Assembly (NCBI RefSeq): GCF_002272945.1
Contig: NZ_NQMN01000002.1
Span: forward strand, 407,059 to 471,058
Reading direction: 5' to 3'
From: Mycoplasmopsis agassizii
Lineage (GTDB): Bacteria; Bacillota_I; Bacilli_A; Mycoplasmatales; Metamycoplasmataceae
DNA: 64,000 nucleotides
Positions 1 to 64,000 of this stretch are shown here, piece after piece. Position 1 is the stretch's first letter, and the number at the start of each line of letters is the position of its first letter. A model generated the notes under the pieces. It was not told the DNA's origin and searched no databases. It saw nothing but the letters and a program-made list of their open reading frames with translations. The position numbers were made by a program, and so were the translations under genes.

Positions 1-1
1 A

Positions 2-259
2 TTTGCTACATTTTTTGATTCACCTACTCAGGCAATCACGGTAGGAATCCAAACTTTATTAAATTACACTAAAAAAGCCATGATGGTTTCTTTTGGTCTA
101 AGTAAAGCAGAAGTAACTTGAGCGATGTTAGAAGATAAACCTAACTCAAAAGTAACCGCTTCTTATTTACAACTACATAAAGATTGCGTGTTCATACTCG
201 ATAACGAAGCAGCTAGTTTATTAAGTGAAAAAACCTTAAAATTAGCAGAAAGAAGGTAA
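2..259 (+). CDS. nagB: Glucosamine-6-phosphate deaminase, 3' end only
   Basis: The window opens inside this gene; the last 85 residues are present and the gene ends in TAA. NagB converts glucosamine-6-phosphate to fructose-6-phosphate and ammonia in the cytosol. The visible C-terminal part has the family's ITVGIQTLL segment, then FGLSKAE, and the closing SYLQLHKDCVFILDNEAAS block, which lines up with the end of bacterial NagB. One UGA codon is read as Trp. The stop lies 3 nt before the EIICBA start, so the two are co-transcribed; a deaminase next to a PTS permease points to N-acetylglucosamine or another amino sugar as substrate. A galactosamine-6-phosphate isomerase of the same fold is the main alternative. 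Confidence 0.8.
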
Positions 260-262
260 TTT

Positions 263-2569
263 ATGGTGCAAGCATTAACTAATAAAAAAGTTAATAAGTC
301 GCCCAAAAAGAACTTTAGTGTGAAAAGTTGATGGAATAAAACACTAGCAGTTCTACAACGTGTTGGTAAATCATTGATGTACCCGATCGCCGTTTTACCG
401 ATCGCAGCTCTTTTATTAAGAATTGGAGCCTTAATTGAAGATCCATTTTCAAATGGATCAATTGGTATCAATGAAGCCCAAAAATTTATAGGTATTTTAA
501 TTAAAACACCTGGAGATATAGTTTTTAGTAATTTACCCTTAATTTTCGCCATCGGGATCGCCTTTGGTCTGGCGAATGATAACCGTGGTGAAGCAGCCTT
601 AGTTGGAGCCTTGCTTTGACTAGGGATGAATGCTTTATTAAAAGAAAATATGTTGCCGTTTCAGATTTATAGAAATGTTCTGCAAGCAGAAATGGTAACC
701 AAGCTCGCAGAGAATAACAACCCTGCAACCACTGCAAATCTATCGCAACTACTATTTTTTGGTAAAAAAGGAGTAGCAGTTTATCAACTTGATGCAGGAG
801 TTTTTGGGGGAATTATCTCAGGAGCAATCGTGGCTAAACTTTATAACAGATTTAGACACGTAAAACTTCATCAAGCATTATCATTTTTTGGTGGTAGAAG
901 ATTTATTCCAATGCTAGGAATTGTCTCAATTATTCCTTTAGCACTAGCAATTTCTATCACTTGACCATGAATTCAATACGCCTTAATTAAAATTGGTAAC
1001 GCCTTATCAAGTGCACAAGGCGCTGCAAGGGGTGCGGCTTCAGGAGCCTATGCTATTTTAAATAGGCTCTTACAACCGTTTGGACTCCATCATATTATTA
1101 ACACCTTTGTTTGATTCCAATTACCAATCAGTGGTTTAAACTTTGCTACTGGTGAATTAATTGAAGTTAACGGTGATATTACAGCCTTTAATAGAGGAAT
1201 TGTTAATTCAGGACTATTTACAACTGGATTTTTCCCACTATTTTTAGGTGGGTTACTAGGTGCCGCACTAGCGATGGTTTTAACTAGTGACAAAGATAAA
1301 AGAAAACGTATGTTCTTCTTCTTTGGAGGAACTGCTCTGGTGTCATTCTTAACAGGAATTGATGAACCACTAATTTTCAGTTTCATCTTCGTAAGTCCAC
1401 TACTTTATGGAATCAATGCTCTTTTAACAGGAATTTTTTCAGCCATAGTGGCTTCAACTAGTATGTCAATTGGAATTGGTTTTTCAGCAGGACTAATTGA
1501 CTACATAGTTTCTTTCCCAGTGTCTTGAGGTATTTCTACTTCAGTTCATAACACTGCTAATCATGTGGCAGCTAACCCATTATGAATTTTATTAATTTCA
1601 CCAATTATGGGTGTTGTGCAGTTCTTTGTATTCTGATGAATTATTAAGAAAACAAAAGTACCAATTCCAGGTAGAGAAAAACAACTGGGATTACCTGAAA
1701 TCGAATACAGTGCAGATGTATTTGATAAGGATGAACCTACTAAAGATAAGAAAAAAGAAAAACCTTCAGATCAACCTTACAAAGATAAATATGATGCTCT
1801 TGCAGCTAATATCTTAGATATTGTCGGAGTTGATAATGTTATAGTTGCAGAAAACTGTGCAACTAGATTACGTTTAACAGTTAAAGATAATACCAAAATT
1901 GATGAAACTAAAATTAAACAACTAGGTGTTAAAGGAATTGTTAAACTAGGTAACGAAGGTTTTCAAGCAATTATTGGAACAGATGTGGAACACGTTGCTG
2001 ATTATTTCAGAACAAGAATTGAAACAAATAACGCAGGCTTTGTTTCAAAAGATAAACCACAACAGGTTGAAACTTTAGCAACTACTAAAGCAGATAAATT
2101 AACTAATCCAGTAATTATTAAGGCTCCGATTTCAGGAGAAATTAAAACTTTAAAATCATTAGAAGATGGTGTTTTTTCAGAAAAAATGCTAGGTGATGGT
2201 TTTGTAATTTCAACCAAAGATCATAAAGGTAAATTAAAAATTGCTGCTCCTATTTCAGGAAAATTAACAGCTCTTTTTGATGCTAAACATGCCTATGGAA
2301 TCACCAATGAAAACGGAGTAAAAGTTCTAGTTCATATTGGATTAGATACAGTTAAATTACAAGGTAAAGGTTTTGTTACAAAACTAGTTCAAGATCAAGA
2401 AATTAAACTAGGGCAATTACTAGTTGAAATTGATTTAGATCTGATTAGAGAAAACAATTTACCAGATGATATTATTGTGGTTGTTTTAGAAGAATCACAA
2501 CATAAAGATCTTGAACAAACTAAAGTTCAAAATGCAAAAATGGGCGAAACCATTTTAAAGGTAAGATAA
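263..2569 (+). CDS. PTS permease EIICBA, glucose/N-acetylglucosamine family
   Basis: A 768-residue membrane permease that imports and phosphorylates a sugar using phosphate from HPr. Domain order is C-B-A. A hydrophobic EIIC domain (about residues 35-460) contains GIDEPLIFSFIF, the variant of the family GITEP motif. A charged linker follows, then EIIB with the phospho-cysteine in ENCATRLR (Cys532), then EIIA of the glucose type with the phospho-histidine in VLVHIGLDT (about His691). Several UGA codons are Trp. It starts 3 nt after nagB and ends 1 nt before the aldolase gene. The operon partners suggest GlcNAc specificity, but the sequence alone does not separate glucose from GlcNAc. Confidence 0.88.
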
Positions 2570-2570
2570 G

Positions 2571-3398
2571 ATGTTAGTGAATCCCTATGTTATTTTAAAA
2601 ACTGCAAAGGACAATAATTATGGCGTAGGTTCATTTAATGTTTTAAATATTGAATTAGCAAAAGCAGTTATTGAAGCTGCAGAAAATTTAAATCAAGATG
2701 TGATGTTACAAATCACTGATAGTGCTTTGTCATGAATTGGTTTAGATTACTTTTTACCAGGATTAATTGAAGTTGCAAAAAAATCTAAAATCAAAATTGC
2801 TATTCATTATGATCACGTTTATAGCCTCGAACATTTTCAAAAAAATGTTATTCAAGGTTTTACTTCTGGAATGTATGATGGATCAAAATTAGTATTTGAT
2901 GAGAATGTCAATAACTCATTAATTGCAAGAAATTTAACCACTTCTAAAAACATCTTTTTAGAATTAGAAATAGGTGTAATAGGTGGTAAAGAAGATTCAA
3001 AAATATCGCAAGAAGATCTAGCAAATGAAGAGCAAATAATTAAGTTTTATGAACTCACAAAACCAGATGCTTTAGCAGCTGCTTTTGGAACTGCACACGG
3101 AGTTTATAAAGATGAAGTAAAAATTAATTTTGATTTAATTAAAAATCTAAATCAAAAATTAGATACGTTTTTAGTACTTCATGGTTCTAGTGGATTAAGC
3201 GAAGAATTAATTAAAAAAAGTATTGCTAGTGGTATTAGCAAAGTAAATGTTGGAACTGATTTATTAATAGTTTATAATAAGGCTATTAAAGAGTATTTCA
3301 GGAATCATCCTAACGAATACGATATTAGAAAAATTAATCAATATGCAATTGATTTAGTGAAAGAAGAAGTTACAAAATATTTAATGTGATTTAAGTAA
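2571..3398 (+). CDS. fba: Class II ketose-bisphosphate aldolase
   Basis: A 275-residue zinc-dependent aldolase that splits fructose-1,6-bisphosphate, or possibly tagatose-1,6-bisphosphate, into two trioses. Family landmarks are visible: the zinc-binding HYDH near residue 82, AFGTAHGVYK in the middle, LVLHGSSGL, and the substrate loop KVNVGTDL near the C terminus. The C-terminal Trp is encoded by UGA, so the true stop is the TAA nine bases later. The substrate loop differs from the usual INIDTDL of fructose-bisphosphate aldolases and is closer to tagatose enzymes. Given the amino-sugar operon either substrate is possible. The ATG is 1 nt after the permease stop. Confidence 0.82.
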
Positions 3399-3399
3399 T

Positions 3400-3627
3400 A
3401 TGGAAAATGCAAAAGTAATTATGTCGGTGATCTTTTTTGTTCTAGCAGCAATTTTAGCAGTTAGTTTATTCTTTATAAATAAGACACTAAAACAACGTTA
3501 TAGTGAGAACGAAAAGTCATGAAAAAAAACATTCTTAGTTTATTCTTTTTGAGCATGTTTAATATTCGCAATTGTGTTTGTAATAGCAGGTTTTGCGACT
3601 GTTTTCGGCAATAATTTCATTACCTAA
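3400..3627 (+). CDS. Small two-helix membrane protein
   Basis: A 75-residue protein of unknown function. It has two hydrophobic segments (about residues 6-27 and 46-68) separated by a short charged loop around KQRYSENEKSWKK, and two UGA-encoded Trp. The ATG lies 1 nt after the aldolase stop and the gene ends just before the operon terminator, so it is the last member of the amino-sugar operon. It could be an accessory factor for the permease, but that rests only on position. Confidence 0.6.
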
Positions 3628-3682
3628 AAGCTTTAAAAAAATTAAATTTTAGACAATCATCTTTTAACTAAAAATTTTAAAT

Positions 3683-3709
3683 CCTACATTCATTTATGTA
3701 GGGTTTTTT
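3683..3709 (+). terminator. Terminator of the nagB-PTS-aldolase operon
   Basis: Inverted arms CCTACAT and ATGTAGG with a short loop are followed by six T. It lies about 55 bases after the last gene of the operon. Confidence 0.8.
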
Positions 3710-3741
3710 AATAAACTTTTATGTATTAAATTTAAAAAAAG

Positions 3742-4017
3742 ATGAAGCATATATTTTCCAAACTATGACAATTAAAAATTAAAAATAAGATAGTCAAAAT
3801 TTTCAAAGGTAAAAAAATATGAACTAGATAAACACACAAATATTTTAAAAATTATGACTGCATAATTGTTTCAATATTTATTTTAATTTTTTTAATTTAT
3901 GAGTGGATTAAGTTACCTAAAAAAATAAACATCTTTTTTAAAAAGATGAAAATAAAATCTTCCAAAATTTGGAAGATTAATTACTTAATAAATTTACTAA
4001 TAATTAAATATATTTAA
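3742..4017 (+). pseudogene. Possible remnant of a small membrane protein
   Basis: From the ATG at 3742 a frame runs 91 codons with a single interruption, a TAA at 3829. After the stop the frame has a hydrophobic stretch (CIIVSIFILIFLIYEWI) flanked by basic residues, as in a single-pass membrane protein. No ribosome site is clear and the frame overlaps the dps terminator. It may be a chance open frame in AT-rich DNA. I see nothing else between 3710 and 3945. Confidence 0.2.
3948..3978 (-). terminator. Terminator of dps
   Basis: Arms AATCTTCCAAA and TTTGGAAGATT are separated by one base. Read on the minus strand the hairpin is followed by a T-rich run, about 50 bases after the dps stop. Confidence 0.7.
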
Positions 4018-4026
4018 TTAATCTTT

Positions 4027-4458
4027 TTAGTTTTTACTTTTTGAATACATTCAAATTGCTTTATCTAAAAACATTAATAATTCATCTAATAAAGGTTGTT
4101 CAGTTGGACCTCATTCATAACTTGTTGCATATTCTAAAATAGTTTTTGAATCAGTAACAACATGTTCAATAATTGTTTCTTGATCATAATTAATTTGTTT
4201 ATTAGATGTAGGCATTTCTTTAATTAAAGAATTGTTAACTGCTTCACTTAAAGTTGCATTTAAGACTGCATTTTGCATTACAATTTTCTCTGCAAATTCA
4301 TCAACAAATTCTAAAACCTGTTCAGCAGTTTTATCTAATTCTTCATGTATTTCAAAAAAGAATCTATCTTTAACTTGTCAATGGAAGTTTTTAATTTTTT
4401 GGTATCAAACAGTTAATGTGTAATAAAGTTTGATTAATTCATTTGTATTTTTTTTCAT
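4027..4458 (-). CDS. dps: Dps-like mini-ferritin
   Basis: A 143-residue ferritin-like protein that oxidises and stores iron and protects DNA from peroxide. The complete intersubunit ferroxidase site of the Dps family can be read with correct spacing: His26 and His38 in NFHWQVKDRFFFEIHEELD, Asp42, then Asp53 and Glu57 in FVDEFAEK. These match His31, His43, Asp47, Asp58 and Glu62 of characterised Dps proteins. Four UGA codons are Trp, which splits the gene in a standard-code reading. The promoter ends almost at the ATG, so the message is probably leaderless. The gene stands alone, divergent from dinB. Confidence 0.88.
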
Positions 4459-4464
4459 GTTTTG

Positions 4465-4473
4465 ATTATAGCA
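4465..4473 (-). promoter_or_regulatory. Extended -10 promoter of dps
   Basis: On the minus strand TGCTATAAT ends 6 bases before the dps ATG. With normal -10 to start spacing, transcription would begin at or next to the A of the start codon, giving a leaderless mRNA. No Shine-Dalgarno sequence is present. Confidence 0.65.
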
Positions 4474-4545
4474 CACGGACATTTAATTATGTCTTTTTAG
4501 GATTATTAATTAAGTTAAGTTATTAATTTTATTTTGTCCCAAAAA

Positions 4546-4577
4546 TTTTATATTTGATACTTATCTCAAATATAAAA
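4546..4577. promoter_or_regulatory. Inverted repeat 1 upstream of dinB
   Basis: Twelve-base arms TTTTATATTTGA and TCAAATATAAAA are separated by 8 bases. The right arm overlaps TATAAA, a possible -10 element for dinB. It lies between divergent genes, so it is not at the end of a transcript and is better explained as an operator than a terminator. Confidence 0.45.
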
Positions 4578-4587
4578 ATTACAAATT

Positions 4588-4619
4588 AAATTTTAGCAAT
4601 GTTTTATTTGCTAAAATTT
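4588..4619. promoter_or_regulatory. Inverted repeat 2 upstream of dinB
   Basis: Twelve-base arms AAATTTTAGCAA and TTGCTAAAATTT are separated by 8 bases and end 6 bases before the dinB ATG. It has the same arm and spacer length as the neighbouring repeat but a different sequence. It could be an operator or a leader hairpin that limits translation. Confidence 0.45.
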
Positions 4620-4625
4620 TAAAAG

Positions 4626-5900
4626 ATGAAAAGTAAAAAAATGGATCTAAGTCAATATATATTTCATATCGATATGGATAGTTTTTTTGCTTCAGCAATT
4701 TCGACTGTAAGACCTGAATTAAAGGGTAAAAAAGTAGCTGTTGCAACTAATAATTTAAGAGCAATTGTAGCTGCCGCTAGTTATGAAGCAAAAGCCTGTG
4801 GAGTAAAAATTGCTAAGCCTGTTTATCAAGCAAAACATGTGTGTCCTGATGTCATTATTGTGCCACCTGATTTTGCTTTATTTAATAAACTTTCTACAGG
4901 TATATTTGAGTATTTAGCATTCACATATTCAGTGCCAATTCAGATTTATTCAATCGATGAATGTTACATGAATGTAACAAGTTTAATTTCAAAAGATATG
5001 TCTCCTAAAAAACTCGCATTGCAAATTCAAAATCAAATTTTGAGTGAATTTGATATTCCAGTTTCAATTGGTATTTCACATAATTTGTGAAATGCGAAAA
5101 TGTCTTCACCATTAAATAAGCCACTTGGTATTAGTGTAACTAAACCAAGTAAAATGAAAGATATTTTATATCCTTTACCGATTGATGATTTTTTTGGAAT
5201 AGGAAAATCAAGCAGTGAAAAACTTAAAAAACTAGGTATTAAAACTATTGGTGATTTTTGTACTTTTAAAGTTCACTACAATATTTTAGAAGCAATTTTT
5301 AAAGGTCGTTTTCAAGGTCTAATTGAAAACTGTCAAGGACTAAGTAGTAATTTTGTTGATGAAGATGCTAACCTTTTAAAAGGAATAGGTAATAGTGAAA
5401 CTTTTGATTATGATTTAAGTAGTTATGAAGATCTAGTTCAAGAATTATCAAGAATGGTTGATAGAGCTTGAAAGCGTTTAAAAGCTAGAGCACTTTATCC
5501 TTATTCAATTTCTGTTTCACTGCGTTCACAAGAAAAAAAGTGAACTTCAAAGCAACATATCTTTAAAGAAGCAATTAATACTAAGGAATCAGCACTAAAA
5601 GAAGCAATCAAACTATTTGAAAAATTATGAAAAGAAGAAACACAAAGAGGTATAGGTGTTAGTTTTTCAAAGTTAGTTAATAAGTTTGAACAACGTGAAA
5701 ATAATGTTTTATTTGAAGAATATGACGAAGAAACTAGAATGGAAAACAAGGTTAAAAAAATAGTTCAATCAGTTAATAAAAATTTCAAAAACAAAGCAGT
5801 TTTTTCAGGTCAAGAATATTTGGAAAATCAAACATTAAATAAAAAACGACAACGTTTTTTAAAGGATGACTTTTCTTATAAAAATGAATCTATAAAATAA
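4626..5900 (+). CDS. dinB: Y-family DNA polymerase (DinB/Pol IV type)
   Basis: A 424-residue translesion polymerase. The catalytic motifs are present: HIDMDSFFAS near the N terminus, which carries a metal-binding Asp, and YSIDECYM around residue 118 with the Asp-Glu pair. SIGISHN and KMSSPLNKP follow, then a helix-hairpin-helix thumb (DDFFGIGKSSSEKLKKLGI) and the little-finger domain. Internal UGA codons are Trp. It is somewhat longer than typical Pol IV because of a basic C-terminal tail. The ATG is preceded by two inverted repeats rather than a good ribosome site. No recA or lexA lies nearby. Confidence 0.88.
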
Positions 5901-6163
5901 CTAATAAAATTACTCAATTGGTATGTTTGATTTTTCGACAAAATACTTATAATGGCAAGTTTTTTTGAATAAAGTTTAAAATTGTTATGTCGAACAAAAG
6001 TTAGTAGAAGTATTTGAAGATAATAATAAAACAACATTTATTATTATTCCAAGGGGCGTGATAAATATGTTATTCAAAAAAAGAAGTAGATTTTTCCTGA
6101 ATTGTAATATCTAACTCGATCAGAAAGGTTGGGGTAGATATTTTTTTTATAATATCATTTAGT
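5901..6163 (+). other. Intergenic DNA with promoter-like site and a short reading-frame remnant
   Basis: TATAAT at 5948-5953 resembles a -10 box. Between about 6010 and 6115 a frame reads VEVFEDNNKTTFIIIPRGV before a stop; it lacks a start and may be the remains of a gene interrupted by the IS30 element that follows. I could not find terminal inverted repeats of the element here. Confidence 0.25.
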
Positions 6164-7141
6164 ATGTTGTACAAACGATTAGGGATTCAAGAAAGATTTG
6201 CAATTCAAATATTTTTGAAGGATGGAAATAGTATTTCGGAAATATCTAGAAAACTAGATAAAGATAAATCTACAATATCTAGAGAAATAAAAATAAATTC
6301 AATTCACGGTGAATATGATTCTGCTAAAGCTGAACAGAAATCTAATGAAAGAAGACATAAAAATTTTCAAACATTTGATGGCAAGTATAAGGAGTTTGCT
6401 AAATATTTAATAGACAATTATAAACCTGAGACTAAAAGCATAAAAGTGGTTATTCATGATTTTAAAGATAAACAGCCAAACAAGCCTGTACCATGCTGAA
6501 AGACTGTTTACAACTGAGTTAATTCAGGTAATTGAGATATTAAAAGAGACAATCTCTTAAGAAATGAATACAAACACAGAAAAAAACCTAAAATCTCTTA
6601 CTACTCAAAATTTAAACATTTATGAGTTTTACCCATATGATTAAGACCTGATTATATTAACGATAGAAGAAAATTCGGACACTGATAATTAGATTTAATT
6701 ATTGGTAAAAAAGACTCAAGTAGCAAAAATTTAATGAATTTGACAGAAAGATTAAGCAGAAAATCTTTTATTATTCACGTTGATTCTAAGAAGCCACAAG
6801 AAATTAATGAAAAACTCTTAATTCTTATAAATGAAGAAAATCTGTTTGTAAAATCAATTACTGTTGATAATGGTTTAGAATTTTCAAAGCTGAATGAAGT
6901 AGCTCAAGAACTAAAAACGATGATTTATTATTGTGAGCCATATGCTTCTTTTCAAAGAGGCTCCAACGAAAATTGGAATGGATTAATTCGAAGGTTTTAC
7001 AAAAAAGGTACAGATTTTAGTTTGATTTCAAAAAATGAATTACAAATAATTGAAGATAAAATAAACAGCATGCCTAGAGAAATTTTAGGATGAAAATCTA
7101 GCAACGAAGTGTATGACTATTACATGAATTTAATGAAGTAA
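6164..7141 (+). pseudogene. IS30-family transposase with in-frame nonsense codon
   Basis: The frame encodes a full-length IS30-type transposase of about 325 residues. It has an N-terminal helix-turn-helix (SISEISRKLDKDKSTISREI) and DDE catalytic parts: LDLIIGKK, then TVDNGLEF, then RGSNENWNGLIRR. The codon that should encode Glu in the conserved HWE-x-D motif is TAA (6686-6688), just before the first catalytic Asp, so translation stops at about residue 174. Other UGA codons are Trp. The element is probably inactive unless the stop is read through. It sits at the edge of the accessory lipoprotein region. Confidence 0.85.
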
Positions 7142-7339
7142 TTTAATGATGGGCAGCAAACAGTTTTTAGTTTTCTAAAGACTATTTTCATAATGCAAAA
7201 TCTAAAATAATTTGTTTAAATAAGCACTGAAAACGAATTTTAAAAAGTTTTATTTGAAAATTGATGAATGTTTTAATTTAAAAAATGAAATTGATTATAA
7301 TGTCATTATAAACGTCGAGTTAAATATTACAATTCATAG

Positions 7340-8584
7340 TTAATCTTTACACCTGTAATTCTAGCAATTAGTTGCTCATCAAAAACAATTGAAAACTTAT
7401 CAGATGATGCTAGTCAAATCAAAATAGTTTCAAAAAATCATGAACATACATTTTTTAACAAGACTATTAAATATTCTCTGTTTGATAAATCAATTGCCAA
7501 AATAATGTATGAAACATTCGCAAATAATTTAGAACCACTGATTTTAAGTTCCGTATCAGAATTAGAGGACTTCATAAATAAATGAAGTCAATCAGTTATA
7601 AAAACTTTTGGCACAGAAGAAGAATCTCAAAAGAATTTTAAGGTTTCATTAAAAAGATTAATAGAAACTATTTCTTTAAATACTAAATTAGCTAGAGACA
7701 CATTCAATGAAAAATACTTTGAAGATAATTTATTGATTATCGATTTTGGTAATCAAATTGAACCAAAAAGTAAAATTCAAGAACTTTCACCGAATAAAAC
7801 CAGTTCATTAGATAACTTACTAGATATCTATGTAAAGGAAAATAAAATTTACATAGTTTATGATGTTGCTGAAAATTTATATAATAGCGATAAATATCAG
7901 TCCACATCTGTTATTTATTCATTAAATAAAAAAATGTTTGACTTGAAAAGTATTGATTACAAAGTTGAAAAAATAAAATATGATACTCAAAAAAGAACGC
8001 CTATTTCAGAAAGAATTCTTTCTGTTTCATCATTTATTACTCAGGATTTATCACAACATCAAAGAGGTGAAAATAGTTGAATAAGAGATTCATCTTTAGG
8101 TAATTATGGATTAAAAATTTTTAAAACAAAACAAGAATTTGATGAATTAATAAACGGTTTTGTAACTTTTTATAATAAGAAACACTCAAAAATATTTTCT
8201 GAGTCTATAAAAGCAAATATTTTAAACACATACAATTCAGATTATTTTGATAATAACTATTTACTACTTTTTTCAGCAATGAATTGAGGCGTTGAAACAG
8301 AATTGTTTAGCGATTATATAGAACATTCATATAACATAACCAAACAAGAAAACACTTTACTTTTCACATTGAACGCTTCAGGGGGATTATCAAATGATGC
8401 AATTAGATATGAAGATTTAGTTGTTTTTGAAAATAAAAGTAAGGACACAGGGATTTGACTTATAAATGCCGATGGACAGCAACACACTTTATTTTTTAAG
8501 ATAGCAAGAAATGCATATGATTATAAAGAGGGATTAAAACTTAAACTCAAAATTAATAAATATTGGCGACCACGACTAAATTAA
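7340..8584 (+). pseudogene. Lipoprotein gene lacking its start and signal peptide
   Basis: The frame is open from 7340 to TAA at 8584 (414 codons) and its product closely resembles the intact lipoprotein gene downstream. Shared blocks are ILAISCSS at the lipobox, then NEKYFEDNLLIIDFGNQ, TPISERILSVSSFITQDLS and DGQQHTLFFKIAR. The frame begins with a TAG at 7337, only seven codons before the lipobox, and has no ATG or good start before the Cys. The signal peptide and ribosome site are missing. The body shows no further stops except UGA (Trp), so the damage looks recent. The IS30 remnant 200 bases upstream may have caused the truncation. Confidence 0.7.
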
Positions 8585-8849
8585 ATGTTTTCTAGAATCA
8601 ATTTCAAGGTGGCTCTCAAATTCATTCATCAGTAAAGCGTAAATAAACTTTTTTATTTACATTAAATTTTCATATTTAAAAATTATTTATTCGCTTTTTT
8701 TGCAATAGGTATAAGATTTTGTTGTTCATAGAAACGATAACAAACTTTTAAAATATTACTAGATGTAAAAATTACTATCAACAATTTTTTGAACTTCAAA
8801 ATATAATTCTGAGAACATTATTTTGCTAGTTTATTCCTTTAATATTTAT

Positions 8850-8894
8850 CAACCTGATTTTATAAATAAAATCTAGGTTGCTGAAAAATTTTTT
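8850..8894 (+). terminator. Terminator in the lipoprotein intergenic region
   Basis: A long imperfect hairpin, CAACCTGATTTTAT against ATAAAATCTAGGTTG with one bulged T, is followed by an A-rich stretch and eight T/C-ending bases. The rest of 8585-8959 shows no gene. Confidence 0.6.
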
Positions 8895-8959
8895 TCATTC
8901 ACTTGCTAATTTAAAAAGCATGAATGTAAGTTTTTAAAATATTAAGGTGGTAATAAAAT

Positions 8960-10354
8960 ATGTCATTCAATAAAAAAAGATTACTTGTTTCAACTGTATC
9001 TTTAACAACATTTGCATCCATAACTGTAGCAATTAGTTGCTCATCAATTGTTCCAGAAACTAAAACAAAAGAGCCCGAAAAAATTGAAAAGCCTGTTCCA
9101 ATTCAAGTTCCTATTATTAAAAAAGAAGGTTCTGAAAAACCGATTAAAAAAGATAAATCAATTCAGGAGATTAAAATAAATTTAGATAGCAAATTATCAA
9201 ATGTATATTTAAATTCAAAGAACTTGAGTTACTTAACTTTTAATAAGCAAGTTACTAAAATGCTGGTTGATCAAGAGGTTAAAAATTTACAACCACTTGT
9301 TTTAAGATCTAAAAAACAGTTAATTAGATTTTTAAATAATTGAAAAAATAGTTTATTAAATAAATTTGATACTGATGAAAAAACACAAAGAGATCTTGGT
9401 CTTTCAAAACTCAAATTAACCGAAATGTTTGATGATTTCATGAAACAAATCATCAAGCAATTTAATAGTGAGTACTTTGATAAAAATTTAATAGTAATTG
9501 ACTTTGGAAATAAATATTCAGCATTAGGCCAAAAAAGTAAATACTTTTTTGATACTCAAATTATCATTAAAAACCTAGTTGATATTTATCCTTCTAATAA
9601 TAAAATTATTATTACCTATGATGTAAGCGATAAAAAAGTAGATGATAATTCAGAACTATATTCAGTTTTTTATTCATTGAATAAAAAACAATTTAATTTA
9701 AGAAATGAAAATTACACTGTAGTCAAAAGAAGCTTTGATAAAAAGCGACAAACACCAATTAGTAAACGTGCATTAGAAGTCGCTTCATATATTACTCAAG
9801 ATCTTTCAAGATACCCTGTTGAAAATGATTACAATAATTGAATTAGGAATAGATTATGAGAAAATTTTGCTTCAATTGTTTTGCATTCTAAAAGAGAATT
9901 TAATACTTTTGTGAATGAGTTTGCAAAGTTTTATAGAAGAAGATATAAAAAAGATTTTCCAAAATCACAAATGCAAAATATGATGGAGACATATAACGAT
10001 GAATATTTTAAAGATAACAAATTAGTGCTTTTATCTGCATATGATTATGTATCTAATAACGACCTTTTTAACGATTTCATTGAAAATTCTTACGATTTAA
10101 AACTTAAGGGTAATGAACTTACTTTCACTATATTTAAAAAAGATACTCGTCCAACTAATGATGCATTAACTCCACAGGATCATGTTGTTTTTGAAAATAA
10201 AAGTAAAGATGAAGGTCAACTAATGCATCAAGCTGATGGTCGACGTCAACACACTTTATTTTTAAAACTACCAAGAAATTTAATATCTTTAAATAAAAAA
10301 TTAAAAGTAATTGTTGAAGTTGAAAACCAAAACTTTTATTGAAGTAATTACTAA
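8960..10354 (+). CDS. Surface lipoprotein with a duplicated domain
   Basis: A 464-residue lipoprotein of unknown function. The signal peptide MSFNKKRLLVSTVSLTTFA ends in the lipobox VAISC, with Cys about 27 as the lipidation site, followed by a Pro/Lys/Glu-rich linker to about residue 75. The rest seems to hold two related halves: each has a Lys/Arg-rich helix, then YFDKNLIVIDFG in the first or YFKDNKLVLLSAY in the second, then a strand-rich part. A good ribosome site (AAGGTGG) precedes the ATG. The truncated gene just upstream is a paralogue. Confidence 0.8.
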
Positions 10355-10445
10355 ATAAATACATACTTTGTAGATTTTAGATTAATTTAAAGTGACATAA
10401 TTTTTATAAACTTTTAGTCTTAAAATAGGAAATCCAAAAATAAAT

Positions 10446-11315
10446 ATGAGAACTTTACAAATGTTAGAAATTGAATTAAGAAATGATTTTTACATCATTT
10501 CTTTTTCAGTTTTAATAGGCTTAAATATTTTGCTTTACTTATGATTTTGATTTATTTTTTATTTAAGAAATCAAAAAAAAATTACTAATTATACAAAATT
10601 AGAAACTAGTTTTATTAATTACAATTTAAAACAAGTTTACAAAAGACATGTAATACATGTCGTATTAAAATCAAGTGCAATTGCATTTTATTTAATAGTA
10701 GGTTGAATAATTTATAACTATACTAGCCAGCATGGTTCATTTTTAAATTTAGAAGATAGAAACATGGATTTTCAAATAAAAAATATGTTATGACAAACAA
10801 TTTGATTATTCTTACCAATGGCAATTGCAGTAACAATCTTTTTTATTACTTTATCATGAATTACAAGTTTCTTATTTTTAAGATCTAAAAATAAGAAATT
10901 AATTGAAGCAAAAATTGATTTTTCTTCAATTATAAAATTAGCTAATTTTGATTATCATTATGAAAATCTTTTTACTTCTAATAAGGTCGCTTATATAGCT
11001 TATTCACTATATTATTCGTTCTGAATTTTTTGATGGTTTCCTGCAGTTTTTGCAGAATGAAAAATGAAAAAAGTTCATAGAACTATTAAAGATATTTGTC
11101 ATAATGGAAATCATGATCCTGAAATTAAAAGAGAAAAAATTTATGCAGAGTTATCTTATATAGTTAACTATATTTGATATCAATTTGTCTTTTTTAGAAA
11201 GTCATATAAGATGCAAAAAATTCAGGATTATCTAGGCTATGTATTTAGAGAAATTAAACATTCATGTCCTTCAATTTTGAATAAAGAAGAACAATTACAA
11301 ATACCAAATTTGTAA
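10446..11315 (+). CDS. Four-helix membrane protein, family with three genes at 36-39 kb
   Basis: A 289-residue integral membrane protein of unknown function. Predicted helices lie at about residues 16-38, 75-92, 120-145 and 195-212. Features shared with the three minus-strand genes at 36.2-38.9 kb are a first helix ending in LYLWFWFIF, then SFINY followed by a KRH motif, an aromatic helix SFWIFWWFPA, and a conserved LSYIVNYIWYQFVFF near the C terminus. Many Trp are encoded by UGA. It stands alone, 90 bases after the lipoprotein gene. Confidence 0.7.
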
Positions 11316-11436
11316 TTGAATTTTTTAGAATTGTAATATATATTCTAACTCTAAATATGTAGTTGATTTTTTTCAAATATGAAAAAACTAAAAAATCAAT
11401 TTAATAGTTGTTTTCTTTAGTTATAATTAAAGTATT

Positions 11437-11976
11437 ATGAATAAAAAGGATACAAAAATAGTAGTTAATAGACCTGCTACTAGAATTAAAAAATTATTAA
11501 GGACACACGATATGAAAGAAACAGTCGACATAGTTGAAATTGATCCTGTTACAAATAAAGCTAAATATAAATATGAAGCAGAAGGCGACCCCTTACCACC
11601 TATAGTACCTCCACCTCCTGGTCCTGGTGGAGATGATGAAGCTTTTAACAAAGAATGAGTGTTGAAGCAAATAAAATTAGAAGTAGGCAATGCTGTAACT
11701 ATTTTGCGTGATGAAGGTCAACAAATGGAGAAAAGAATCGAGCAAAAGTTTGATGCCAAAATTGATCAAGTAGCAGGTGAACTTCGTTCTGAGATGAAAG
11801 ATGGCAACGAACAAATTCGTTCCGAAATGAATCAAAAGTTCGATGAATCGAAAGTTGAAAGACAACAAATGGAAAGAAGAATAGAACAAAGACTTGATAA
11901 AGTTGAAAAACAAAATAAAGAGACAAATGAAAAGCTAGAAGAAATTTTAGAATTGCTTAAGAAGAAGGATAAATAA
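11437..11976 (+). CDS. Coiled-coil protein with proline-rich hinge
   Basis: A 179-residue hydrophilic protein. The basic N-terminal part (residues 1-50) is followed by a proline/glycine hinge (DPLPPIVPPPPGPGG), one UGA-encoded Trp, and a long heptad-repeat coiled coil to the end with repeated EQKFDAKID, EMNQKFDES and EQRLDKVEK units. It resembles the short coiled-coil proteins of the DUF16/UPF0134 kind common in mycoplasmas. TATAAT ends 9 bases before the ATG, so the leader is only a few bases. Function unknown; oligomeric scaffolding is plausible. Confidence 0.65.
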
Positions 11977-12090
11977 AAACTATTAACCTTATCTAGGTTG
12001 GTTTGTTATAAAAAACAAGATGCAAACCTTCAAAAAAATCCATAAAAAAACAAAACGTATTTAATAATTTTAACAACTATAAAACAGAAT

Positions 12091-12274
12091 TTGATCCCCC
12101 ACATTAGTGTTAAAGCTATCATTTAGTACGCCCCATTGCGGTGATAGAAGTTGCTAAAGACATAAGATCTGAGATAGAGTTTTATAAGACTAGCTAACTA
12201 GTATGTTCTCAAGTGTTGGAATGGGCTGTCACAAAAGCGGCAGAGAAAAAGAGCCTTTTCATGGCTCTTTTTTA
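12091..12274 (+). ncRNA. Putative structured small RNA
   Basis: About 180 bases with no open frame, visibly richer in G and C than its surroundings, run from a TATAAA (12078-12083) to a strong terminator. Possible helices are CTATCA with TGATAG, a hairpin ACTAG-CTAA-CTAGT, and GCTG with CGGC. CCCATT inside the first hairpin is complementary to AATGGG 80 bases later, which would make a pseudoknot. It lacks the SRP RNA loop, the RNase P GAGGAAAGUCC motif and a tmRNA tag frame. rpmF downstream has its own promoter, so this is more likely an independent RNA than a leader. Confidence 0.5.
12246..12274 (+). terminator. Terminator of the small RNA
   Basis: Ten-base arms AAAAAGAGCC and GGCTCTTTTT with a 7-base loop end in a T run. 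Confidence 0.85.
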
Positions 12275-12407
12275 TTGCTAAAAACCAACTCTATTTTTAC
12301 TCTAACTAGAGCAAAAATATTTAGATTATTTTTAAAAAAATAATGTACAATTTTAAAACAATCGTCTATAAAATGCTTAAACAAAAAATTAATACTAGGA
12401 GGCAATA

Positions 12408-12593
12408 ATGGCTATAGTACCAAAGCGTAAAACGTCAAAACAAAGACGTAACAAACGTAGAACTCATGACAGTTTAACTGCAGTTACTACAACAACTTGT
12501 TCACATTGTTCAAAACAAACCATTCCTCATCATGCATGTACATCATGTGGTTGATATAAAGGTCGACAAGTAGTTGACGTTAAAAACAGCTAA
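12408..12593 (+). CDS. rpmF: 50S ribosomal protein L32
   Basis: A 61-residue basic ribosomal protein. The N terminus MAIVPKRKTSKQRRNKRR is typical of L32, and the two cysteine pairs CSHC and CTSC form the zinc ribbon. A perfect AGGAGG lies 5 bases before the ATG and TATAAA lies about 40 bases upstream, so the gene has its own promoter. The last Trp is UGA. A terminator follows directly. Confidence 0.95.
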
Positions 12594-12604
12594 TTAATAA
12601 TCAA

Positions 12605-12632
12605 ATTGCAACTTTAAAGGTTGCAATTTTTT
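12605..12632 (+). terminator. Terminator of rpmF
   Basis: ATTGCAAC and GTTGCAAT arms with a 7-base loop are followed by six T. Confidence 0.85.
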
Positions 12633-12649
12633 ATTGCTTTTCTACGAAA

Positions 12650-12685
12650 GCAATAAAAAATGAGATCCTAAAACCTCATTTTTAA
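12650..12685 (-). terminator. Terminator of nox
   Basis: On the minus strand ATGAG and CTCAT arms, extended by flanking A/T pairs, are followed by a T run. It lies just after the nox stop. Confidence 0.65.
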
Positions 12686-12706
12686 GTTTAGTTTTACTAA
12701 TTAAAA

Positions 12707-14074
12707 CTAGTAGTTAAGTCCTAAAGCACTTAAAATTGGTGAAATCACAAAGTTAAATGGTTTATTTAAGTGTGGTAAGAAGTAGTAATCCATTAGAGCA
12801 AGGTCTAATAAGGTCATTTCTTTTTGGGCTGCTAGAGCAAATAAGTAAGCAACCTCTGTATGCACATGTTTACCTCATGAACCTACTTGAGCACCTAAAA
12901 CTCTTAATGTTCCTTCTTCATAAACAACTTTAATTCCAACTTTGTCATAATCTTGCATAAATTCAGGGCGGTCATTATCAACAAAGAAAGGTGTTTCTTT
13001 AGCTTTTAATCCTAAAGATTTAGCACTTTCTAGAGTGAATCCTGTTGAAGCATAGTGGCAACCGAAGACTGAGATTGCATTTGTACCTGCTACACCTGGG
13101 AATTTAAGTGGACTACCTGCAACTGACATCGCTGCTACAACACCTGTTTTAACAGCGTTAGTTGCTAAAGCAACGTGCATGTGGTCTTTTAAAACTGTAT
13201 GGTAAGTTGCTGCTGAATCACCAATTGCGTAGAAATCTTCAACTGGTTTTCCATTTTTCATAACATGTTGGAACTCATCAACTTTTAAAGCACCATTAGG
13301 TACTTTGTCAAAGTCTAACATGTCTGTATTTGGTTTGAATCCAACTGACATAATTACTAAGTCAACATCATAACTACCTTTGTCAGTTACAACTGCTGAA
13401 ACTTTTTTACCATCTTTTGAAGTGAATTTAACTAATTTTTCACCTAGGTGTAATTTAACACCGTGGTCAGCCATTCCTTTTTCCATTAAGTCTGTAAACT
13501 CTTTGTCAAAGTAACGGTTAATAACACGTGTACCTAAGTCAATTAAGTGAACTTCTTTACCGTATTTATTAAACGCTTCAGCAAGTTCAACTCCGATGTA
13601 ACCAGCACCAATAACTGCTACTGATTTAACTGTTGAGCTTTCTGCTTGTTTTTTGATTTCTTGAGCGTGTTGGAAGGTTTTTGAAATGATGATGTTTTCT
13701 AAATCAATTCCTTCAAATTTTGGAAGAATTGGTCAAGTTCCTGCTGCAAAAACGATTTTGTCGTATTTTTCAACAAATTCTTCACCAGTTTCTAGGTTTT
13801 TAACTGTCACTTCTTTTTTAGAGTGATCAACTTTTGTAACATCATGTAGGATGTTTACATCACATCCAATACCTGATAATTTATCAGGTGAAGAGTAAAA
13901 TAAACCATCTGGTTCTTTAAATTCTCCACCTACTCATAAAGCAATCCCACAACCTAAAAAGCTTGTGTTATTGTTTCTATCAAAAATTTTTAATTCAGCC
14001 TTTTGATCTAGCTGTCTCAGGGTTCTAGCAAAAGAAGTTCCTGCGTGGTTTGCACCGACTAAAACTATTTTCAT
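12707..14074 (-). CDS. nox: NADH oxidase (flavoprotein, water-forming type)
   Basis: A 455-residue FAD enzyme of the pyridine nucleotide-disulfide family that reoxidises NADH with oxygen. The N-terminal FAD-binding loop VGANHAGTSFA with His10 and the single redox cysteine in SFLGCGIALW (Cys42) identify it as Nox. The NAD-binding VAVIGAGYIGVELAE lies near residue 160, and FYAIGDSAATYH is the second FAD motif. UGA codons near the start and end are Trp. An AGGAG ribosome site precedes the ATG. It probably balances glycolytic NADH. An inverted repeat overlaps its promoter region. CoA-disulfide reductase is the closest alternative. Confidence 0.92.
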
Positions 14075-14099
14075 AATACTCCTATTGTAATATTTACTT

Positions 14100-14131
14100 T
14101 TAACTATTATTTTATAATTTTTAATAGTTAA
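14100..14131. promoter_or_regulatory. Inverted repeat in the nox promoter region
   Basis: Perfect 10-base arms TTAACTATTA and TAATAGTTAA are separated by 12 AT bases that contain a -10-like ATTATA/TATAAT. Its place just upstream of nox suggests an operator, for example for a redox regulator. It does not match the known Rex consensus. Confidence 0.4.
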
Positions 14132-14250
14132 CTATATTTTACCACAATAACAAAGCAGGTAATTTTAATAAAGTGAAATGTGAAAAAAAACTGAAAAATT
14201 TTTTCATATTTAGGCTCAGACTATTTCAGATTAAGTTATATAATTTCATT

Positions 14251-15099
14251 ATGTTTGATTTACTAAATAACTTAAAGGAAACTCCTTATTTAATTGATCC
14301 TAAAAAACAGGATGGTAAAAAGGTCAAGTTTTTAATGCCACAAATAAAAAGAGAAGATTTAGCTAAATATCCTGAAAAAATTGTTGAAACTTGAGGAATT
14401 GATTTTGCTCATGGAGGTTATGCTGAAGAGCGCAAATTTTACTTTGGAGAAGGTCAAAATACAGTCTTTACACATGCAGGAGTTGACTTATTTTTTGATC
14501 CCGAATTAGATATTTATGCACCTTTTGATTGTGAAATAATTTCAGTGCACTGATCAATGATCGTACCTTATAAACCTAATCAAGGTTCAGGTGGAATCAT
14601 CACTTTGAAAATTGAAAAGGAAGAACTATTTAAATTTTATAAACGAGAATATGTCAATAAAATTATGAAGGATGATGAGTTTTTAATCATGCATTTAATT
14701 CATCTGGATCCATCAGTAATTTTCAATGTAAACGGTTATCAATATGAAGAAATTCAAATTGAAGATAAACTATTTTGACTACCTAAAAACTTTAAAGAAA
14801 AGAAAGTAACTGCAGGATCAGTTATTGCTAAGTTAGGTAAAGAAAGAGAAAACGGTGGATGAAGACAGCATCTGCATATTGAAACTAGAATAGTTAATTC
14901 ATACGATAAATATCAAGACTTAGAGTCATTAAAATCTGAAACTTCTTTTTTGAATTCTGTAGGTGTAATCAATGGTGACTCTGAAGAATTTAGAACTAAT
15001 TTAAAAATTAATAAATTAGTTTCACCTTATCTATTTTTTAATTTTGATGAAAATTCAAAAATAGAAAACATGACAATTAAACCTTATGGAAAAAAGTAA
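14251..15099 (+). CDS. M23-type peptidase-like protein
   Basis: A 282-residue protein with the layout of M23/LytM metallopeptidases: THAGVDLFFDPELDIYAPFD carries the zinc-binding His-xxx-Asp pair, LIHLD follows, and QHLHIE gives the final His-x-His. No signal peptide is visible, so it looks cytosolic. M23 enzymes normally cut peptidoglycan cross-links, which mycoplasmas lack. I chose the ATG at 14251 rather than the one at 14173 because TATAAT (14239-14244) lies between them and ends 6 bases before 14251, giving a leaderless message. Several UGA codons are Trp. Confidence 0.65.
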
Positions 15100-15127
15100 A
15101 TTCTAGTTTAATAAATAAAAAATAATT

Positions 15128-15166
15128 AAAAAAGAGACTTTTCAAATTTACTTGAAGTCTCTTTTT
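15128..15166. terminator. Bidirectional terminator
   Basis: Twelve-base arms AAAAAGAGACTT and AAGTCTCTTTTT work in both directions between two convergent genes (the M23-like gene and the minus-strand lipoprotein). Confidence 0.85.
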
Positions 15167-15173
15167 AGTTGAT

Positions 15174-15743
15174 CTATTTTTTAACTAAATCATTTATAAA
15201 GTTAGGATTTTCATTAATGCCGTTTGGTACTTCATCTACATGAACAAACTCAAAATTATTTGCAACTTTTTCAACTGGGTAGCGATCAGAAGTTTTATCT
15301 TTGAATGTAAATTCAATGTTTATTTTATTATTAATTAGTTTAACTGAAGTAACGGAAACAGTAGATTTAAAATCAATATCAGAAAAAGTTAGGTGTTCAA
15401 AAACTGAAATTGTATTTTCCTTGTGAGAAGTTAATTCATCATATAGTTCTTGAATATTTTTATGAGTACTTTTAATAATTAAAGAATCACCACTTAAATT
15501 ATTTATAAATTCAATGTCAGCTAAAACTCTTGAACTTGAAACAAGTTCATATGAAGGGTTATAGTTATGAACATGACCACCATGATATGAATCAAAATCA
15601 TCTTTATCATCCTTTGGTTTTCCATTAACTGGTGCTTCAGGTAGACCTGCTCTAGGGTCATCTTGAGAGCAAGAAACAGCTGCAAATGTAACTGCAGCAA
15701 AACTAAGTGGTAAAAGTCAGTATAATAGTTTCTTTAATTTCAT
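15174..15743 (-). CDS. Small lipoprotein
   Basis: A 189-residue lipoprotein of unknown function. The signal peptide MKLKKLLYWLLPLSFAAVTF ends in the lipobox AAVSC (Cys 27). A Trp in the signal peptide is encoded by UGA, so a standard-code reading loses the start. A short Pro/Asp/His-rich linker (DSYHGGHVHNY) is followed by a mixed alpha/beta domain that ends near FKDKTSDRYPVEK. No family recognised. It converges on the M23-like gene and shares its terminator. Confidence 0.7.
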
Positions 15744-15782
15744 GCAAATATTTTAAACCATTATTATTAAAAAATGCTTAAT

Positions 15783-16655
15783 CTAAAAATTTCTTTTATT
15801 TTTACTTTCACGTACTTCTAAAAGGATTTTTACATAGTTTTCATATCTTCATAAGGGAATATTTTGCTTACTAATTTCTTGTTTAACTGAGCAAATTTTT
15901 TCATCTTCTTCATAATGCTGACAAGTTCTAAACTTACATTTATATTCAAAATTTTTATAAAATTTAAAAGTTCTTGCTAGTTCAAGTGGATCAAAATCTA
16001 TTTCAAAACTACTAAAACCTGGTGCATCAACTAATTGTCCATTCAAAAAATCAATCATGCGAACAACACGAGTTGAATGAATTCCACGACCTAATGATTT
16101 AGAAATTTTTTGTGTCAAAAAATCATTATCTGAAATTAAATTTAAGAAGGTAGTTTTACCTACACCAGTTTGCCCCATTAGAACGTTTACTTTATTATCA
16201 AAAAGATTTGAGATACCTTTATACTCTTCTAAATTTTGCATGCTAATTAAATATGTATCTTGATTTTTTAAATAAAAATCTACTTTAAAATTATTTCCAT
16301 CATACAAATCTTTTTTAGTCAATAAAATTGTAATTTGTGAATTTAGATGATAAACTTTAGCTAAAAATTTATCTAATAAAAAAGATGAAAAATCAGGTTC
16401 TTTTAAAGACATAACAATTATAACTTGATCAATATTTGCGACCTTGGGTCTAATCATTTCATTTTTTCGTTCAAGTATTTTTATTAAAAATTCATTTTCA
16501 AAAATTACTTCATCACCAACTAAGGGAGTTAAATTATTGTGTCTTAATTTACCAGCACCACGTACTCGGTAAATTTTATCTCCACTTTTTATGTCGTAAT
16601 AACCAGCTAAAATTTGATATACCTTACCTTGCACAAAAACCCCTAAAATAGGCAC
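15783..16655 (-). CDS. rsgA: Ribosome small-subunit-dependent GTPase RsgA
   Basis: A 290-residue circularly permuted GTPase that helps mature the 30S subunit. Order of motifs: N-terminal OB-fold with VRGAGKLRH and LVGDEV, G4-like LLTKKDL, G1 GQTGVGKTTFLN, G2 HSTRV, G3 DAPGFSS, then the C-terminal zinc region with Cys residues in KCKFRTCQHYEEDEKICSV. The start is GTG at 16655; another GTG lies eight codons in. UGA codons near the C terminus are Trp. A terminator separates it from prkC upstream, so it has its own promoter. Confidence 0.92.
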
Positions 16656-16751
16656 TTTTAGACACTTTTTTGAATTTAATTTTTAACCAGTTTTTAATCA
16701 TATTATTGCTTTATATTTTAACTGCAAAATTGTTAATTTGAATTTTAAATT

Positions 16752-16781
16752 TAAAAAAATGAAAACCTTTTTAGGTTTTCA
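16752..16781 (-). terminator. Terminator of the gmk-prpC-prkC operon
   Basis: On the minus strand TGAAAACCT and AGGTTTTCA arms with a 4-base loop are followed by a T run. Confidence 0.8.
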
Positions 16782-16787
16782 AATTCT

Positions 16788-17693
16788 CTATTTTTTTGAT
16801 TTAAATAATCTTCCAAAAAAGTTTTTATTTTTATTATCATCTGAACCATGATGTCCATTTGGATTTTGTGAGTTGATAAAACTGTCAACACTAGTAATAA
16901 AATCTTTCATCGAAGTATAACGTTGTTCAGGTTTTTTAGCTGTGGCTCTTGCTAAAATATTTTTAATTGCATCAGGAATTTCTGCATGGATTTTTCTAAC
17001 ATCAGGCAGAGGTTGATCACGATGTGCTTGAGCAATTTTTAGCATATCACTTCCTGTATAAGGAGTTTTCCCAATTAGCATTTCATAGAATAAAATTCCT
17101 AAAGCATAAATGTCACTTGAAACTGAAGGTGGTTGTTTTGATAATAATTCAGGAGCAATATAATGAACTGAAGCAATGATTTTCCCTTCACTAGTAAAGC
17201 GCTCTGCTTCTTCAGTTAGAGCAATTCCAAAGTCAACAATTTTTACATTATTAGTTCCGTTTTGAACCATGATGTTTGTGCTCTTAATATCTCTATGAAT
17301 AATTCCGTTTCCATGAATTTCATGAAAACCTCTTGCTAAGTCAGAAATCATTTTAGCTGCTAAATTGTAGTGCAGATAGCCACCTTGTTTTGTAATGAAA
17401 TCTTTTAAAGGAACGCCATCAACATATTCCATCATCATTCAAGGAACAGGTGCACCACTTTGAACACCACCTATAAAACGAGCTACATATGGAGAACTTA
17501 CTCTAGAATAAATTTTCATTTCTTGAATAAAACGATTTTTTCTAGCGGGTTCAGAATTTTCCATTTTTAATTCTTTAATTGCATAGTATTTATTATCAGT
17601 AGGATCTTGAACAAGATAAACTGTTGCCATTCCACCTTCGCCAATTTTCTTAATTGTCTTATACTTACTAAATTGTTTCATTGTTGTGCTCAT
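16788..17693 (-). CDS. prkC: Serine/threonine protein kinase (PrkC type, soluble)
   Basis: A 301-residue Hanks-type kinase. The glycine loop is GEGGMATVYL, the ATP-binding lysine is in YAIKELK, the catalytic loop is HRDIKSTNIM, then DFGIAL and APELL. A UGA-encoded Trp near residue 85 splits the gene in a standard-code reading. It ends in a basic tail and has no transmembrane segment or PASTA domains, unlike PrkC of walled bacteria. It starts 1 nt after prpC, the usual kinase-phosphatase pairing. Confidence 0.92.
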
Positions 17694-17694
17694 A

Positions 17695-18426
17695 TTATTT
17701 TACCTCTACTATTAAGACAGTTAAGTTGTCTGTACTTTTTCCTAAAATGGCTTTTTTAATTAATTCTTTTGATTTAACTTCAAGTGAACTATTGCTTGCA
17801 ATAACTTGTTCAAACATTGGTTTTTGAATGTAATCATGGACACCATCGCTTGTTAAAATCAAGGCTTTAACCTTGCTATCTTCATTGATTTCAAAAACTT
17901 CTAAATTAGTTTTTTTCTGTGGACCTAAGGCTGAAGTTAATGCTGTTGCTGATAAAATTTTAGCAGCTTCTTCAGGTTTCATTTTTTCATTTCTAATGTA
18001 GTAATTCATTAAATTGTGGTCAATTGAAACTTGGTGCAATAGTCCGTTATAAACATAGGCACGTGAATCTCCAACATTAAAAATAAAGATTTTTCGGCTG
18101 TTGATGAAAAATAAGGCAGCGACTACAGTTGTTCCCATATCGATTTTTTCAACTGAATTTCCAGCCTCAATAATCATTCTTTCACGAGCCGCTCTTAAAC
18201 CTCTTTCAAACCAGTTGTAAAGGTTTTCGCTTTCTCTAGGTGGTTGGTTTTCAAAGTGATTTTTGAAAACATCAATTGTAATTGAACTAGCAATTGAGCC
18301 ACCGTAATGTCCACCCATTCCATCACATAAAATGGCAAGGGCTACATTACCTTTTTCAAAGTAGTCGGCACGGTCTTGGTTTTCTGCACGTACAACTCCG
18401 ACATCAGTGTGTTTGTAAAAATTCAT
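17695..18426 (-). CDS. prpC: PP2C-family protein phosphatase
   Basis: A 243-residue metal-dependent phosphatase that reverses PrkC phosphorylation. PP2C motifs are present in order: RAENQDRADYF, CDGMGGHYGG with the metal-binding Asp-Gly, GTTVVAALF, NVGDSRAYVY, LTSDGVHDYI and STDNLTVLIV. It lies between gmk and prkC with 1-nt gaps on both sides, the common Firmicutes and Mollicutes order. Confidence 0.93.
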   Translation of the reverse strand: MNFYKHTDVGVVRAENQDRADYFEKGNVALAILCDGMGGHYGGSIASSITIDVFKNHFENQPPRESENLYNWFERGLRAARERMIIEAGNSVEKIDMGTTVVAALFFINSRKIFIFNVGDSRAYVYNGLLHQVSIDHNLMNYYIRNEKMKPEEAAKILSATALTSALGPQKKTNLEVFEINEDSKVKALILTSDGVHDYIQKPMFEQVIASNSSLEVKSKELIKKAILGKSTDNLTVLIVEVK

Positions 18427-18427
18427 C

Positions 18428-19015
18428 TTACTTCTCCGCTTCTTTTTTAATTATGTCAGCAATTTCTTTTGCTGCTCTTTCGGCATCATCATTAACAACT
18501 GTAAAACGATACTTATCAATTTCTTTAAGTTCGTCTTCAGCTTTTTTTAATCTGATTTTGATGCTTTCTTCATCTTCTGATTTACGGTTTAAAATCCGTT
18601 GTCTTAGTTCATCAATTGAAGGTGGTTTTAGGAATATACTTAAGTAGTCAAAATCTCATTTAGGATTTTTCTCTCTCATATTCATTATAAATTTTACACC
18701 TTCAGTTTCAATTTCTAAAAAAGGTATTTTATTGGCTTGGTGAATGCGATCGATCTCGCTTCATAGTGTTCCATAGTAGTTTCCTAGATGATGATCGTAT
18801 TCTAGAAACTGATCTGTTTTTATGCCTTCTTCAAATTGTTTTTTATCGATAAAGAAATAGTGTTTGCCTTCAATTTCGCCAACACGCTTTTTCCTTGTTG
18901 TTGCAGAAATTGAGAACTCTAAATTAAGTGACTTATCTTTAAACAAAATCTCTTCGACAGTACCCTTTCCAGTGCCACTTGGTCCAACGAAGATTACAAT
19001 TTTTTTCTTTATCAT
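18428..19015 (-). CDS. gmk: Guanylate kinase
   Basis: A 195-residue nucleotide kinase that phosphorylates GMP with ATP. P-loop GPSGTGKGT, the GMP-binding SATTRKKRVGEIEGKHYFF and the later ETEGVKF segment are visible. A UGA-encoded Trp lies near residue 85. It is the first gene of the operon gmk-prpC-prkC, which ends at the terminator at 16752. Confidence 0.93.
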
Positions 19016-19147
19016 AAATATTTAATCAATATTATAACAAATTTAAAAATTTCTGAATGACAATAAAAAACAATTAAAAAAGCCAAATTTATTGCTAAAT
19101 CTATGCAAATTTTTGCAGAAATTTTTCATAATAAAATTCTTAATAAA

Positions 19148-19176
19148 TAAACAAAACACCCTGAAATAGGGCGTTT
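19148..19176 (-). terminator. Terminator of dnaK
   Basis: On the minus strand CGCCCT and AGGGTG arms, extended by A/T pairs, are followed by a T-rich run shortly after the dnaK stop. Confidence 0.75.
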
Positions 19177-19196
19177 TTAGCAGTCTTTATTGATAA

Positions 19197-21008
<1,812 letters not shown>

Positions 21009-21044
21009 TTAATAATAGTTTTTGATTATCTTAATAATTCTATT

Positions 21045-21071
21045 TTAGCACTTAATGCATGAGAGTGCTAA
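21045..21071. promoter_or_regulatory. CIRCE operator of dnaK
   Basis: TTAGCACTT, nine bases, GAGTGCTAA. This matches the CIRCE consensus (TTAGCACTC-N9-GAGTGCTAA) at 17 of 18 positions. It is the HrcA binding site controlling heat-shock expression of dnaK. Confidence 0.95.
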
Positions 21072-21117
21072 AAAATTTTTAAAATATTTTTGAGAACTGA
21101 TTAGTCGTTAAAAGTAA

Positions 21118-21140
21118 TAAAAAATCCCTAAATTTAGGGA
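21118..21140 (-). terminator. Terminator of the hrcA-grpE operon
   Basis: TCCCTAAATTTAGGGA is a perfect 16-base palindrome directly after the grpE stop, followed on the minus strand by a T run. The tight palindrome leaves little loop, so strength is uncertain. Confidence 0.6.
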
Positions 21141-22034
21141 CTATTGATTATTTTTTACAATAACTATTTTGGCTGGAATAATTACACGGTCGTGTAACAT
21201 AAAACCAGGAGCCTTGACTGCTAATATTTGTTCATCACTAAATTCACTTGATTGAGTAGTCTCTAAAATCTCGTGATTTTCAGGATTATAAGTGTCTCCA
21301 ATATTTGGATCAATTTTGAAAATATTTGAATCTTGTAGTGCACTATAAAGTTGTTCTAGAAGTCTTGTAAAGCCACTTACATAATTTTTCACTTCTTGGT
21401 TTTCTGATTTTAAACCTCATTGAGAAGCTAGTTCAATATTATTAATAATTGGCAAAATACTTTCTAATAATTTCTGAGCAGCATACTTTTTTTCTTCGCT
21501 TGCTTTTTGCTCATAAAAGTTTTTTTGTTCACTAACTTTTGTATCAATTATTGAAGTCATCTTTTTTTCTACTTCATGAATTTTGTCTTTGAATTCAAGT
21601 TCTTTTGTAGCTATTAAAAACTTATTTTTTTCTTCTTCAGATTTATACGAAGCAACTAATTTTTCAAGAGCTTCAATTTCTTTTTCTTGCTCTTTAACTT
21701 TCTCTTTTAATTTTTTAAGATCTTTTTTAGATGCTTTATCATCACCACTTACATCTTTTAAAAGATCAATTTTATTATGAACTTCAAAGTGAATATCTTC
21801 CATTTCATTCAGCCTTGTATTTTCATATTTAAAATCTAGAGAATAATAATCTTTAATTTCTTGACCAATTAATAACTCATCAAAACCTTTAATGTAATTA
21901 TCATTACCCAATTTAATTTTGATGTTTTTACGTTCTCACTTTTTAATTTTTTCCTTGCCATTAAAGGCCATAATATCAAGTGTTAATTCATCACCAATTT
22001 GATAAATGTTTTCATCTTTATTTTCTTTATTCAT
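21141..22034 (-). CDS. grpE: GrpE nucleotide exchange factor with extra N-terminal FKBP-like domain
   Basis: A 297-residue protein; bacterial GrpE is usually near 200. The C-terminal part is GrpE: a long charged coiled coil (about 90-190), LLESILPIINNIELA, and the beta wing ending GFMLHDRVIIPAKIVIV. The first 85 residues form a separate unit (GDELTLDIMAFNG, IKLGNDNYIKGFDELLIGQ, then FEVHNKID) that resembles the FKBP-type domain of trigger factor. Start choice: an ATG at 22040 is also in frame, but 22034 has better spacing from AAGG. The gene overlaps the end of hrcA and releases ADP from DnaK. Confidence 0.85.
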
Positions 22035-23076
22035 CTTCATTTTCCTTTTCAATTTTATTTTCAAGAATATTTCTATTATGCAATGATCTGATCATTTCTT
22101 CAATTAATAATAATGCTGATTTTGTTTTTGCAAAATCCATTTTATCATCACCAACAAAAGTTACTTCTTTATGTTTATCTTTTTCAAATTCAATTCTTTT
22201 TGAAATGAAAGAAGTGTGATCAGGTCTGATTTCAATTTTAATATTTTCATCTTCATTAAGACCTTCTAGATGATTTCAAATTGATTGCTTTTCAATTAAA
22301 TCAAGTAATGAAACAAGGTCTTCTCTTTTAATTGATGATGATAGTAATAAATTATTTTTACCATAAATTTGGTTTTTGAAACCACTATCAATTTCAAAAA
22401 CTTTTCTAATAAAGACTTGCATAATTTGTTCATAATTATGAATACTATTAGCCAAAATAGGCATTAATGTGTATGCAGTAACTTTTAATTTATGAATTTC
22501 AATATTGACTAATCTGTCGTTAAAAATTTTAACTGCAATTCTAAGATCATCTAAATTTATAAGCAGATCTTTTTCATCTAAAATAATTTTTTTGCTTGCA
22601 ACATTTCCTGAAGATGTTACTAAAATAATAGTTGCTTCATGTGAACTAAGGGGAATTAATTGCAATGATTTTAATAATTCCTGACTCTTAATTTCACTTG
22701 TCATTAGCGTTACACCAATTGTGTCGCTAATGGTTTGTGCTGCTAATTCAAAGATCTGATCAATCGATAAATCACGTTGTAAAAACAACTTTTCAAGTTG
22801 CATTTTTAAATCGTGATTATCATAAACAGCTAAATACTTTGTGTAATATTCTAGCCCTAATCTTGAAGGAATTCTGCCACTTGAAATATGAGATTTTTCA
22901 AGCATTTTTAATTCTTCAAGTTCAGACATAATATTTCTAATTGTTGCTGAAGAAACTTTTAGATCAAATTTTTCAATCATTGCTTTAGAACCTAAAGCAT
23001 TCCCTGTTTCCACATAATAATCAACGACTAGTTTTAAAATATTAGTTTGCTTATCAGTTAAATATTCTCTTGTCAT
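22027..23076 (-). CDS. hrcA: Heat-inducible transcription repressor HrcA
   Basis: A 349-residue repressor that binds CIRCE elements. The N-terminal winged helix reads MTREYLTDKQTNILKLVVDYYVETG, GSKAMIEKFDLKVSSATIRNIMSELE and HISSGRIPSRLGLEYY, all hallmark HrcA blocks. A UGA-encoded Trp lies near residue 268. Its stop overlaps the grpE start region, and the Tyr/Gln/Asn-rich gene lies 11 bases upstream, so the three form one operon. Confidence 0.94.
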
Positions 23077-23087
23077 GATAGAACTAA

Positions 23088-24395
23088 TTATTTATTTTTT
23101 CTATGGTTTTTAGAATTATTGAATCCTTTTTTAACTCTTGAAAAATCAATATTTAATTCACCTGTTTTGAATTGTTCATTTTGATCATTTTGAATAACTT
23201 TATTTTTTGCTTTAAAGTATTCACCTTGAGTAATTAAATTATTTTCAAGTAAATAATTTAAATTTTTAATACGTTCTTTACTTTTGTATGTTAATGATTC
23301 TTCATTAACATTTAAACGAAAATCATTTGTCACGTTTGCATCATAAGCTTGGCGATATGGTGAAACAAAACTTTGAGTCATTGGATTAAAGTTATGTAAA
23401 TTTGTAACATCAACTAAATGTGTATGATCAATTTGATTTTCTAAAACAGGACTAATTTGTCTTAAATTATGTGACTGTGTATTTTGATATCCTTGGTATT
23501 GATTTACATCATATGCAACTGGTAAAGTGTAATTATTTGTTGCATATGGATTATTTTGTTCTTGTGTGTAATAGTAAGGATTTGAATAAACAGGAACTAA
23601 TCCAGTTTGTGCTTGTTGTGTAATTTGAGAAGGTAGAGCAGGTAAATTATTTTGAGTGTAATTACTTTGAGCCTCTGGTAGCATTGGGTAATTATTTTGT
23701 GCAAGTTGTTGCTGTGCTCTATTGAATGAATCATAACCTGTATGTAACTGATTAGCATAGTCATAAATTCTAGTTTCATAAATTTCAGGTACATTGTAAT
23801 TTTGATATTGTGGTAAATGATCATTGAATGATTGTGGTCCATAAAGTGGCATAATTTCAGGAGCATTTGAAATGAATTCAGTTGTTGGTAAATAATTTTG
23901 AGTTGAAAGACTTAGTAGATTACTTCCTGGATTTGTAGGCTGTGAATAATAGTTGTACTGGTCGTTATTATTCAGATCTTCATCTTGATATTGAAGATCA
24001 TAATTGCTATTATCGCTTTCAAAATCATCTTCAGGAATTAAAGGGTATTGCTTGTATTGTTCAAAACTGTTAAAGTCTGAACTTAAAATATCAAATTTAT
24101 TTTTAGACTGATATTCATCTTCTTCAAAATCATTTTCAGGTGTAATATCAAAGTCTGTAGGACGACGATATTGCTCAATTGGATAAAACTCATTTGTATC
24201 AAATGAAGGGTATTGCTCGCTAGAAGAGTAGAATTCTTCTACATCCTCTTCTTCGGTGTTACCATAACCTGCATCCTCATAATCGTTTTCATTAAATTTT
24301 TCTTGAGTATAGCGATCGAAGTTTTTGAAATCTTCTATATCATCGTGTTGAATGTAACGTGAACTTTTGATTATGTCTTTTTTCTTTTTGTTCAT
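23088..24395 (-). CDS. Tyr/Gln/Asn-rich acidic, probably disordered protein
   Basis: A 435-residue protein of unknown function. The first 150 residues are acidic and rich in Phe/Tyr with Asp/Glu. Residues 150-340 are rich in Gln, Asn, Tyr and Pro and look disordered or prion-like. The C terminus has a short folded motif, YLLENNLITQGEYFKAKNKVI, similar to SHOCT-type segments, and a basic tail. It contains no Trp, so no UGA codon. It is the first gene of the hrcA-grpE operon and lies behind a degenerate CIRCE, which suggests a stress-linked role. Cytoskeletal or attachment-organelle proteins of mycoplasmas have similar composition. Confidence 0.7.
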   Translation of the reverse strand: MNKKKKDIIKSSRYIQHDDIEDFKNFDRYTQEKFNENDYEDAGYGNTEEEDVEEFYSSSEQYPSFDTNEFYPIEQYRRPTDFDITPENDFEEDEYQSKNKFDILSSDFNSFEQYKQYPLIPEDDFESDNSNYDLQYQDEDLNNNDQYNYYSQPTNPGSNLLSLSTQNYLPTTEFISNAPEIMPLYGPQSFNDHLPQYQNYNVPEIYETRIYDYANQLHTGYDSFNRAQQQLAQNNYPMLPEAQSNYTQNNLPALPSQITQQAQTGLVPVYSNPYYYTQEQNNPYATNNYTLPVAYDVNQYQGYQNTQSHNLRQISPVLENQIDHTHLVDVTNLHNFNPMTQSFVSPYRQAYDANVTNDFRLNVNEESLTYKSKERIKNLNYLLENNLITQGEYFKAKNKVIQNDQNEQFKTGELNIDFSRVKKGFNNSKNHRKNK

Positions 24396-24441
24396 CTTAA
24401 ATCCTTTTCTCTAAAATATTTTATTAAATTATATTATAAAA

Positions 24442-24468
24442 ATAGCACTTTAATGCTATCAATGCTAA
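24442..24468. promoter_or_regulatory. Degenerate CIRCE-like operator
   Basis: ATAGCACTT, nine bases, CAATGCTAA. It has the CIRCE geometry with four mismatches to the consensus. It sits about 45 bases upstream of the first gene of the operon that contains hrcA, where autoregulation is expected. Confidence 0.6.
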
Positions 24469-24546
24469 AAAAATAATACTGTCTTGAAAATCCAAAAATC
24501 TTATAAATCCATAAAAATTCTATACAAATTTTGAACTTTTGAGCAT

Positions 24547-24573
24547 AAAAAAACTGGACTTCTTCAGACCAGC
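24547..24573 (-). terminator. Terminator of rpmE
   Basis: On the minus strand CTGG and CCAG arms enclose a loop and are followed by seven T, about 45 bases after the rpmE stop. Confidence 0.6.
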
Positions 24574-24619
24574 TCTTTTATCAGTTAGATTTCTAACTCT
24601 TTTTTAATAAAAAATCAGT

Positions 24620-24823
24620 TTATTTAATACCGTATTTTTTATTAAATTTATCCACTTGTCCAGTTGATTTTGCAACACTTTTGTCACCTGTGTAAAAAGG
24701 GTGGCAAGATGCACAAATATCTACTTTAATGTTTTTTGCAGATGATGAAAAGTTATATTTTGTGTTACATGTTGAACATGTAGTTTCTACTTTATTAACG
24801 GTAGGGTGTAAATCTTTTTTCAT
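24620..24823 (-). CDS. rpmE: 50S ribosomal protein L31
   Basis: A 67-residue ribosomal protein with the zinc-binding (C+) pattern CSTC and CASC, followed by HPFYTG. I start it at MKKDLHP because this fits L31 and has an AAAGGA ribosome site at good spacing; a longer frame from 24838 would run through that site. It follows rbfA on the minus strand with a 72-base gap. Confidence 0.94.
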   Translation of the reverse strand: MKKDLHPTVNKVETTCSTCNTKYNFSSSAKNIKVDICASCHPFYTGDKSVAKSTGQVDKFNKKYGIK

Positions 24824-24895
24824 ACTTAATCCTTTCACATAAATTTGAAATTTATATTTTGCTAGTAATGTTTATACATTTTAGCAAAATAAGTT

Positions 24896-25228
24896 TTATT
24901 TTTTAAGATTATTTAAAATTTCATCAATGCGTTCAGCACTCTTAGCAACTTCATCAAGTTTAAAGTGTAAGGCAGGGATTTTTCTTCAAGGTAAAATCTT
25001 TGCTAGTTCACTTCTGATAAAACCTTTGGCACTATTTAGTTTTTCTAAATTTGTAGCTTCAAAATCTAGAAATGATACGTAAATAGTAGCGTGCATTAAA
25101 TCAGGAGTTAAACGCACATCATTAACTGTTGTGAATGAGTCTTTAAGTTTGTAAACTTCTTCATTGATGATTCTTGAAATATTTAAAAGTAAGTCTTGTT
25201 GTTTTTTAGCGATTTTAATGTTGTTCAT
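24896..25228 (-). CDS. rbfA: Ribosome-binding factor A
   Basis: A 110-residue KH-fold protein that assists 16S rRNA 5'-end maturation. RbfA features are NISRIINEEVYKLKD, NDVRLTPDLMHATIYVSF and the closing segment RKIPALHFKLDEVAKSAERIDEILNNL. One UGA codon is Trp. It is divergent from mnmG across about 60 bases. Confidence 0.88.
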
Positions 25229-25289
25229 ATTATTCCTATCTACTTTAATTTTAAGTAAAAATTTTGCTTTTCATGTAAAAATATAATCT

Positions 25290-27125
25290 ATGAATAAAAA
25301 GATGTTTGATGCAATCGTAATCGGTGGAGGTCATGCTGGTGTTGAAGCAACACTAGCACTAGCTAATAATGGCTTTAAAGTAGCTTTGTTTACCTTAAAT
25401 AAAAATAAATTAGCAGCCATGCCATGTAACCCTTCGATCGGTGGACCTGCTAAAGGAATTATTACTAGAGAAATTGATGCACTAGGTGGTGTGCAAGGTT
25501 ATTATGCAGATCGTAATACCATTCAGGTTAAAATGCTAAATGAATCAAAAGGTCCTGCAGTCAGAGCACTTCGTGCCCAAATTGATAAAGAAGCATATGC
25601 AAGTGAAATTGCTGCTGATTTAGAAAAACATGAAAATGTTACTGTAGTTGAAGATCTTGTTTTATCTTACAAAGTTGAAAATAATCAGATTAAAGGTATT
25701 GAATCTGAAAAGCATGGATACGTTAAAACTAAGGTTGTAATTCAAACAACTGGAACATATTTAGATAGCAAAATTTTCCGTGGAAAACAGATTACAACTA
25801 GTGGCCCAAATCAAGAAAGAACATCATCATCTTTATCAAATTCTTTGAAGCAATTAGGCTTTAAATTAATTCGTTTAAAAACTGGTACACCAGCAAGAAT
25901 TTATACGGATAGTATTAACTTTGATGAAGTCGATAAAGAGGTCTTAAATTTACAAGATATACGCTTTTCATCAAGAACAAAAAATGTCTTAAATGAACAG
26001 ATTTCTTGTTACCTAACTTACACCAATGAAGAAACTCATAAAATCATCAAAGAGAACATTAATGAGAGTGCCATGTATTCAGATACAATTAAAGGAATTG
26101 GTCCTAGATATTGTCCTTCAATTGAAGATAAAATTATGAAATTTGAAGACAAATCAAGACATCAAATTTTCTTTGAACCTGAAACAATTAAACAAGATGT
26201 TATGTACATAAATGGGCTTTCAACTTCTTTCTCAATTGAGGTTCAAGATAAAATAATTAGAACCATTCCAGGGCTTAAAAATGCTAACGTAAAAGTCTAT
26301 GGTTATGCGATTGAATATGATGCAATTGATGTGCAACAACTTAAATATTCTTTAGAGTCAAAATTAGTTGAAAATTTATATTTTGCTGGACAAATAAATG
26401 GCACAAGCGGTTATGAAGAAGCAGCTGCTCAGGGATTAATTGCAGGCATTAACGCAGCCTTAAAATTAAAAGGTGAAGAACCTATCATTATTTCCCGAAA
26501 TGACGCTTATATCGGCGTTTTAATCGATGATTTGATTACAAAAGGAACTAGTGAACCTTACAGAATGTTAACTAGTAGAGCTGAATATAGATTGCTTCTT
26601 AGAAACGATAATGTTGATATTAGATTATTAGAATATGCAAAAAAAGCTGGACTTTTAAGTCAAGCAGAAATTACTAAAGTTGAAGCAAAATATGAAGCCA
26701 TAAATAATGAAATTGAACGTATTAAAAATGTTTATATTTCATCAAAAAGTGAAGGTGCAATTAAATACAAAATTGAAAATGGTGTAAGCCTTTATCAAGT
26801 GCTTTCTCGACCAGATGTTGATGGCAAAGATTTTTCAGATTTTGAATTTTTAAATGAGTTAATTATTAACATCAGATTAAAAGGTTACATTGATAAACAG
26901 AACTTAGCAGCTGATAAAATGAAGCGTTTAGAGAACTTAAAAATTCCTAAAAATATTGACTATCAAATTGTTCCAAATTTAGCAACAGAAGCACGCCAAA
27001 AATTAATTAAAATCATGCCTGAAAATATCGGACAGGCTTCAAGAATTAGTGGCATAAATCCTGCTGATATTCAAATGCTTTTATTTTATTTAAATGCAGT
27101 TGTAAATCAAAAACATGAAGGTTAA
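25290..27125 (+). CDS. mnmG: tRNA uridine 5-carboxymethylaminomethyl modification enzyme MnmG (GidA)
   Basis: A 611-residue FAD enzyme that, with MnmE, modifies the wobble uridine of several tRNAs. The dinucleotide-binding GGGHAGVEATLA, the CNPSIGGPAKG signature with its catalytic Cys, and FAGQINGTSGYEEAAAQGL are clear. TATAAT at 25282-25287 lies only 3 bases before the first ATG, so transcription may start inside that codon. The in-frame ATG at 25302 (MFDAIVIGGG) could be the real start. rlmH overlaps its 3' end by 11 bases. Confidence 0.95.
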   Translation: MNKKMFDAIVIGGGHAGVEATLALANNGFKVALFTLNKNKLAAMPCNPSIGGPAKGIITREIDALGGVQGYYADRNTIQVKMLNESKGPAVRALRAQIDKEAYASEIAADLEKHENVTVVEDLVLSYKVENNQIKGIESEKHGYVKTKVVIQTTGTYLDSKIFRGKQITTSGPNQERTSSSLSNSLKQLGFKLIRLKTGTPARIYTDSINFDEVDKEVLNLQDIRFSSRTKNVLNEQISCYLTYTNEETHKIIKENINESAMYSDTIKGIGPRYCPSIEDKIMKFEDKSRHQIFFEPETIKQDVMYINGLSTSFSIEVQDKIIRTIPGLKNANVKVYGYAIEYDAIDVQQLKYSLESKLVENLYFAGQINGTSGYEEAAAQGLIAGINAALKLKGEEPIIISRNDAYIGVLIDDLITKGTSEPYRMLTSRAEYRLLLRNDNVDIRLLEYAKKAGLLSQAEITKVEAKYEAINNEIERIKNVYISSKSEGAIKYKIENGVSLYQVLSRPDVDGKDFSDFEFLNELIINIRLKGYIDKQNLAADKMKRLENLKIPKNIDYQIVPNLATEARQKLIKIMPENIGQASRISGINPADIQMLLFYLNAVVNQKHEG

Positions 27126-27558
27126 TTTAATTGTTTTTGGAACACTAAATTCTGCTTCAAAAACACTTTATAATGACTTTGAAAATTCATTAAAAAAGAA
27201 GGTATCTTTTAACTTAATTGAACTAAAAGAAACACCCCATGAAAACATTGATTTTGAAAAGCAAAAACACACAAATCTTTTGCTTTCAAAATTAAATAAA
27301 TCTAGTAAAAATTTTTATCTAACATTTCGTGGTGATCAGTTTACAAGCGAGCAATTTGCTAAAAAAATTAAGTATGTAGATGTTACTTTTATAATCGGTC
27401 CTTCAAACGGTTTAGATGAAAACCTTTTAAAAGAAAATGACATAAGTTTCATCTCATTTAGCAAAATGACAATAGCTCATCAGCTATTTAGAATTGTCTT
27501 AATGGAACAAATTTATCGAGCAGTTTCAATTCTCAATAATTCCAAATATCATAAGTAA
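27115..27558 (+). CDS. rlmH: 23S rRNA pseudouridine-1915 N3-methyltransferase RlmH
   Basis: A 147-residue SPOUT methyltransferase. The SAM-binding knot is visible as FIIGPSNGLDE and the C-terminal MTIAHQLFRIVLMEQIYRA plus SKYHK, which is diagnostic of RlmH. It overlaps mnmG by 11 bases and is translationally coupled to it. Confidence 0.92.
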   Translation: MKVNLIVFGTLNSASKTLYNDFENSLKKKVSFNLIELKETPHENIDFEKQKHTNLLLSKLNKSSKNFYLTFRGDQFTSEQFAKKIKYVDVTFIIGPSNGLDENLLKENDISFISFSKMTIAHQLFRIVLMEQIYRAVSILNNSKYHK

Positions 27559-27654
27559 GTTTATTAAAAATTTGCTTTGTGCAAAAAAATGTGGGACAAA
27601 ATAACTTGCGACTTTTTCTTTTTTATTTCTTAGAAAAAATATATCATTTATACA

Positions 27655-28659
27655 ATGCTTGAAAAAATATTACATATGCCGTTCGTGCAGTTTTTGAAAG
27701 CTCATCTTAGAGCAAGCAAAAAATATTGATCAATCCGCAAAATAACTTTTGTGGCTATTTTGATTTCGATTTCAGTTACAGCAGCAATTATTGGAGTTAC
27801 AATCATTCCGATTGCTTCGATCCCTTCTTATAAGTTATCTTTTACAGGTTTACCAATTAAAATTTCAGGATTTATCTTTGGACCTATTATTGGATTTTTT
27901 ATAGGGATTATTGCTGACATTCTTTCAATTCTCTTTATCCCTTCTTACATCCATTGAGGCTACGTACTAGTTAGTGGAATCAATGGACTTGTTCCTGGTT
28001 TAGTTTCAGTAATTTTATTTAAATTCCTGACAAACTGAATCAACAAACGAAGTAGACTTAAATCTATTAAAGAAGAATTAAAAGAATTGCAGTTTAATAA
28101 AACGATTGAGATCGACCTTAACCGTATTACTAAACTTGAGAGAAATATTAAGTGAAGAAAAGCGCAAATTGAAAAACTAGATAAACAAGTTGCACATTCT
28201 AAAATTAATTCAGAAAAAATGCTAGGTTGAATTTATTTATTTACAACTTGGTTCTTTATCGCTCTAGCTGCTTCAATTAATATTTTAGTTATTGTAGAAG
28301 TAATCGATGCTGCAGCATTTGAAAAATCATTTTTAAAGAGCCAAATTAACGTAATTATTCTAACGAGTGTAGGATTTGTATCTATTTCTATTTTCATTTT
28401 ATTTGCTCGCTTTAAAATGAAATTTGAAAAGTTTTCAATTATTGGTGCAATTATTTCATTCTCCGTTATTTTAGAGTCGGTGCAGGTTTATTTACTCGCA
28501 TATACAGATTCTAATGTCTTAAGACTTGAATTCGTTCCTGCCTTATTACAACATATTTTTACAGCGCCTATTAAGGTTTGATTTAATATGATTGTTATTT
28601 ACTTCTCTTGAAAAGTAATTAACTATTTACTTAACCGTAATAAATCAATTAATTTATAA
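27655..28659 (+). CDS. ECF transporter S-component-like membrane protein with coiled-coil insert
   Basis: A 334-residue membrane protein. Residues about 35-120 resemble substrate-binding S components of energy-coupling factor vitamin transporters: PSYKLSFTGLPIKISGFIFGP followed by IGFFIGIIADILSILF. A charged, coiled-coil-like segment of about 55 residues (around 140-185) interrupts the membrane part, and more helices follow. The insert is unusual for an S component. Eight or more Trp are UGA. It lies 9 bases before a degenerate ABC-ATPase gene. Substrate unknown; folate or another vitamin is a guess from the family. Confidence 0.65.
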
Positions 28660-28668
28660 TTATGAAAT

Positions 28669-30912
28669 ATGAATAAAAAAATTTATATTGAAAATCTAAC
28701 TTACTTTGATACTGGTCATAATAAAAAACCTATTAAAAAAATTTCTAGGTTAGAAACTAAAAGTGGCGAATTCAATGTTTTAGTTGGTGATGAAGATCTT
28801 GAAATTTTAAAAAACAAAAGCCTTTTAAATAAATTTAAAGGCAGCAGTTTTTTTATTGACGAAAATTTTAATTTTGTCAACTTACTTAAAAATCCTAAAA
28901 CTGAAATTGCTTTTTTAGAAGATAGTGAAATTTATAAACTGGCTGATGATGATTTAATCATTAATCACTTTTTAAGTAATGCTCGTAAAACTAAATGAAG
29001 TTGATCTAGATTTTTAACACTAACTAAATTAGCTAAAAACCACCGTAAGTTATTTGCAAAAAAATATATTATGGTTTTTAATGACTTAAATAAAAATATT
29101 TCAGATGCAATTGCTTTATCTGTTGAATTTAATTCTAAGCATGATTTTACTCGTAAAATTGATCCTGTACTTTTTAAAGGATTCGTTGAAAAAGTTTATG
29201 ACACAAGAATTGAATTACTGTTAAATATTTTAAATTCAATTAATAACTACTGGCAATTTTATTCAAGAATAAAATCAATTTCAAATAAAGATTTATTAGT
29301 TGTCGATGGACAAAAAATTGAAAACTATAAAGAGAAACTTGAAGAGTTAAAAAAGATTTCTAAAATCAACCGTTCATATATTGCAAAGTTAGAAGAGATC
29401 AATAGATTAAAAACTAATTTTCAACTTGAAAAGAAAAACTTTTTATTTAATCTAAAAATTTCTGAAACACAGTTTATTAAATATTTAAAAACTATTAAAA
29501 ACAATTACAAAGTTTATTGAAAAATTTGACAAACTGAATCAAAAATAACTTACTTAAAATTGGCTCTAATTCATAAGCATTTTTATTTATTTTTAAAATC
29601 AGAAATGAGCGATTTAATGCATCTTCCTGGAAATGAATTTAATGATTTAAAAGTCAATGTTTATGAATACATTTATGAATTTATAAATAATAATTTATTT
29701 AATTTGAAACCAGAAGATGTGACAGTTGAAAAAATTAAAAAAATCATTAAAGAAGAATTTGATTTTCAAATTATTAAATCATACGTTTCAATTGCTAAGT
29801 CAAATATTAGAAATATGAATTTTGAAAAAAAAGAATTCAAGCGAAAACTAAAAGAAGTCAAAAGCCATAAAGTTAAAAAATATGAAAAGAATTATATTGG
29901 TAAAGATTTAAATACAATCGAATATCAATTAACCAGTGAGATGATTGACTTTGAATGAAAAAAAGAATTTTTAAAAGATAAAGAATTTGTTTATGAAGAT
30001 GTAAATCATGTAAGTAAAAAATATTTAACTTTAGTCAAAAAATATAAATCTGAAATTTCAAAAACAAATAGAAATATTCAAAGTTGTTTATATAAAAATT
30101 CTGAATTAAATAATTGATTTACAACAAATGAAAAAGCAATCAAAATTAAAAAATTAGAACTATTAATTAATGAGTTTTTTGCCATTGCTTCAAGTGGAAA
30201 AAAATTATTCAGAATTCAATCAAAAGCCCTGAATTTACGGCACTTTAAGCAACTTGCATTGCTGGAAAATGTGCTAACTGCAACTGGACAATTTGCAATT
30301 CCTATTTCAGATTTATTAAGTACAATTAAATCTCTAACACCTTTAAAAAGAGAAAAAATTGCTTTCGTAGAAACATCATTAAATGCTAGACCATTTTTAT
30401 TTATTTCGAGAAATTACTCGCAAAAATTTAATCATGAAGAACAAAAACATATTTTTGAATTCATTAAAAAATTTATTCAAAAAAATAATTTTGGTTTTAT
30501 ATTGGTAGATAAAACTAGCGAGCTATTAAAAAAACATGCTAATAATTTATTTATTAATTACGAAAATAAAACAATTGAAATTGGTGATTATCGAGAGGTG
30601 ATTAAAAATCCAATTCACCCTTACAGTAAATATTTAATTGCTAATTTAGCTGTTAAAAAAGATCTAATTAAAACTGGAGAAACAGTTATTAATTCAGGAG
30701 AGATTCCTTCATTCCATAGTTTTAAAGATAATCATAAAGTTTTTTCAACCTTAGATGAATTTATAACTTGATCAAAAATTGATGCAACAAAAGTTATAAA
30801 TTATGTACCTAAAGAAATCATTCACTTAACTTATGGTAACGGAGAAAAAACCCAAATGGTTGATTTAAAAAACGCTGATGTTATTGAAGAAACCGTTTTA
30901 GTAGACATATAA
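28669..30912 (+). CDS. OppF-like ABC protein without ATPase motifs
   Basis: A 747-residue protein whose ends match an oligopeptide ABC ATPase. The start (NLTYFDTGHNKKPIKKISRL) resembles an OppF N terminus. The end (KIAFVETSLNARPFLFISR, FGFILVDKTSEL, EIGDYREVIKNPIHPYSKYLI) follows the Walker B to C-terminal region of OppF. The key residues are lost: FNVLVGDEDLEIL replaces Walker A, FISRNYSQKF replaces the ADEPVSALD box, and VDK replaces the switch His. A 450-residue lysine-rich helical insertion separates the halves. It probably cannot hydrolyse ATP. It is 9 bases downstream of the S-component gene; no oppB, oppC or oppD is present. Confidence 0.6.
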
Positions 30913-30939
30913 AAAACTGCTTTTAAGGGCAGTTTTTTT
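30912..30939. terminator. Bidirectional terminator
   Basis: AAAAACTGC and GCAGTTTTT arms with an 8-base loop, flanked by A and T runs, lie between convergent genes. Confidence 0.8.
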
Positions 30940-30949
30940 AAATCTTATT

Positions 30950-33172
30950 TTAACTATATTTGGTCGCAATTTTAACAACACCATTTTGTGTTTCTAGGTT
31001 ATATCATCTTCCTGCAGTTAGATAAGGAGTTTGTGATGTTATTAATTTATTTGATTTATTTACTACATTAACTAATTCATTTTCTTGTAGTAATTCATCA
31101 TTATTTAAATCATTTCAAAAGTATAAACTAGGATTATTTTTATTTGCTAAATTTACAAATGCATCACTATATCATGAAACTAAAGTTTCACTTTTAAGTG
31201 TCTGATTTGGATTTAAATCATTGTCACTTGTAAATGATGATTTAACTTTAAATGGAAAATCACTTGCTGAATAATCATCTTTATAATTGATTAATTTAAT
31301 GTCAGTAATTTCATATTTATTTCCATTTTGAATTACTAAACCTTTATATGTTTTGGCTTTTTCTAGATTTAAAAAACCACTAAAACGTACTGTATCAGAT
31401 TGGAATCTGTCTTTTGTTGAGCCTGCAGATCCTGTAGCATTATTTTTAATATACATTAAACTTATTTCATTATTAATACCTAAAGCATTTAAATAAGCGT
31501 TATATAAATCATTAACTTTATTTTTTAAAATTGCTTCGCCCTTAGTTGTTTGTAATGACCCACCATAAACACTATTAGCCATAAGTAATGACGAAGAAAG
31601 TTCGCTTAAGAATTCATAACCTTCGGAAACATTGGTTACTGTTTGGCTACCATTTCTGATTAGTCTTCTATTAATATTTGAGTATAGTTTAACTGCTCTA
31701 CTTCAATCACTCATAAACACGCTTGGATAGTAAAGATTCTCTTTTTGTAGTGATTGTCTACCTCAAATGTTTAAAGTTTGATCACCAACTTCATGAGTAA
31801 AAATTGAAGCAGTTCCTATTTTAGTAAATTCTCTAGCTATTAATTCTGATAAAGAATAATAGTAACGAATATCTGTTAAAGTGAATTCTTGATTAGAATT
31901 TCTGTTTGAACCTTTAACGCTGTTTAAATTACTTTTTTCAGTTTTGAAAACGTATTTATTGTTTCCATACTTTTTAACTAAAGCTTCAACTTCTGGTGAT
32001 TCAGGATTTCCATTAGCAATTAAAAATAATTCACTAGCACTAAAATATTTACCGATAAAATTAAATTCTGGGTTATTGTAGTTTTCGTTTTTATAAGAAT
32101 TATTTAAAGCATTAAATTCATAATTTAAACTTTTAATAAAGGCGTTAACAAAGTCTTTATTGTAAAGTTGATAATCAGTTCTTTTAGCAGTTACTAAATC
32201 TTTTTCATAGTTTCTTTGATTTTGATAGATTTTATAAACTTGATCTGATTTTTCATCTTTAATCGAACGTAAATAAACGTTATCAACATGATGAATATAT
32301 TCATGTTGTAAGGTTCCAAAAATATTTTCAATTCTTTGAATTGTGGTTAATGATTTAGTATCACTTGATAATTCATCATTGGTTTCAAAATAAATACGGT
32401 TATCAGGAGTTGTATAATAACCTTTCGCTTCTTCCATCTTAGTAAAAGGTGTATTAAAGATTAATTCACTGATATATAAGATTTCTGATGTGTAATTTAA
32501 ATGTTTTAATAAGTAATCATTAAATTCTAAAATAGTCTTTTCATCAAAGTAGTATTTACCATTAACTGGAAAGACTACATATTTAATTCCGTATTTACTT
32601 TCTTGAAAAACTAATTTTTTTAGTTTTTCATTAGAAGTAGATAGTTGATATTCTTCATAACGAGGAGCATAACCATATGTTTCACCTTTTAACTTTTCGG
32701 TAGTTAAAGTTTTTAAAGGTGAAACAGTCCCTGGTTCTGAAATAACTTTATTTAAACCAGGGTTTTCCTTAACATTGTTATTAGGATCGCTAGTTTTGTT
32801 TTCACTACCTTTGTTAGGATCTTCTGTTTTAGTTTTATCATCACCTGAAGTGTCACCTGTTTCACCAGTTTTAGGGTTTTGAGAATTATCACCTGTTTTA
32901 TCTGAAGTAGAACCACTAGTAGTTCCTGATTGACTGCTTGAAGAACCTGAAGTACTAGATGTACCAGAACCCTTAGTATTTGAACCTGTTTGGTCGCTTG
33001 AAACATTTGATCCATTAGGTGTTCCTGTAGTATCTGCAGGGTTAACAGGAACGGCAGGATCTGCTTGAGTTAGGGTATACTCGCCATTTGAACATGCTAT
33101 TAAAGTTGCTGCACCAGCAACAGTTGCTAGTCCAGCTAGTGAAAATAATTTGATCTTGGTTTTAATCTTCAT
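30950..33172 (-). CDS. Lipoprotein with HExxH zinc-protease motif
   Basis: A 740-residue surface lipoprotein. The signal peptide MKIKTKIKLFSLAGLATVAG ends at the lipobox TLIAC. A low-complexity Ser/Thr/Gly/Asn linker runs to about residue 145. The folded part holds LQHEYIHHVDN, an HExxH zincin motif (His290, Glu291, His294). Several UGA codons are Trp. I recall similar mycoplasma lipoproteins described as metalloproteases, but I cannot verify the family here. The neighbour upstream is a paralogue in which this motif is lost. A role in cleaving host proteins is an inference. Confidence 0.75.
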
Positions 33173-33295
33173 AACTACTGATTGTTCCTTTTTAAAGTCC
33201 TAAGAATTTTAAACTGATTATAAAAAAGCAGTTAAAAATAAAAAAATTTGGACTTTTTTGAATATGTGGTGTTTGAGTGAGTGTTTTTAGGAAGT

Positions 33296-33343
33296 AAAAA
33301 AACATGCAAAGTAGCCAAAAAAGTGGCAAAAAGCATGTTTTTT
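33296..33343 (-). terminator. Terminator of the phase-variable lipoprotein gene
   Basis: AAAAAACATGC and GCATGTTTTTT arms enclose a 26-base loop that itself holds GCC/GGC pairing. Read on the minus strand it follows the stop at 33349. Confidence 0.65.
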
Positions 33344-33348
33344 GAATT

Positions 33349-36028
33349 TTATTCGAACTCTACATCAGTTTTATTCAAAATAACTTTTACTTTTGAATCA
33401 ACAGTTTTTAGAGAGTAATTTTTGTATTTACTAATATCTGGTGAATAACGTTTATCAGTTGCTATTAATTTATCTGATTTATTAACTATATTGACTAATT
33501 CATCATCTTGAAGTAGTTGATCCATATTGGTATCATCTCAGAAATATAGAGTTACATCATTACTGTTAGCTAAATGCACATATGCTTCAGCAAATCAAGC
33601 AACTAATAAATCGCTATTGATTGCATTACTTGGATTTCAATAATCTTGAGTTTCTAATGATTTTTTTGCTTTAAATGGAAAATCATTTTCAGAATAATCA
33701 TCTTTAAAGTTTATTAACTTTAATTTAGCCAACTCATATTTATCATCTTTTTTAATTACTAAGCCTTTGTAAGTTTTAGCTTTTTCAAGGCTTAAGTAAC
33801 CACCAAAACCTACATAATCAAGATCGTAACCAATTGTTTTAGTTGATTCATATTTTCCTGAATTTTCTATAACATTGTTTTTAATAGTTATGTAACTAAT
33901 TTCATTATCAAGTTTTAGTTTATCTAGAAATAAGGTATATAAAGCTTGTACTTTATTGTCTAAAGTGATATCACCATTAGCAGTTTTTAAGGTTCCACCA
34001 TAAAGACTATTAGCCATAATTAATTTGGGAACATTTTCATTTTGTTTATTCTTGTTTTGAGTACTAAAGATTTTCACAAAATACTTAGAAAGTAGTTTTT
34101 TAAGAGAAAATTCTCTTCTTACATCTTTAATATCGTATGTATAAAAGCTTCCGTTTTCTTCAATTAGATATTCGTTATAACCAAATCTTTTTACTAGGTC
34201 TTTTACTTCCTTGGTTCTAGGATCACCGTTAGCAATCAAAAATAATTCGCTAGCACTGAATTCTTTACCTATAAAACTATTATAAGGTGCAGCTAATTCT
34301 TCGCCCTTATATGAGTTATTCAACTCATTAAAATGAAGATTCAGTATTTCTAAAAATGATTCCACAAATTTTTTATCAAATTTGTCATAGGATAAAGGTC
34401 TAGAGATACTATCTTCGTAATAGTGTGAATAGTTATTATAGGATATATAAATGCTTTCTTTATTATCAATTTTTTCACCTTTTCATGGGTGTGAAGAACT
34501 ACCAAGATTTATTGAAAAAAGATTCAACATATCATCAACTAATTCTTTTTGTATTATTGAAAGTGTTTTTTCAATTCTTTGTTCAGTCGTTAGTTTTTTA
34601 TCTTCTTTTCAACTTGATTTTGTATTAATATAAAGAATTCCCTTTTCACGATCAAAATATGAATGACTTTTGTCAGGTTGATTAAAAATTATTTCCTTAA
34701 GATCCATTATTTCTACTGAAGAATTAATATTTTTGAGTAAAGACTGTTCTAAGTCTAGAATTGTTTTATAAGTGAAAAAGTAACTTCCAAACCCATAAGT
34801 ACCACGACTTGTTGATCCTGCCCCAGCATATGCACTTGTTCAAATAGACTCATCATTATAAGGTCAAACAGTATAATGAATTCCTAGAAAACCACCTCTA
34901 TAAGACATACCCACACCATCATCATATGAACCCGTACGATCATTTTTTCATCCAATGCTCTTTGGCTCAAAACCGTTACTAAAATCACTACTCAATCTTC
35001 TAAAAGGGAGTGTCTCTGGTTCTTTAGGTTCTGATGGTGTAGTTACTTCTTCCTCTTTATCATCATTTTTATTATCGACATTATCTTTAGCTGATTCATC
35101 ATTATTCTTTGTAAGGTTATCATCTGAATTACTTTCTCCAGAATTACCTGCTTGTTCACTTTGATCACTTTTTTTATTTTCTGATGAATTACCATCAGTT
35201 TCACCTGTATAAGAAACTGAAGTATCTTGATTATCATTAGAACTGCTATCAAAATCTCCACCATCCTTTTGAGATGGTGTAGTTTCATTAGAATCATCTA
35301 GTTGATGATCCTTATTTGGTTCTTCTTTATCTACTTGTTGATCTGATGAATCAGAATTTTTAGTTTCTTGATTATCATTTTCTTGAGATGCTTTTTCATC
35401 CTGAGAACCATCTATTTCTTTTTCAGATGAATCACTATTTTTTGATTCTTCACTATCTTTATTTGAAGTAGATTGCTCTTCATTTTGCTGATTATCAGTA
35501 TTATCTTGAGCAGATTCTTGATCTTGTGAACTATCAGATTGTTTAGAATCTAAATTTGATTCTTCACTATCTTTATTTGAAGTATCAGGCTCTTCAGTTT
35601 TAGTATTATCATTATTATCTTGAGCAAATTCTTGTTCTTGTGAACTATCAGATTGTTTAGAATCTGTTTGAGAATCATTAGAATCATTATTACCTAATTC
35701 ATCACTATTTTTAGTCGAAGTATCAGGTTCTTGATTCTGGGAATTATCATTATTTTCCTGAGAAGGTGTTTCTTCTTTAGAACTGCCTTGCTCAGTTTGG
35801 TTATTATCGTTAGAATTATCTGTATTAGTATCAGATTGATTGTTATCTTCGGGTTTTTCAGTTTTAGAAGAATCTAAATCTGAACCCCCCCCCCATAGGT
35901 GGAGTTAAAATTGGTTCAACTGGTGGGTTAGTAACATTTGTACTTGGTGAACACGCTATTAATGTTACAGTTGCTGCTGATGCAACTGTAACAAGTGAAA
36001 ATAGACCTAGTTTAGTTTTTAATTTCAT
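33349..36028 (-). CDS. Phase-variable lipoprotein, pseudo-protease paralogue (frame off in this sequence)
   Basis: The gene starts with a normal lipoprotein signal peptide (MKLKTKLGLFSLVTVASAATV, lipobox TLIAC). About 45 codons later it meets a run of ten G, after which the reading frame ends at once (GGGFRFRFF, stop). The next frame is open for 840 codons: an Asp/Ser/Asn/Glu-rich repeat region to about residue 330, then a domain like the lipoprotein downstream. Nine or twelve G would join the parts into a protein of about 892 residues. The region matching HEYIHH reads KELVDD, so the zinc motif is gone. The product is absent or truncated in this clone. Confidence 0.8.
35444..35671. repeat. 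Imperfect 114-bp tandem repeat in the lipoprotein linker
   Basis: Near-identical stretches recur at a spacing of 114 bases (for example starting near 35444 and 35558, and near 35524 and 35638). Each codes for a 38-residue Ser/Asp/Asn/Gln-rich unit containing NKDSEES and KQSDSSQ. Being in-frame, copy-number change would vary protein length. Confidence 0.7.
35885..35894. repeat. Ten-base C/G homopolymer (phase-variation switch)
   Basis: Ten consecutive C on the plus strand, G in the mRNA, stand inside the coding region of the lipoprotein gene. The present length puts the 5' and 3' parts of the gene out of frame. Slipped-strand mispairing to 9 or 12 would restore the frame. Confidence 0.9.
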
Positions 36029-36169
36029 AATTTTATATATTCCTTTTACATAATTGATTTTAATCATTATAACCTAAAACAGTTATCTTTAGTTACTAAA
36101 AAGTGGTTAAAAACGACTTTTTAGTAATTTTTAATCTAGATAGGTAGTTAAAGACTAGAAAAATGATAA

Positions 36170-36212
36170 TAAAAAACATACACCTTAACCAAAAACGGAT
36201 AAGGTGTATGTG
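36170..36212 (-). terminator. Terminator of the membrane-protein gene cluster
   Basis: Twelve-base arms ACATACACCTTA and TAAGGTGTATGT enclose an 12-base loop and are followed on the minus strand by a T run, just after the stop at 36217. Confidence 0.9.
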
Positions 36213-36216
36213 ATTG

Positions 36217-37050
36217 TTACTTATTTGTTGTATCAACTATTTGCTCTTTAGATTTATCTTCTAAAGTTAAAACTTTATCTTTATTCGCTTCAACAAGCAT
36301 TGTTGCTAAAGTTTGTTTAATAACTTCAAGTTTGAAATTTTTAGTAAAAAAGACAAAATTGTATCAAAGGTAATTGGTCATGTAAGACATTTCCTGAATT
36401 AATTTTTGATCTCTAGTCTGAATGTCATAACTCTTATTACTGATAATTTTAGCTAGACTAATGCTATCTTTTATTTTGGTTGAAGCATAAAAAGCAGGTA
36501 ATCATCAAAGAAAGATAAAAACTCTAGCTCCAAAGTAGAGATTATTAGAAAAAGGTTCATATTCATCAGGATTAATATCTGCAAATTCAGTTATTAAATT
36601 CAGATCAATTATTGCATTTTCATCAGGCACTTTTTTACGCATTAATAAAATTTTACTAGTAATTAAAGATACAATAATTGATACTATTGTAACTCCTATA
36701 CCCATAGGTAAAAATAAACCAAAGTGTTGAAAATAGATATTTAAAACATCACTATTATCAGATGCTCTGACAGCTAGTGCATAAAATAAAGCAATTACTA
36801 TTGTTAAGATAAATAGTGCAACTGTTCAAAGAAAAACATGATTATTATGGCGTGCATAAACTCTTTTATAAGAAAGATTTATGAATGATTGAGGTAGATT
36901 TGTTTTAGTTAAAATGATTTTCTCATTTCTTCTTATGAATCAAAATCAGAATCATAAATATAGCAAAAGATGCAGGCCTACCAAGGTAACAATTGCAATG
37001 ATATAAAAATAACTTTGTATTTGATTTATTCATAATTGATTTTGATTCAT
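36217..37050 (-). CDS. Four-helix membrane protein, paralogue 1 of the cluster
   Basis: A 277-residue membrane protein of unknown function. Helices lie at about 15-35, 68-90, 108-132 and 185-200. Family marks are the first helix ending LLYLWFWFWFI, SFINLSYKRVYARH after it, and SYMTNYLWYNFVFF near residue 235. It carries many UGA-encoded Trp, which is why the gene is hard to see in a standard-code reading. It is the last gene of three co-directional paralogues and ends at a strong terminator. Confidence 0.7.
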
Positions 37051-37102
37051 TAGTTGATCTCTTTCTCTTTTTACTTTATAAAAGTAAAAAAGCATTTATT
37101 TT

Positions 37103-37948
37103 TTAACTTGTAGGTTCTAAAGTAAATCCATCTTGTTCAGCTTCTCTAATAAGAATACTTAAGTATGTTTTTAATTTGTTAATCTTAAAACTATTTAAAT
37201 AAAAAATGTAGCCATATCAAAGGTAATTTGTCGCTAGTGACAAATTATAAGCAATTAATTTACGCTTTTCTTCATCACTAATTTGCTGATTTTTGATTTC
37301 TTTAATTTTTTCTAAAATTCTTTTGATTTTACTTGGTGCATAAATTGAAGGCAGTCAAAAAATTCATATAAATAGACATACAAGATATAGAGCATCAAAA
37401 GGATTTTTTAAGTTTTCAAAACTATCTCATCTATTTAAGACTTCTTTATGATAGTCACAAAACTTTTTCAAAACTTCAAAGTCATAGTTTGTAATCTCTT
37501 CAGATTTTTTATCTTTTTTATAAAGTAAGTGACTTGTAAGTGCAAATAAGGCAATAAATATTATTGAAATTGCTAGTAAAATAGGCACAAGAATTCCTAC
37601 ATTAATGTAAAGATTAAGTTTAATGGTTGTTGCTTCAAAGTCAACAGCATCAGTAAAAAAACTTATTTCGTTATAAACAACAAGTATAGAAATAATCACT
37701 AAATAAATGTTAAGAGCAATTGACATTAAACTAAAAAATAGTAGATGTCGCTTATAAGTTGCATCTTTTGCATAGTTTAAAAAAGCATCAGTTAAACCAG
37801 TTTTCTTAGGAATTAACTTTTCATTTCGTTTAATAAACAAGATTCAATATCAGATGTAAAACAAAATATTTACACCTATATAAACAGGTATAAATAGTAA
37901 ATAAAATTTTTGATTAGCTGCAACTTGCAGCGCTTCAGTTGTTTGCAT
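37103..37948 (-). CDS. Four-helix membrane protein, paralogue 2 of the cluster
   Basis: A 281-residue paralogue of its two neighbours. After the first helix (FIPVYIGVNILFYIWYWILFI) come LTDAFLNYAKDATYKRH, two central helices, the aromatic helix LFIWIFWLPSIYA and LSLATNYLWYGYIFY. The C terminus ends REAEQDGFTLEPTS, matching REAERHGFVFPTE of the next gene, so these two are the closest pair. The true start is the ATG at 37948; UGA codons in the first helix hide it. An AAGGAAAA site precedes it. Function unknown. Confidence 0.7.
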
Positions 37949-38016
37949 AGTTTTCCTTTTGATCAGTTAAATAATTATTTTTAGATGTCTATATTTTAAT
38001 TGATTAATAAGTTTTA

Positions 38017-38853
38017 TTATTCAGTTGGAAAAACAAAACCATGTCGTTCTGCTTCTCTAATATAGATATTTAATCACCCTCTTACTTGTGCTAGTTTATG
38101 TTCACTTGTAAAAAACATATGACTATATCAAAGGTAATTTGCCATCAGTGATAAGTCGTAAATAATTGCTTGATATTTTTTCTCTTCGCTAACATTTCAT
38201 CTTGGTAATCCAGCAAATATCTCGTAGTAATTTTTAGTTTTAAAACTAACATAAATTTGTGGATATCAAAAAAAGAATTGAAATAGAAAATAGATAAAAA
38301 CTCAGTTTCATAAACCGTTGTGAGATGAATCGATTGCCTTAGATGAATCAATAGGATTTTCATAGTACTGACAAAATCGCTTTAATTCTTCAATATTAAT
38401 AATAATTTCTTTATTAGATTTAGGTTCTTTTTTAAAGAAAATAACACTTGTAATGCTAGATAAAATTATAAAAAATAGCATGTTAGCTAGTGAAATTAAA
38501 CCTAAATGCACTACTGCAGTTGTTAAATATCTAGTTACTTCATAAGTGTCTGCATCAGTAAATAAGTTTGCTTTATAACTACCTAGAGTTAAAGCGATTA
38601 CAAGTATAAGAAGGTTTATAGCGAGTAAGATTAGAGAAAAATAGAAAACATGTCTTCTATAAGTTGCATCTTTTGCATAGTTAATAAAGGCAATAGGAAG
38701 CCCAGTTTTTTTAATCATTAACTTGCGATTTCTGCTTACAAAAACTACTCAAAATCAAAGATAAAACAAAAAACTTGCACCTATTAAAATTGGTACAAAA
38801 ACCAAAAATAAATTTTGTTCTGCTTGCAATTGCAGTGTTTTAATTTCGTTCAT
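38017..38853 (-). CDS. Four-helix membrane protein, paralogue 3 of the cluster
   Basis: A 278-residue paralogue, first in the cluster. The shared features are helix 1 (LVFVPILIGASFLFYLWFWVVF), LPIAFINYAKDATYRRH, the aromatic helix around FIYFLFQFFFWYPQ, and LSLMANYLWYSHMFF. Both the N-terminal and C-terminal parts are reached only by reading UGA as Trp. The block FINYAKDATY-RH is nearly identical to that of paralogue 2, pointing to recent duplication. Function unknown. Confidence 0.7.
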
Positions 38854-39447
38854 GATGTATTAATTATCACTATTATTTAAGAGTAATAAGATCTCCTTTT
38901 ATATAAAATTTATGAAAAGTTATTGGTTTTTAACTAAATAGTTTTAATCTAATAAATGATTAAAAGCAGTTTTAGTTATTTAAAATTTGAATGTGAAAAA
39001 GTTTCTAAAAAACTTTGTATTTTCTATTTTGTAAATAAAAATACTTACTTATTAATTGGCAGAATTAAAATCTTAATTTCTGAAAATTTATAAGTAAAAA
39101 TTTCTGAATAGTTATTAAAACCTGAGCAAGTCAAAGGTTTTAATGTCTTGTAATTTGTGTAATTCATCTTAAACCTTTCTGATTGGTTAGTTGCTTAAAA
39201 ATCTTAAAACACGATTTTTGCTTAAGTATTATAACCTTTTTGCAAATAAAGTCAAAATTTTTGAATTAACCTGCAAAATTTTCCAGTTTTGTTTGAAACA
39301 AGATGCAAATTATTAAGCAATCTACAGGCAAAATTTCAACACAAAAACTGCAAAATATTTTTTCAAAAAATTCGTAAATTTTCAAATTGATAGCATATAA
39401 TTAATAAGCATTTGCACTTATTATTAAGTGAAAATGTCGCAAAATCT
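38854..39447. other. Intergenic region upstream of the tRNA genes
   Basis: AT-rich DNA between the membrane-protein cluster and tRNA-Tyr. The only coding candidate is the 40-codon frame on the minus strand (39045-39167). A weak inverted repeat (CTTAAAAATC and GATTTTTG) lies near 39195-39221. I see no further gene. Confidence 0.4.
39045..39167 (-). CDS. Possible 40-residue peptide
   Basis: A short frame, MNYTNYKTLKPLTCSGFNNY to TAA, has an AAAGG ribosome site 7 bases before the ATG. No family is recognised and it may be a chance frame. Confidence 0.3.
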   Translation of the reverse strand: MNYTNYKTLKPLTCSGFNNYSEIFTYKFSEIKILILPINK

Positions 39448-39531
39448 GGAGGGGTAGCAAAGTGGCCAAATGCAGGTGGCTGTAACCCATTTCTTTCGAG
39501 TTCGGGGGTTCGAATCCCTCCCCCTCCACCA
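39448..39531 (+). tRNA. tRNA-Tyr (GUA)
   Basis: A class II tRNA with acceptor arms GGAGGGG and CCCCTCC, anticodon loop CTGTAAC with GUA, a long variable arm, the T loop GGTTCGAATC, and an encoded CCA end. It is 3 bases upstream of tRNA-Gln. Confidence 0.95.
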
Positions 39532-39534
39532 TTT

Positions 39535-39609
39535 TGCCCCATCGCCAAGTGGAAAGGCACTGGTTTTTGGTACCAGCATTCGTTAGTTCGAATCTAACTG
39601 GGGCAGCCA
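39535..39609 (+). tRNA. tRNA-Gln (UUG)
   Basis: Acceptor arms TGCCCCA and TGGGGCA, anticodon stem CTGGT/ACCAG with UUG in the loop, T loop AGTTCGAATCT, and CCA encoded at the end. Co-transcribed with tRNA-Tyr. Confidence 0.95.
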
Positions 39610-39636
39610 AATCGCTAAAAAGCGACTTAAAAATGA

Positions 39637-39672
39637 TAGTTTAGGCTCTTACTACGTTAAGGGTCTTTTTTT
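39637..39672 (+). terminator. Terminator after the tRNA pair
   Basis: AGGCTCTT pairs with AAGGGTCT through two G-U pairs and is followed by seven T. Confidence 0.6.
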
Positions 39673-39731
39673 ATCAATCAAAAAAGAACTTTATTAGTAT
39701 AATTATTAAAAAAATCAAGTTAAAGGGAAAT

Positions 39732-41201
39732 ATGAGTCAACAAGTAAATTCAAAAAGAGTTTTAAACAAGATCACACCTCAAAGTGAAGATTTTGCAAGG
39801 TGGTATACTGATGTGGTTGTTAATGGTAAATTAATTGAATATGGACCAGTGCGTGGCACTGTCATTATCAAGCCTAATGCCTATGGTATTTGAGAACGCT
39901 TCCAAGAAATTTTTAACAAAGAACTAAAAAAACTCAATATTCCAAACATGTATTTTCCAATGTTCATCCCTAAATCCTTGATGGATTTAGAAAGTGATCA
40001 CATCCTAGGTTTTGCTCCTGAATTAGCAACAGTTACGCAAGTTGGTGATAAAAAATTAACAGAGCATATTTATGCAAGACCAACTAGCGAAGTTTTATTT
40101 TGTAAATATTTTGCCAATAATTCACATTCTTATAAAGATTATCCAATCATGGCTAACCAATGAGCAAATGTGATTCGCTGAGAAAAAACAACCAATCCTT
40201 TTTTAAGAACAACTGAATTTTTATGACAAGAAGGTCATACAATTCATAGCCAAGCACTTGATGCTCGCCGTATGACTATTAAGATGCATAAGTTGCAAGA
40301 AAAAATCTTTAAAAAATATTTTGCAATTCCCGTAATGATCGGCAAGAAAACACCTAGAGAAAAATTTGCAGGAGCTTGTTCAACTTATACTTGTGAAGCA
40401 ATGATGAAAGATGGTAAAGCACTGCAAAGTGCAACCAGTCACTATCTAGCACAAAATTTTTCAAAACCTTTTGACATCAAATTCAAAAATGAAGTTAATG
40501 AAATTGAATATGCTTATCAAACATCTTGAGGAATGTCAACAAGAATTATTGGTGCTTTAATCATGACTCATGGTGATGATCGAGGACTAATTATTCCACC
40601 TTACATTGCCCCTACACAAATTGATTTACTCAGTTTTAATCCTAAATTAGATATTAATTTAGATAACTATATTCGAAATATTGAAAAAAGTATTACCAAT
40701 ATTTACAGAGTAAGAACTAACTATTCAGATTCTTCAATTGGTTATAAAGCTTCTGAAAGTGAAATCCAAGGCATCCCTATTAGAATTGAAGTTGGACCTC
40801 GTGATTTTGAGCAAAATTCAGTTACTTTAGTCAGAAGAGACACGCTTGAAAAAAAAGTCGTGAAGCAATCAGATTTAAAAAATATTTTAAAAGATCTGAT
40901 CAAAGACATTCACGATAACTTGTATGAAAGTGCTAGAAAAAGACTGAATGATAACCTAATCAAATGCAGTAATTTTGATGAAATTATTGCAGCCACAAAT
41001 GCTTATAAATGAGCAGTCGCACCATTTTGCTGTGGCAATGAAAAAGAAGAATTAATTCAAGAAACATCAGGAGCAACAGCTAGATTAATTCTAGTTTCTG
41101 ATGATAAAGAAGACATGTTTGATGCAGATAAAATTAAAAAACCTTGCTCAATGTGTGGTAATTTAACACGCAGACATGTCGTTTTTGCAAAAGCTTATTA
41201 A
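39732..41201 (+). CDS. proS: Prolyl-tRNA synthetase, short archaeal/eukaryotic type
   Basis: A 489-residue class II synthetase that charges tRNA-Pro. Motif 1 region PNAYGIWERFQ, motif 2 FLRTTEFLWQEGHT with the ATP-binding Arg, and motif 3 GALIMTHGDDRGLIIPP are visible, and no editing insertion lies between motifs 2 and 3. The C-terminal zinc domain carries CCGNEKEE and CSMCG. This is the ProRS type shared by archaea, eukaryotes and mycoplasmas. Internal UGA codons are Trp. A thioredoxin-like gene follows 18 bases later. Confidence 0.95.
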
Positions 41202-41219
41202 AAAGAAAAGAGACTAATT

Positions 41220-41528
41220 ATGATATATGAAAACTTATCTCGTGAAGAAGTAGAACGCCAAGTTCAAGAAGGTGTGTCACTTTTATACTTTTATTCAGAC
41301 AACTGTGGACCATGTATTTTTACCCAAAAAATCATGGAAGAAATTGCTGTTTTAAGTAATGTACGTATTTTTAAAATTGATAGCAACAAAGAAACTGCTT
41401 GAAGTAAAGACTTACGTGTTGACCATGTGCCATTAACTTTTTTAGTAAAAGATGGGCAAATTTTAAACAAAATTATCGGTTACACAAGACGCAGCGAATT
41501 CTTCGATTTAGTAAATAAATTTATCTAG
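41220..41528 (+). CDS. Thioredoxin-like protein
   Basis: A 102-residue thioredoxin-fold protein with the redox motif CGPC in FYSDNCGPCIFTQK and a cis-proline in DHVPLTFLVKDG. Asp-Asn replaces the usual Ala-x-Trp before the CGPC, so it differs from classical TrxA. It lies 18 bases after proS and probably shares its transcript. It may be a specialised thiol reductase. Confidence 0.8.
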
Positions 41529-41664
41529 AAATTTGCAAAAAGTGAAAAAACTGAAAAAAAACATTCAATTTTCAGACTTTTTAGTAATTTTTAAGGAAAA
41601 AGCATCACAACTTTTTAAAAGTGCTAATATTAAAATATAAACAAATTTATTAAAGGAGTCAATT

Positions 41665-41973
41665 ATGGTATTTGACGTTACTAAAAAAGATATTAAGGAC
41701 TTAGATAAAGGACTTAAAGTAGTTAACTTCCACGCAACTTGATGTGGACCATGTAAAATGCTTAAACCTGTTCTAAGAGCTTTAGGTGAAGAATACGGTG
41801 ACAAAGTTACTGTTTACCACGTTGATGTTGATCAAGACCGTGAATACGCAATCGAAATGGGTATTCAAGGAACCCCAACTTCATTTATTTACAAAGATGG
41901 TACAATTATTAAAACCATCGTAGGTTACACTGGTAAAGATACTTTTAAATCAATTCTAGATCAAAATCTTTAA
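41665..41973 (+). CDS. trxA: Thioredoxin
   Basis: A 102-residue thioredoxin with the classical ATWCGPCKMLKP active site (Trp by UGA), VDVDQDREYA and the cis-proline loop IQGTPTSFIYKDG. A strong AAAGGAG ribosome site precedes the ATG, and a terminator follows. It reduces protein disulfides using thioredoxin reductase, which is not in the window. Confidence 0.95.
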
Positions 41974-41994
41974 TAAACTGAACCTATATAAATG

Positions 41995-42016
41995 GTTGCC
42001 GTAAGGCAACTTTTTT
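41995..42016 (+). terminator. Terminator of trxA
   Basis: GTTGCC-GTAA-GGCAAC followed by six T. Confidence 0.9.
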
Positions 42017-42042
42017 ATATCTTTTAAAAGATATAAAACAAA

Positions 42043-42067
42043 TAAAAACGAGTTCAAATGAACTCGT
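42043..42067 (-). terminator. Terminator of the minus-strand membrane-anchored gene
   Basis: ACGAGTTC and GAACTCGT arms with a 4-base loop, followed by a T run on the minus strand. Confidence 0.85.
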
Positions 42068-42091
42068 AATTATATTTTCATCTATATTATT

Positions 42092-42604
42092 CTAGCTAGT
42101 TGCTGCTTTATTAAAATCTGTTCTTCAAGCTGCTCCTGCACCTTCTGTTCTATTGGCTGCAGTAGGAACTGCTTGTTTAACAAAGGTTTGAACATCTCGT
42201 CTTTCACCATCTTTTTGAAGACTAACAACAACTTGGACAGTATTATTTGTATTAACTTTAATACTTGAAATTGTTGCTGTGTAACCATCATTTAAAGCCA
42301 CTAGTTTGGCTCAAGTTGATTCAGGGAAAGGTGTAATTTGGTAGTTAGAAGCAGTTTTTAATTGGTCAGCATTGAAAGTTGCATTAGCATCATTAACAAA
42401 TGGTGTAAAAGTTACAACAAAAGCAGGGAAGAATATAGGGTTATTATATTCATTTAAATAGACTGCTTGTTCTGATTGCACTTCTGCTAAATGCTCTAAA
42501 GTATTTCTTTCTTTTGATGAAATAGCAACACCAGCTGCGATTGCACCTGCTGTAAAAATAGCTGTTCCTGCAAATAATAAGAGGATGATTGATTTCTTTT
42601 TCAT
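42092..42604 (-). CDS. Membrane-anchored or secreted protein
   Basis: A 170-residue protein with an N-terminal hydrophobic segment (SIILLLFAGTAIFTAGAIAAGVAI) and no cysteine at its end, so it is an uncleaved anchor or type I signal rather than a lipoprotein. The rest is a small soluble domain with two UGA-encoded Trp. No family recognised. It has its own terminator. Confidence 0.65.
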
Positions 42605-42707
42605 AAGTTCCTTTTTAAAAATAAATTGTTTATATCAACATTGAAGTTTTTTAAATTATAATGTTTTTGTGCAAAAATAATTATAATTTAAATATTTTAG
42701 GAGTAAT

Positions 42708-43061
42708 ATGAATTTTGTAGAACATGAATTTTATTCAAAAGGCTCAATCGCTCTAGTTAATGAAAAAGATATCAAACTATTAAAAACAATGTATGAGTCA
42801 GTTTCAAGAGAGTGAGCAAAGAAAAAAATTACTAAAACCTTCGTTTTAGAATTAATTAAATATGCTACTTTAAAAGGTTTTGATGATTTACAACTTGCTA
42901 TCAATAGTGAAAATCTTTCAAATAATTTAAAATACTTACTTAATATTCCAGTTTCAAAAGAAGAAATTGATCAATTTTATCGAACCAATTCTGATGATGT
43001 TAAAGGAGTTGTAAGCTATTACAAAAAACAACTAGAGAAAGATGTACAATCTAGCAAATAG
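42708..43061 (+). CDS. Small helical protein
   Basis: A 117-residue charged, mainly helical protein of unknown function, with one UGA-encoded Trp. A TTAGGAG ribosome site precedes the ATG. Its last 20 bases overlap the start of ung, so the two are translationally coupled. No domain recognised. Confidence 0.65.
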
Positions 43062-43707
43062 TTGAAAATCTCTTGATAAGTTTTTAAAAACAGATCAAGA
43101 GATTTTATTTTTTTATGAAAAAATCCACAATCTTTATCAGCAATCATCATTAGTGCCTACAGAAGAAAATCTTTTTTCAGCATTTGAACTTTGTGACAGC
43201 AGTAACTTAAAAGTTATCATTTTAGGGCAAGAACCTTACCCTAAAAAACGTGATGCCCACGGGCTTGCTTTTAGTTCAAATAGTGAAAAAATACCTTCAA
43301 GTTTAAGAAATATTTATAAATCAATCAAGACTTCTTATCCAGAAATTGAACTTAATCATCACAATTTAAGTGCCTGAGCAAAGCAAGGGGTTTTACTTTT
43401 AAACACAATTTTAACAATTGAAGAATCTAAAAGTGGTTCGCATTTTAATATCGGTTGAGAACGTTGAACTGATAAAGTTTTAAGATATTTAAACGACAAT
43501 TATGACAATTTAATTGTCGTTTTATGGGGCAATTATTCTAAAAAATATGAAGAACATTTTGATAAGAAAAAGCACTACATTTTAAGTGGTTTTCACCCTT
43601 CACCACTCAGCGCAAGGCGTGGATTTTTTGATCATGAGTGGTTTTTACTAATCAATCAACAACTAGAAAAACTCAACAAAACCCCAATTGATTGGTCAAT
43701 TAAGTAA
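43042..43707 (+). CDS. ung: Uracil-DNA glycosylase, variant active site
   Basis: A 221-residue family 1 uracil-DNA glycosylase that removes uracil from DNA. Motif A reads GQEPYPKKRDAHGLAFS where the family usually has GQDPYH; the catalytic Asp is Glu64. The uracil-binding VVLWGNYSKK and the DNA-binding loop GFHPSPLSARRGFF are normal. The start overlaps the upstream gene by 20 bases. Activity may be preserved because Glu can act as the general base, but this is inference. Confidence 0.88.
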
Positions 43708-43807
43708 AGATTTTTCATAAATTTTTGCAAATTTAAAAAAAATAATTTAAAACGTTAACTTTTTATGCAATTACTTTAAAATTTAGCCTAGTAAAAAGGA
43801 AGTAGTT

Positions 43808-44266
43808 ATGAAATTGAAGAAAAAATTTATTTTTGCAACAACACTAGTTGTAGCAGTCTCAGCAGCAACTATTACTTTTGTTGCTTGTAGTCAAGATGTG
43901 CGCAGTTCTGAAGAAGTTATTTTAGCTGATAAAGTTAACACTCGTTACAATGTTTACACAAATGATTTAGAAGATTTATTAAATAATTCTTTAAATGAAC
44001 TTGAGTCTAAAGGTAGTGATTTAACTCCTGAACAAGTTCAAGCGGCTAAAACTAAATTAGAAAATCATTTATCAGATTTTGAAAACTTTTTAGCACAAAA
44101 CAAAAAACATATCAAAGATGATGAATACCAAAGATACATGGATAAATTTAAAAGTTCAGTTAATCAGTTATCAAATCTTCCTCAAGGTCCAGAAAAAGAC
44201 GATTTCTTTAAAAAACTGCAAGCAGATTTCAAAGGCTTTAAAGACAAAAAGCCTAAAATTCGCTAG
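43808..44266 (+). CDS. Small helical lipoprotein
   Basis: A 152-residue lipoprotein of unknown function: signal peptide MKLKKKFIFATTLVVAVSAA, lipobox TFVAC, then an all-helical, highly charged domain with coiled-coil character. A ribosome site AAAGGAAG precedes the ATG. It ends at a strong terminator. Confidence 0.75.
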   Translation: MKLKKKFIFATTLVVAVSAATITFVACSQDVRSSEEVILADKVNTRYNVYTNDLEDLLNNSLNELESKGSDLTPEQVQAAKTKLENHLSDFENFLAQNKKHIKDDEYQRYMDKFKSSVNQLSNLPQGPEKDDFFKKLQADFKGFKDKKPKIR

Positions 44267-44270
44267 AATG

Positions 44271-44312
44271 TGAAAAGTTTTGCCATTTTTTTCACATGGC
44301 AAGACTTTTTAT
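44271..44312 (+). terminator. Terminator of the small lipoprotein gene
   Basis: A long imperfect hairpin with TTGCCAT and ATGGCAA at its centre, extended by AAGT and ACTT, ends in T-rich DNA. Confidence 0.8.
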
Positions 44313-44335
44313 TTCTCTAATAGCTAGTTTTGTAT

Positions 44336-44341
44336 TATAAT
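44336..44341 (+). promoter_or_regulatory. -10 box of ptsH
   Basis: TATAAT ends 7 bases before the ATG at 44349. The first in-frame ATG (44340) overlaps this box, so 44349 must be the start and the message is leaderless. Confidence 0.7.
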
Positions 44342-44348
44342 GGTAGTT

Positions 44349-44612
44349 ATGGAAAAATTTAACGCAACCGTTATCGATCCTATTGGTCTACACGCTAGAC
44401 CTGCTTCTTTAGTAACTAAAGAAGCTGCTAAATATAAATCAGAAATTAAGATTAAGGCAAACGGACGTGAATCAAACTTAAAATCAATTATGAATTTAAT
44501 GTCATTAGGGATTAAGCAAAATGATTCATTTGAAATTACTGCTGAAGGTGAAGATGCTAAAGCAGCGATTGCCGGAATTAAAAACTTAATGCTTTCTGAA
44601 AAAATGATTTAG
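44349..44612 (+). CDS. ptsH: Phosphocarrier protein HPr
   Basis: An 87-residue PTS carrier that passes phosphate from EI to EII. With the start at 44349 the active-site histidine is His15 in GLHARPAS and the regulatory serine is Ser46 in LKSIMNLM, the canonical numbering. A terminator separates it from ptsI, so the two are not strictly one transcript. It serves the EIICBA permease at the start of the window. Confidence 0.96.
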   Translation: MEKFNATVIDPIGLHARPASLVTKEAAKYKSEIKIKANGRESNLKSIMNLMSLGIKQNDSFEITAEGEDAKAAIAGIKNLMLSEKMI

Positions 44613-44631
44613 TTTCAGGATTATGAAGATA

Positions 44632-44664
44632 AAAAAACAAAGCAGGAATGTGCTTTGTTTTTAT
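44632..44664 (+). terminator. Terminator of ptsH
   Basis: AAACAAAGCA and TGCTTTGTTT arms with a short loop, followed by T-rich DNA. Confidence 0.85.
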
Positions 44665-44726
44665 TTATTTTATAGTGGTTTTTGTTATATTATAAAAGCA
44701 TAACACAAATTAATGTGGAGGACAAG

Positions 44727-46445
44727 ATGAAATATCAAGGAATTGGTGCTTCAGCAGGTGTTGTTGTAGCCAAAATTTTTCGCCTTGAAGAAGTTAAAAT
44801 CACCATCAGAGATGATTTTAAATCTGCTGAAGCAGAACTTCAAGAACTAGATCGTGCTTTTACTTTTGTAGCAAATGATCTAGAAAATTTAATTACTAAG
44901 TTAAAAAAAGCTGAAAATCTAGAAGAAGCAGAAATTTTTCTAGCCCATTTAGAGATCTTAAAAGATCCTGATACTAAGGCTTTAATTGAAAACGAGATCA
45001 AAGCTAATCAACTTAATGCGATGCAAGCTTTAGATAAAACTTATAATAATTACATCACAATGTTTGAATCAATGGATGATGCTTACATGCGTGAGCGTGC
45101 TGCTGATTTAAAAGATCTGCGTTATAAATTGCTAGCTTCACTAGCAAATGTCAAAATTTTCGATTTATCGCAAATTTCTGAAGATAGTATTTTAGTTGCT
45201 TTTGACTTGACACCAAGTCAAACAGCGAGCTTAAACCTAAAGCATACTTTAGGTTTTGCAACTAATATTGGAGGGCGCACAAGCCATAGTGCGATCATGG
45301 CTCGTAGTTTAAATATCCCTGCAGTTGTTGGTCTAAAAGATATTTTAGAAAATACTAAAGATGGTGACACTTTGGCATTGAATGGCCAAAGTGGAGAAGT
45401 TATCGTTAATCCTAATAAGGAAGAACTAGAACGTTTTGCTAAAGATCGTGCTGCTTATTTAGAATATTTAAACACTATTTTAGAATATAAAGGTAAAGCA
45501 TCAACCACAAAAGATAATTTTGTGGTTGAACTAGCAGCTAATATTGGTAGCCCTAAAGATATGGAAGGCGTTATCAATAATGATGCTGAAGCAGTCGGAT
45601 TATTTAGAAGTGAATTTTTATACATGGATGCCAATAATTGACCTACTGAAGAATTTCAGTTTCAAAAATATGCTGAAGCAATTAAAAAGTTCAATGATCC
45701 AAAACGCAAAATGATCATTCGTACTTTAGATATTGGTGGTGATAAAACTTTAAATTACTTTAAGTTTCCTGAAGAATTAAATCCCTTTTTAGGTTATCGA
45801 GCAATTCGTTTAACTTTAGAGAAAAAAGAAGTTTTTAAAGACCAATTGCGTGCTTTAATCAGAGCAGCACAGTTTGGAAAGCTAGGAATTATGTTCCCAA
45901 TGATTACAAACCTACCTGAATTTATCGAAGCTAAGAAGTTTTATGAAGAAACTTATGAAGAATTAGTTAAAGAAAAAGTAACTATCGGTAAAAAAGAAGA
46001 CATCGAAATTGGGTTAATGATTGAAACTCCTGCTGCAGCAATTTTAGCTGATAAATTTGCTAAATATGCTGACTTTTTAAGCATTGGAACTAACGATCTA
46101 ATTCAATATTCAATGGCTGCTGATCGTATGAACGAACACGTTTCATACTTATACCAACCATTAAATCCTTCAATTTTAAAATTCATTAAATTAACAATCG
46201 ATGGTGGTCATAAACACGGTAAATGAGTAGGAATGTGTGGCGAAATGGCTGGTGATCAAAACGCTATTCCTTTACTATTAGGACTAGGACTTGATGAATT
46301 TTCAATGTCAGCAAGTAGCATTTTACCTGCACGTAAATTGCTAAGTACATTAGAAAAAACTAAGTGAGAAAAAATTGCTACTCAGGCATTAGAACTTGAA
46401 AATGAAGAACAAGTTAAACAGTTATTAGAAAAGGAACTAAGATAA
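44727..46445 (+). CDS. ptsI: PTS Enzyme I (phosphoenolpyruvate-protein phosphotransferase)
   Basis: A 572-residue soluble enzyme that starts the PTS relay by taking phosphate from PEP. The phospho-histidine is in [14 protein letters not shown], the PEP-binding region has [10 protein letters not shown] and [13 protein letters not shown], and the C-terminal barrel has [16 protein letters not shown] and the Cys in GMCGEMAG. I start at 44727 because GGAGGAC lies just upstream; a longer frame from 44682 has none. pfkA follows after 1 nt. Confidence 0.96.
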
Positions 46446-46446
46446 A

Positions 46447-47451
46447 ATGAATAAAAATATTAAAAAAATTGCCATCTTAACTTCAGGTGGTGATGCGCCA
46501 GGGATGAACAACGCCGTTCGTGCTGCTGCACTACGTGCACTTGCTCTAGGAATTGAACCTTACCTAGTTTTTTACGGTTATAAAGGGTTAGTTGAAAACA
46601 ATATTAAAAGTTTAAAAGAATTAGGAATTAACTTAAACGACTATATCAATGTAGGTGGAACTTTTATTTTTTCAGCACGCTATCCAGAATTTGCTGATGA
46701 AAACGTCAGAAAAATTGCTAAAGATAATTTAGATAAATTAGGTATCGATGCTTTACTAGTTATTGGAGGAGATGGTTCATATAAAGGGGCACAACGCTTA
46801 CACGAAATGGGTGTTAAAACTGTTGCTCTTCCAGGAACAATTGATAATGATATTGCCTCAAGTGATTTCACAATTGGTTATGATACAGCCTTAAATACAA
46901 TTACTGAAGCAGTCGATAAAATTCGTGATACAGCTCGCTCACACCGCCGCTGTATACTAGTTGAAACCATGGGACATGGAGCTAGTGATCTAGCACTATA
47001 TTCAGGAATTGCTACAGGTGCTGAAATCATTGTTACTAATGATTTTAAACTAACTGAAGATCAAATTATTGAGCGTGTTGAAAAGTTATTTACAAGCAAA
47101 AGAAAACGTGCTGTAATTGTTATGGTTAGTGAATTTATTTTTGATGACATTCATGCAATTGCCAAAAAAATTGAAGAAAAAACAAAAATTTCTTCAAGAG
47201 CAGTTGTGCTTGCGCATATGCAAAGAGGGGGACATCCTTCTGCACGTGAAAGAATTGATGCAACCAGAATGGGAACAAATGCAGTTGATTTTCTAAATAA
47301 TGGTCACAGTGGAATTGCTGTTGGAATCGTTAAAGGGTTTACAACTCATACTCCAATTTTAGAAGCACTTGCACAACCAGGAACACGTAAAGATGAAATC
47401 TCTAGACGTACAATTAAATACAGTGAATTAAATTCACAAGTTATAGATTAA
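46447..47451 (+). CDS. pfkA: 6-phosphofructokinase
   Basis: A 334-residue ATP-dependent PFK that makes fructose-1,6-bisphosphate. ATP-binding LTSGGDAPGMN, GGDGSYKGA, the catalytic PGTIDNDIASSDFTIGYDTA and the substrate-binding VETMGHGASDLAL and HMQRGGHPSA are all present. It has no UGA codon. The ATG is 1 nt after the ptsI stop, linking sugar uptake to glycolysis. A terminator follows. Confidence 0.96.
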   Translation: MNKNIKKIAILTSGGDAPGMNNAVRAAALRALALGIEPYLVFYGYKGLVENNIKSLKELGINLNDYINVGGTFIFSARYPEFADENVRKIAKDNLDKLGIDALLVIGGDGSYKGAQRLHEMGVKTVALPGTIDNDIASSDFTIGYDTALNTITEAVDKIRDTARSHRRCILVETMGHGASDLALYSGIATGAEIIVTNDFKLTEDQIIERVEKLFTSKRKRAVIVMVSEFIFDDIHAIAKKIEEKTKISSRAVVLAHMQRGGHPSARERIDATRMGTNAVDFLNNGHSGIAVGIVKGFTTHTPILEALAQPGTRKDEISRRTIKYSELNSQVID

Positions 47452-47454
47452 GAG

Positions 47455-47476
47455 AAAATGGGCAAGCCCATTTTTT
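47455..47476 (+). terminator. Terminator of ptsI-pfkA
   Basis: AAAATGGGC and GCCCATTTT arms with a 2-base loop and seven T. Confidence 0.85.
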
Positions 47477-47502
47477 TATTTTCTTGAAAATATGATCTAT
47501 TT

Positions 47503-47529
47503 AAAAAATGAAACAGACTTTCATTTTTT
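47503..47529. promoter_or_regulatory. Inverted repeat upstream of uvrC
   Basis: Perfect 11-base arms AAAAAATGAAA and TTTCATTTTTT flank a 5-base loop, 27 bases before the uvrC ATG. It may be a second terminator for the pfkA transcript or a control site for uvrC. Confidence 0.4.
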
Positions 47530-47555
47530 AATTTTTTGAATGTAAAATTAAGATA

Positions 47556-49316
47556 ATGAATTTACAACTTGAGGAAAGAATTAAATCAGTTACAACTAAA
47601 CCAGGAGTCTATTTATGAAAGAATAAATATGACCATGTTTTGTATGTTGGTAAAGCTAAAAATTTAAGAAATAGAATGGTTCAATATTTAAAAGGATCAA
47701 TCAATTCTTATAAGACAAATGCCTTGATGGAAAAGGTTGAAGACTTTGAAGTTTTTGTAGTTGAAAATGAAAAAGAGGCTTTGCTTTTAGAACGAAATTT
47801 AATTAATCAACATAAGCCTTATTACAATATTTTATTAATAGATGACAAGCGCTATCCTTACATAAAAATTATTTTAAAGAAGGATAAAATTGAAGTTAGA
47901 TACGAAAGAATCGTTAGCAAAAAATCACATAATAGTTTATTTTATGGACCTTTCCCAACTGGTTCAGGAGCGAACATAATTAAGCGTATGATTGAACGTG
48001 AATTATTTTTTGAAAATGGTTTACCAATTGTAAATACAAATAGTGAATATTGAAAAGATAAATTTTTACAAGTAAAAAATTTATTAAAATTAGGTGATAA
48101 AAAATTACTTAAAAATATTGAAAGTCAAATGCACCAAGCAGCTGAAATTCAAAATTTTGAAATTGCAAAAGAACTCAGAGATACATTAATTTTTTTAAAA
48201 AAGCTACATGAAAAACAAGTTGTTCAATTAGAAAATATTGCTGATATAGATGTCATAAGTGCTAAGGAAGATAATGGCCTAATTTATGTAACATTTTTAT
48301 TTTATCGCTATGGAATTTTGATAAGTAAAAGTTTAGAAGTATTTGAAATTAAAACTGATTTTGAAAATTCATTAGTTGAATTTGTAAATCAGTTTTATGC
48401 TAAAAAAGCAATTGTTGCAAATATTATTTTAGAGCCACAATTTAAAAATTATGAATTTAGTTTTGATGAAAAAATTAAACTATTCTTCCCAGAAAAAGGG
48501 CTTTATCGTTTAATTTTGAATCACGCAATTGAGAATACAAATCAAGCAATTAAAGAAAAAGCAAATGAATTTAAATTGAGACTAGAAAAAAATCAACGCA
48601 ATTTATCTGCACTTGAAAAGTTAATAAACTTAGATGAAATTAAAAGAATTATATTAATAGATAATTCTCATATTTCAAATATTAATCCTGTATCTGCAAT
48701 TATTTCTTATGTAAATGGTGAAAAGAAAAAAGATGAATATCGAAAAATAAATTTAGCAGCAAATGATGAAAGATTAGCAGATGTGGATTACATGAAACAG
48801 GCAGTTACAAAATACTTTTCTAATTTAGAAAAACGAATAAAGATGTGACCTGATTTAATAATTGTTGATGGCTCATATCCACAATTACATGAAGTTAAAA
48901 ATACATTACATGAATTAGAAATAAATATTAATGTTATTGCTCTTACAAAAGATGAAAGACATAAAACAAAATATTTGATTGATTTAAATGAAAGTAAAAT
49001 AAAAATTGAAGACAGGAATTTATTTAACTTTTTATCAGAAATGCAAGAAGAAGTTGATCGCTTTGCAAAAGAATCCTATCGTAAAAGAAAAGGTAATTTT
49101 TCACTAGAAGGAGACCTTAAAAAAATTCCAGGTGTAGGTGAAAAAAGAGAACTTTTATTGCTTGAACATTTTTCAAATTACAATAATATTTTTAACGCAT
49201 CTTTAGAAGAGTTAAGTAAATTTGTTCCTTTAAAAATAGCTCAAGAAATTAAAAATAAACTAGGACAAAAAGAGCTTGAAAAATTAAAAGAAGAATCACA
49301 AATAGACAAAAACTAA
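47556..49316 (+). CDS. uvrC: Excinuclease ABC subunit C
   Basis: A 586-residue nuclease that makes both incisions in nucleotide excision repair. The N-terminal GIY-YIG domain is variant: KPGVYLW and VLYVGKAKNLRNR. UvrB-binding MHQAAEIQNFEIAKELRDTL, the RNase H-like part with IDNSHISN and IIVDGSYPQ, and the C-terminal helix-hairpin-helix IPGVGEKRELLLLEHF follow. Several UGA codons are Trp. It lacks a clear ribosome site. A terminator lies about 150 bases downstream. Confidence 0.95.
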
Positions 49317-49462
49317 TCAATCTTAATTTGAAAATAATTAATTAAATTTATGTTTTATTTAAATAAAAATTTAAATAAATCTTTACATTACTTTTGCATG
49401 ACATCTTAAAAACTTTTTAAACATTTATATTTGAAAAGATTAATGAATAAAATAATTAATAT

Positions 49463-49496
49463 TTGTTAGCAATTATCTATTTGCTGACAATTTTTA
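49463..49496 (+). terminator. Terminator of uvrC
   Basis: TTGTTAGCAA and TTGCTGACAA arms with one mismatch, followed by five T. The rest of 49317-49550 shows no gene. Confidence 0.7.
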
Positions 49497-49542
49497 TAAT
49501 CAAAAACTTTCAAAATTACAAACTTTTAAATTATTTAAAAAT

Positions 49543-49625
49543 TCAGTATTTTTTGCAATAGTTCTATAATATGGGCAGAAAATTTGTAAGTTTATTTAAA
49601 CTTATTTTCATCTAATAGGAGATAT
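49543..49625 (+). promoter_or_regulatory. Promoter and leader of lipoprotein A
   Basis: TATAAT at 49565-49570 is followed by ATGGGCAGAAAATTTGTAAG, a leader hairpin (AAGTTT and AAACTT) and AGGAG. The whole block is repeated almost unchanged before lipoprotein B, which marks it as functional. Confidence 0.75.
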
Positions 49626-51767
49626 ATGAAAAAAACAAAAAAATTATTAATATCATTTGCAGTCTTAGCAGGATTAAGTGCAACTGCAGCTGCAGTTGCC
49701 TGCAGCACAAGTGTTGTTAATAAAGAAACAAAAACTGAACTCGATAACAATTTGAATAATACACCAGTTGTAAATGGAAATGGGATTCAAGCACCTGTTG
49801 AAGTTAAAGCAACTAAACCAGTTGAAGTTGTTGGTCAAGTTTCAGTTAATCAGCAAAAAGAAGATACAAACACAACCACTAAAACAAAAGTAGTGCATCA
49901 TGTTGATCCTGATGGTGCTGATTCTGAAGATGATTGAACTGAAGAATCTAATCAAGCAACTGCTGAATTTAAAGCAATTGAAAAAGGTTTAATAGAAGTT
50001 TTTGGTAGCCAAAAAACTATTGAACTAAAAGATTTTAAGCAGAGTGCTAAAGATTTTATTGAAGAAACTAATAAGCAACCTTTCAAAGTACAACTTGCTC
50101 GTTTACTAGAAGGAACAACTTTAACTAAGGAGCAAAAAGATAAAGTTAAAGAATTATTAAGCAGAAGAATTTTCAACATGCCCGTTATGAAAAATCTTCA
50201 TTTAGTAGATCATAACCCTACTCAGGCAACCTTAAGATTATTATTTTCTTTTGAAGTTAAAGGCTTTAAACTAGATTTCACAGTTAATGGATTTTTAAAT
50301 CCAAATAAAAAAGTTGAGCCTAAAGTAGAGGTACAACTAGAAAATAAAGATGTTTCTTCGCAGGCACAAACTCTAGATAATACTACTGAAAAAGATGATC
50401 GCATGATCACTGTTTCAATTGGTAAACCAGTTGATGATACGCCAATTATGGCTATTCCTTTACCTGATAAACCACAAGTAGAAACTAAAAAACCTTCAAG
50501 TATTTATGAAAAACATCCACTATGGTTTGCTTATTTACCTAATGGTAACCAAAAACTGGTTGCTTCTTTAGCAGCTAGACTAGATAAGCTTTCAAAAGCA
50601 ACAACTATTCGTTTGAAAAATAATAAAAGTGTCAAAGAATATTATGAGCATTTTTCAAAATTAAACCCAAGTGATTCACTAGTTAATTTATTTGATGAAC
50701 ATTCACTAGATTTTGCACAACGTGGTGGAAGTCCTTCATTTAGTGATTATGGATACTTAATTGCAAAAACTAAAGTTAAAAATATTAAGTGAATTTGAAA
50801 TCGCCAAACCGTTACAAATCCACTTTCAGTAGAATTTACATTGTTTTACAACAATTCAGATCATAAATTCAAATTTAACTTTGTAACTGCAAGTAACAAA
50901 CTTGATGATTTACAAAACATCAAGTTTGATTTATCAAAAACTTACGAAGTAAGACAACCAGGAATTGATGGTGAAACAGATAGTTCAGGTAATTTATATC
51001 GTTCATCTAGAGCAGTTTCAAGCAGAAAAAATGTCTATGAATTTATGACTAAATTCTCTAGAAGTAGAGATTTACAAACTAACATGAATATGCTAGGTGA
51101 TTTCTTAAAAGATGCTAATTTAAATGCTGAACAATGAAAAATTGTCAGACTAATTCAGTCAGTACCGATCACTGGTTCAGCCCTAGAATTTACAGAAAAT
51201 GGTGGTAATACAACTGACACTTTTGACATTGTGCTTCGTTATGGAAAAGATAATAAAGTCTTTCGCTTAAAAGTTAAAATTGCTCCAACTAGTCATTGAT
51301 ACAGCCATAATGTTGAACCATTATTTAACTATGTAGACTTTGAAATTCTAAAAGAATTTATCTTCAAAGTCAACCAAAGTATGGTTTTAAAAAGAAAAAT
51401 CTCTGACACACTTACTGACTGAGATAAGTTCAGAAGAGATACAGACTGAAGTTACATGTCATATATGTTTACAATCAATACTCCACATGAAGGAAGAGTT
51501 GAGGATATCTTTAGACCTACCTCAAAAAACTTTGATCCTAAGCCAGAACCTACAAGTTGAAATCCAATTTCAATTATTAAGAATGTACATATTAAAAATA
51601 TGCGCTACTATGAAACTCAAGGTTCACACCAAATTTTGAGAATGAATCCATATTTCACTTATAGAAACGGGATCAAAACTTCTAAATACGCACACATGGG
51701 GCAAAGTCTTTACATCATTGTTGATAGATGACAAGAAGAAGGACCTGATATTCAAAACTGATATTAA
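49626..51767 (+). CDS. Large lipoprotein A of a tandem pair
   Basis: A 713-residue surface lipoprotein. The signal peptide MKKTKKLLISFAVLAGLSAT ends at the lipobox AAVAC. A Val/Thr/Lys-rich linker with a short acidic, His-containing stretch (VVHHVDPDGADSEDDW) runs to about residue 105. The body includes PVDDTPIMAIPLPD, HPLWFAYLPNGNQKLVASLA, SYDLS-like SKTYEVRQPGIDGE and the highly conserved end RVEDIFRPTSKNFDPKPEP. No known domain recognised. The gene immediately downstream is a paralogue. A role in binding host factors is possible but unproven. Confidence 0.78.
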
Positions 51768-51778
51768 TAATACAAATC

Positions 51779-51808
51779 AAAATGAACCTTCAACGGTTCA
51801 TTTTTTTG
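51779..51808 (+). terminator. Terminator of lipoprotein A
   Basis: AAATGAACC and GGTTCATTT arms with a 6-base loop and seven T. Confidence 0.9.
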
Positions 51809-52021
51809 TTACCTTACCCAACTATATTCATTAAAAAATTTAAATTGTAAATTTTTTTGCAACCAATCAGAAAAAGTAGTTAATCACTAATATATTGTCT
51901 TTTTCCAAAAAGTCAGATTTCTACTCCAAAAACATAAATAAATCGACTTATTGGTCTTTGATAACTATTTTTAGATGTTTTTTTATTGGAATTTCCAAAT
52001 AAAATAAATAGAAATTAAAAA

Positions 52022-52111
52022 TCCAGTATTTTTTGCAATAGTTCTATAATGTGGGCAGAAAATTTGTAAGTTTTATATTTAAGGCTTACTTTCATTTATT
52101 AGGAGATATAT
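52022..52111 (+). promoter_or_regulatory. Promoter and leader of lipoprotein B
   Basis: The block CAGTATTTTTTGCAATAGTT, the TATAAT at 52045-52050 and the following GTGGGCAGAAAATTTGTAAG nearly match the promoter of lipoprotein A. A GTAAG and CTTAC pair forms a leader hairpin before AGGAG. The 200 bases before it (51810-52020) show no gene. Confidence 0.75.
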
Positions 52112-54397
52112 ATGAAAAAAACTAAAAAATTATTCTTATCATTTGCAGTCCTAGCTGGTATAGGTGCAACTGCTGCTGCAGTTGCCTGTAGTACAAGTGT
52201 AGTTGAAAAAACTAAATCTGAAAATGATAATAAACTAACAAGCACTACAACACCTGTAGCAGTTAGTGAACTTGTAAAAGAACCAAAAGTAGAAACTAAC
52301 AAGGTTGAAAAACCATCTACAGAAGTTTCTAAAACTTCTGTAGAACAACCAGAAATCAATAACGTTGAAGTTAAAGTTGAGCCTGCAGTACAAGAAAGTA
52401 GTGTCTCAGTTAATGAGCAAAAACAGGATTCAGAAGAATCTTCAAAAACCAAGGAAATTCACCACCATTTAGAAAGTGGTGATCATTCTGAAGAAGATTG
52501 AACTGAAGAAACTAAAAAAGCAACTGAAGAGTGAAATAAAGTTGAAAATGGTCTACTTGATATTTTTGGAAGTGAAAAAACAATCTATTTAAAAGACTAT
52601 AAATTAACTACTCGTGAATTTATTAAGCAAAACAAAACTAAATCATTTAGTTACCAACTTGAGTGATTGTTAGCTAATACGACTTTGACATCTGCTCAGA
52701 AAAACAAGGTTAAAGAATTATTAAAAACAAAAATTTTAAATTCACCAATTGCAAAAAATTTCTATCTAGTTGAGAAAAAAGATTCAGTAGAAATTGTTTT
52801 AAGACTTTTATATGCAGTCGATTTTAAACAATTTAATCTAGAACTAGTTGTTAGCGGCTATGTTGATCAACCTAAAAAAGTGGTAAAAAGAGAAACAGTT
52901 TCTAAGCCACAAGCTGAAACTCAGGTTAATGTTAAAGAAGAAACAACAAAGGAAAAAGTTGAACCTCAAACAACAACAGCAAAACCTGCACCTTCACAAA
53001 AAGATTCTAAAAAGCATGAAGAAGAAAAAGGTATGGGAATTTCAATTTCATACGTAAAGCCAGTTGACAATACACCGATTGGCGCAATTCCTTTACCACC
53101 AGAGCCTGATCCAAATACTAGAAAAAGCATTTACGAAAATCATCCCCTTGATTTTGTTTACTTACCAAATGGTAATCATCAACTAGTTGCTTCACTTGCA
53201 GTTAATCTAGATAATTTAGCTAAAGCTAAAATTATTAGGCTAAAATCAGGCAAAACTCCTAAACAATATTTTGAATGATTCTCAAAACTTCACCCTAGTG
53301 ATTCGCTAGTTAATTTATTTGATGAGCACTCACTAGATTTCAATAGAAGAGAAGAAGCAACACCTTCATTTAGCCACTATGGATATTTAATTGCTAAGAC
53401 TAATGTTAAAAATGTGGAATGAAAATGAAATCAAAAAGTTGTTTCCCAATCACTTTCAGTATCATTTACCTTAAATTATAACAATAAAGATGTTAAATAC
53501 AACTTTACATTTATTACACAAGATAATAAACTCGATGAGTTAGATGATGTAATGTTTGATTTATCAAGTCGTTATGAAGTAAGACAACCAGGAATTGAAG
53601 GTGAAAAAGATACTGCCGGAAATTACTATCGTTCAGCTAGGGCAGTTTCAAATAAGATTAATGTTTATGAATTTATGACTAAATTCTCTAGAGATCGTAA
53701 CTTACAAAACAATATGACTATGCTAGGTGATTTCTTTGCAAATGCTAGTTTAACTAATGAACAGTGAAAAGTTGTAAGACTAATTCAATCAGTTCCAATC
53801 ACTGGTTCAGCACTAGAATTTTCAGAAGCAGGAGGAAACACAACTAATACTTTTGACATAGTTTTACGCTATGGTCGTGACAATAAAGTCTTTCGCTTGA
53901 AAGTTAAAGTTACTCCAACAAAACACTGATATTCAAGAAATATCGAGCCTTTATTTAACTATGTTGACTTTGAAATTCTAAAAGAATTTATCTTCAAAGT
54001 CAACCAACGTATGGTCTTAAAAAGAAGAACAGCCAACGAACAAGCCGATCGAAGTAAACTTCAAAGAGATAAACCTTGAGACTATATTTCATTCTTATTT
54101 ACAATTAATACACCACATGAAGGTAGAGTTGAAGATATCTTTAGACCTACTTCAAAAAACTTTGATCCTAAACCAGAACCTACAAGTTGAAATCCAATTT
54201 CAATTATTAAAAACATGCATATCAAAAGTGTACGTTATTATAAAACTGAAGGATCACACGAAATTTTAAGATTGAATCCATACTTCACCTATAAAAGTGG
54301 TCGTAAAAATTCTGCATACGCTCACATGGGACAAAACCTATTTATTATTGTTGATAGATGGCAAGAAGATGGACCAGATATTCGATACTGATCTTAA
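52112..54397 (+). CDS. Large lipoprotein B of a tandem pair
   Basis: A 761-residue paralogue of lipoprotein A with the same signal peptide type (lipobox AAVAC). Its linker is longer and differs in sequence (Val/Glu/Thr-rich, ending KTKEIHHHLESGDHSEEDW), and a second Lys/Glu/Thr-rich insert lies near residue 275 (about SKPQAETQVNVKEETT). The core is strongly conserved: PVDNTPIGAIPLPP, YLPNGNHQLVASLAV, RYEVRQPGIEGE, RVEDIFRPTSKNF. Divergence is concentrated in exposed linkers, as expected for surface antigens. Function unknown. Confidence 0.78.
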
Positions 54398-54408
54398 TTT
54401 ATTAAAGC

Positions 54409-54440
54409 AAATGAACCTTAACGGGTTCATTTTCATTTTT
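54409..54440 (+). terminator. Terminator of lipoprotein B
   Basis: AATGAACC and GGTTCATT arms followed by T-rich DNA, the counterpart of the terminator after lipoprotein A. Confidence 0.85.
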
Positions 54441-54625
54441 TCAGGTTTAATAAATTGGTTGATAAATAGAACTGTCGCTAATTTAAGGGTAAGTAAAAAT
54501 GCAGAAAAATATGCTGCATTATATTTTTGTTAAATAACAAAATAGAATATTTATGTTCATTAATATTTGTAAAAATATTATTTGATTTTATTTTTTAGTT
54601 TAAGGATTTGAAATTAGTGACTGAG

Positions 54626-55084
54626 TTATTTGATATTGTTTTTTTCTAAAACAGAATCAATTCTTTTGACATCTTTTTGGACACTTTTTAGGGTATCATC
54701 AATTCTTTTGACATCTTTTTGAATGCCGCTCACAGTTTTATCAAGTCTTGCAACATCTGCTTTAACTTCAACCATGTCTTTTTGAAGAACCTGTGTGGTT
54801 TTATCAATTCTTGCAACATCAGTTTTTAGTTGATTAATATCTTCTTGCATTACACCAATAACAGATTCTATTCTCGCAAAACCTTCTAAGACTATTTTTG
54901 CTAGTTGTTCAACAGTCATTATGCCACCACCTTTAGTTCTTAATTTATATGCTTTAATTGTACATACTAATCCACCATTTTCATTAAAAACAAGATCTAA
55001 TTCTAAATCACTATATTCTTTAAATAACGGAGAAATTTTTCTGGAAAGAGTACTTCAGTCTTTATAAGTATTGTTGGTTTTCAT
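54626..55084 (-). CDS. Coiled-coil protein with conserved C-terminal tail
   Basis: A 152-residue protein. A small N-terminal part (MKTNNTYKDWSTLSRKISPL, one UGA-encoded Trp) leads to a conserved helix MTVEQLAKIVLEGFARIES, then a regular coiled coil built of TDVARIDKT, ADVARLDKT and KDVKRIDDT repeats, ending in VQKDVKRIDSVLEKNNIK. The helix and tail recur in the two coiled-coil genes at 63-64 kb while the middle differs. Internal repeats are 11 residues or multiples. It resembles DUF16-like mycoplasma proteins. Function unknown. Confidence 0.7.
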
Positions 55085-55236
55085 TTAATTCCTTGTATTG
55101 AATTTTTGTAGACCGAACACAAATCTACATAATAAATTATATAAGAATAGTTTAAGAATTGTTCACTCTAGTTTTTTTGCAGGTTTTGTTCCACATTTTT
55201 AATTAAGATTTATTGAACAAAACTTTCATAATTAGG

Positions 55237-56157
55237 TTATTTTTTCAAAGGTTTTTTCTCAATATAAGTTAATAATATTTCTGCTTGTCCTTTTAATTTT
55301 CATCCTATTTTATGTTTTAAAATTAAAGAATAACCCTTTGTAAGAGAATAATAATCAACATTTAAATAACCTTTTATAACTGTTATTTGTGTTCAATAAG
55401 CATTCTCTTTTTTAATAAAAATTTCATCATCAACAATTAATTTTTCAATATTGAAAAATTCACTTTCAAATAAAATACCTTCTTCTTTATTAATTATTTC
55501 TATTTTGTTTTTTAAATTTAAAACATTAAAACTATGATCTAGATGAAGCTCTCTTTTTTCATTATTTATATCTAATCTATCATAGTCATAAAGTCTAAAA
55601 GTTAGATCTGAATTTTGCTGAATTTCAAAAACTGTTATGCCTTTTGTAATTGCATGAATTGTGCCATGAGGAACATTAATTAGATCTCCTTTTTTAACTG
55701 TTTCATAATTTAAAATTTGGTCTCAATTATTTTGTGAAACATGTTCTTTAAAAGTGTCTATATTTTCTACTTTTGAACCATAAATTATTTGTGCATTTTT
55801 AGGTGCTTCTAGAACGTATCAACACTCTGTTTTTCCTAGCTTATAAAAATGCTTTTCAGCGTATTCATCATCAGGATGTACTTGAATACTTAGATCATCA
55901 TTTGCATCTATTATTTTGCCTAAAAGTGGGTACAGGTCGCCATAATAGTTACCAAAAAATTTTTTATTTGCTCTGTAAAATTCCGAAAGTAAAACTTCTT
56001 GTCCTAAATTAATAATTACACTTTCTTTATTTTCCAGAGCCGAAATTACAAGTGCTTCTCCTATATTTTTTCTGTCTGAATTAAATCAATTTGCTAAGTG
56101 ATTTCCACCTCAAATTTTATAGTCAAGATAAGGTTTTAAAATTAAATATTTAAACAT
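55237..56157 (-). CDS. manA: Mannose-6-phosphate isomerase, class I
   Basis: A 306-residue zinc enzyme that interconverts mannose-6-phosphate and fructose-6-phosphate. Family motifs are LSIQVHPDDEYAEKHF with zinc ligands, the Glu of GKTECWYVLEA, VPHGTIHAI, and EIQQNSDLTFRLYDYDR. Nine or so UGA codons are Trp, so nothing of this gene survives in a standard-code reading. The product feeds pfkA. It stands alone; the start has no clear ribosome site. Confidence 0.92.
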
Positions 56158-56226
56158 AGTTAGATTTTAAATTTTATCTTAAATAATTAGCAAAAATATT
56201 TGATTAATTATTAGTGCATAATTAGT

Positions 56227-56257
56227 AAAAAAAACTCAACACTTTGTAGTGTTGAGT
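56227..56257 (-). terminator. Terminator of serine protease lipoprotein 1
   Basis: ACTCAACACT and AGTGTTGAGT arms with a 4-base loop and eight T on the minus strand. Confidence 0.9.
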
Positions 56258-56264
56258 AAATAAT

Positions 56265-59200
56265 TTATTTTTTATTTTCAGGGTTCAAATTAAGTGTCTT
56301 AATATTTTTCTTTTTAAGCATTTCAATTAATTCTAATCTGACATTTGGTCGCTCATTTTCTAATACGTTTGATCGTGCATATGGATCATGTTGCACAAAA
56401 TGATGAGCAGATGTTCGATCTCCACCTTGCAATTCTGGAAGGTAAGAAAAGACAATTGCATAGTTTTTGAAATTAGCATCAACTACCATTGATCCTGAAT
56501 TTCCTGCATTAACTTTTTCGCCTGAGTATAAACTTTCAGTTGCAGTTTTAGTAGTAGTTGTGTATAGTCCATTTTCAGGATTAGATACATGCTTACTTGT
56601 TGGATAATTAACTGAATTTAATTCATTATATCTGCCACCTACATCATAAGGAGCGTAATATTTATCTCATGTTTCTTTGTCTCAATCTCTGAAGAAACTT
56701 TGAGCTATAACATTTGAAACTCCTGAAGTCACAAATGATTCTCTTAGTGAAGAAGTAGCTGTTCTATCTGATGAACGATACGATAAAATTCTGCCGTTTT
56801 CACCTTGTAAGCCTGGATAACCTGCAACATATGAATTAGTGCGATCATCAGTTCTAGGATCTAAATCTAAAGTATTAAATCATGCTTTTTGTTCTGCTTC
56901 AGGTTTTTTCAAAATCTGATGTAAAGCAGGTCATGCTTTTTCAAGATCTGAATCTTTAAAAACCATTTTTAGTAAAACTAAATCAGGGCCAGCAAGTTGG
57001 TAGGTATATGTAAATTGATCTTCTTCTCTTTTCATACCACCGCCTAAAATAACAGAAGCTTGCTCATCACCAGAGCGATAAATATGACCTGCTGTATATT
57101 GAGGCATATAGATAATGCTGTTGATAAAGTTTTTTCTAGTATCTGTCAATCATGAAGGACTTTGATCTGTAGCATTTAATTGTGTATAGTTATTATCCAA
57201 AAACATTGGCTTTTGAAAGCCAACTACTTCCATATCCTGTCTTTGATAAGTTGGGCTTTGCTTTCCTTGTTCAGTAGTAGGGTTTGAAAGAGCACTTGAT
57301 GAAATTGGATCAGTTTTTGAATAATCATCTGTTTCAAATCTATTTCATGTGAATGATGAAAAACCAGAGTTTCTTAATCAACTATTTTGCTTGTTAAAGA
57401 TCTTTTTATTATTAGGTCTATTCTTTTTATTTTCTTCAAGACGACTTTTTGCTAACTTTATTCTATCAGGATAATCTTTAAGTAATTCTTCATAATTTGA
57501 CTCATTCAAATTAGCGTATTTATCTTCATATCAATTAAAATATTTTGCTCAAGTCGCTAAGTCAACTTCTGGTGATAACTTACTATTTTCAAAGACATAA
57601 CCCATTATAAATCTTGAAGCTGTTGTTCCAGCAATCATGCCTATATCTAATACGTGCTTATTAGTTGCAATGATAAATGCGTGTTGGTCTTGTGGTAAGT
57701 TTGGGTCAATAATTTTGTCGACTACTCAAGCTGTACCACCTGTTGCAAGTGACTGATTAAATTTAACTCCACTTGTATCATTTTGTCCAAATCATGAAGA
57801 ATATTTTTGTATCTTAATGTCGGGTTTTAAAGTTTTAAAACCTTCAATATTTCTATCAAATGTTTTCTTAACATTTTCTCATGTTTGATTTTTATCATCA
57901 TCTCAATCATCATTTTCGCTTAATCAACCTCCATATGATCAATTTAATGAAACAGTGCGATCATTAATATGCTTAATGTAATCATAATCATTTTTTAGAT
58001 CTACATTTGCTTTATTTAAATCTATTTTGAAGGACTTATTTTGAGTACCTTTTTTATATGTAACATATAAAGTCATGGTTCCAGTTTTATTATCAATATT
58101 TTCTGCATAGAACATAATGTCACTAATATCTGGATCAACTTGTTCAAATAACTTGTAAGTTTTTTCAACTTCACTAACATTATTTAAATAAATGTGATCT
58201 GATAAAATTGACTTTTGATTCATTCTAATGTCATCGCTTAAAGTTAATAACTTTCAAGCAAGCATCTTAGGATTTTGCCCCATCTCATTATGAGTTACTA
58301 AATATTTTAGTGAATTTAAATTTAATTTAAATTCGCTATTAGCCATTTCAACGGCAGAATCTTTAACTTCTTGAGTTGGTTTAAGTAATTGTGGTGCACT
58401 TGCTATTAAATCTAAATTCATGTTCTTAGGTGGCTTAAGTGCTGCAATTTTACTTAATGATCTTCAAGCAATAAATTTTTGATTGTATCAAAAATTATAG
58501 CTTTGTTCAAAATATGAATCAGGGTTAATTTCAAAACCATTTTTGATAAGTTCATCACGCTGTTTAACAGCTTGACTATATTTATTCTGATTAGGATTTC
58601 ATTCTGGAGCATCTAAATTAGGAATTGCTTTTTGAAAATCATCGTCATTAACTCTGTCTTTGATACTGTCATTTTGCGTTGTTCATTCATTACTTCTAGT
58701 TTCTGTTTTTTTACTTCCAGATAAACTATAAATATATTCATGAGAAGCAGGTTGTTCAGTATGAAGTGTTGTTTTGATTTGATAACCTTGGAATTTTTTT
58801 AAATCAGTTTCAAATTTTTGGACATAAGATTCAGGTGGTTTTGGTGACTGAGAATGACCCGGGTTTGCCTGTTGAGGATTTTGATCAACAGGCTTATCTT
58901 GTTTTGGAGTTTGATTGTCTTTAGTATCAGGAGGATTTTGATCTCCAGGTTTATCTTGTTTTGGAGTTTGATTGTCTTTAGTATCAGGAGGATTTTGATC
59001 TCCAGGTGGGTTGGGGTTGGGTTTATTTTGAACAAGTGTTGCTTGCTTTAAATCAACAATTTTAATTGTGGCAGTTTTTACATCTTGTTCTTTACTTACA
59101 CTTAAATAAACTGATAAAGAAGACTTTGAAACATCGGCAGCAACAAGCGTAACTTTAGAAATTTTATATCCATCTTTCAATGCTTTTTCAAAAGTATTTT

Positions 59201-59450
59201 TATTAGATTCATCTAATAAATTCAAAAAAGATGTTTGTACATCTTTGGTTAAGTTTTGTAGTTTTTCCTTTAGTTTAGATAGTTCCTGATTTGAACTATT
59301 TGTCTTAATTTCTTTAGGTAAACCATCAATAATTGCTTGTGCATTTAAAACAGGTGCAGGTTCATTTTGTTGCGTACAAGCAATTGCTGCAACGACAGCA
59401 AATGATGTAGCAGGCAATGACATAATTGTTAGTAATTTTCTTCTTTTCAT
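56265..59450 (-). CDS. Lipoprotein serine protease, DUF31/MIP type, copy 1
   Basis: A 1061-residue surface lipoprotein. Signal peptide MKRRKLLTIMSLPATSFAVV with lipobox AAIAC; a small N-terminal domain; a Pro/Gln/Asp/Lys linker (about 155-220); then a large domain with a trypsin-like triad: His599 in IIATNKHVLD, Asp823 in AGPDLVLLKM and Ser985 in NAGNSGSMVV. This layout fits the DUF31 family, which includes the mycoplasma immunoglobulin protease MIP. Many UGA codons are Trp. Start is the ATG at 59450 after AAGGA. A run of 15 A lies upstream in the promoter. Copy 2 is directly upstream. Confidence 0.8.
58876..59008. repeat. 57-bp tandem repeat in protease 1 linker
   Basis: A 57-base unit is present in two full copies plus a partial one. 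It encodes PGDQNPPDTKDNQTPKQDK in frame. Copy-number change would lengthen or shorten the linker between the N-terminal and protease domains. The second protease has a different, non-repeated proline-rich linker. Confidence 0.85.
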
Positions 59451-59499
59451 AAACAAATCCTTAAAAGAGTTTTATCTCTCTAATTCAATTTTATTCCCG

Positions 59500-59514
59500 T
59501 TTTTTTTTTTTTTT
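59500..59514. repeat. A/T homopolymer (15) upstream of protease 1
   Basis: Fifteen T on the plus strand, poly-A in the direction of the gene, stand 50 bases before the ATG and directly before CGGGAA and TAAAAT, a possible -10. Length changes would alter promoter spacing. Confidence 0.8.
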
Positions 59515-59587
59515 GTTTTGCTGAAAAAGCCTGAATTTTGCACATTTTTGTAATAAATGTGCTAGTTTTAAAAAACAGGTAAATATT

Positions 59588-59617
59588 AAAAAAAACAACA
59601 CTTATAAAAGTGTTGTT
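59588..59617 (-). terminator. Terminator of serine protease lipoprotein 2
   Basis: AACAACACTT and AAGTGTTGTT arms with a 4-base loop and a T run on the minus strand. Copy 1 must therefore use its own promoter. Confidence 0.9.
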
Positions 59618-59626
59618 AGATTATTT

Positions 59627-62600
59627 TTACTTTTCAGGATTTAAGTTAAGTGTCTTAATATTTTTCTTTTTCAGCATTTCAATTAGTTCTAACCTAACAT
59701 TAGGTCGCTGATTTTCTAAGACATTTGAACGAGCATAAGGATCTTGTTGCACAAAATGATGTGCTAGTGATTTAGCTCCACCATTCACTAATCCAGGCAC
59801 ATATGAAAAAATAATTGCATAGTTTTTAAAGTTGGCATCTATCACCATTGTTCCTGAATTTCCAGGATGAACCTGATCACCTGAATAAAGACTTTCAGTT
59901 GCTACTCTAGGAGTAACACTGAATAAACCATTTTCTTTATTAGATATTATCTTACTTGCAGGAAAAACTGGGATATTTGCTTCATTAAATTTACCACCTA
60001 AATCATAAGGTGCATAATATTTTTTAAAAGCTATTTCATCTCAATCAGCAAAAAATGTTTGACTAATATTTTCAGAAACACCTTGTGTAAGAAAACGCTC
60101 TCTTAAAGTAGATGTTGCTGCTTTTTCAGGAGTTCGGTATGAAAAAATTCTGTCATTTTCATCACCTGATGCAGGATAACCTGCCATATATGAATTAACA
60201 CGCTCATCTGTATAAGGGTTTAAATCAATTCCATTAAATCATTTTTTCTGCTCTTCTTCAGATTTATGAACTATTTCATAAAGTGCTTTTCAGTATTTTT
60301 TTAAGTCTTCTTCTTTAAAGATCATTTTGATCAAAACAAGGTCAGGACCAAGCAGTTGATGAGTATAGTAATTATTAGTTTCTTCACGTTTTAAGCCACC
60401 ACCTAATCTAGAATCGCCTTGTTCATCACTTGCACGATAAACATGACCGGCACTAAATTGAGGATTATAGATAATGCTATTGATAAAGTTTTTTCTAGTG
60501 TCAGTTAATCATGAAGGACTTTCATCAGTTGCATTTAATTCTGTATAGTTATTGTCTTTAAAAAGTTTACCTGAAAAGCCAACGACATCAAGTGGTAATT
60601 GATGGCGAATTGGAAGTTGATTTTTCTGTGCTTCAGTTAGATTATGAATGTGTTTTGAATCAATTGGATCAGTTTTTGTATAATCATCTGGTTCAAATCT
60701 ATTTCAAGTAAATGAAGTAAAACCAGAATTTTTTAATCAACTACTTTGTCTATTCATGATTTTACGATTTGTTACAATGGCTTGCTCATTTAGTTTAATA
60801 CGATCTTTAATTAGTTCAATTTTATCAGGCTGATCTTTAAACAATTCTTGATAGTTTTGCTTATTTATTGAAGCGTATTTTTCGTTATATCAAGGGAATC
60901 TTTTAACATAAGTTAAAAGATCAACTTCACCTGATAAATGCTCATTTTCAAAAGTGAAGCCATTGAAAAATCTCGAAGTAGTTGTTCCTGCAAACTGTCC
61001 AATATCAATCACATGTTTATTTGTAGCAACAACAAAAGCGTGTTGACCTTGAGGTAAAGAAGGGTCAATTATTTTATCAACTACCCAACCTGTACCACCT
61101 GAACCTGACAGTCTTGTTCACTTAACACCACTTGTATTGCTCTGCCCAAAGTATGAAGAAAATTTTGATGCTTTATAGCTTTCAGGAACATCCTTAAAAC
61201 CTGAAATTCGTTGCTTAAAAATACTATGTAAATTTTTTCAGGTATCATTTTTATCATCATCATATTGATCATTTTCATCAAATCATCCTGCATATTTTCA
61301 AGCAATTGAAAATGAACGATCATTAACATATTTAATGAAATCGTAGTCACTTTTTAATTCGCTATTTTGCTTATTTAGTTCGATTTTAAATGATTTAGAA
61401 GAACCATTCTTTTTATATGAAACATATAAAATCATGTTTCCAGTTTTGTTATCAACTTTTTCAGCATAGAACATAATGTCACTAATATCTGAGTCAACTT
61501 TTTCAAAAAGTTTGTAACTTTTTTCATCTTCGCTTATATTATTTAAATAAATATGGTCTGATAAAACCGTCTTTTTATTTAAACGTATGTCATCACTCAA
61601 AGTTAATAATTTTCAAGCAAACATTTTAGGGTTTTGACCCATTTCATTATGAGTTACTAAGTATTTTAGTGAATTTAAATTGAATTTTAATTCACTATTT
61701 TCCATAGCAACGGCATCTTTTTTAACTTGTTCACTAGGCTCAAGTGGTAAAGGTGCTTCAGCAATTTTATCAATATCTACTTTAGCTGAAGCACTAATTA
61801 AATGTTCAATTGAACGATGAGCAATTAATTTTTGGTTGAACCAAAAATTATAGCTTTGATCATAATTTTGATCAGAATTTATATTAAAACCATTAGCAAG
61901 CAGTTCATCTTTTTGCTTTTTAGCCATGGTATATGTATTCTGATTAGGATTTCATTCAGGAGCATCTAAATTAGGAATTGCTTTTAAAAAATCATTGTTA
62001 TTAAGTTTACCCTTAACAGCTTCATTTTGAACACTTCACTCATTACTACGGGTTGCAGTTTTTTTAGAACCTTCGCTATAAATATCAAAGATATAATCAT
62101 TTTTTTCAGGCTGATCTGTATGTAATTGGGTATTAATTTGATAGCCTTGAAACTTTCTTAAATCAGTTTCAAAGACTTGCACATATGGTTTATCAGGTGG
62201 TTTAGGCTGATTTATTGGTTTTTCTGGTTGACCAGTTACAGGTGGATTAGGTGGCGTAACATCAGTTGGTGGTTTAGAATTTACTGCACCTGGGTCTGCA
62301 GTTTTAGGTGGTTTTGATTTTTCAGGATCGCCATTTTTAGGTGGTTCTTCTGGGTTATCTGATGGCGATGCACCAGTTGGAGGTTTACCTTTTTCAGGCT
62401 GATCAGGTACTTTAGTTGAAGGTGGATTTTGGCTTGAAGTTTGTTTTAAATCGACAATTTTAATTGTCTTATTTTTAACATCTTCAGCATTACTTACACT
62501 TAAATAGATCTGCAAAGATGCACTTGATTTATCTGCAGTTGCTAGAGTAATTTTAGAAATTTTATAACCATCTTTTAAAGCATTTGCAAATGTTTGTTTA

Positions 62601-62845
62601 TTAGTTTCATCTAGTAAATTTAAAAAAGTTGCTTGTAAATCAGTACCTAAATTTTGCAGTTTTTCTTTTAATTTATCTAGCTCTTGATTATCTATATTAG
62701 TCTTAACTTCACTAGGTAAACTATCGATAATTGTCTGTGCATTGATATTAGTTGGAGTAGGTTGTTGACTGCAAGCTATTGCTGCTGAACCAGCAAATGT
62801 TGCAATAGACAATGATAAAATAGTAAACAGTTTTCTTCTTTTCAT
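59627..62845 (-). CDS. Lipoprotein serine protease, DUF31/MIP type, copy 2
   Basis: A 1072-residue paralogue of copy 1. Signal peptide MKRRKLFTILSLSIATFAGS, lipobox AAIAC, N-terminal domain, a proline-rich linker (about 150-225) unrelated to the repeat in copy 1, and the protease domain with the full triad: His611 in VVATNKHVID, Asp835 in LGPDLVLIKM and Ser997 in HPGNSGTMVI. The last 60 residues are almost identical to copy 1 (ARSNVLENQRPNVRLELIEM). A run of 13 A lies upstream. Host immunoglobulin is the inferred substrate from MIP; no companion MIB protein is recognised beside it. Confidence 0.8.
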
Positions 62846-62894
62846 AAGTAGATCCTTAAGAATTTTTTTCTCTTCTATTTCAATTGTATGCCCG

Positions 62895-62907
62895 TTTTTT
62901 TTTTTTT
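62895..62907. repeat. A/T homopolymer (13) upstream of protease 2
   Basis: Thirteen T on the plus strand, poly-A in gene direction, lie 50 bases before the ATG and just before CGGGCA and TACAAT, a possible -10. The arrangement matches copy 1 except for tract length. Confidence 0.8.
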
Positions 62908-63029
62908 TGTTTTGGCGAAAAAGGCAGAATTTTGCACATTTTTGTAATAAATATGCTTATTTTGAAAATATTGAAAAGTAGGTACATGTTTCTTTTGTTT
63001 ACAAAATATAAAAATATTTTGGTGTGCAT

Positions 63030-63062
63030 AAAAAACCTACCACTGTTAGTCAGTGATAGGTT
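63030..63062 (-). terminator. Terminator of the coiled-coil gene
   Basis: AACCTACCACTG and CAGTGATAGGTT arms with one A-C mismatch and a 5-base loop, then a T run on the minus strand. Confidence 0.8.
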
Positions 63063-63102
63063 ATATAGTTATTAAGTTAACTAGAATATATTTTCAAAAT
63101 TA

Positions 63103-63540
63103 TTACTTGATTTTGTTTTTTTCTAAAACGCCGTCAATTCTTTTGACATCCTTTTGAAGACCAGTGATTGCATCATAAACTCACTCGTTGAATTTCTCTT
63201 GTTTTGCATTTGTTTCCATTTGTTTGTCCATAAATGATTCAAATTTTTCATTTGTTTCCATTTGTTTGTCCATAAATGCTTCAACTTTTTTATTAAATTC
63301 ATCTTGTTTTACATTTGCTTCTTCTTGTTTTGCAAAACCTTGAATAACAATTACTGCTAAATCATTAATTGTCATTTTTTTAATTGGAGGTTTAGTTGTT
63401 TTTTGCTTTAATTGATCTGAAGATACTATGCAAATTCTTAAATGGTCTTCTTTATCTTCACAATCGATTATAATATTTTTATGACCTTCAAAACTTGAGT
63501 CAATTACTTTTGAATCTTTTTTTATTTTAATTTTATTCAT
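63103..63540 (-). CDS. Coiled-coil protein with conserved C-terminal tail, second member
   Basis: A 145-residue protein. The N-terminal part (MNKIKIKKDSKVIDSSFEGH to about residue 60) has no recognised fold. A conserved helix MTINDLAVIVIQGFAKQEE is followed by repeats of EAFMDKQMETNEK and the tail LQKDVKRIDGVLEKNKIK. The helix and tail match the gene at 54.6 kb and the partial gene at the window edge. I start at 63540 (ribosome site AAAGGGA) rather than a longer frame from 63594. One UGA is Trp. Function unknown. Confidence 0.7.
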
Positions 63541-63675
63541 AATTCCCTTTGCCTTATAAATGTTTTTACTGCTTATTTTTATAATCAAAAACAAGTTATG
63601 GTCAAGTTTTTTAGATTTTGAAATTGGTTGACTATTTTATCTTAAAAGCAAAATTAAAAAAACGAACAATGCTTG

Positions 63676-63708
63676 AAAAAAGCCATCACTTTCTGACAGT
63701 GACGGTTT
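63676..63708 (-). terminator. Terminator of the last coiled-coil gene
   Basis: CCATCACT and AGTGACGG arms with one mismatch, extended by A/T pairs, and a T run on the minus strand. Confidence 0.65.
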
Positions 63709-63738
63709 AAATAAATATTGATTAATCAAAAAATATTT

Positions 63739-64000
63739 TTACTTAATTTTATTTTTTTCTAAAACGCCATCAATTCTCTTGACATCTTTTTTAAGACCAG
63801 TGATTGCATCATAAACTCATTCATTGAACTTTTCTTGTTTTTCATTTGTTTCCATTTGTTTGTCCATAAATGCTTCAACTTTTTTATTAAATTCATCTTG
63901 TTTTGCATTTGCTTCTTCTTGTTTTGCAAAACCTTGAATAACAATTACTGCTAAATCATTAATTGTCATTTTTTTAATTGGAGGTTTAGTTGTTTTTTGT
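63739..64000 (-). CDS. Coiled-coil protein, third member, 5' end outside the window
   Basis: The last 86 codons of a close copy of the preceding gene: MTINDLAVIVIQGFAKQEE, one EAFMDKQMETNEK unit instead of two, and the tail LKKDVKRIDGVLEKNKIK. The frame is set by the shared stop at 63739-63741 and needs UGA as Trp. The difference in unit number between copies shows that the coiled coil expands or contracts by 13-residue units. Confidence 0.7.

What the first reader, a model, noticed from the sequence alone, without database searches (positions are those of the whole stretch)
33349..36028. Lipoprotein gene switched off by a ten-G tract
The signal peptide and the body of this lipoprotein lie in different frames that meet exactly at a run of ten G (35885-35894). 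The body frame is open for about 840 codons on the far side. Nine or twelve G would fuse them. This is the classical slipped-strand phase switch, here caught in the off state. The unswitched paralogue next door has no such tract, so only one of the pair is variable.
Basis: partly seen in the sequence, partly recalled or inferred. Interest (0 to 1): 0.85.

Follow-up and report, generated by a model that had tools for sequence, protein, structure and literature searches.

The report
Switched lipoprotein, dead-protease twin
In the tortoise bacterium Mycoplasmopsis agassizii, a gene for a predicted surface lipoprotein is split between two reading frames at a run of ten Gs that is nine in a sister strain, which is likely a reversible on/off switch, and the protein it would control is a relative of the neighbouring predicted protease that has lost the zinc-binding motif and so would probably no longer cut.

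Summary
On the minus strand, a lipoprotein signal peptide (ATG at 36028) meets an 851-codon body frame (33349-35904) at ten G (35885-35894). The genome is M. agassizii PS6T. Sister strain 723 has nine G at the same place, and there signal and body are one frame; its body has an in-frame stop further on. So tract length differs between strains and the frame follows it, as a slippage switch predicts. The genome has seven other tracts of 8 or more G; five of them also divide two open frames. Poly-G switches at lipoprotein 5' ends are published for M. bovis P68 and M. agalactiae P48-like, so the switch is a new member of a known kind. Its C-terminal body shows the same purifying selection as the neighbour (dN/dS 0.159 v 0.161). 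The likeliest reading is a phase-variable pseudoprotease. Switching within a population, expression and function are untested; a decaying pseudogene is the main rival.

The parts
33349..36028 (-). whole switched lipoprotein locus, frames not joined in this assembly
35895..36028 (-). signal peptide piece with lipobox (MKLKTK...TLIAC-S) up to the tract; this frame stops at 35864
   Evidence: lipobox by eye
35885..35894 (-). tract of ten G at the meeting point of the two frames; nine in strain 723
33349..35883 (-). body of the lipoprotein, 844 codons, open, no start codon in its first 296 codons
35441..35665 (-). two tandem 114-base repeats in the Asp/Ser/Asn-rich linker of the body
34534..34548 (-). 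place that aligns with the HExxH zinc motif of the family; motif absent here
30950..33172 (-). unswitched paralogue, MYPU_1760 family metalloprotease lipoprotein, one open frame of 740 codons
32291..32305 (-). HExxH zinc motif of the paralogue
36217..38853 (-). three predicted membrane-protein genes related to one another (36217-37095, 37103-37948, 38017-38853), next to the switched gene in PS6 and in 723; not at this place in G121

Best explanation
The ten-G run at 35885-35894 is likely a slipped-strand switch that would turn a predicted surface lipoprotein on and off, and the switched protein is a paralogue of the neighbouring MYPU_1760-family metalloprotease that has lost the HExxH zinc motif, so probably a pseudoprotease. 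Shown: ten G here and nine in strain 723 at the same place; two frames here, one frame through the tract in 723; HExxH absent in the three alleles found and present in 33 of 33 other family members checked; purifying selection on the C-terminal body; absence of the switched gene and its membrane-protein neighbours from this place in a third species of the genus. Inferred: replication slippage changes the tract within a population; the in-frame form is exported, lipidated and displayed; the protein works without catalysis, for instance as an antigenic decoy or by binding what the constant neighbour cuts; in the off state only a peptide of 54 residues, with signal and lipobox, would be made.
For: Frame anatomy. 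Tract beyond chance (0 of 100 shuffles). Sister strain 723: nine G, frames continuous through the tract. Eight tracts of 8 or more G in PS6, six of them at a junction of two open frames, this one included. The symporter tract (8 G in PS6, frames split) has in 723 a nine-base G-rich stretch with one interrupting base and is in frame. Family: paralogue 261 bits against a cut-off of 175, switched body 95 bits; HExxH in 33 of 33 members checked and absent in the PS6, 723 and P0001 alleles. Of 39 columns conserved in at least 85% of 33 other members the switched copy keeps 22 and the paralogue 35; the losses include the two zinc-motif histidines with the Tyr and His beside them, and the E, R, E of a later helix. 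dN/dS PS6 v 723: body C part 0.159, paralogue 0.161. The three internal indels of the tract-proximal alignment are multiples of three. Precedent: M. bovis P68, M. agalactiae P48-like.
Against: No reads, no population data, no protein data. The 723 copy, though in frame at the tract, has an in-frame stop after 474 codons. The third record starts at an internal Met, and no protein with signal and whole body joined was found in the database (3 hits; only the 7995 candidates sharing most words were scored). Codon-position bias in the start-less stretch is not significant (39/36/52 changes, p = 0.18), and dN/dS of the N-terminal part is 0.456. Both strains were sequenced on one platform in one project (PMC5921776, passages).
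Confidence: 0.7

Rival explanations
1. A duplicate in decay: the frame break at the tract is one of the lesions of a dying pseudogene, not a switch.
For: Active-site residues lost; in-frame stop in the 723 copy; third record annotated only from an internal start; weak codon-position signal near the tract.
Against: 851 codons open in PS6; body C part as constrained as the intact paralogue, dN/dS 0.159 v 0.161; tract kept at the same place in both strains with only its length changed; third allele open for its 519 residues and 97% identical over the matched part; three of three internal indels in threes.
Confidence: 0.18
2. The tract is not a genetic switch but a slippery site: ribosomes or RNA polymerase slip there and make a low, steady amount of full-length lipoprotein from the ten-G gene.
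For: The M. agalactiae P48-like product was detected by mass spectrometry although its G10 tract separates signal and body; its authors left ribosomal shifting open (PMC2824730, passages).
Against: Length differs by one between strains, which slippage of the gene itself explains and which ribosomal shifting does not need.
Confidence: 0.08
3. Sequencing or assembly miscount: ten is an error for nine.
For: Illumina NextSeq500 at 38.5x (PMC5921776, passages); long G runs are hard to count (recalled).
Against: The flanks are unique and the same project and platform gave nine in 723.
Confidence: 0.04

Closest known systems
Mycoplasma bovis P68 (described in PMC2824730, passages read; its original paper not read)
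   Same: Poly-G in a lipoprotein coding sequence, 8 to 10 G among four strains, length tied to full-length translation.
   Different: P68 is a homologue of the P48-like lipoprotein; here the body is a metalloprotease-family paralogue without the zinc motif, beside a copy that has the motif and no G tract.
Mycoplasma agalactiae 5632 P48-like MAGa1620 (PMC2824730, passages)
   Same: Ten G separate signal peptide and lipobox from the body frame.
   Different: Other protein family; there the product was seen by mass spectrometry, here no protein data exist.
MYPU_1760 family metalloprotease, NCBIfam NF045830
   Same: Body aligns with the family and keeps 22 of 39 conserved columns; partial profile match of 95 bits.
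   Different: Below the curated cut-off; HExxH and a second conserved E/R/E set lost; G tract present.
M. hominis Vaa and M. fermentans P78 (poly-A switches; named in PMC2831843, passages)
   Same: On/off frameshift at a homopolymer in the 5' coding region of a surface protein.
   Different: A tracts, other proteins; the passages report measured switching for Vaa and inactivation by loss of one A for P78.

Membership tests
mycoplasma lipoproteins switched by a homopolymer in the 5' coding region (P68 / P48-like kind) | signal peptide with lipobox in one frame, body in another, meeting at the tract | tested here: met
   lipobox by eye
mycoplasma lipoproteins switched by a homopolymer in the 5' coding region (P68 / P48-like kind) | tract length differs between strains and the frame follows it | tested here: met
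   PS6 ten G, 723 nine G, frames split and continuous respectively; two strains only
mycoplasma lipoproteins switched by a homopolymer in the 5' coding region (P68 / P48-like kind) | length varies within a clonal population | not testable with these tools
   no reads available
mycoplasma lipoproteins switched by a homopolymer in the 5' coding region (P68 / P48-like kind) | surface product appears and disappears with tract length | not testable with these tools
   no protein data
MYPU_1760 family metalloprotease (NF045830) | profile score over the curated cut-off (175 bits) | tested here: not met
   switched body 95.3 bits; the paralogue, 261 bits, meets it
MYPU_1760 family metalloprotease (NF045830) | HExxH zinc motif | tested here: not met
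   absent in the PS6, 723 and P0001 alleles of the switched copy; present in 33 of 33 other members checked, 30 of which were the loci kept for high-scoring matches
MYPU_1760 family metalloprotease (NF045830) | common fold | tested here: inconclusive
   models of 75.4 and 76.5 mean pLDDT, not compared with each other; Foldseek no PDB match with E at or below 0.001 for either; VIA-align top rows of both include zinc peptidases but all Z are below 8

The most novel reading that the evidence does not exclude
A mycoplasma duplicated its core surface metalloprotease, let one copy lose the active site while selection kept the rest, and put only the dead copy under a G-tract switch: a phase-variable pseudoprotease that toggles beside a constant enzyme, as a decoy or substrate-holding competitor. 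In the off state the cell would still export a lipidated peptide of about 30 residues, so that 'off' may be a lipopeptide state rather than silence.
Probability: 0.35. Interest if true: 0.65.

Novelty: new member of a known kind. Interest (0 to 1): 0.42.

Why it matters
If true, what a mycoplasma varies on its surface here is not an enzyme but its catalytically dead twin, while the enzyme stays constant. That would separate antigenic display from enzymatic function within one gene pair. It also gives this tortoise pathogen a list of tract loci that can be counted in existing reads. In the open library I found no phase-variable gene described for M. agassizii: 'mycoplasma agassizii' with 'phase variation' gave one paper, whose passage speaks of Mycoplasma in general; 'agassizii', 'lipoprotein' and 'phase-variable' gave none; two genome papers had no passage on it.

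Full report
What is there. The window is G000:C2:407059-471058 of a genome of 1,274,972 bases in 8 contigs. Total length, contig number and a contig of 654,010 bases (the N50 given in the paper) match Mycoplasmopsis agassizii PS6T (PMC5921776, passages), a pathogen of tortoises that reads TGA as Trp. On the minus strand a gene starts with ATG at 36028 (AAAGGA at 36041-36046 by eye). It codes for a signal peptide with a lipobox and stops at 35864. At ten G (35885-35894) another frame takes over, open for 851 codons down to 33349. None of 100 dinucleotide shuffles of the window has such a run. The body frame has no ATG, GTG or TTG in its first 296 codons after the tract and no stop there, against 7 and 51 stops in the other two frames. 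So the first third of the body cannot be translated from a common start of its own.

Does tract length vary? The nearest relative held, G119, is strain 723: its contig C11 has the length of NZ_NQNY01000001.1, 126,437 bases. In the same place it has nine G, with identical sequence for 42 bases before the tract and 13 bases after it. There the signal frame runs through the tract into the body, an open frame of 474 codons in all, then meets an in-frame stop; the same frame goes on for 414 codons. Only these two of the 135 family genomes searched match over the whole body (3 of 135 match at all, the third only over parts, at 34 to 38% identity). A third M. agassizii record, P0001, is 97% identical and 519 residues long but begins at an internal Met. 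Its tract could not be read; this fits separate frames but does not prove them.

Is it one of several? PS6 has ten runs of seven or more G, eight of them of eight or more. Six of these eight lie at the meeting point of two open frames: this gene; another lipoprotein, directly behind its lipobox (13 G); a gene that I name hsdM by eye (9; its best NCBIfam match, a DNA methyltransferase, is far below cut-off); two tandem DNA-methyltransferase-like genes followed by a restriction-like gene (10 and 9; I scanned the first and the restriction-like gene, both below cut-off; the second by eye); and a sodium/solute symporter (8; 174 bits, cut-off 184). One lies inside an open hsdS-like frame (10; name by eye) and one in a stretch without a long frame (8). 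The 723 orthologue of the symporter has a G-rich stretch longer by one, with an interrupting base, and is in frame. Of the two tracts of nine or more in 723, one is at our gene and the other lies directly behind the lipobox of another lipoprotein, in frame. Among 38 related genomes searched for runs of nine or more G, 13 had one; PS6 had six such tracts.

Is it kept by selection? Between PS6 and 723, dN/dS is 0.159 for the C-terminal part of the body (413 codons), 0.161 for the paralogue (733), 0.456 for the N-terminal, mostly low-complexity part (420), and 0.02 for proS (489). The three internal indels of the tract-proximal alignment are multiples of three, but the excess of third-position changes is not significant (p = 0.18). 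These are averages since the two strains parted and cannot exclude recent loss in either.

Origin. In a third species of the genus (G121, unnamed) one family member, with HExxH, lies at this place, between a gene that resembles by eye the MAG1360-family gene of the window (28669-30912) and tRNA-Tyr/tRNA-Gln (window tRNAs). In PS6 the switched gene and three membrane-protein genes lie between these marks; in 723 the same genes lie in the same order beside the paralogue. The nearest membrane-protein gene has no match at E up to 0.001 in G120 or G121. I did not look at this place in G120. So the switched copy probably arose or arrived in the M. agassizii lineage; that it did so by duplication is inferred from its place and similarity.

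How it most likely works. Slippage at the tract would move the body in or out of the signal peptide's frame. In frame, a lipoprotein with a long Asp/Ser/Asn-rich linker and a protease-like domain would be displayed; out of frame, a peptide of 54 residues with signal and lipobox would remain. Since the motif for catalysis is gone while much of the rest is kept, the likely role is display or binding without cutting. These steps are inferred.

Comparison. PMC2824730 (passages) describes ten G separating signal and body of the P48-like lipoprotein of M. agalactiae 5632, and reports from another paper, which I did not read, that M. bovis P68 has 8 to 10 G in four strains with full-length translation tied to tract length. 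PMC9465063 (passages) reports poly-G switching of a methyltransferase in M. agalactiae. So the mechanism is known. A search for mycoplasma, pseudoprotease and lipoprotein gave two papers whose titles concern C. difficile vaccines and antibacterial drugs (listing only), and MYPU_1760 gave none.

Noticed in passing
window 59500-59514 and 62895-62908: Runs of 15 and 14 A (coding strand) in near-identical upstream regions of two tandem lipoprotein genes (56265-59456 and 59627-62845, minus strand): candidates for promoter-type phase variation.
   Followed up: partly
L052:3218-3226 (strain 723): Nine C (coding strand) directly behind the lipobox of a lipoprotein that resembles, by eye, the two A-tract genes of the window; in frame there.
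   Followed up: partly
L039:3481-3493: Thirteen G directly behind the lipobox of another lipoprotein in PS6, with signal and body in different frames.
   Followed up: partly
L039:7801-11480: Genes that look like a type I restriction system (names by eye) with G tracts: hsdM split at nine G, hsdS-like frames at seven and ten G.
   Followed up: partly
L040:1997-6054: Two tandem DNA-methyltransferase-like genes, each with a G tract (ten and nine) in the same late position where the frame changes.
   Followed up: partly
L038:2050-2057: Sodium/solute symporter split at eight G in PS6; in frame in 723, where the stretch is interrupted and of different length.
   Followed up: partly
window 35441-35665: Two tandem 114-base repeats in the linker of the switched lipoprotein, a possible source of size variation.
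   Followed up: no
L051:8962-8964 (strain 723): In-frame stop within the body of the 723 copy, which is otherwise in frame at the tract.
   Followed up: partly
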